Below are positions 1 through 32,570 of a DNA stretch of 32,570 bases, piece by piece. Positions within the stretch are counted from its first letter, which is position 1; every line of letters begins with the position of its first letter. A program made the translations under genes and the position numbers. Under the pieces are notes generated by a model. The model saw nothing but the letters and a program-made list of their open reading frames with translations. It had not been told where the DNA came from and made no database searches. This DNA comes from Oscillospiraceae bacterium (GTDB lineage: Bacteria; Bacillota; Clostridia; Oscillospirales; CAG-272). The stretch is taken from the NCBI GenBank assembly GCA_015063455.1, contig SVUC01000011.1, positions 1 to 32,570 of the forward strand, written 5' to 3'.

Positions 1-3
1 TAG

Positions 4-117
4 AAAAAGTCATTCAAGAATATGCACCTTTAGCTCAGTTGGTAGAGCAACTGACTCTTAATCAGTGGGTCCCGGGTTCGAATCCCTGAAGGTGCACCAT
101 TCCTTGAATGACTTTTT
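4..117. repeat. 15-bp perfect inverted repeat flanking tRNA-Lys (AAAAAGTCATTCAAG at 4-18 / CTTGAATGACTTTTT at 103-117)
   Basis: Direct reading; the right arm runs into a T6 tract. Confidence 0.9.
24..99 (+). tRNA. tRNA-Lys (anticodon CTT), CCA encoded
   Basis: GCACCTT acceptor pairs with AAGGTGC; D arm TAGCTCAGTTGGTAGAGC; anticodon loop CTCTTAA; T arm GGGTTCGAATCCC; 3' ACCA. Confidence 0.97.
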
Positions 118-234
118 TCGTTTTATTATTGATATTTACATTTATATAGGTTGCGTGGTGGAATTAACAGTCCGCGTGACTGCAAACCGAAAACACGAGC
201 TGTAAACTGATTTCAAAGCACATAATCAATATTA

Positions 235-270
235 GCCGCAGATATTTACTGAGGGATATCTGCGGCATTT
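235..270 (+). terminator. Strong hairpin GCCGCAGATAT-N10-ATATCTGCGGC followed by ATTTTATATTTT (terminator- or attenuator-like)
   Basis: 11-bp perfect stem then T-rich tail. Confidence 0.6.
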
Positions 271-287
271 TATATTTTGGAGGAAAT

Positions 288-413
288 ATGGAAGAGAATA
301 AATTGGAACTAAAACAAATTGTAGATTACCCACGCTATCGTATGTACATGCAGTTTATCTTGAACTTAATTAGTAACACAAGTCTGAGAGACAATGGAAA
401 TAAATATACTTGA
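288..413 (+). pseudogene. 41-aa ORF MEENKLELKQIVDYPRYRMYMQFILNLISNTSLRDNGNKYT; probable truncated N-terminus of a Firmicutes mobile-element replication-initiator-like protein
   Basis: SD GGAGG 7 nt upstream of ATG; ELKQIVDYPRYRMYxQFI resembles from memory the N-terminus of Rep-like proteins in Clostridia integrative elements; the ORF stops where the family normally continues. Confidence 0.45.
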
Positions 414-645
414 ATATTCGTAATTTGTCATTTTTATTTCTCCTTATAGCTTGTTTTTTGAGCGCGTTCACATATAAAAGAGATATTGAAATGAAATATG
501 TAAACATCATTTTAAAATTTATCGTATTTTTTAAATCACAAACACCCATTCACTGTTCTTATTCTTCTCTGATCTTCCCACTAGGAGATCAAGTCATTAA
601 GAGTCTATTAGTAAATTCTGTGCTTACTCAATTATTTTGCAAACA

Positions 646-2175
646 TCATTCACCAACAGATGCTTCGATAGAAATTGAAAAGCTCCCCTCGATATCAGTA
701 ATACTCTTGCCATCTGTTACAAAATATGGGTTTGCCGGGTCAATGTTTACCCTTTCAAGTGACGGAAGTCCTGAGAATGCCTTTCCTGATATTTTCTCCA
801 CTTTCGGCCCAATGTTGATCTCGGTGATTTTGTCAGCCACAGAACTACTTGAAAATGCATTGTCAGCAATACTCTTTATTGCATCCGGAAGATAGAGCAC
901 GGTATCCTCACCATTATATGCACAAACCTCAAGTTCAACTGATGTATCATAATAAACGCGTCTAGAGCTCCAGTAATCGTAAGGATTTTCCTTGTTAAAC
1001 TGATACATCTCTTCAAGCGAATCAAACTCGAACAATACAAACTCATCAAACCACTCTTCCATAGTCATTTCGTGTCGATAAGTTATATAGTCCTCAACCG
1101 TATAGGTTATCTCCGGAATAAACATATACTCTCCTTGAACTATATCTACTCTTCCGTCCTCTCCGAAATAGAAGTCTGGTCCTGTTATTATAGATGAAAA
1201 CGGGTCAGCAGTTTGACGACTCTCCGATGCAAATTCACCATTCTCTTTGTGGTAACACAAGCTGCCGTTTTCATCGCAAGACAAGGTTACCGCGCCATTT
1301 TCTCTGACGTTTCCCCAAGGCAATGTGATTATACCGTCTTTTGTAAATATATACGCATCATCAGTGGTCGAACGGCGCGTAAATACATATCCGTCAGCGA
1401 AGTTAAACGAGTATACGCTAAAGTTTCCTGTCAATGAAAAGGGTTCATCGAACTCTAAAACCTGCTCCCCATATTTTATTGAATGAAGTCTCGCACTATA
1501 ATTGCCGGTATAATCTTCTGTAACAAACGATATTTCAAGCTCGGCTCCGTCGCATAGCACGGTAACCACTTCATCCGGGGATTCAGTGTGAATTTTGTTG
1601 ACCCGCATTGGCAACGGATAATTAGAATTATCTTTTCTATAGATAGCCGCATCCGCACCTTCCTTGAACCAGGCCCAGTATGAGCAGGTGTATATTCCTT
1701 CTCTGGTGGAGCTGAGGAACACATCTATAAAGGAATATTTCGGGTTGTCAGTCGCCACATTCACACAACCTATCTTATTTAGATTGTCAAAGGCCCTGGG
1801 AGAGATCTCCGTCACATTTGCACCAATGTTGATTTCGGTTATTTCGTCAGCAACCGGGCTGTCCCCGAAAGCGTTTTCTGCAATTTCCGTAACCGAATCG
1901 GGAAGATAAACAACAGTATTTGTACCGAGATAGCTTGTGAGAACTCCATCGGTAATTATGTAATCAGCCTCGTTGATTACTGTCGTCTCTTCCGCTTCTA
2001 TCTCCGGGGCATCAGTTTCCCTTGTTGCTGATTCACCCGATTCGGATATAGGTGTATTTGTTGGAACATCGGCATTAGGATTGGTCTCGTCAATTCTAAC
2101 ACCATGATCACATCCACACATAACAGTTAATACAACTACCGCTACAGCAGCAAGAATTAGTTTTTGTCTAAACAT
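646..2175 (-). CDS. Putative lipoprotein with two LRR_5 (BspA-like) repeat blocks flanking a ~280-aa unassigned domain
   Basis: 509-aa ORF; N-terminal hydrophobic segment ending LTVMCGC; repeated YLPDxxxxIAxNAF..ITEINIGxxVxxISxxAF blocks; SD AGGAG upstream. Confidence 0.75.
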   Translation of the reverse strand: MFRQKLILAAVAVVVLTVMCGCDHGVRIDETNPNADVPTNTPISESGESATRETDAPEIEAEETTVINEADYIITDGVLTSYLGTNTVVYLPDSVTEIAENAFGDSPVADEITEINIGANVTEISPRAFDNLNKIGCVNVATDNPKYSFIDVFLSSTREGIYTCSYWAWFKEGADAAIYRKDNSNYPLPMRVNKIHTESPDEVVTVLCDGAELEISFVTEDYTGNYSARLHSIKYGEQVLEFDEPFSLTGNFSVYSFNFADGYVFTRRSTTDDAYIFTKDGIITLPWGNVRENGAVTLSCDENGSLCYHKENGEFASESRQTADPFSSIITGPDFYFGEDGRVDIVQGEYMFIPEITYTVEDYITYRHEMTMEEWFDEFVLFEFDSLEEMYQFNKENPYDYWSSRRVYYDTSVELEVCAYNGEDTVLYLPDAIKSIADNAFSSSSVADKITEINIGPKVEKISGKAFSGLPSLERVNIDPANPYFVTDGKSITDIEGSFSISIEASVGE

Positions 2176-2435
2176 AACTTACTCCTATCAAAACATGATT
2201 ATTATTTCAAACATTTACACTTGCTAAGAACTTTTGTCTTATGAAGTCCAAGTACATCTAATAATAAGTACTATTTTTAACTGTAAATCTTACAAGAATT
2301 AGTTTTTTTATTGCTCAAAAATTTGTGTCCTTGGATATTCCATAACCAGAGGAGTTTGATAGAGGGAAGAGCTTTATATTTTGAAGGTAACCTAATCTAA
2401 TAGATGTAAAAGCATCGACACGTAATCCCAATTTT

Positions 2436-5400
2436 TTAGTTATTCTTTTGCAGACTGTCCAAGTATGCAACTACTTTAGTCCAACTATCATTAGTCAATG
2501 CGCCCGCATATTTTTGGGTGTTAAGAGCATTATTTGCAGCGTCTTCGGGAAACACAGTACGAATATCACTCTCGTAATTCGAATCGTTTCTTGGTGTCCA
2601 ATAGTTTTTCAATGTATACTCGCCGTTTTTATCTATTGTGAAGGTGATTGCTGTTGGAACAAAATCACCTTCGACTTCTTCAATCTGCCCTTCGTTAACA
2701 GCATACTTCGTATGATATACGATCAAATAAACAGTTACTTCATCAAAGTTCTCAGTATTAGCGAACGCTTTTGCTACTCCTTCAGTTTCAATGTCAAGCA
2801 AACAATACGATTCAACATGAATGAGTCCGTCCGGATATTCACTGCGGTATTTATCTTTTAACACACTTGATATAGCATCGTTTATTTCAGATGTATCTAA
2901 AGACCATCTCCACGCCGCATCGGGTTTCTTGCTTTGATTTACAACGTAGTTTTCATAATCGGCTTTTGAGACCTCTCTGTTCTCTATGTAATACAACGTT
3001 ACATTATTTTCGTAGTCTACGCGGTAATAAGCAATTTTAATTATTCTGTCATCATTTCTCGATAGGTCCAATTTTCCTATTCCGGAAATCGATCCACCTA
3101 AGTCCCAGCTGAAAGTTCCGTCTGCTTTTAAGTTATTAAACGTTCTGTATGGCTCAGGAAGTGCGTATACTTTGTTATCCTTATAGTAGAGTATCAGGAA
3201 ATTACCACACGAAATTTCCAAAACCATCTCAGATTGACCGTCTCCGTCAAGATCAATTATCGCATATTTTTCGAGAGTGTATCCGTTATAGTCAAGCCAT
3301 CTGTCAAGTCCAATGCCTTCGGGTTGGTCAAAAGTGTACATCGGGAGATGGTTTCGCAGAACTGACTGACATCTAAGCACGGATTCGTCGGTATCATAGT
3401 CAATTATGTATCCGTAAGATCTCAGCTCCGCAATACGTTTATCGTCCACTTCGCCACGATATTTGAATTCAAGGACAGTTTCGACGTAATCGAAGTTGTC
3501 GAACGAAACGTACCATGTTTTATTTCCTTTGGTCAGCTTTACGATGAATTCGCACTCACCACTTCCTCCGCCTCCTCCCGAATAAACAGGAGTTGCAGTG
3601 TCATAATCGACTGATTCGGGGAAGTGGATATTAAGAATACCAACACTTGAGCTGCCAGCAACGTGATAATATACATTGAAAGTGTGACGCTCTGCTTGGT
3701 CACTCGGTAATGAGAGAGTAGGATATGTGTAGAAGTAAAGATAAACGTTATTCATGAATATCTTGTCGTGGAAAAGAAATATCCGGTCTCCTGTGGGGAA
3801 TGACCCAAGCACCGATAAAGGATCAAAGTCATTCTCGGTAAGTATGTGTTTGATTGTGTACTTGCCCGAGTAATCCTGGAAGCCGAATGAACTTACAACC
3901 AATTCGCCTGCAATATATTGGTACTTCAATTCAAAATATCCGACTCCTTCATAAGGACCGTCCGAGAACACGTCTTTTTTGCATAGAATGTCCTTACAAG
4001 ATATCAGACAGCCATTTTCAACAGAGTAGTTTTCTGACCCATAGCAAAGAAAATCGTATGTTTCACTCGGGTTGGCTGGATCCTTGATCTTCGGAATGGT
4101 GTATTTGGTCAGATTTTGTTTGCCGAGTGTGATAATGTAGTCAGAATCTGTAGTTTCAAGATTAGTATATTCGTACACAAATGATGTGGGATTACTTACA
4201 ATGATAGAATCTCCTGTTCTGCCGTTTTTGACATCAACCCAATTATCCATCTCAAATGTATGGAGATTTGTTTCAGGATCATAATTCTCGCGGTATGTAA
4301 ATGTGTAGCTTTCCTCCACTCCGTCTGACGTGAAGTCTGCGTAATAAGTATCGGTGTATGAACAGGTCGTTTTGTTGTTAGAATAATATTTTACATCTGT
4401 TATTTCAAATTGTCCCGTAGTCTCTGAGTACCTGTGGTAAATATTTATTGTCCCGGGAATGCCTGCAGGAGAGAGGAAGAGATTTATTGGGCAATTTATA
4501 AAAACGTCTGAAACTGTGTAATTACAGAAAGGTTCGTAGCCGAGCTTATCAAAAAGGATTGTAGGATCTGTTCCGAGGCAGTCTTTTGCGATATAATATG
4601 TCCGATTTCCGTAAGTGATAGTGAACGCATATTCGTTTGCTCCGAAGACGACATTATCATTGAGAAACTCTATTGGATCGGGGAAAGAAATGGGTTCACC
4701 TGTTTTTCCGTTGACCGCATAAATATCTTCTTGCAAGATGCCCGTTCCGCTGCCTAAAACATTTGTTATTACTGTGTCAAGGACACCGTCTCCTGTGAAG
4801 TCGACAGAGTGTACTTTTGTGCGGTAACCATTTATCACCTCGGGAACATTTTCTTTATTGTAAACATTGTCGATTCCGCGGAACATAATGTGTTCACTTG
4901 TGGTATAGACAAGGGCTTTGCCGACAAGACCATTGAAATCCTCAGAATCAGACGATGTTACCGTTATACGAGCGTACTCGGTGTATCCGATATTGTACTT
5001 CATATTGGGGAATATATGTACCATAAGGGATATTTTGGCTGTCTTTCCGCTTCTTGCTTCTGTGAGTGTGGCGGTAATCAGACCATTCGAGTCTATCATA
5101 TACGGACCTTCGTATGCAAGTCCCCATTCGCTGTACATAAGACCTGATTTGTACTGCATTGTCTTGTTTTCCGTATCAAATGAGAAGCAGTCTACAGAAA
5201 CTCCGCTGTTGTAGGGTTCCTCTCCGAGATCGGTGTAGTAGTACCACGATTTTTCCGCGAGAATTGACATATCGATCGGTAATACCTTATGAGAATAGAG
5301 TCCGTCAAATATATTGGAGGTGTACGCATTTTTACCCCATTTATATACGGTGTCGCCGTATATAACAGCGTTTGCGGCAAACATTTCGCTGATTCCGTTC

Positions 5401-7517
5401 TTTACATAGTACAGAGCAATCGAATCGGTTTCTTCAAAATATTCTGCACAGATCTCGCTGATCTGTCCTGTTTTCATCGGTATAGTTACCTGATACATCT
5501 GACCGTCGATCAGCTTATAATAATGAGACTGCCGTACTTTGTCCACCATATGGACTCCGCTGGTCCATACGGCTTCAATCTCGCCGTCATGGTCTATGTC
5601 AGCGAAAGTAACGGCTGCGGCATTTGCTTTTGCTGAATCAAGGAATGTCTTGCCGCATTTTTCCTCAATTGTATCCCCTTCATCGAACCATTCGAGCGGG
5701 CAAAGCATATATTCGAGCCCCTCTTCTGTTGCATCTGACGGTATTCCTTCGGGAAGATCCGTGCGGTTTGCAGTGATCTTGATGTTTGCAATGATGCTGT
5801 TCATCACCTCTTCTTCGTTTGCAGGCTTTTCTCCCGAAGTGTCAGAAGGTGCGAGCGTTATCACTGAATAGAGATTGTGTCCGAGCTCGATCAGATACAT
5901 ATATTGACGTCTGCTTTTTTCCTTAAAAGCCTCTCGTTCAGCCTCAGCAATATTTTCGAGATAGTCATCGGGGACAACGTTGAAGTAGTTCAATGTCGGG
6001 TAATTCCAACCGTCATCTGCACCGTAAATTCCGTACTGATATATTTCATATGCGGGTGCATATCCCCAATGTGCGCGGTTGAAGAGAGCTTTCGGGTCGC
6101 AGCCGTCGTCACATAAAAGTGTCTGACAGTCTATTATGCTGTAATTCTCAGCATCCCCGGGGAATTGCAGCTCGATCATACTATCGCCGTATGAGAGTGT
6201 ATCTGCATCAATATAAACATCGTCACAATGATATATTTTGTGCGACATATATTGTGTGGTAACTTTATCGTTATTTGCAGGATCATCTGGGTCTGGATCA
6301 TTTGAATCATCCACTCCCGATTCATTATTTTCACCTGCGGGATCGTTATACACGATTTTTTCGCTTTCGTTTATGTCGATAAGAGAACATCCGACCGCAC
6401 AGAGCGATAGAAGTACTGCAATAATTGCAAGGATTAATTTGTGGTTGTTTTTCTTGGTAAGCATAGTGATCCTTTCTTTGATAGAACCACTGCCGAGTCC
6501 GATGGCATCCGTCTGCATGAACAGGCTGTTTTTTCTCGGAATTGTATCAATAATAATTCCAGCGTAATCGAGGCGCTGTCTTTCGTTCAGCTTAGCAGAT
6601 ACAGTATCGTCGCAAGCGAGTTCAGCATCCTGCTTCGACACATATGCTGCTATCCATACAAAAGGATTCCACCAATAAACTGCAATGGCGGCAAGGCGGA
6701 TAAGAGACCATATGTTGTCAAGATGCCTGAGATGAGTGTACTCGTGGATGATAATCATCGCGGGACTCTTAGCTTCGAGTGAACTAGGGGTTAGATAAAT
6801 TGCGGGAATAATGCCGCTGAGACAAGGCGAGTGTACGTTTTTTGAGATATAAACGTTAACGTTGTTTATTCTTTTGAAAAATACTCGATCTCGGCGGACG
6901 CTGAGCGTGAAGGCTATTCCCGACAAAATAAATGTCGCACCAATCACGCAGGAGACTATGACGCGGATCTTGTTCGCAGCGGAGATGAGTCCGTCTGTCA
7001 AATTGGGATTTTCTTTTCCGCTGTCATCAATCTTGTCGATTGGATCAATAATTTCCTGCGAGTCCGAGTTGTTTTGTGGATGGGAGATGATATCACCGAT
7101 GTTGACGTCAGGCTCATCGCTTACACCCGGGGTGACATTGTTCTCTGGAACGTCACTTAATTCGGGATTACTTGGGATGACAACTCCGGGAATTTCTGTG
7201 TCTCCCGTGAAAGATCCTGATGGACTTTGCGGTGTCGGAGTAATCGGAATCAGCACCTGACTTCCCGATACGTTGCCGGGAGATACAGGGATTTCGGGCT
7301 GATTTACTGTCGAATCATTGATGGATGACACTGGCGGATCAACAAAGATTTCTTTCTCAACATTTATTTCAATGGGAGAGAAGGGGATGAGCAGTTTTAT
7401 CACAACTGCGATCCATAGTGCGTAGATCAGCCTCGGTGACACGGAACGACGAAACAGAAGTCTGATCAGTAATATTATTACGATCAGTACTGAGAGAATA
7501 ATCGCATTTTTTAGCAT
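2436..7517 (-). CDS. M56/BlaR1-family membrane metallopeptidase with very large extracytoplasmic C-terminal region
   Basis: 1693 aa; N-terminal TM helices, HEYTHLRHLD (HExxH), W-NPFVW and D-ELACDD motifs typical of M56; directly follows blaI; C-terminal DIDHDGE, DFTGDGVLD, DFTSDGVEE, DLDGDGQSE motifs. Confidence 0.9.
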   Translation of the reverse strand: MLKNAIILSVLIVIILLIRLLFRRSVSPRLIYALWIAVVIKLLIPFSPIEINVEKEIFVDPPVSSINDSTVNQPEIPVSPGNVSGSQVLIPITPTPQSPSGSFTGDTEIPGVVIPSNPELSDVPENNVTPGVSDEPDVNIGDIISHPQNNSDSQEIIDPIDKIDDSGKENPNLTDGLISAANKIRVIVSCVIGATFILSGIAFTLSVRRDRVFFKRINNVNVYISKNVHSPCLSGIIPAIYLTPSSLEAKSPAMIIIHEYTHLRHLDNIWSLIRLAAIAVYWWNPFVWIAAYVSKQDAELACDDTVSAKLNERQRLDYAGIIIDTIPRKNSLFMQTDAIGLGSGSIKERITMLTKKNNHKLILAIIAVLLSLCAVGCSLIDINESEKIVYNDPAGENNESGVDDSNDPDPDDPANNDKVTTQYMSHKIYHCDDVYIDADTLSYGDSMIELQFPGDAENYSIIDCQTLLCDDGCDPKALFNRAHWGYAPAYEIYQYGIYGADDGWNYPTLNYFNVVPDDYLENIAEAEREAFKEKSRRQYMYLIELGHNLYSVITLAPSDTSGEKPANEEEVMNSIIANIKITANRTDLPEGIPSDATEEGLEYMLCPLEWFDEGDTIEEKCGKTFLDSAKANAAAVTFADIDHDGEIEAVWTSGVHMVDKVRQSHYYKLIDGQMYQVTIPMKTGQISEICAEYFEETDSIALYYVKNGISEMFAANAVIYGDTVYKWGKNAYTSNIFDGLYSHKVLPIDMSILAEKSWYYYTDLGEEPYNSGVSVDCFSFDTENKTMQYKSGLMYSEWGLAYEGPYMIDSNGLITATLTEARSGKTAKISLMVHIFPNMKYNIGYTEYARITVTSSDSEDFNGLVGKALVYTTSEHIMFRGIDNVYNKENVPEVINGYRTKVHSVDFTGDGVLDTVITNVLGSGTGILQEDIYAVNGKTGEPISFPDPIEFLNDNVVFGANEYAFTITYGNRTYYIAKDCLGTDPTILFDKLGYEPFCNYTVSDVFINCPINLFLSPAGIPGTINIYHRYSETTGQFEITDVKYYSNNKTTCSYTDTYYADFTSDGVEESYTFTYRENYDPETNLHTFEMDNWVDVKNGRTGDSIIVSNPTSFVYEYTNLETTDSDYIITLGKQNLTKYTIPKIKDPANPSETYDFLCYGSENYSVENGCLISCKDILCKKDVFSDGPYEGVGYFELKYQYIAGELVVSSFGFQDYSGKYTIKHILTENDFDPLSVLGSFPTGDRIFLFHDKIFMNNVYLYFYTYPTLSLPSDQAERHTFNVYYHVAGSSSVGILNIHFPESVDYDTATPVYSGGGGGSGECEFIVKLTKGNKTWYVSFDNFDYVETVLEFKYRGEVDDKRIAELRSYGYIIDYDTDESVLRCQSVLRNHLPMYTFDQPEGIGLDRWLDYNGYTLEKYAIIDLDGDGQSEMVLEISCGNFLILYYKDNKVYALPEPYRTFNNLKADGTFSWDLGGSISGIGKLDLSRNDDRIIKIAYYRVDYENNVTLYYIENREVSKADYENYVVNQSKKPDAAWRWSLDTSEINDAISSVLKDKYRSEYPDGLIHVESYCLLDIETEGVAKAFANTENFDEVTVYLIVYHTKYAVNEGQIEEVEGDFVPTAITFTIDKNGEYTLKNYWTPRNDSNYESDIRTVFPEDAANNALNTQKYAGALTNDSWTKVVAYLDSLQKNN

Positions 7518-7520
7518 CGT

Positions 7521-7907
7521 TTACTCCTTTCCTTGTTTTGCTTCCGCTTCGTCGAGTATCTTACGCAGCTCTGCGATGTCTTCTTCGGATAAAGCTTTGC
7601 GTCCTGCCATAGATGAGACCATAAGTCCGATACTTCCGTCGTAAACGCGTGAGAGAAAAGAATCAGTCTCTGCAGGAATTATTTCCTTTCTTTTGATCAT
7701 AGGATAATACTGCTGGACACGACCGCTGTCGTCAACCCTGACAGCACCTTTGCCGATCAGTCTTTTCAGCATAACAAAGATCGTGGTTTTTGACCAGCCC
7801 GTATCTTTTTCAAGAAGATTTACCATTTCCGAAATTGTCCTTGGAGATGACTTCCAAAGAAGGTTCATAAGCTTCCATTCTCCGTCGGATAGATTTATAT
7901 TTGCCAT
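7521..7907 (-). CDS. blaI: BlaI/MecI/CopY family transcriptional repressor
   Basis: MANINLSDGEWKLMNLLWKSSPRTISEMVNLLEKDTGWSKTTIFVMLKRLIGKGAV is a typical BlaI winged-helix; SD GGAG before the ATG at 7907; 3-bp gap to the M56 gene. Confidence 0.92.
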   Translation of the reverse strand: MANINLSDGEWKLMNLLWKSSPRTISEMVNLLEKDTGWSKTTIFVMLKRLIGKGAVRVDDSGRVQQYYPMIKRKEIIPAETDSFLSRVYDGSIGLMVSSMAGRKALSEEDIAELRKILDEAEAKQGKE

Positions 7908-8057
7908 ATCATTCTCCATTCCTCCGCCAAATCAGCGGCACAAATATTTAGTGAAATTCAAATTAAAAAATTACCTTATCAAATATTTAATTTAAATTTC
8001 GCAGCGTGAACGTTTTTTCATTTACGTTAAATAAACTTTTACGCTGATTCTTGGGGT

Positions 8058-8069
8058 TAACAGCTGTTA
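8058..8069. promoter_or_regulatory. BlaI-type operator candidate O1 (TAACAGCTGTTA)
   Basis: Perfect palindrome with ACA-NN-TGT core, just downstream of the predicted blaI -10. Confidence 0.65.
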
Positions 8070-8078
8070 TCTGATTAT

Positions 8079-8107
8079 ATGATAACACACAGGTTAACAG
8101 TTGTCAA
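8079..8107 (-). promoter_or_regulatory. blaI promoter: TTGACA (8102-8107) -17- TATCAT (8079-8084)
   Basis: Sigma-A-like elements with 17-bp spacing on minus strand. Confidence 0.55.
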
Positions 8108-8109
8108 CC
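8092..8109. promoter_or_regulatory. BlaI-type operator candidate O2 (GGTTAACAGTTGTCAACC)
   Basis: 18-bp dyad with ACA-NN-TGT core overlapping the predicted -35 (TTGACA on minus strand). Confidence 0.65.
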
Positions 8110-8243
8110 CTATATTTGTTTTTTTATGAATTTTTTCATAAAGCTTATGTGGGTTATTTTTCTAAAAATAATCATTAAAACCTCTATAACAATAATATAA
8201 AATGACGAAAATGAATTTTTTTGTGTTTTTTTGTAAAAAACGA

Positions 8244-8272
8244 TTGACAAATCGTGCGAAAAGGTATATACT
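8244..8272 (+). promoter_or_regulatory. feoA promoter: TTGACA (8244-8249) -17- TATACT (8267-8272)
   Basis: Consensus -35 and near-consensus -10 with 17-bp spacing. Confidence 0.75.
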
Positions 8273-8279
8273 TAATGTT

Positions 8280-8297
8280 GGTTAGCGAAGGCTAATC
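8280..8297. promoter_or_regulatory. DtxR/IdeR/MntR-like operator candidate 1 (GGTTAGCGAAGGCTAATC)
   Basis: TTAG-N6-CTAA dyad immediately downstream of feoA -10. Confidence 0.6.
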
Positions 8298-8314
8298 TAT
8301 ATTTTATGTATATA

Positions 8315-8330
8315 GTTAGCATATTCTAAC
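8315..8330. promoter_or_regulatory. DtxR/IdeR/MntR-like operator candidate 2 (GTTAGCATATTCTAAC)
   Basis: Same TTAG-N6-CTAA dyad in the feoA leader. Confidence 0.6.
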
Positions 8331-8423
8331 TTGATTTGGAATAAAAACATTTTCGGTGATTATTTGATTATTAAAATACTAAATAATGCCGCAGATAAAT
8401 GCAGATTGTTGTGGGGGAATCCA

Positions 8424-8645
8424 ATGAAAACATTAAAGCAGGTAAAAGTTGGTGACACAGCCAAGGTGGTAAAACTTCACGGAGAAGGTGCTGTAAGACG
8501 GCGTATTATGGATATGGGTATCACAAAAGGTGTGGAAATCTATGTTCGTAAGGTTGCACCACTCGGTGATCCCATCGAAGTAATGGTAAGAGGATACGAA
8601 CTTTCTCTCAGAAAAGATGATGCTGATATGGTAGAAGTTGAGTAA
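8424..8645 (+). CDS. feoA: Ferrous iron transport protein A
   Basis: MKTLKQVKVGDTAKVVKLHGEGAVRRRIMDMGITKGVEIYVRKVAPLGDPIEVMVRGYELSLRKDDA: FeoA/SH3-like; followed by feoB. Confidence 0.95.
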   Translation: MKTLKQVKVGDTAKVVKLHGEGAVRRRIMDMGITKGVEIYVRKVAPLGDPIEVMVRGYELSLRKDDADMVEVE

Positions 8646-8695
8646 ATCTCACTTTTTTCGTAAAAACAGACTGTGTTTATTACAGATTATGTAAA

Positions 8696-8714
8696 AATGG
8701 GGTATTCCCCCATT
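8696..8714 (+). terminator. Hairpin AATGGGG-TATTC-CCCCATT between feoA and feoB
   Basis: 7-bp perfect stem followed by CTCTTT; weak terminator. Confidence 0.45.
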
Positions 8715-8728
8715 CTCTTTGACTTGTG

Positions 8729-8744
8729 GTTAGCATTCACTAAC
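8729..8744. promoter_or_regulatory. DtxR/IdeR/MntR-like operator candidate 3 (GTTAGCATTCACTAAC)
   Basis: Third TTAG-N6-CTAA dyad, upstream of feoB. Confidence 0.6.
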
Positions 8745-8865
8745 TCGATTGACAGAATGCTTGAATAAAAGTCTGCAAATATGAATATCACTGATTTTGG
8801 ATAAAATCGAATGATAATTCAGAAGTAAGAAACTTGCCGCGTTTATGCGGAATTTGGAGGTAAAT

Positions 8866-11025
8866 ATGTCAATACGCATTGCTTTGGCCGGAAATCCTAA
8901 CTGCGGAAAAACAACGCTGTTCAACGCTCTTACGGGTTCTAATCAATACGTAGGGAATTGGCCGGGTGTTACGGTAGAAAAGAAAGAAGGAAAGCTGAAG
9001 AAAAACAGTGATGTAATAATCACAGACCTTCCCGGTATTTATTCACTTTCTCCGTATACACTTGAAGAGGTTGTTGCGAGGAATTACCTTGAAGGTGAGC
9101 GTCCTGATGCAATTTTGAATATTGTTGACGGAACAAATCTTGAGCGAAACCTTTATCTCACGACACAGCTTATCGAGCTTGGAATACCGATAGTAATTGC
9201 GATAAATATGATGGACGTAGTCCGTAAGAACGGTGATACGATCAACATAGATGAGTTGTCTCGTATAATCGGTTACAAGGTTGTTGAAATATCGGCGTTG
9301 AAGGGAGAAGGAATTCTGGAGGCTGCTGATGCAGCAATTGAAGCTGCAAAGACAGGTCGTGTTATACAGAATCATCCGTTTTCCGGAACGGTTGAACACG
9401 CTATTGCACATATTGAAGAGGCACTTCTTCACGATCTTCCGGAGGAAAGACAGAGATGGTATGCTGTCAAGCTGTTTGAGAGAGATGCTAAGGTTATTGA
9501 GCAGCTTCGAATAGATAAAAAAATGATAGATCATATTGAGCACGACATTTCTGCAGTAGAGCGTGAAATGGATGATGATGCCGAAGCGGTAATTACAAAC
9601 GAAAGATATAATTACATAACATCGGTGATAAGCAAATGTTATAAGAGAAAATCATCATCAAGAATGACCACATCTGACCGTATTGACAGGATAGTCACAA
9701 ACAGAGTTTTGGCAATTCCGATTTTTGTTGTCGTAATGTGGCTTGTATATACGATCTCTATTGGAACAGTGGGCGACTGGACGGTAGATTTTATGAATAA
9801 TACATTGTTCGGTGAAACTATCATTCCTGCTGTTGCTGACGGTCTTACTTCTATCGGGTGTGCCGAGTGGCTTGTAAGCCTTGTGGCGGATGGTATTGTC
9901 GGCGGTGTTGGAGCAGTTCTCGGTTTTGTTCCTCAGATGCTTATTCTCTTCATTCTTCTCGCGCTTCTCGAGGATTGCGGATATATGTCACGAATCGCAT
10001 TTATTATGGACCGTCTCTTCAGAAAGTTTGGTCTGTCAGGAAAATCCTTCATCCCGATGCTCGTTGCAACAGGATGCGGCGTTCCCGGTGTAATGGCATC
10101 GCGAACTATAGATCAGGATCGTGACAGAAAAATGACGATTATGACAACCTGTTTTATCCCGTGCGGTGCAAAGATGCCGATCGTTGGTCTTATTGCCGGT
10201 GCACTTTTTGGCGGATCCGGACTTGTTGCAACAGCGGCATATTTCATTGGTGTCGCGGCAGTCATCATATCAGGCTTGATTCTTAAAAAATTCAAGGCAT
10301 TCTCGGGTGACCCTGCTCCGTTCGTTATGGAGCTTCCCGCATACCATGCTCCCGTTCCTTCAAACGTGCTTCGCGCGACATGGGAACGAGGCTGGTCATT
10401 CATCAAGCGCGCAGGTACTGTAATTCTCGCGGCTTCCGTTATCATTTGGGTTCTCAACAGCCTTTCATTCGAGGGCGGATTCCACTACATAACAGAAGAA
10501 AATCCCGGAACATCTATACTTGAGCTTATCGGAACACCTATTTCTTACCTCTTCATTCCTCTTGGATTCGGCGGATGGCAGGCAGCAGTTGCAACAATTC
10601 TCGGCCTCGTTGCTAAGGAAGAAGTTGTCGGCGTGTTCGGTACACTTTCTCAGATGCTCGGTGAAGGCGTTGACCTTCTCGGCGAGCTTGACGAAGGCTC
10701 TTACGAGAACGCAGTTCTTATCGGTAAGGAATTCTTCGGCGGATCTAAGCTTTCTGCCTTCTCATTCATGATATTCAATCTTCTCTGTGCACCTTGCTTT
10801 GCAGCAATGGGAGCAATCAGACGTGAAATGAACAACGGCAAGTGGACATTTGCTGCGCTTGGTTGGATGACAGCATTTGCTTACGCAACATCACTTATCG
10901 TTTATAATATCGGTATGCTCTTCACAGGTGCTTTCAGCGTATGGACAGTGCTTGCATTCATCGTTCTCGCGGTGATGGTTTACCTTCTTGTCAGAAAAAA
11001 CAAATACGATCAGAATTCACTTTAA
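8866..11025 (+). CDS. feoB: Ferrous iron transporter B
   Basis: GNPNCGKTTLFNALTG, GNWPGVTVEKKEG, DLPGIYSLSPYT, NMMD GTPase motifs and Gate/Nucleoside-recognition TM region; SD GGAGG upstream of ATG 8866. Confidence 0.97.
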   Translation: MSIRIALAGNPNCGKTTLFNALTGSNQYVGNWPGVTVEKKEGKLKKNSDVIITDLPGIYSLSPYTLEEVVARNYLEGERPDAILNIVDGTNLERNLYLTTQLIELGIPIVIAINMMDVVRKNGDTINIDELSRIIGYKVVEISALKGEGILEAADAAIEAAKTGRVIQNHPFSGTVEHAIAHIEEALLHDLPEERQRWYAVKLFERDAKVIEQLRIDKKMIDHIEHDISAVEREMDDDAEAVITNERYNYITSVISKCYKRKSSSRMTTSDRIDRIVTNRVLAIPIFVVVMWLVYTISIGTVGDWTVDFMNNTLFGETIIPAVADGLTSIGCAEWLVSLVADGIVGGVGAVLGFVPQMLILFILLALLEDCGYMSRIAFIMDRLFRKFGLSGKSFIPMLVATGCGVPGVMASRTIDQDRDRKMTIMTTCFIPCGAKMPIVGLIAGALFGGSGLVATAAYFIGVAAVIISGLILKKFKAFSGDPAPFVMELPAYHAPVPSNVLRATWERGWSFIKRAGTVILAASVIIWVLNSLSFEGGFHYITEENPGTSILELIGTPISYLFIPLGFGGWQAAVATILGLVAKEEVVGVFGTLSQMLGEGVDLLGELDEGSYENAVLIGKEFFGGSKLSAFSFMIFNLLCAPCFAAMGAIRREMNNGKWTFAALGWMTAFAYATSLIVYNIGMLFTGAFSVWTVLAFIVLAVMVYLLVRKNKYDQNSL

Positions 11026-11046
11026 TAATCTTGAAAGGAGTTTAGC

Positions 11047-11211
11047 ATGAACCCTCAGACAATTATCATTGCGGCAATAATCGCAGTAATCTTTATTGCA
11101 ATAGTAGTAAACGAAATCATTAAAAAGAAAAAAGGTCAAAGCTCCTGTGCATGCGGCGGTTCGTGCGACTGCTGCGGCGGTGGATGCCACCAAAGCAAAA
11201 CATCTGAATAA
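11047..11211 (+). CDS. FeoB-associated Cys-rich membrane protein (54 aa), absent from supplied ORF track
   Basis: MNPQTIIIAAIIAVIFIAIVVNEIIKKKKGQSSCACGGSCDCCGGGCHQSKTSE; single TM plus Cys-rich tail; SD GAAAGGAG; directly after feoB. Confidence 0.9.
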   Translation: MNPQTIIIAAIIAVIFIAIVVNEIIKKKKGQSSCACGGSCDCCGGGCHQSKTSE

Positions 11212-11220
11212 CAGAAAAAT

Positions 11221-11243
11221 GTCCCTTACCATAGATAAGGGAC
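11221..11243. terminator. Bidirectional terminator GTCCCTTA-CCATAGA-TAAGGGAC
   Basis: 8-bp perfect stem between convergent feo and GH2 genes; T-rich tail on + strand and A-rich flank. Confidence 0.8.
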
Positions 11244-11249
11244 ATTTCT

Positions 11250-12944
11250 TTATATTTTCAGCTTTTCTGCAATTGAGCGCATTTTTGCAGGATCTACCTT
11301 GAGCACTTTCCTGTCGTAGGAGAGCAGACCGTTTGTTTCATCCTCAACGTCAGAAAGCTGAGTGTAAATATCGCCACACAATCCAAGTGGGATCAGCGGA
11401 ATGATTTCTTCCTCGTAAAGCTTGATGAGAGCATTTTCGAATTCTTCTCTGACTTCGAAAAACTTGTACCCGTATGTCTGTGCAATATTGAATACGTGCT
11501 CCTCGGGTTTGAATGAATATCCTCCGAATTCCGAGAGAAGAATAGGCTTGTCTGACTTTTTGAGTTTCACAGGCTTGAAATAAACATGAGGACTCTCAAC
11601 GTCACTCTCAGCTCCCTTGAACCATCCCGATGCAGTATCGATAAATCTTGAGTTGTCGAGTGACTTTAATTTTTTGTACATTTTTTGGCTTTCAAACTGC
11701 CCCCATCCTTCGTTGAATATCGTCCAATAGCAGATACACGGATGGTTGTACAGCTGCTTTACCGTCGACTCCATTGCGCTGATAAATGCCTCTCTTGATT
11801 TACTGCTGCGGTGCAGGAATTTGTCTGAGAGCTTCTTCAGCCCAACCGTCGGGAGTGCAGTATCACGGATAAATGAGTACGAGCTGTTGTTCACCATATC
11901 TTGAAAAACGATCATCCCCAGCCTGTCGCAATCGTAATAAAACTGTTCAGGTTCAACTTTTATATGCTTTCTCAAGGTGTTAAAACCGAGATTTTTCATC
12001 GAGACGATATCGTTTTCATACGATTTCGGAGATGCAGGGGTGAAAATACCGTCACTGTAATAGCCTTGATCGAGAAGACCGTGGAAGAAATACGGTTTTC
12101 CGTTCAGACAGAGTCGTTTTGTTCCACAGACGGATTTAATCTCCAGGGTACGAAGCGCGAAATATGAGGTTACCTTGTCATTTTCAGACTCAACGGTGAA
12201 ATAATAAAGATAAGGATCCTCGGGTGACCACATTCTCGGGTTGCTGACGGGAAATGTTATTTTTCCGTCATTCAGCTCTCTTGTAATCTCGCCGTCGGGT
12301 GTTCTCAGCGTAACTTTTCCGCAGTCAATACCGTATACAGTAATTGCAGCGAAATCTTCTCCCGTCTCTGTTCTGATATCCTCGATATATTTTTCGGGAA
12401 CACTTTCGATCCATACTGTCTGCCAGATCCCCGATATCGGAGTGTACCACATTCCGCCTCGTTTTTCACATTGTTTACCGTAGGGGAGAACACGATTCTC
12501 AAGCTCATCGCGAACATAAACCTCAAGAATATTTTTGTCGGAAATCGAATCGGTGATATCAAAGGAAAAATGCTCGTATCCCCCTCGATGTTCTCCGAGC
12601 TTTTTTCCGTTCAGAAAGACTTCTGCAATCTGGTCAACAGCACCGAAGTGAAGCAGAACACGATCGCGTATGAATCCGTCGGGCAGTGAGAATTCTTTTT
12701 TGTAGTGCAGCTTAGGATTTTTGCCGAGCCGCTTTCCGATACCTGAGAGAAGAGATTCGGGCGGGAAGGGAACCCGCAATAATCCATTTATTTCTCCGCA
12801 CGAGAATTCCCAATCTCCGTTGAGACAGAAAAAAGAGTCTCGCTGCATCTGAGGTCTCGGATAAACATTCCATGGCATAGAACCGTTTTTTATAAGCTCT
12901 TCGCCTTCGGGAGTATAAAGATCCGCAAATTTTTTTTGCTTCAT
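11250..12944 (-). CDS. Glycoside hydrolase family 2 protein (beta-galactosidase/beta-glucuronidase-like)
   Basis: Sugar-binding jelly-roll N-terminus (LNGDWEF, VFLNGKKLGEHRGGYEHFSFDIT), TIM barrel with WTIFNEGWG acid/base and LLSEFGGY nucleophile motifs. Confidence 0.9.
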   Translation of the reverse strand: MKQKKFADLYTPEGEELIKNGSMPWNVYPRPQMQRDSFFCLNGDWEFSCGEINGLLRVPFPPESLLSGIGKRLGKNPKLHYKKEFSLPDGFIRDRVLLHFGAVDQIAEVFLNGKKLGEHRGGYEHFSFDITDSISDKNILEVYVRDELENRVLPYGKQCEKRGGMWYTPISGIWQTVWIESVPEKYIEDIRTETGEDFAAITVYGIDCGKVTLRTPDGEITRELNDGKITFPVSNPRMWSPEDPYLYYFTVESENDKVTSYFALRTLEIKSVCGTKRLCLNGKPYFFHGLLDQGYYSDGIFTPASPKSYENDIVSMKNLGFNTLRKHIKVEPEQFYYDCDRLGMIVFQDMVNNSSYSFIRDTALPTVGLKKLSDKFLHRSSKSREAFISAMESTVKQLYNHPCICYWTIFNEGWGQFESQKMYKKLKSLDNSRFIDTASGWFKGAESDVESPHVYFKPVKLKKSDKPILLSEFGGYSFKPEEHVFNIAQTYGYKFFEVREEFENALIKLYEEEIIPLIPLGLCGDIYTQLSDVEDETNGLLSYDRKVLKVDPAKMRSIAEKLKI

Positions 12945-13148
12945 AAGCTTATCCCTTCCGATTTTATAAATAGATTTTGCCTTGTATTAAAAATTAAAAA
13001 AAGATTAAAAAACACTTTGTTAATACTTTAGCAATAATTTGCTGACATTAGAAAAACAAATAGATGTTATAATAACTACGATTTTTGCAGTATACTGTAA
13101 AAGATCTTTGTTTAATATCGAATATTCATCAAACAGGAGTGGTGTGAC

Positions 13149-13610
13149 GTGGGTTGGATTATTGATCTTCTGACAAATCCTTTTTTGATTATCAGTTTGT
13201 CATCTTGGTTTATCGCACAGGTTTTGAAAACAATAATTCATTGCTTAATTAACAGAAAGCTTGATATACACAGACTTGTTGGAGACGGCGGAATGCCAAG
13301 CGGGCACTCAGCGACTGTAACCTCCCTCGCGGTGACGAGTGCACTTGTTTATGGGACAGGTTCGTTTCAATTTGCGGTAAGCGCAGTTCTTGCACTTATC
13401 GTTTGTCACGATGCAATGGGAGTAAGACGTGAAACAGGTAAACAGGCGATTGTAATAAACGAGCTTGTCGAAGCGTTTGAGGCACTAAAGATCAAAGATC
13501 TTCCCGAGGTCAAGCTGAAGGAGTTTGTGGGCCACACACCCATACAGGTCCTTGCGGGAATTCTCGTCGGAGTTGTAAATTCATTTATACTGTACTACAC
13601 TATTATTTGA
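13149..13610 (+). CDS. Divergent PAP2 family (DUF212/YuiD-like) membrane protein
   Basis: GDGGMPSGHSATVTSL and HDAMGVRRETGKQA motifs; GTG start with upstream AGGAG. Confidence 0.88.
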   Translation: MGWIIDLLTNPFLIISLSSWFIAQVLKTIIHCLINRKLDIHRLVGDGGMPSGHSATVTSLAVTSALVYGTGSFQFAVSAVLALIVCHDAMGVRRETGKQAIVINELVEAFEALKIKDLPEVKLKEFVGHTPIQVLAGILVGVVNSFILYYTII

Positions 13611-13954
13611 TCGAAACAAAAATGATAAAAGAAAGAATTAAAAAAGTAATTCAGTTTATCTTAAATCCACGGCTTATTCTGTGTCTCGGAATCGCGTGGA
13701 TGATAACAAACGGCTGGGCATACGTTGTCCTTGGAATCGGAACAATTTTTGAGATCACTTGGATGATCGCAGTTGGAAGCGGGTATATTGCGCTTCTTTG
13801 GCTTCCGATCTCACCTGAGAAGATTCTGACCGTTGCAATTGCTATCGCTCTTCTTCACGCTATATTCCCGAATGACACCAAGACTCTCGGGGTTCTTCGT
13901 GAACTTAGCGAAAAAGTCAAGCTTAAAAAGAAGTCAAAGGATCCGGAGAAATAA
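13607..13954 (+). CDS. Small hypothetical membrane protein (start TTG 13607 or ATG 13622)
   Basis: ~110-aa ORF with 2-3 hydrophobic segments, translationally coupled to upstream gene, followed by terminator. Confidence 0.7.
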   Translation: MIETKMIKERIKKVIQFILNPRLILCLGIAWMITNGWAYVVLGIGTIFEITWMIAVGSGYIALLWLPISPEKILTVAIAIALLHAIFPNDTKTLGVLRELSEKVKLKKKSKDPEK

Positions 13955-13986
13955 TTCTTTGCCAAGTAACTGAATTAAAAATATTT

Positions 13987-14012
13987 AGACACGTCTACGT
14001 GTCTTTTTATTT
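13987..14012. terminator. Terminator AGACACGT-CT-ACGTGTCT + T-rich tract
   Basis: 8-bp stem then TTTTATTTTTT. Confidence 0.75.
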
Positions 14013-14018
14013 TTTGTG

Positions 14019-14888
14019 TCATTTTTGTGAGTCGCCTGTACGATAATAACTCGCCCTCATACATCGTCTGCATAGTTCTTCTGCACATTTGTGCCCCGAG
14101 AATCCATCATAGATCCTGCGCGCGCGGGGGGATGAGAGAATTATATCAAGATCTTCGTTGAAAAGATTGCCCAGTGCGAGATCTCCGTTGCGATCAAGAC
14201 AGCACGGCACAACAGTTCCGTCGCAGAGCACACCGATCTGATCGCGGAGTGCGTAACAGAATCCGCTGTCAGAGAGGCTCTCTCCCTGCATATCGGGCCA
14301 ATCGAACTTTTCACCCCATTCAAGAAATACTTTGTCGTGCAGTTTGTAACCTGTCCGCACCTTTTGCCATTCATCAGAAAACACAGTGTGCATTGCCTCG
14401 AGAATCTGATCGTTCTTTTCGTGAAGTGCACCGTCGGCACGTCCGTCAAGGTTCCATAGCCTTAGTGCAACAATGATACCGCGCTCAGCGGCATTTTTTG
14501 CGAAATTGAGACATCCGTCGATGTATTCGGAAAATGACATTCCGGGCGGATTTGCTTCAAAGGCGTGAAGGGAAATATTTACCTTGTACGGTGCCGCGTC
14601 GAGCAGAGAAGCGCCTTTTGTTCTGAGCAGAGTACCGTTTGTGGTAATAATGGACTTTAACCCTTTCTCAGAGGCTGCCGAAATAAATCGGGGAAGAAGA
14701 GGATGTGCTGTTGGCTCGCCCATAAGATGATAATACAGAAATTCTGCCCAAGAGCCGAGTTTGTTTATAAGGAGCAAAAATTCATCTTCATTCAGCGCTC
14801 GGCTGACTCTGTCAGTTCCGGGACAGAATGCACAGTTCAGATTACAGCGATTAGTTATCTCAAGATAAACTTTACGGTGAATTGCCAT
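14019..14888 (-). CDS. Radical SAM protein with SPASM domain
   Basis: YLEITNRCNLNCAFCPGT (CxxxCxxC), GEPTAHP, C-terminal CDGTVVPCCLDRNGDLALGN...CRRCMRA; SD GAAAGGAG before ATG 14888. Confidence 0.9.
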   Translation of the reverse strand: MAIHRKVYLEITNRCNLNCAFCPGTDRVSRALNEDEFLLLINKLGSWAEFLYYHLMGEPTAHPLLPRFISAASEKGLKSIITTNGTLLRTKGASLLDAAPYKVNISLHAFEANPPGMSFSEYIDGCLNFAKNAAERGIIVALRLWNLDGRADGALHEKNDQILEAMHTVFSDEWQKVRTGYKLHDKVFLEWGEKFDWPDMQGESLSDSGFCYALRDQIGVLCDGTVVPCCLDRNGDLALGNLFNEDLDIILSSPRARRIYDGFSGHKCAEELCRRCMRASYYRTGDSQK

Positions 14889-14944
14889 GGCAGCTCCTTT
14901 CTCAAGCATTTTTCTCAGACGGAAGGTCAATTGCGTAATAAAAA

Positions 14945-14970
14945 GAAAAAGCCGCTGATGCGACTTTTTT
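14945..14970 (-). terminator. Terminator downstream of tRNA-Ser (AAGTCGC-ATCA-GCGGCTTTTTC)
   Basis: 7-bp stem with one G:U then T-run on minus strand. Confidence 0.6.
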
Positions 14971-14973
14971 TCA

Positions 14974-15061
14974 CGGAGAAGGAGAGATTTGAACTCTCGC
15001 GCCGGTAACCCGACCTACACCCTTAGCAGGGGCGCCTCTTCGGCCTCTTGAGTACTTCTCC
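14974..15061 (-). tRNA. tRNA-Ser (anticodon GCT), no encoded CCA
   Basis: Minus-strand GGAGAAG acceptor/CTTCTCC; long variable arm; anticodon loop CTGCTAA; T arm GAGAGTTCAAATCTCTC. Confidence 0.95.
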
Positions 15062-15120
15062 GTATCAAGTATGCGGGATGATCCCGACAGATGCAACCGT
15101 TTCATCACACCTGCCTGTTT

Positions 15121-15149
15121 ATTATATAATAATTGACCGTTTTTGTCAA
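15121..15149 (-). promoter_or_regulatory. tRNA-Ser promoter: TTGACA -17- TATAAT
   Basis: Perfect sigma-A consensus on minus strand (TGTCAA 15144-15149, ATTATA 15121-15126). Confidence 0.85.
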
Positions 15150-15187
15150 TAGTTTTTGAGAAAAAAATATATTTTATTAGATAATGA

Positions 15188-15216
15188 TTGACATTCGGCG
15201 TCAAATATATTACAAT
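15188..15216 (+). promoter_or_regulatory. Transketolase operon promoter: TTGACA -17- TACAAT
   Basis: Consensus -35, near-consensus -10, 17-bp spacing. Confidence 0.75.
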
Positions 15217-15285
15217 AAATATGTTCAAAATTTTTGATGCTTATTATAAGCATCTGTAATCAACCCAAAGAAAGGTATGGAAAAA

Positions 15286-16110
15286 ATGGACATTCAAAGA
15301 AAAACTGAACTCGCTGAAATTGCCCGCAAGATCCGCGTTGGTATCATCGACGCAGTATATTCGGCAAGCAGCGGTCATCCGGGCGGAAGTCTTTCCATCG
15401 CAGATGTACTTACTTATTTATATTTCGAGGAGATGAATATTGATCCCAAGAATCCCCAGTGGGAAGACCGCGATCGTTTTGTTCTCTCAAAGGGACACTG
15501 TGCACCCGGTCTCTATTCCGCACTCGCACAGAGAGGATTTATTCCCGTAGAAGATCTTAAGACATTCCGTAAGACTGACAGCTATCTCCAGGGTCACCCT
15601 GATATGAAGCATACTCCCGGTGTTGATATGTCATCCGGTTCTCTCGGTCAGGGCACATCCGTTTCCTGCGGTATGGCTCTCGCAAACAAGCTCAATGGTA
15701 CAAACGTTCGCGTTTACGCAGTTCTTGGTGACGGTGAAACTCAGGAAGGTCAGGTATGGGAAGCAGCTATGTTCGCTGCTCACTACAAGCTTTCCAATCT
15801 CTGCTGGCTCGTTGACTTCAACGGACTTCAGATCGACGGTCCTATCGCAGAAGTTATGAATCCTGCTCCTTATGACAAGAAGTTTGAAGCATTCGGCTGG
15901 AATGTTGTTGAGTGTGATGCTCACGATTTCGATTCTATCGAAGCTGCTTACAAGGCTGCTCGTGAATGCACAGACCGTCCTACAGTGATCATCTCTCACT
16001 CCACAAAGGGTAAGGGCGTATCATTTATGGAAAACAACGTTGCATGGCACGGTGCTGCTCCGAACGCAGAACAGTACGAGATCGCTATGAAGGATCTCGG
16101 AGAAAGATAA
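15286..16110 (+). CDS. Transketolase N-terminal subunit (alternative start ATG 15277)
   Basis: SSGHPGGSLSIADVL, GHCAPGLYSALA, GDGETQEGQVWEAAM (ThDP motif), HSTKGKGVSFME. Confidence 0.95.
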   Translation: MDIQRKTELAEIARKIRVGIIDAVYSASSGHPGGSLSIADVLTYLYFEEMNIDPKNPQWEDRDRFVLSKGHCAPGLYSALAQRGFIPVEDLKTFRKTDSYLQGHPDMKHTPGVDMSSGSLGQGTSVSCGMALANKLNGTNVRVYAVLGDGETQEGQVWEAAMFAAHYKLSNLCWLVDFNGLQIDGPIAEVMNPAPYDKKFEAFGWNVVECDAHDFDSIEAAYKAARECTDRPTVIISHSTKGKGVSFMENNVAWHGAAPNAEQYEIAMKDLGER

Positions 16111-16155
16111 GTCTCGGATCACGGAAAAAGTTTATTATCGAAAGGAATTATAACA

Positions 16156-17097
16156 ATGGCTGATAAAATCGCTACCCGCGAAGCTTACGGTAAAGCTCTT
16201 GCGGAATTCGGCGCAATATATGAAAATCTCGTTGTTCTTGATGCAGACCTTGCTGCTGCTACTAAGACCGGCGTGTTCAAGAAGGCAATCCCCGAAAGAT
16301 TCTTTGACTGCGGTATCGCAGAAAACAATATGATCGGCGTTGCTACAGGTCTTTCTCTCTGCGGAAAGATCCCGTTCGCTTCTTCTTTCGCAATGTTTGC
16401 GGCAGGCAGAAGCTTCGAGCAGGTTCGTAACTCTGTAGGTTATCCTCACAACAACGTAAAGATCGGTGCAACTCACGCAGGTATCACCGTAGGTGAAGAC
16501 GGTGCAACTCACCAGTGCTGCGAAGATATCGCTCTTATGCGCACCATTCCCGGAATGGTAATTCTCAATCCTGCTGACGCTGTTGAAGCAAGACTTGCAG
16601 TTAAGGCTGCAATCGAATATAAGGGCCCCGTTTATCTCCGATTCGGAAGAATGGCTGTTTCCACTATCTTCGACGATTCTTATGAATTCCAGATCGGCAA
16701 GGGCGTGAAGCTCGCTGACGGTGACGATGTTGCAATTATCGCAACAGGTATTGAAGTTGAACAGGCCCTTCTCGCCCGCGATATTCTCGCTGAAGAAGGT
16801 ATTTCTGCATCTGTTATCAATATCGCAACAATCAAGCCCCTTGATGAAGAACTCATCGCTGCTGAAGCTAAGAAGTGCGGCGTAGTTGTAACCTGTGAAG
16901 AACATTCTGTAATCGGCGGTCTTGGTGCGGCTGTTTGTGAAAGCCTCGCTGAAAAGTGCCCCGTTCCTGTTCTCCGCGTTGGTATCAACGATGAATTCGG
17001 ACGTTCCGGTCCTGCAAAGGAACTTCTCTCCGTATTCAAACTCGACGCTAAGGCTATTGCTGAAAAGGCAAAGGCTGCTGTTGCTCTCAAGAAATAA
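16156..17097 (+). CDS. Transketolase C-terminal subunit
   Basis: ATREAYGKALAE, FFDCGIAENNMIGVATGLSLCGKIPFASSFAMF, THAGITVGEDGATHQ, VTCEEHSVIGGLG. Confidence 0.95.
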   Translation: MADKIATREAYGKALAEFGAIYENLVVLDADLAAATKTGVFKKAIPERFFDCGIAENNMIGVATGLSLCGKIPFASSFAMFAAGRSFEQVRNSVGYPHNNVKIGATHAGITVGEDGATHQCCEDIALMRTIPGMVILNPADAVEARLAVKAAIEYKGPVYLRFGRMAVSTIFDDSYEFQIGKGVKLADGDDVAIIATGIEVEQALLARDILAEEGISASVINIATIKPLDEELIAAEAKKCGVVVTCEEHSVIGGLGAAVCESLAEKCPVPVLRVGINDEFGRSGPAKELLSVFKLDAKAIAEKAKAAVALKK

Positions 17098-17119
17098 TCG
17101 AGAACATAAACAAAAAATT

Positions 17120-17160
17120 GCCGAGACGGTATCACAGAAGATACTGCCTCGGCTTATTTT
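17120..17160. terminator. Terminator GCCGAGACGGTATC-acagaa-GATACTGCCTCGGC + T tract
   Basis: Long near-perfect stem between convergent genes. Confidence 0.85.
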
Positions 17161-18442
17161 ATTTTTCGTCTTCTTTTTCTTGCAAAATCCTGTCAAGGAT
17201 CTCAGCGGCAGAAGAGACAATATCAGCGCACGGTCTCTTTTTGTAGTAAGCCGCATCTCTCGCGGCAGGCGTCGGATCGGTACTCGACTCGATTCCCGCG
17301 AGAAGCTCGCGGCAGATGATCGAACCGTTTGCTTCTCTGAATTCTGCGGCAATTCTTTGTATCAGCGCGTAATGCGCGGCTTTTGCATCCTTGTCTCGCA
17401 CATCGGAGTAGCCCCAAAGAGCTCCCGCGACAGCGGCTGCACCTGACATTGCTCCGCATACCTCACGAAGCCGTCCGAGCCCTCCGCCGAACGAAGATAT
17501 CATTTTAAGGGATTCTTCCCTTGAGTATCCTGTGACGTCCTCAAACGAGCAGAAGACCGCCTGAGCGCAGTTGTAACCGTCGAGGAAATACTTGCGTGCG
17601 AGGGATGCGTGGTCGATCTTTTTCTGGTTTTTCGTTCCTTCCTCGTATCTCTTCACGCTGAGATTTTCAAAGTAGGGGAGTCCAAAGTATTTTCCGTAAG
17701 CTTCCCGAACTTCATCCTCGGTCAGATATTTTTCAAAAACATTGTCTCCGTCAAAAATGTGCAGAATGTTCCCGTCAAGAGTAATTCTTCCTGTGTCATT
17801 TTTGATCGAGAACATCTCGGTACGAGTAAACGGAGAATCTTTTGAATTCTCACACCAGAACGAAGGCATAATATAGTCTTTGTTGAGCTGCTTTTCCTCG
17901 GTGAATGAGTAGAAACGTCTCCATTCCCCCTTGTGCAGATCTGAGATTATCCATCCGAAAAATTCAGGTTCGTATTCAACTCGGTAGATCTCCCCGAACT
18001 GCTCCGATGTGTGACCATCCTCAAGCTTCAGCGGAAGGCGGAATGCAGACTGTCCGATACCGGCATCGCAGATCCACTTGCATCCTTCATTATCTGTAAC
18101 AACGCAGATCCTGTGACGTCTGACGGGAATTTCAGCCTCGCCTCTGAGAAAACGAGCCATATATTCCACAACTTCAAAGCCGAGGGAGCGGTAAAGCTCT
18201 GCGAGAAAGCCGTTGATCTCAAAACAGTAACCGCCGCGATGATCTGTCACGATTTTTTCGTAGAGATCGCCATAATCGAGGGAAAGGGGCTTGTGTCTGA
18301 TTATATCGAGATTTTCGTACGGTACATTTTTCTGAAAACCGTACTGTATGCTTGCGATGAGGGATGCGTTTTTGTCAAGCGAATCGGAATATTCAAGACC
18401 GATACGCTCAAATGTTTTTTTGATCTGTTCGATGCTGTACAT
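17159..18442 (-). CDS. Fusion: arylamine N-acetyltransferase domain + C_GCAxxG_C_C family redox domain
   Basis: N-term: YENLDIIRHKP, RGGYCFEINGF (Cys), RRHRICVV (His), WICDAGIGQSAFRLPL (Asp). C-term: GYNCAQAV, FGGGLGRLREVCGAMSGAAAVAG, CRELL, CADIV. Confidence 0.88.
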   Translation of the reverse strand: MYSIEQIKKTFERIGLEYSDSLDKNASLIASIQYGFQKNVPYENLDIIRHKPLSLDYGDLYEKIVTDHRGGYCFEINGFLAELYRSLGFEVVEYMARFLRGEAEIPVRRHRICVVTDNEGCKWICDAGIGQSAFRLPLKLEDGHTSEQFGEIYRVEYEPEFFGWIISDLHKGEWRRFYSFTEEKQLNKDYIMPSFWCENSKDSPFTRTEMFSIKNDTGRITLDGNILHIFDGDNVFEKYLTEDEVREAYGKYFGLPYFENLSVKRYEEGTKNQKKIDHASLARKYFLDGYNCAQAVFCSFEDVTGYSREESLKMISSFGGGLGRLREVCGAMSGAAAVAGALWGYSDVRDKDAKAAHYALIQRIAAEFREANGSIICRELLAGIESSTDPTPAARDAAYYKKRPCADIVSSAAEILDRILQEKEDEK

Positions 18443-18467
18443 GATTTTTCCTCACATAGATGAGATT

Positions 18468-19520
18468 TTAATGCAGTATTGCGCTTATTCGCACTGCATA
18501 TCCGTTTGATTGTTCTTCTTTTGTGTCGGATATGCGGATATTTACGGTGTGTTTACCCGGGGTGAGTCCTTCGACCATAGTTCTTCCGTTTACACGATTG
18601 AATGAGAGACAGTAGTGGTCCCAAGTCTTCAGTTCAAATTCTTTTCCGCCGTCAACGGAGATCAGAGCGTTTCCTGAATCTGCGGCGAGTATGTAATAGA
18701 GACCGAATCTCTCTCCTTCAAACTCGAATGAGAAGCTGTCGCCCGGATTCTTTCCCTCGACAAACTCGCTGCAGTGATTGCAGATAGAGGCAGCCACATA
18801 TTCAAATCCGTTTGAATTGTAACTCGGCATATCTGAACAAAGAGTCATAACCGCATCGTCGTAGGTAGCGGGAGCGATCTTCTCGGAAATCGGGTGAATT
18901 ATCGGATCGGAGGAGATATTTTCCGCAAATTTTGCAAGGAAAGACTTGATCGTATCAAAATAGATCTTGTGTCCGATCTCATTGGGGTGAGTGAAGTCGG
19001 TGGTGTATTTTTTATAATCTCCGCCGTTTTTCAGAACTGCCGCGTATTGAACCGCTCCAACATCAATGGAGGGAATACCGTAGTGATAACACGCTGTCAG
19101 TGCCGCTGTGCGTGGGAAGTTGTCTGCACCGGTTTCAATGCTGTCAGCGACAAATTTTGAAGATGTAACAACGCAGACAATATCCGTCATGGGATCGTGC
19201 TTCAGTATCTTGCGGTATATCGTTTCAATAGTACAAAGAACTTTATGATATACGGATCCTCGGTCATTTACGCAGAATTCCACAAACACAAGATCGGGAT
19301 TGTGTGAGAGCAGATCGCGTTCACAGCGATACACACCGAGATCCGAGCCTGTTCCGCCGATTGCGGCGTTTACTTCAGTGATCTCAGCCTCGGGATAAGT
19401 TTCGCGGAACCAATCTGTCAGAAGTACACGATATCCCGGAGCTTCCGTAATAGACCCCCCAAAGTATCCGATCGTAAGCTTTTTGTCATTTTTGAGTTTG
19501 TTGAAGGTGTTGTCGAGCAT
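18468..19520 (-). CDS. SGNH/GDSL-family hydrolase
   Basis: YFGGSITEAPGYR, NAAIGGTGSD, VFVEFCVND, DFTHPNEIGHKIY blocks. Confidence 0.88.
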   Translation of the reverse strand: MLDNTFNKLKNDKKLTIGYFGGSITEAPGYRVLLTDWFRETYPEAEITEVNAAIGGTGSDLGVYRCERDLLSHNPDLVFVEFCVNDRGSVYHKVLCTIETIYRKILKHDPMTDIVCVVTSSKFVADSIETGADNFPRTAALTACYHYGIPSIDVGAVQYAAVLKNGGDYKKYTTDFTHPNEIGHKIYFDTIKSFLAKFAENISSDPIIHPISEKIAPATYDDAVMTLCSDMPSYNSNGFEYVAASICNHCSEFVEGKNPGDSFSFEFEGERFGLYYILAADSGNALISVDGGKEFELKTWDHYCLSFNRVNGRTMVEGLTPGKHTVNIRISDTKEEQSNGYAVRISAILH

Positions 19521-19605
19521 AATAATTCTCCTTGTTTATTAAATCATCCGTATACTGCATCGCACACGGAATTTAAGCCGCTGTTCAAAGAAAAATATAT
19601 TTGTT

Positions 19606-21579
19606 TCAGTTGAATTTTTCGAGTATCGTTCCGTCACGGTAAGCTTCAAGCAGATGACGGAGGTCTGTTATTCTGAGAAGAAGCTCCTCTCCAAAGTCTA
19701 TATCGGCAATGTTGACACGCTTTTCCATTTTTACAACCACGCTGACGTTTGGAGTTATGTTTGCATCGTGACCGTCGTATGGCTTGTGCTCAGCGAGTCT
19801 GAGGCTGTGTGAGTCGTATATGAGCGTGTACCCTGCGATTCCTGTTTTGACTCTGTAAGCCTTTGAGATGCCTCCGTCGATGACGAAAAGCTTTCCGTTT
19901 GCTTTGATCGGACTCTCTCCGTCTCTGATAAGAACGGGAACGTGACCGTTGATGATGTGACCGTTTTTCGTGCAAAGACCAAATTCCTGAAGGATCATAT
20001 CACATATATCCTCACGGTTGTTGAGGTGATAGTACGGCTCATAGTGCTCGGATGAAATAATACCTGCATCTTTGCCGATCAAGGTTCTCTCGAAGAATGC
20101 CATTTTATCTTTTCCGTAGAGAGGGGAGTCTTTTCCGCACCAAAGATACCACATATAGTCAGCAGCTTCGCGCTGTTCATCTGAACCGTACGGAGCAAAA
20201 TATGCTCGATTGACAGCCTTGCCGATTCTGTCGAGGAGGGCTTTTCCGTGGTATGTTTTTTCTTCATCTCCTTTGAAGGGGAGCGTGATCTCACGGAAAG
20301 TACCATCTTCATTCATCGGGATACAGCCGTGGTAAAGGAGATTTCCGTTTGCACACTTGTACATTGATCCGTGAGCGTAAAGGAATTTGATGTGATTGTT
20401 GAGCCGTGTGCTGTGGTGGAATGACGCGTGAAGAATACGGACAAGCTCACTTTCCTCAGGGCTGAGAGTGAGAGGTGAATCGGGGTCAACAGTCGGGAAG
20501 TTTGTGTCCCTCAACTTGTACTCAACTCCGTCGATCTCGCAAACACCTCGTCTGAAATCGGTTTTCTCAAACAGACGTCTTGAATCGAGGTTATATTCGG
20601 GATGTGCCGCCATGAGCTGACCTTCAAGCTTGAACTGAATTACAGCGATAGCCTTGTGCATTTTCGCGGTCAGAGAATGTTCTACGCTGTCATAAAGAAC
20701 ATCGTCAAGAGTATGAGGATAGAAATATGTACACGGATCATCACGGTATACCTCTGTTGCGAAGATCGACAGCGGACGGAGATTCAAACCGTATCCGTCC
20801 TCGAGAATATCGTAGCTGTTGTATCCGAGCGCAATTCTGATAACATTTGCGATCAGCGCTGAGTTGCCGGACGCCGCACCCATCCAGGAGATGTCGTGGT
20901 TCCCCCACTGAATATCTATATGGTCAAACGTCATCAGCTCGTCAATGATACGGTCGGCGCGGGGGCCTCTGTCAAAAATATCACCGATTATGTGAAGTCT
21001 GTCTATCGTGAGACTTCTTATCAGGGAACATACCGCAATGATGAATTCATCCGCGATTCCCGTTTCAAGTATTGACGAGATGATCTCGGAATAATAATAC
21101 TCACGGTTGATGTCATCCGTTACATTGAGAAGCTCATCGAGAATGTAGTCGAAGCTTTTCGGCATTTTTTTGCGGACTTCAGCGCGCGTATATTTTGCGG
21201 AGACCGATTCACACACAAGGATAAGACGGTATATCGTAATACGTCTCCACTCGTCGTTCATTTCACCTGACTGAATGAGAGATTTTATCTCAGTCTCGGG
21301 ATAGTATATTAAAAGTGCAAGAGCGCTGCGTTCATTTGAAGAAATACTTTTTTCAAAAATCAGATCGATCTTTGCTTTTATCATACCCGACGCGCTTCTG
21401 ATAAGTCTGAGGAACGAGTCATATTCTCCGTGAAGATCACTGAAGAAATATTCCGTACCCTTCGGCAGACTTCTGAGTGCTGAGAGATTTATCATCTCCG
21501 ACGCAACACTTTCAATATTCGGATAATCGCGGGAGAGAAGCTCAAGATATCTGAGATCAGGTTTTTGATAATTGACCAT
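19606..21579 (-). CDS. fbp: Fructose-1,6-bisphosphatase class III
   Basis: 657 aa; FFSDLHGEYDSFLRLIRSASG, IIGDIFDRGPRADRIIDEL, IQWGNHDISWMGAASGN, INGHVPV, GKLFVIDGGISKAYR phosphoesterase motifs. Confidence 0.95.
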   Translation of the reverse strand: MVNYQKPDLRYLELLSRDYPNIESVASEMINLSALRSLPKGTEYFFSDLHGEYDSFLRLIRSASGMIKAKIDLIFEKSISSNERSALALLIYYPETEIKSLIQSGEMNDEWRRITIYRLILVCESVSAKYTRAEVRKKMPKSFDYILDELLNVTDDINREYYYSEIISSILETGIADEFIIAVCSLIRSLTIDRLHIIGDIFDRGPRADRIIDELMTFDHIDIQWGNHDISWMGAASGNSALIANVIRIALGYNSYDILEDGYGLNLRPLSIFATEVYRDDPCTYFYPHTLDDVLYDSVEHSLTAKMHKAIAVIQFKLEGQLMAAHPEYNLDSRRLFEKTDFRRGVCEIDGVEYKLRDTNFPTVDPDSPLTLSPEESELVRILHASFHHSTRLNNHIKFLYAHGSMYKCANGNLLYHGCIPMNEDGTFREITLPFKGDEEKTYHGKALLDRIGKAVNRAYFAPYGSDEQREAADYMWYLWCGKDSPLYGKDKMAFFERTLIGKDAGIISSEHYEPYYHLNNREDICDMILQEFGLCTKNGHIINGHVPVLIRDGESPIKANGKLFVIDGGISKAYRVKTGIAGYTLIYDSHSLRLAEHKPYDGHDANITPNVSVVVKMEKRVNIADIDFGEELLLRITDLRHLLEAYRDGTILEKFN

Positions 21580-21694
21580 TTACACCATCCAATATATAGT
21601 TTAACTTTATCTGAATCAAGTATATCACGAACACCTGTAAATTTCAACATAAAATGTAAAAATGCCGTTTAAAAAGGTTCGTTGAAAAAACAAA

Positions 21695-21730
21695 AAAACT
21701 GCAGTCCTCTTTTGAAACTGCAGTTTTTGA
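21695..21730. terminator. Bidirectional terminator AAAACTGCAG-N13-CTGCAGTTTT
   Basis: 10-bp perfect stem flanked by A-run and T-run; downstream of HMA gene on minus strand. Confidence 0.75.
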
Positions 21731-21742
21731 TTGATTGTAAGA

Positions 21743-21961
21743 TCAGATGATCTCTGCCTTGAAACCGAGATTGTCGACAGCGGATATGATGTCAGCATCT
21801 GCGATCTTTTCCGGAACTTTGATTTCTGCGCGACCGAGCTTTAAGTCGATCTTTGCACTCCCGCCGAGCGCTTTGATCGCATTTTCAACCTTTGCGGAGC
21901 ACTTTTCACAGTGCATACCTGTTATCTTAAGCTTTACGATCTTCTTTTTTTGAAATAACAT
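21743..21961 (-). CDS. Heavy-metal-associated (HMA) domain protein, CopZ-like
   Basis: KLKITGMHCEKCSAKVENAIKALGG; SD AAAGGAG before ATG 21961; adjacent to copper ATPase. Confidence 0.88.
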   Translation of the reverse strand: MLFQKKKIVKLKITGMHCEKCSAKVENAIKALGGSAKIDLKLGRAEIKVPEKIADADIISAVDNLGFKAEII

Positions 21962-22011
21962 AATATTCTCCTTTGGTATATGAAAAATGTAAGTATAAAC
22001 TGATTTTTGGA

Positions 22012-24294
22012 TCACAGATTCAGTGACCTGAGTCTGAGTGCATTACCGACAACGCAGATACTTGAGAGAGACATTGCCGCTGCCGCGATCATTGGTGTGA
22101 GAGCAATACCAAACGCAGGGAAGAGTACTCCCGCCGCTACAGGTATGCAAAGGATATTGTATCCGAATGCCCAGGCAAGATTCTGCGAGATATTCCTCAT
22201 AACAGCGTGGCTGAGCTTAACTGCACGGGCAGCATCTGTAAGATCGCTCTTGACGAGAACGACTCCTGCTGATTCGATTGCAATATCAGTACCGTGTGCA
22301 ACCGCTATTCCACAGTCTGCCATAGCAAGTGCAGGAGCGTCATTTACTCCGTCACCGATCATCACGACGTATCGTCTGTCGCTGTCAGAGTAGAATTCAC
22401 CTGTCATTATTTTCTCAATATAACTTGCTTTTTCATCAGGCTTGACGCCGGATATGACTTTGGAGATTCCAGCTTCTTTGGCGATTGCGCGTGCAGTTTC
22501 TTCACAGTCACCTGTGAGCATCACGGTATCAAGGCCGAGGGAGGTGAAATCCCGTACAGCATTGCAGCTTGACGGCTTGATCTTGTCAGCGAGAGCGATT
22601 ATCCCGATGACTTTTTGTTCCTCGGCAAAAATAACGGGAGTTTTTCCATCTGCCGCGAATTCGGTCAGCTTTGCGTGGAGCTCTTCTGAGATTTGAATTC
22701 CGCATTTTTCAATGAAATCCGCATTACCTCCGCAGATCGACTTGCCGTCAACTACGCCGCTTACTCCACCACCAAATGTCTGCCTGAAGTTGTCAACGGC
22801 AACGATATTTATACCCGATTCTTCTGCATTGGCAACGATTGCAGCTCCAATCGGATGTTCACTCATTGACTCAAGAGATGCGGCAACATTGAGCAGTTTC
22901 ACCTCGCTGCATCCGACGGGATACTTGTCCGATACACTCATTTTTCCTTCTGTTATTGTTCCTGTTTTGTCGAGAACAACGACGGAGGATTTAACAAGTA
23001 CGTCGATCGCCTCGGCTGATTTTATAAGAATTCCGTAAGACGCACCGCGTCCGACACCGCACATCACCGCGGTGGGAGTAGCAAGCCCGAGTGCACACGG
23101 ACAGCTTATCACAAGGACAGATATACCAAATCCGACAGCCTGATGAAGTGAATCACCGAAGATTGCCCACAGAACAAATGAAATCAGTGCAATGGAGCAG
23201 ACAATGGGAACAAACACACCGCTGATTTTTTCAGCGAGCTTTTGGATCGGGACTTTACTTGATGCGGCATCCTCGACAAGCTGTGTGATCTTTGATACAG
23301 TTGTATTTTCACCGACGTGTACTGCCTCAATTTCCGCATATCCTGATGTCAGAATCGTTCCGCATATTAGTGTGTCACCAGATTCCTTTTGAACTGGAAC
23401 ACTTTCACCTGTTATGAGACTCTCGTCTGCTGAGCCTCCGCCTGAGCAGATGACTCCGTCGCACGGTATGGCAGAGCCCGATCGGATCACAACACGGTCT
23501 CCTATCTCGAGCTCATCCGAGTTCACAGTAATGATCTCGCCGTTTCGGATTACTTCAGCTGTTTTTGGAGTGAGAGCCATAAGCTTTCGTACAGCATCAG
23601 ATGTGTGACGTCTTGCACGGGACTCAAGGGTTCTTCCGAGGGTGATCAGCGTGAGTATCATTGTAACCGATTCAAAATAAAGCTGCTCTGTGTAGTGATG
23701 TATGTCGTCTCCCGTTGAGAAACCGATGAACATAAGTATCAGAATATATATTCCGTAAATAAGAGATGCTGCCGCACCTGTCGCTACAAGAGTGTTCATG
23801 TTCGCACTCTTGTGTCGGACAGCGGCAAGACCGTCGATAAAGTAGCTTCTGTTGATTATTATTACAGGAACAGTAAGAACAAGCTGGGCAGCTGCGTAAA
23901 TTATCGGTGCTAATCCATCTCCGTGAGGCGACATAAATGACGGGAGCGGTAAGGAGAGCATATGTCCCATCGTGATGTACATCATCAGAATGGCAAAAAC
24001 TGCTGACACAACAAGTCTTTTCAGCATTGATCTATAGTTTTTTGCGTCGTCCTCAGAGTCTGAAGTGCGTTTTACCCAAACTCCCGCTGAATATCCTGCA
24101 TCTGACACTGTTTTGAATATGATCTCATCGTTTATAAGATTCTCGTCAAATGTGACCGTCATGGAGTTTGTCATAAGACTTACAGAGACTTCTTCTGTAC
24201 CGTTGATTGCACATACGGCTTTTTCGACCGCCGCCTGACAAGCTGCGCACGACATTCCGCCGATAGAATATTTTTTTGTTGTCTTTGTTGTCAA
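22012..24294 (-). CDS. copA: Copper-translocating P1B-type ATPase
   Basis: N-terminal HMA GMSCAACQAAVEKA; CPCALGLATP; DKTGTITEGK; SEHPIG; GDGVNDAPALAMADCGIA; probable TTG start with AGGTG SD. Confidence 0.95.
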   Translation of the reverse strand: MTTKTTKKYSIGGMSCAACQAAVEKAVCAINGTEEVSVSLMTNSMTVTFDENLINDEIIFKTVSDAGYSAGVWVKRTSDSEDDAKNYRSMLKRLVVSAVFAILMMYITMGHMLSLPLPSFMSPHGDGLAPIIYAAAQLVLTVPVIIINRSYFIDGLAAVRHKSANMNTLVATGAAASLIYGIYILILMFIGFSTGDDIHHYTEQLYFESVTMILTLITLGRTLESRARRHTSDAVRKLMALTPKTAEVIRNGEIITVNSDELEIGDRVVIRSGSAIPCDGVICSGGGSADESLITGESVPVQKESGDTLICGTILTSGYAEIEAVHVGENTTVSKITQLVEDAASSKVPIQKLAEKISGVFVPIVCSIALISFVLWAIFGDSLHQAVGFGISVLVISCPCALGLATPTAVMCGVGRGASYGILIKSAEAIDVLVKSSVVVLDKTGTITEGKMSVSDKYPVGCSEVKLLNVAASLESMSEHPIGAAIVANAEESGINIVAVDNFRQTFGGGVSGVVDGKSICGGNADFIEKCGIQISEELHAKLTEFAADGKTPVIFAEEQKVIGIIALADKIKPSSCNAVRDFTSLGLDTVMLTGDCEETARAIAKEAGISKVISGVKPDEKASYIEKIMTGEFYSDSDRRYVVMIGDGVNDAPALAMADCGIAVAHGTDIAIESAGVVLVKSDLTDAARAVKLSHAVMRNISQNLAWAFGYNILCIPVAAGVLFPAFGIALTPMIAAAAMSLSSICVVGNALRLRSLNL

Positions 24295-24380
24295 AATTTC
24301 ACCTGCTTTCTTACAAGTTGGCTCATTGAGTTAGCCGAGGGTAACCTGGTGGTTCGTAAAAGGCGGAAAACCGTATGGAT

Positions 24381-25106
24381 TCAGATTTCCGCTCCACTCA
24401 GAAGTATTTTTGTGATATATATAGCTGCATTTTCATTTTGGAGATTGTATGCAAGCGGGATCGGCTCACCAATACCTGCTGCAATACAGCTTACTCCGCA
24501 GTTTACGGTGAGTGTTTTGCCGGTTCCGATCTCACCTGATGTGAGTCGAGAGAATCCTGCATTTATAAGTCCACCGTGAGTTACACCGATTACCGTACGT
24601 CTGTCAGATACTTCAAGCATATCGTCGATTGCATTAAGCATACGAGAGGCGGCGGCAGGAACACTTTCCACATTTCCGGCTTGCTTTTCTCCGCCCGGAT
24701 AAAGACGTTTTCTCTCAGAGAGCGTCAGTCCCGAGAGGCTTCCGTAATCTCTTTCAATAAGACTGTCGAGAATATGAGGCTTCTCAAGTCCTATTGAAGA
24801 CGAAATATACTCTGCTGTATCGACGGCTCTTGAAAGAGGAGAGGTACATACTGCTGCAAAAGAAACACCGTTGTTTTTTGTCCCTTCAATAAGGCGTGAG
24901 ACGCCGACAGCTTGGGCGTGACCAACCTCGTTAAGTGGAACATTTTCTCGGCCTTGAAGTCTTTTTATCTGATTCCAATCTGTCTGACCGTGGCGTATAA
25001 GACAGACGAGAGTCCGTCCTTCAAGGAGATATCGCGCAGCTTGGGACGGATTTGCAATAATATAAGGGGACATAGGCAGTACTCTTCCGTGTGTGAATCG
25101 GCCCAT
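24381..25106 (-). CDS. Histidine phosphatase (phosphoglycerate mutase-like) family protein
   Basis: LIRHGQTDWNQIKRLQGRENVPLNEVGHAQA; SPLSRAVDTAE; VTHGGLI. Confidence 0.9.
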   Translation of the reverse strand: MGRFTHGRVLPMSPYIIANPSQAARYLLEGRTLVCLIRHGQTDWNQIKRLQGRENVPLNEVGHAQAVGVSRLIEGTKNNGVSFAAVCTSPLSRAVDTAEYISSSIGLEKPHILDSLIERDYGSLSGLTLSERKRLYPGGEKQAGNVESVPAAASRMLNAIDDMLEVSDRRTVIGVTHGGLINAGFSRLTSGEIGTGKTLTVNCGVSCIAAGIGEPIPLAYNLQNENAAIYITKILLSGAEI

Positions 25107-25137
25107 AATAATCCCCCTTTTTTATTTTATGATTTGT

Positions 25138-25193
25138 TTTTACATTAATTATTATACATTATGCATCCGATAATGTCAACAATAATGTAAAAA
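25138..25193. repeat. Nested inverted repeats of ACATTA/TAATGT over the promoter
   Basis: TTTTACATTA 25138-25147 vs TAATGTAAAA 25184-25193; ACATTAT 25156-25162 vs ATAATGT 25170-25176. Confidence 0.8.
25151..25179 (-). promoter_or_regulatory. Promoter TTGACA -17- TATAAT upstream of histidine phosphatase gene
   Basis: Perfect consensus on minus strand (TGTCAA 25174-25179; ATTATA 25151-25156). Confidence 0.85.
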
Positions 25194-25259
25194 TTATAAT
25201 TTATACGTCAAAATATACGTTTGGAAGCGGCAAAAAAATTAAAAAGCGGAACGAGCTAC

Positions 25260-25289
25260 TTGATTTTTGTATACGTAATCTGATATAAT
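25260..25289 (+). promoter_or_regulatory. lepA promoter: TTGATT -18- TATAAT
   Basis: Sigma-A-like elements upstream of lepA. Confidence 0.6.
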
Positions 25290-25324
25290 ATATTGAATAA
25301 GTATTTTTTGTAACAGGAGTTTTT

Positions 25325-27145
25325 ATGCCTCTCAGCGAAAAACAGAAACATATAAGAAATTTTTCAATTGTAGCACACATTGACCACGGTAAATCTACTC
25401 TTGCTGACCGTATCCTCGAGTTTTCCAACACTGTTGAAAAGAGAGATATGGAAGAACAGCTCCTTGACGATATGGAGCTTGAAAAAGAAAGAGGTATTAC
25501 GATCAAGGCGCGTGCTGTCAGAATTGACTATACTGCTCCCGACGGAGAAGAATATGCGCTCAATATGATCGACACTCCCGGTCACGTTGACTTTAACTAT
25601 GAAGTATCCCGTTCGCTCAACGCGTGCGAAGGCGCGATACTCGTTGTCGATGCAACTCAGGGTATCGAAGCGCAGACTCTTGCGAACGCATACCTTGCAG
25701 TCGACGCAAATCTCGAGATCGTTCCCGTAATCAATAAAGCGGATCTTCCGTCAGCTATGCCCGACAGATGCAAGGCTGAGATTGAAGACATTATCGGTAT
25801 TCCCGCAGAGGATGCCCCTGTTGTGTCCGCAAAGACGGGACTTAATATTGCAGACGTAATGAAGGCGATCATTGAGCAGATCCCCGCTCCTGAAGGAGAT
25901 GCGGATGCTCCCCTGAAATGTCTGATCTTCGACTCGGTTTACAACAGCTACCTCGGTGTTGTTGTTTATATTCGAGTTGTGGAAGGTACTCTCAAGGTAG
26001 GAGACAAGATCAAGCTTATGCACACAGGTGCGGAATTTGATGTTGTCGAGGTCGGAGTTATGGATCCGTTTGGACTCAGATCTACGGGTGAGCTTTCAGC
26101 CGGCGAGGTTGGATATTTTACAGCTTCTATAAAAAACGTAAGCGATACCCGTGTCGGCGACACCGTAACTCACTCTGACAGACCTGCGGACGAGCCGCTG
26201 CCCGGATTCAAGAAAGCACAGTCAATGGTGTATGCGGGTATTTATCCGGCAGACGGCGCAAAATACAATGAAACAAAGGATGCACTTGAGAAGCTTCAGC
26301 TCAACGATGCCGCATTTACATTCGAGCCTGAGACATCAATCGCTCTCGGATTCGGATTCCGCTGCGGATTCCTCGGACTTCTTCATATGGAGATCATTGA
26401 AGAGAGACTTGAGAGAGAATTCAATCTTGATCTTATCACGACCGCGCCGAGCGTTATCTACGAGATAACGAAGAAAAATGGCGAGGTTATCCGTATTGAC
26501 AACCCGACGAACTATCCGGGACCCGATGAGATAGAAGTTGCTGCTGAGCCTGTTGTTGCTGCATCAGTAATCACGCCTACCGAGTATGTCGGCGGAATTA
26601 TGGATCTTTGTCAGGACAGACGAGGCGTGTTCATTGACATGAAGTACATTGATACCGAAAGAGTAGAGCTTCACTACAAGCTGCCGCTGAACGAGATCAT
26701 CTACGATTTCTTTGATGCGCTCAAATCGAGAAGCCGCGGTTATGCCTCTCTTGACTATGAGCTTGAGGGTTATGAGCCGTCAAATCTCGTTAAGCTCGAC
26801 TTCCTTCTCAACGGAGATATGGTTGACGCTCTTACGTTTATCGTTCACAACGATAAGGCATACGGCAGAGCGAGAAAGATCGCTGAAAAGCTCAAGGAAA
26901 ATATTCCGCGTCAGCTCTTTGAAGTACCGATCCAGGCTGCTATCGGCTCAAAGATCATCGCAAGAGAGACTGTCAAAGCGCTCCGCAAAGACGTTCTTGC
27001 GAAGTGTTACGGCGGTGACATCACCCGTAAAAAGAAGCTTCTTGAAAAACAGAAGGAAGGTAAAAAGAAGATGCGTCAGCTTGGTTCTGTTGAGGTTTCT
27101 CCCGAGGCATTCATGGCAGTTCTCAAGCTTGATGATGATAACTGA
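25325..27145 (+). CDS. lepA: Elongation factor 4
   Basis: [58 protein letters not shown]-terminal [42 protein letters not shown]. Confidence 0.99.
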
Positions 27146-27304
27146 GTGGGAAAACGTACTTGTGTGAAGAGTTGCGAAATTGCAAGTGCCCCTTGAAGTA
27201 TCCGAGCATTTTTCCTTATGCAAAAAATCTCCGATGTTTCCCATCCCACTCCCAATGCGTAGCACAAAAATGTTATCAAAAAACAAACGAAAGGCTGAAA
27301 TCTT

Positions 27305-28507
27305 ATGCAGATCAATCTGAATGAACGGAAACGTCTTGGACTTTACTTTCATATTCCGTTCTGCATATCGAAGTGCGCGTACTGTGACTTCAACTCAGCG
27401 CCGCCACAGAACGAAACAATAATATCAGATTATATCAGCGCGATGATCGCTCATATGGAGAGCTACAGGGTCGTTGCGGGAGCATATGAGCCTGATACGG
27501 TTTTCATCGGAGGCGGGACACCTACATCTATTCCGACATCTGAGCTTATAAGACTCATCCGTGCTATCAAGCATAATTTCAAGCTGACCAGACACGTTGA
27601 GTTTTCTATCGAGGCAAATCCTGCGACAGTGACATATCCGTCACTTCTGAAGCTTCACAGAGCAGGTGTGAATCGAATCAGCTTTGGGCTGCAGAGCGCA
27701 CACGAGAACGAACTGCAGATCCTCTCGCGAAAGCACACCCGTAAGGAATTCTATGCATCGTACCGTATGGCGCGTGACGCGAGATTTGATAACATCAATG
27801 TGGACCTGATGTTCGGAATTCCTCAGCAGACAATAGATTCTCTCCTTCATTCAATTCACTATGTAACAGGACTCAGACCTGAGCATATATCTCTTTACGA
27901 TTTGAAGATCGAGCCCGGAACTGCGTTTTATAATAATTACGCCGAGATAGCACCGTATCTTCCCGACGACGATACTGAGGCGGATATGTACCTTGCGGCG
28001 ATAGATCTTCTCAGAGACCGCGGATATTATCAGTACGAGATATCGAATTTTGCACTTCCCGGACGTATGTGTGCCCACAATCTGAAATATTGGAATTGCG
28101 ACGAATATCTCGGGTTCGGGGTATCAGCGCACTCGTTCTTCAACGGCAGCAGATTTTCATTTACTCCCGACATCAAAAAATATATTCAGGGAGTGACGGT
28201 AAAGGAGTCTAAGGTCAAGCTGACTGACAGCTGCGAGAAGGTTGAGGACAGAGAGCGAATGGGTGAGTATATAATGCTCAGACTCAGGCTCACCGCAGGA
28301 ATTGATTCCCGCGAATTTGCCCTCAGATTCGGTTTCTCATTCGAATCGCTGTACGGCAGAAAGTGCGAAATGTTTATAAGAAACGGATTTATGACAGCAA
28401 AAAACGGCATCTATGCTTTGACACCCGCCGGTATGTTTGTGTCAAATTATATTATTTCGGAAATACTTGAATTTGAGGATTTCGGAAAATATTATTTCGG
28501 CGGATGA
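27305..28507 (+). CDS. hemW: Radical SAM heme chaperone HemW
   Basis: GLYFHIPFCISKCAYCDFNS (CxxxCxxC), FIGGGTPTSIP, EANPATV, NRISFGLQSAHENEL, NVDLMFGIPQQT; follows lepA. Confidence 0.95.
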   Translation: MQINLNERKRLGLYFHIPFCISKCAYCDFNSAPPQNETIISDYISAMIAHMESYRVVAGAYEPDTVFIGGGTPTSIPTSELIRLIRAIKHNFKLTRHVEFSIEANPATVTYPSLLKLHRAGVNRISFGLQSAHENELQILSRKHTRKEFYASYRMARDARFDNINVDLMFGIPQQTIDSLLHSIHYVTGLRPEHISLYDLKIEPGTAFYNNYAEIAPYLPDDDTEADMYLAAIDLLRDRGYYQYEISNFALPGRMCAHNLKYWNCDEYLGFGVSAHSFFNGSRFSFTPDIKKYIQGVTVKESKVKLTDSCEKVEDRERMGEYIMLRLRLTAGIDSREFALRFGFSFESLYGRKCEMFIRNGFMTAKNGIYALTPAGMFVSNYIISEILEFEDFGKYYFGG

Positions 28508-28530
28508 TTAAAAATTGTTTGAATAAAAAA

Positions 28531-28575
28531 GACTGCTGCAATTTCACTTTGCGTGACTGCAGCAGTCCTTTTTTA
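28531..28575. terminator. Bidirectional terminator GACTGCTGCA-N17-TGCAGCAGTC + T-run
   Basis: 10-bp perfect stem between convergent hemW and uppP with A-run and T-run flanks. Confidence 0.85.
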
Positions 28576-29406
28576 TCTTGTGAAAATAAAGTAGATAAGA
28601 ACAACAGCTCCGAGTATGATCCTGTACCACCCGAACGATTCAAAGCTGTGACGGCGTACAAAGCCGATGAGGAATTTGATCGCCACAAGAGATACAACGA
28701 ACGCGGTGATGATTCCGACGATCATTACAACTATCTCAGTTGTCGAGAAAGCAACTCCGTAATCCGAGACGTATTTGACGATCTTGAGTAAACTTGCTCC
28801 GAACATTACGGGAATAGCGAGGAAGAACGAGAATTCCGCAGCGGCTGTTCTTGAAACACCGACACACATCGCACCGATGATAGTTGAACCGGATCGGGAT
28901 GTTCCTGGGATCAAGGAGAGCATCTGGAATGCGCCTACTTCAAGAGAGGTCAGATTTGACATATCGTGGACGGAATTTGTGCGGTAAACCTTGTTTTTGT
29001 GTTTTCTCTCGATCACAATGAACACGACACCGTAGACGATCAATGCGGCGGCAACGGTGACATAGTTGTAAAGATACTTGTCAAGGAGATCGTCGAACAA
29101 AAGTCCGACAATTGCAGCAGGGATTGCGGCAATTACGATCTTTAGCCACAACTTCCACGTTTTGTTCTGTTCATCCTTTGTTTTTCCGCGGCTCCACGGG
29201 AACAGCGTATTCCAATAGAGAATGAGAACGGCAAGGATCGAGCCAAATTGAATGACAACTCGGAACATTTCCATAAATTCGGGGGAGACATCGAGCTCGA
29301 CAAATTCATCGAACAGGATCATGTGTCCCGTACTAGACACGGGAAGCCATTCGGTAATTCCCTGAACGACTCCGAGAAAAAAAGCTTTTAATATTTCAAT
29401 AAACAT
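28573..29406 (-). CDS. uppP: Undecaprenyl-diphosphate phosphatase
   Basis: GVVQGITEWLPVSSTGHMIL and SLIPGTSRSGSTIIGAM motifs. Confidence 0.96.
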   Translation of the reverse strand: MFIEILKAFFLGVVQGITEWLPVSSTGHMILFDEFVELDVSPEFMEMFRVVIQFGSILAVLILYWNTLFPWSRGKTKDEQNKTWKLWLKIVIAAIPAAIVGLLFDDLLDKYLYNYVTVAAALIVYGVVFIVIERKHKNKVYRTNSVHDMSNLTSLEVGAFQMLSLIPGTSRSGSTIIGAMCVGVSRTAAAEFSFFLAIPVMFGASLLKIVKYVSDYGVAFSTTEIVVMIVGIITAFVVSLVAIKFLIGFVRRHSFESFGWYRIILGAVVLIYFIFTR

Positions 29407-29421
29407 AATCAAATTATATTA

Positions 29422-30693
29422 TTATCCGAGACGGATAATGTCACCTTCGTGAACTTCAAAGGGTACTTTGAGGCGGAAATACATAGACGGATGAGGTGCT
29501 GACTCTATCGCTTCGTTTTCTTCGTTTCTCAGGTCATCAGCAATGAATGCTCTTCCGATTTTGCCGGGGGAGATCATCTCGACCGTATCTCCGCGAACGA
29601 GCTTGTTGCGCTGAATGAAAAGAACATCGTACATTCCGTCAGCATCGGGAACGGTAGAATCCTCAACAGCGGTTGCGATGTACGCTTTCTCTCGGATGTA
29701 TCCGAGCTCTTTTACACAAGCCGCATCCTCGTGGGGAGGACCGAAGAAGAATCCAGTGCCGTACTCACGGTGGCTGACTCCATCAAGCTCATTTGCCCAA
29801 TCTTCATTGAATTTATATGCTGAGGGATCACGGCGGTATTCGTCGATTGCGAGACGGTAAGTGTTAGTTACAACTGCGGTATAGTACGCACTCTTGACAC
29901 GTCCTTCGATCTTATAGCTTGAGATCCCCGCTTCTTCAAGCTCGGGAATGTGTCGTATCATACACATATCCTTTGACGCCATAAAGAATGTCTCGCCGTT
30001 CGGATCCTGTTCAGCCGTGACAACCGAGGGAATGTTGGGACGGTTAGCTTCACCGAGATCGATCGCTGTGGGAGAATACTTCCATCTGCAAGACTGAGCG
30101 CAAGCGCCGTGATTTGCGTCACGTCCTGTAAAGTAATTCGAGAGAAGGCATCGTCCGCTGTACGCAATGCACATAGCACCGTGCACGAAGGTCTCAAGCT
30201 CAAGAGAATCGGGAATATTTGCTCTGATCTCGCGAATGTCAGCGAGAGATAATTCGCGCGCGAGAACCACTCTTGATGCGCCGAGCTTGTGCCAAGCGAT
30301 ACACGCCTGAGCCGAGACTGCACTTGCCTGAGTAGAAATGTGGATCTCAAGATTCGGCGCGATCTCTCTGACGAGCATAACAACGCCGATATCCGCAACG
30401 ATTACTGCATCAACGCGGATATCGTCAAGGAATTTTATGTACTCTCTGAGCTCTCCGTACTCAGAGGTGTGCGGCATTACATTTACCGTAACATACAGCT
30501 TTACACCGTGCTTGTGACAGAATTCGAGGGCATGGGCGAGCTCTTCTCTGTCAAAATTTGTCGATGCGGCTCTCATTCCGAAGTTTTTTCCGGCGAGATA
30601 AACAGCATCGGCGCCGTAAATAACTGCGGATTTTAATTTTTCAAAATTTCCAGCGGGGGAGAGAAGCTCCGCCTTTTTATATTTTCCGCCCAT
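29422..30693 (-). CDS. Peptidase U32 family protein
   Basis: ELLSPAGNFEKLKSAVIYGADAVYLAGKNFGMRA; ELETFVHGAMCIAYSGRCLLSNYFTGRDANHGACAQSCRWKY; SSYKIEGRVKSAYY. Confidence 0.95.
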   Translation of the reverse strand: MGGKYKKAELLSPAGNFEKLKSAVIYGADAVYLAGKNFGMRAASTNFDREELAHALEFCHKHGVKLYVTVNVMPHTSEYGELREYIKFLDDIRVDAVIVADIGVVMLVREIAPNLEIHISTQASAVSAQACIAWHKLGASRVVLARELSLADIREIRANIPDSLELETFVHGAMCIAYSGRCLLSNYFTGRDANHGACAQSCRWKYSPTAIDLGEANRPNIPSVVTAEQDPNGETFFMASKDMCMIRHIPELEEAGISSYKIEGRVKSAYYTAVVTNTYRLAIDEYRRDPSAYKFNEDWANELDGVSHREYGTGFFFGPPHEDAACVKELGYIREKAYIATAVEDSTVPDADGMYDVLFIQRNKLVRGDTVEMISPGKIGRAFIADDLRNEENEAIESAPHPSMYFRLKVPFEVHEGDIIRLG

Positions 30694-30694
30694 A

Positions 30695-30988
30695 TCAGAA
30701 ATCGAGGCAAAGTCTTGCTTCAACTACGGAACGGACATATCCGGCAGCTTCGAGGTGCTTGGGATTTGTCTGATAAGCTGCAAGAGCTTCTTCGGATACG
30801 AATTCGGAGTCAAGCATCATATCTGCGTTAGACGAGGGGAGACGGTCTGTTATGACTTTAAGTGAGATCATTCCGTCGATCTGACCGTTCAGCGCTTCAA
30901 GACGGTGCTTTGCTTCTGCACGAGCCGCAGCTTTTTCTTCTTCAGTGAACGATTCCTTTATCTTCCAAAGGATTATATGCTTAATCAT
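30695..30988 (-). CDS. Dabb family (stress-responsive alpha/beta barrel) protein
   Basis: MIKHIILWKIKES...; DSEFVSEEALAAYQTNPKHLEAAGYVRSVVEARLCLDF. Confidence 0.88.
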   Translation of the reverse strand: MIKHIILWKIKESFTEEEKAAARAEAKHRLEALNGQIDGMISLKVITDRLPSSNADMMLDSEFVSEEALAAYQTNPKHLEAAGYVRSVVEARLCLDF

Positions 30989-31044
30989 AATTTTGTAATT
31001 CCTTTCGCAAATGTGTGACTGTAATTTGACGGTATATCTGTCCG

Positions 31045-32570
31045 TCAGACATTCATAATGATCGGGAGGATCATAGGCTTACGCTTTGTTTTTGAATAGA
31101 GGAACTTTGTAAGTGCATCCTTGACATTTGTTTTCATCTGAGTCCATTCGGTAACTCCCGAGTCGAGAGTATCGCAAAGAACATCGCGCACGAGATCGCG
31201 AACATTGTCCATAAGCTCTTCGCTTTCTCTGACGTAAACAAATCCGCGCGAGATGAGGTCGGGACCGGATATGATCGTCGCTTCATCAATGTCAACTGTA
31301 GCTACAACAACGATAAGTCCGTCCTGAGCAAGATGACGACGGTCACGAAGAACGATATTTCCGACGTCTCCCACGCCATATCCGTCAACGAGCATACGAC
31401 CGGAGGGAACTGTACCGTTTTTCTTGCAGGAGTCGCTTGTGAGCTCGAGTACCTGACCGATCTCCATAATAAAAATGTCCTTTGAATCCATTCCCATATA
31501 TTCCGCAAGCTCCTTATGCTGCATAAGGTGATGGTACTCACCGTGGATCGGCATAAAGAATTTCGGCTTTGTGAGGGCGTGGATCAGCTTCAGCTCTTCC
31601 TGGCAAGCGTGTCCCGATACGTGTACAACAGCTTCGTCGTGATATACACTGACACCCTTGCGGTACATTTCGTTTATGATTCGGGATACGAGCTTTTCGT
31701 TACCGGGGATAGCATGAGATGAGAGAACAACGAGATCCTTGGGAGTAAGCTCTACCTGCGAGTGATCTGAGAACGCCATCCTGTAAAGAGCTGACATCGG
31801 CTCACCCTGAGAGCCTGTTGTGATGATCGTGATCTGCTCGAGGGGATAGCGGTTTATATCAGCGATGTCGATAAGGGCACCGTCGGGAACCTCCATATAT
31901 CCGAGGCTGACCGCCGCGCCGACAACATTTATCATACTTCTTCCCGTGATAGCGACCTTGCGTCCGAACTTTACGCTGGAGTTGATGATCTGCTGAACTC
32001 GGTGTACGTTAGATGAGAACGTGGCGATGACGATACGGCGGTCCGTGTTTGTCATAAAGATGTGATCGAGAGATGCGCCTACCTTTCTCTCAGACGGAGT
32101 AAATCCGGGATTGTCAACATTGGTGCTCTCACACATAAGAAGGAGGATACCCTCACGTCCGTATTCGCCGATCCTTGTCAGATCCATCATCTCGCCGCCA
32201 ATGGGGGAAACATCAAGCTTGAAGTCACCTGTGTGCAGGATAACACCGGCAGGTGTGCGGATCGCGATCATACAAGCGTCGGCGATCGAGTGATTTGCGC
32301 GGATGAATTCGCATTTGAACACGCCGAGCTTGAGAATCGTTCCCGCTGTTACGGTGACAAGCTCACGCTCTCCGAGAAGCTTGTGCTCAGCGAGCTTGCT
32401 CTCAATAATTCCGAGGGTAAGACGTGTTCCGTATACTGGAACATCGATCAGCTTGAGAAGATACGGGAGAGAACCGATGTGGTCCTCGTGACCGTGAGTG
32501 ATAAGAATTCCTCTGATTCTATCTGCATTTTTTTCAAGATAAGTGAAATCAGGGATAACGAGATCAACGC
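31045..32570 (-). CDS. rnj: Ribonuclease J (5' end truncated by window edge)
   Basis: Open frame continues to the window end and includes GILITHGHEDHIGSLPYLL; also HTGDFKLDVSP, HVSGHACQEELKLIHAL, MPIHGEYHHL. Confidence 0.95.
   Translation of the reverse strand, partial: VDLVIPDFTYLEKNADRIRGILITHGHEDHIGSLPYLLKLIDVPVYGTRLTLGIIESKLAEHKLLGERELVTVTAGTILKLGVFKCEFIRANHSIADACMIAIRTPAGVILHTGDFKLDVSPIGGEMMDLTRIGEYGREGILLLMCESTNVDNPGFTPSERKVGASLDHIFMTNTDRRIVIATFSSNVHRVQQIINSSVKFGRKVAITGRSMINVVGAAVSLGYMEVPDGALIDIADINRYPLEQITIITTGSQGEPMSALYRMAFSDHSQVELTPKDLVVLSSHAIPGNEKLVSRIINEMYRKGVSVYHDEAVVHVSGHACQEELKLIHALTKPKFFMPIHGEYHHLMQHKELAEYMGMDSKDIFIMEIGQVLELTSDSCKKNGTVPSGRMLVDGYGVGDVGNIVLRDRRHLAQDGLIVVVATVDIDEATIISGPDLISRGFVYVRESEELMDNVRDLVRDVLCDTLDSGVTEWTQMKTNVKDALTKFLYSKTKRKPMILPIIMNV

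Follow-up and report, generated by a model that had tools for sequence, protein, structure and literature searches.

The receptors BlaR1 and MecR1 govern penicillin and methicillin resistance, and the way in which their outside sensor is coupled to their inside protease is still debated. The stretch of DNA analyzed here (32,570 nucleotides from an Oscillospiraceae bacterium, hereafter the window) pairs a repressor of the BlaI family with an M56 metalloprotease receptor of 1693 residues, and thus raises the question of what such a receptor senses and how its outer part is joined to the protease. The blaI-family gene (132 aa; 7521–7919, minus strand) is an open reading frame with a Penicillinase_R match (E = 3.2e-29), and the M56 gene (2436–7517, minus strand) is one with a Pfam Peptidase_M56 match (E = 1.6e-37); as an earlier note on this DNA had stated, both are separated by 3 bp (7518–7520), M56 being downstream. 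The end which that note had placed at 7907 corresponds to an internal methionine, the blaI frame starting at 7919.

The M56 part of the protein scores 129.7 bits against a Pfam cut-off of 31 (PF05569) and contains the complete catalytic set of the family, including HEXXH...E, with HEYTHLRHLD at residues 258–267. The zinc metalloprotease core (residues 218–353; 6459–6866, minus strand) was delimited by the Pfam match and its invariant catalytic residues, since H258, E259, H262, E299, D303 and R349 are identical in 138/138 aligned relatives. By alignment, Arg349 (6471–6473, minus strand; also 138/138) is the equivalent of BlaR1 Arg294, a domain-swapped active-site residue in a protein whose loop occupies the protease active site; mutation of Arg294 together with Arg293 severely reduces BlaR1 activity (PMC9834060). 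Hydropathy places transmembrane (TM) helices at residues ~4–22, 31–49, 186–204 and 362–380; therefore, the Pro/Ser/Asp-rich stretch already noticed between the early helices (residues ~50–185; 6963–7370, minus strand) would be the extracellular TM2–TM3 loop, that is, EL1 in the topology of BlaR1. Beyond TM4 the protein continues for ~1316 residues (378–1693). The source genome, a MAG in 154 contigs (81% complete), is fragmented, which might suggest a misassembly or a chance fusion of unrelated ORFs. Nonetheless, the gene is a single uninterrupted 5.1-kb frame, and a homologue search, which the earlier note had proposed, found the architecture of an M56 core plus a large C-terminal region with shuffled modules recurring in many other genomes, relatives included, so that an assembly artefact is scarcely credible.

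The repressor matches Penicillinase_R over the whole profile, as a winged-helix repressor with a C-terminal dimerization and cleavage region; its residues 7–126 align to MecI (1sd6) and BlaI (1sd4), and a Ser|Met pair can be read from the alignment at the BlaI cleavage site Asn101|Phe102. Upstream of blaI lies a promoter-like TTGACA-17-TATCAT, with the -10-like TATCAT at 8079–8084, together with two candidate BlaI operators. The first, TTGACAACTGTTAA (8094–8107, minus strand), overlaps the -35 box TTGACA (8102–8107); the second, ATAACAGCTGTTAA (8057–8070, minus strand), is a dyad situated 37 bp from the first. Dyads of the ACAnnTGT type were found upstream of blaI in 21/43 homologous genes versus 2.8 in shuffled sequence; the enriched form is TTGACAnnTGTyAA, whereas the classical TACAnnTGTA operator shows no enrichment. 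The blaI operon is likely autoregulated through these paired candidate operators. Genome-wide, the strict operator pattern has just three occurrences, and no wider regulon was found with it; therefore, no regulon beyond autoregulation is proposed. Divergent from blaI are feoA/feoB-like genes (8331–11025, plus strand), and a link to them was considered and dropped, as the neighbourhood is not conserved and other members have different neighbours.

Regarding the sensor, Pfam detects no transpeptidase or beta-lactamase domain in the M56 protein, and the NCBIfam model blaR1_generic (NF000326) reaches 82.9 bits against a cut-off of 400, with a match confined to the M56 part. The fold comparison of the C-terminal region suggested by the earlier note was carried out by Foldseek on two ectodomain models and by profile searches, and returned no transpeptidase or other penicillin-binding fold, residues ~590–1240 being poorly modelled (the second model is poor outside module A, with a mean pLDDT of 54.7). 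The C-terminal penicillin-binding (class D-like) sensor belonging to NF000326 is thus missing from Pfam, NCBIfam, profile and fold searches alike, as had been anticipated. The BlaI partner and an M56 core akin to that of BlaR1 could still evoke a beta-lactam sensor, i.e., a true BlaR1 whose penicillin-binding domain has diverged and lies concealed within the ectodomain; against the concordance of these searches, with the caveat of the poorly modelled ~590–1240 region, this is very improbable.

Such a combination is not exceptional. The BlaR1 model matches in 161/300 genomes of the phylum and exceeds its cut-off in 1/300: across this phylum, M56 proteins generally lack a penicillin-binding domain, and a BlaI next to an M56 protein devoid of a transpeptidase sensor is, by itself, ordinary. 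The genome of the window encodes about seven M56 genes, most of them with an upstream BlaI, and M56 matches occur in 25/25 genomes of the genus, in frames of up to about 3857 aa, large and shuffled ectodomains being common among them. The reading of the locus as a BlaI–M56 unit with a non-penicillin-binding ectodomain is therefore retained from the earlier note, but not the special status given to it there. A scan of the genome contigs with the single protein recovered no loci, and a clade alignment then recovered 79; most of the relatives that carry a name are MAGs of Clostridia/Oscillospiraceae, and the nearest of them come from herbivore guts.

The window ectodomain is a string of modules (all on the minus strand) common to other M56 ectodomains, where they appear in differing orders. 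Module A (residues 426–582; 5772–6242) is found at other positions in five further M56 ectodomains. Module B is present twice, as copy 1 (904–1014; 4476–4808; DxTxDG-type loop), with 17 matches in M56 ectodomains, and as copy 2 (1059–1178; 3984–4343), an internal repeat of the former. Module C (1249–1359; 3441–3773) also occurs outside M56 proteins, in the stand-alone lipoproteins L053:4511-6967 and L069:5119-7254; module D (1414–1536; 2910–3278; DxDxDG loop) gives 22 matches in 19 proteins, and module E (1589–1683; 2469–2753) is shared with other Clostridia M56 proteins of ~600–820 aa. Predicted model confidence is high for module A (pLDDT ~80–92) and for module D (mostly about 87–98). Modules B and D carry DxDxDG-type loops, and a profile of the C-terminal ectodomain matches the calcium-loop-like motif of the PL11 lyases YesX/YesW (E = 4.4e-5); compared with FG-GAP/VCBS-like DxDxDG repeats and with these rhamnogalacturonan lyases, it is the loop motif alone that matches, with no match at the fold level. 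The mostly propeller-like fold matches of the ectodomain models were at chance level (best-ranked TM-scores about 0.1–0.2) and were treated as no match. The clostridial M56 proteins of ~600–900 aa, usually annotated as “M56 family metallopeptidase”, possess the same core, and module E in common with the window protein; many of them carry a TM4 lipobox (GCTFTGA type), although their ectodomains are much smaller. A gene for a putative lipoprotein (646–2175, minus strand) follows the M56 gene at a distance of 260 bp; its product carries BspA-type leucine-rich repeats (LRR_5) and is possibly a partner or target of the receptor. One aligned M56 relative carries LRR_5 inside its own ectodomain.

The surprise of the protein lies in the junction between protease and ectodomain. 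BlaR1 has an N-out/C-out topology (PMC9834060), and TM4 would therefore run from inside to outside, like a signal peptide. In the window protein this helix, recognized by hydropathy and by comparison with relatives, ends in a lipobox (residues 362–377, ...LLSLCAVGC; 6387–6434, minus strand), with Cys377 encoded at 6387–6389. The junction reads KKNNHK-LILAIIAVLLSLCAVGC|SLI, the lipobox being CAVGC|S, and thus comprises the positive n-region, hydrophobic h-region and lipobox cysteine of a lipoprotein signal. Lipoprotein signals are N-terminal; this one is internal, at residue 377, whereas in the split relatives described below it lies near the N-terminus. The window lipobox also has a cysteine at -4, which the strict PROSITE lipoprotein pattern would reject. 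The same genome encodes the enzymes that would read it, namely Lgt (E = 4e-73) and LspA (E = 1.7e-43).

Among 99 full-length relatives, a lipobox is found at TM4 in 64, versus none at TM2, which crosses the membrane in the same direction and serves as control, one at TM1 and six at TM3; this control alone is relied on, since in the phylum-wide sample TM2 was often misplaced and the corresponding control was discarded. Cysteine occupies the exact TM4 column in 55% of 138 sequences, versus a few percent in the majority of the remaining TM4 columns, and in 43% of 63 (<60% identity) or 34% of 47 (<50% identity) representatives after thinning. Ala374, Gly376, Cys377 and Ser378 are invariant across the five closest relatives. 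The trait is present in 23/31 members of the window's clade (SH-aLRT 96) and missing in 8/31, and is therefore not indispensable; it underwent at least 22 changes over the whole sequence set, and belongs to a minority of proteins across the phylum at large (4/40 in a separate sample). When phylogenetically independent pairs were compared, the cysteine and a small residue at -1 showed no significant association (median p = 0.45), the power of this test being too low for a decision. Two further giants can be mentioned: a 2338-aa M56 paralogue of the same genome (L010, 1161–8177), with a TM4 ending in LFAC|S, and one of about 3856 aa from a genus mate (L040, 4184–15754), ending in IVAC|T. In the phylum sample (L207–L246), where the lipobox is missing, TM4 of many M56 proteins terminates in AxA-like sites (e.g., AVSALAADN, TTAWASNN), which resemble type I signal-peptidase sites, in agreement with the established cleavage of BlaR1 by SpsB.

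These data bear on the simplest alternative, namely a conventional M56 receptor, made as one chain and with an unusually large ectodomain, whose TM4 cysteine is tolerated, or serves packing, S-acylation or a disulfide, without being recognized by Lgt or LspA. The absence of the cysteine from some members of the clade and, across the wider phylum, from the majority of M56 proteins would fit this explanation, as would the fact that a literature search, covering sources outside subscription journals, found no paper joining BlaR1 and a lipobox and none describing a receptor of this kind with an internal lipobox. We regard it as unlikely, while deserving serious weight, given the confinement of the lipobox to TM4 as opposed to TM2, and given that homologous lipobox helices serve as N-terminal signals of separate genes.

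The latter situation was found in six genomes of the window's order (L203 in G345, L165 in G089, L202, L204, L205 and L206), where the receptor is split. The M56 genes of these loci end before the last helix (at Pfam positions 268–272 of 296 in the two tested), and next to them lie one to three genes, each of which encodes a BlaR1-type loop, the Arg294 equivalent, a helix, a lipobox (e.g., GSLVAC, GSLVSC) and an ectodomain. In L203, BlaI is followed by a 300-aa M56 protein without the last ~25 Pfam positions, and then by three tandem genes of this kind, of which the first overlaps the stop codon of the M56 gene, and which match a profile of unsplit M56 proteins with E = 4e-7 to 6e-5. L165 contains two such genes beside its truncated M56, each of those inspected with a purine-rich ribosome-binding-like site, plus a protein of the DUF1287 (CHAP-like) type, with a TM helix at its N-terminus (3204–3905), encoded between the split M56 and its lipoproteins. 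The remaining four loci carry at least one such gene each; E-values range from 4e-7 to 3e-4 for most of the split genes, those of L204 and L206 being marginal (~0.01). The LSTA|MSGSAKETEGR of the split genes aligns to the BlaR1 stretch LSHS|FNGKKSLLKRR294 with no gap from the scissile bond to the arginine. The Arg294 equivalent, conserved in 138/138 unsplit proteins, is lacking in the split M56 polypeptides, and the lipoprotein is therefore expected to form a functional part of the protease. The window protein itself does not clearly keep the LSxx|F-type autocleavage motif, QTDA|IGL being aligned at LSHS|FNG, and its paralogue L010 has LTTH|FNP at this position. In the window's own genome, L013 (725–2416) comprises BlaI, a 304-aa M56 protein that terminates directly behind TM4, and a small lipoprotein encoded separately downstream. 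L166 was not counted as a split receptor: its M56 stops before TM4 and is followed by a small ORF that opens with a helix resembling TM4, plus an AxA-like site, and a simple frameshift is possible. No description of split M56 lipoprotein receptors was found in the literature covered, again outside subscription journals.

Another case of the split type, L077:5526-6752 (E = 2e-6), lies near the window's clade between BlaI and another M56 gene, and resembles an M56 copy minus TM1–3 and protease. Such easy recombination of parts, together with a module C common to stand-alone lipoproteins, could indicate that the lipobox is a relic of repeated fusions of M56 genes to lipoprotein genes, the old signal peptide acting now only as TM4. 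This is rather improbable, as A.GCS is kept among relatives just 34–40% identical, where a relic should be lost, and the segment preceding TM4 in the split genes is M56-like.

The window thus probably encodes a BlaI–M56 derepression unit with a lipoprotein-type, non-beta-lactam sensor instead of a penicillin-binding domain, a reading based on the gene pair earlier described and on what that description passed over (the TM4 lipobox, the lipoprotein-shared modules, the paired operators and the split homologues). BlaI would repress its own operon through the paired TTGACAnnTGTyAA operators, and the cytosolic zinc protease of the M56 protein, N-out/C-out like BlaR1, would cleave it when the ectodomain signals, presumably in response to an extracellular ligand, perhaps the large surface or envelope ligand proposed in the earlier note. 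TM4 would act both as the last helix and as a lipoprotein signal peptide: Lgt would add diacylglycerol to Cys377, and LspA may cut before it, turning the ~1316-residue ectodomain into a surface lipoprotein held non-covalently to the protease via TM4 and the long EL1 loop. In the split relatives, the lipoproteins would supply the autocleavage-type loop and the active-site arginine in trans to the truncated protease. BlaR1 is cut in its loop and then by type I signal peptidase just past the last helix, whereby the sensor is shed (PMC9834060); lipobox processing may yield comparable pieces with the sensor retained on the membrane. Our best reading is that a type II signal-peptidase site takes the place of the known type I site here.

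Compared with the Staphylococcus aureus systems BlaR1/MecR1 and BlaI/MecI, the window shares a repressor gene adjoining an M56 zinc protease, four TM helices, HEXXH...E, dyad operators and, with BlaR1, the active-site arginine before TM4 and a signal-peptidase site just after it. It differs in its modular ectodomain without a penicillin-binding sensor and in the predicted type II lipobox, and its relatives differ in encoding the sensor arm as a separate gene, sometimes in tandem copies. The BlaR1 homologue of Mycobacterium tuberculosis also lacks a sensor domain (PMC9834060), being likewise an M56 protease with a BlaI-type repressor and no built-in beta-lactam sensor, but has no equivalent of the giant ectodomain that the window protein carries and that partner lipoproteins supply in the split relatives. 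More tentatively, and with somewhat less conviction than for the window alone, these loci could represent a class of BlaR1-type receptors of Clostridia in which the protease works with exchangeable lipoprotein sensors, whose cytosolic tail furnishes the inhibitory loop and the active-site arginine and whose TM4 is the lipoprotein signal, several different sensors from tandem genes complementing one M56 and one BlaI; the window protein would be a fused, LspA-processed form with a giant modular sensor.

Natural receptors whose sensor arm and active-site arginine reside in a separate lipoprotein would offer a direct test bed for the coupling in BlaR1. They would also suggest that most M56–BlaI pairs of gut Clostridia serve general surface sensing and not the regulation of antibiotic resistance, and would caution against annotating them as beta-lactam resistance genes.
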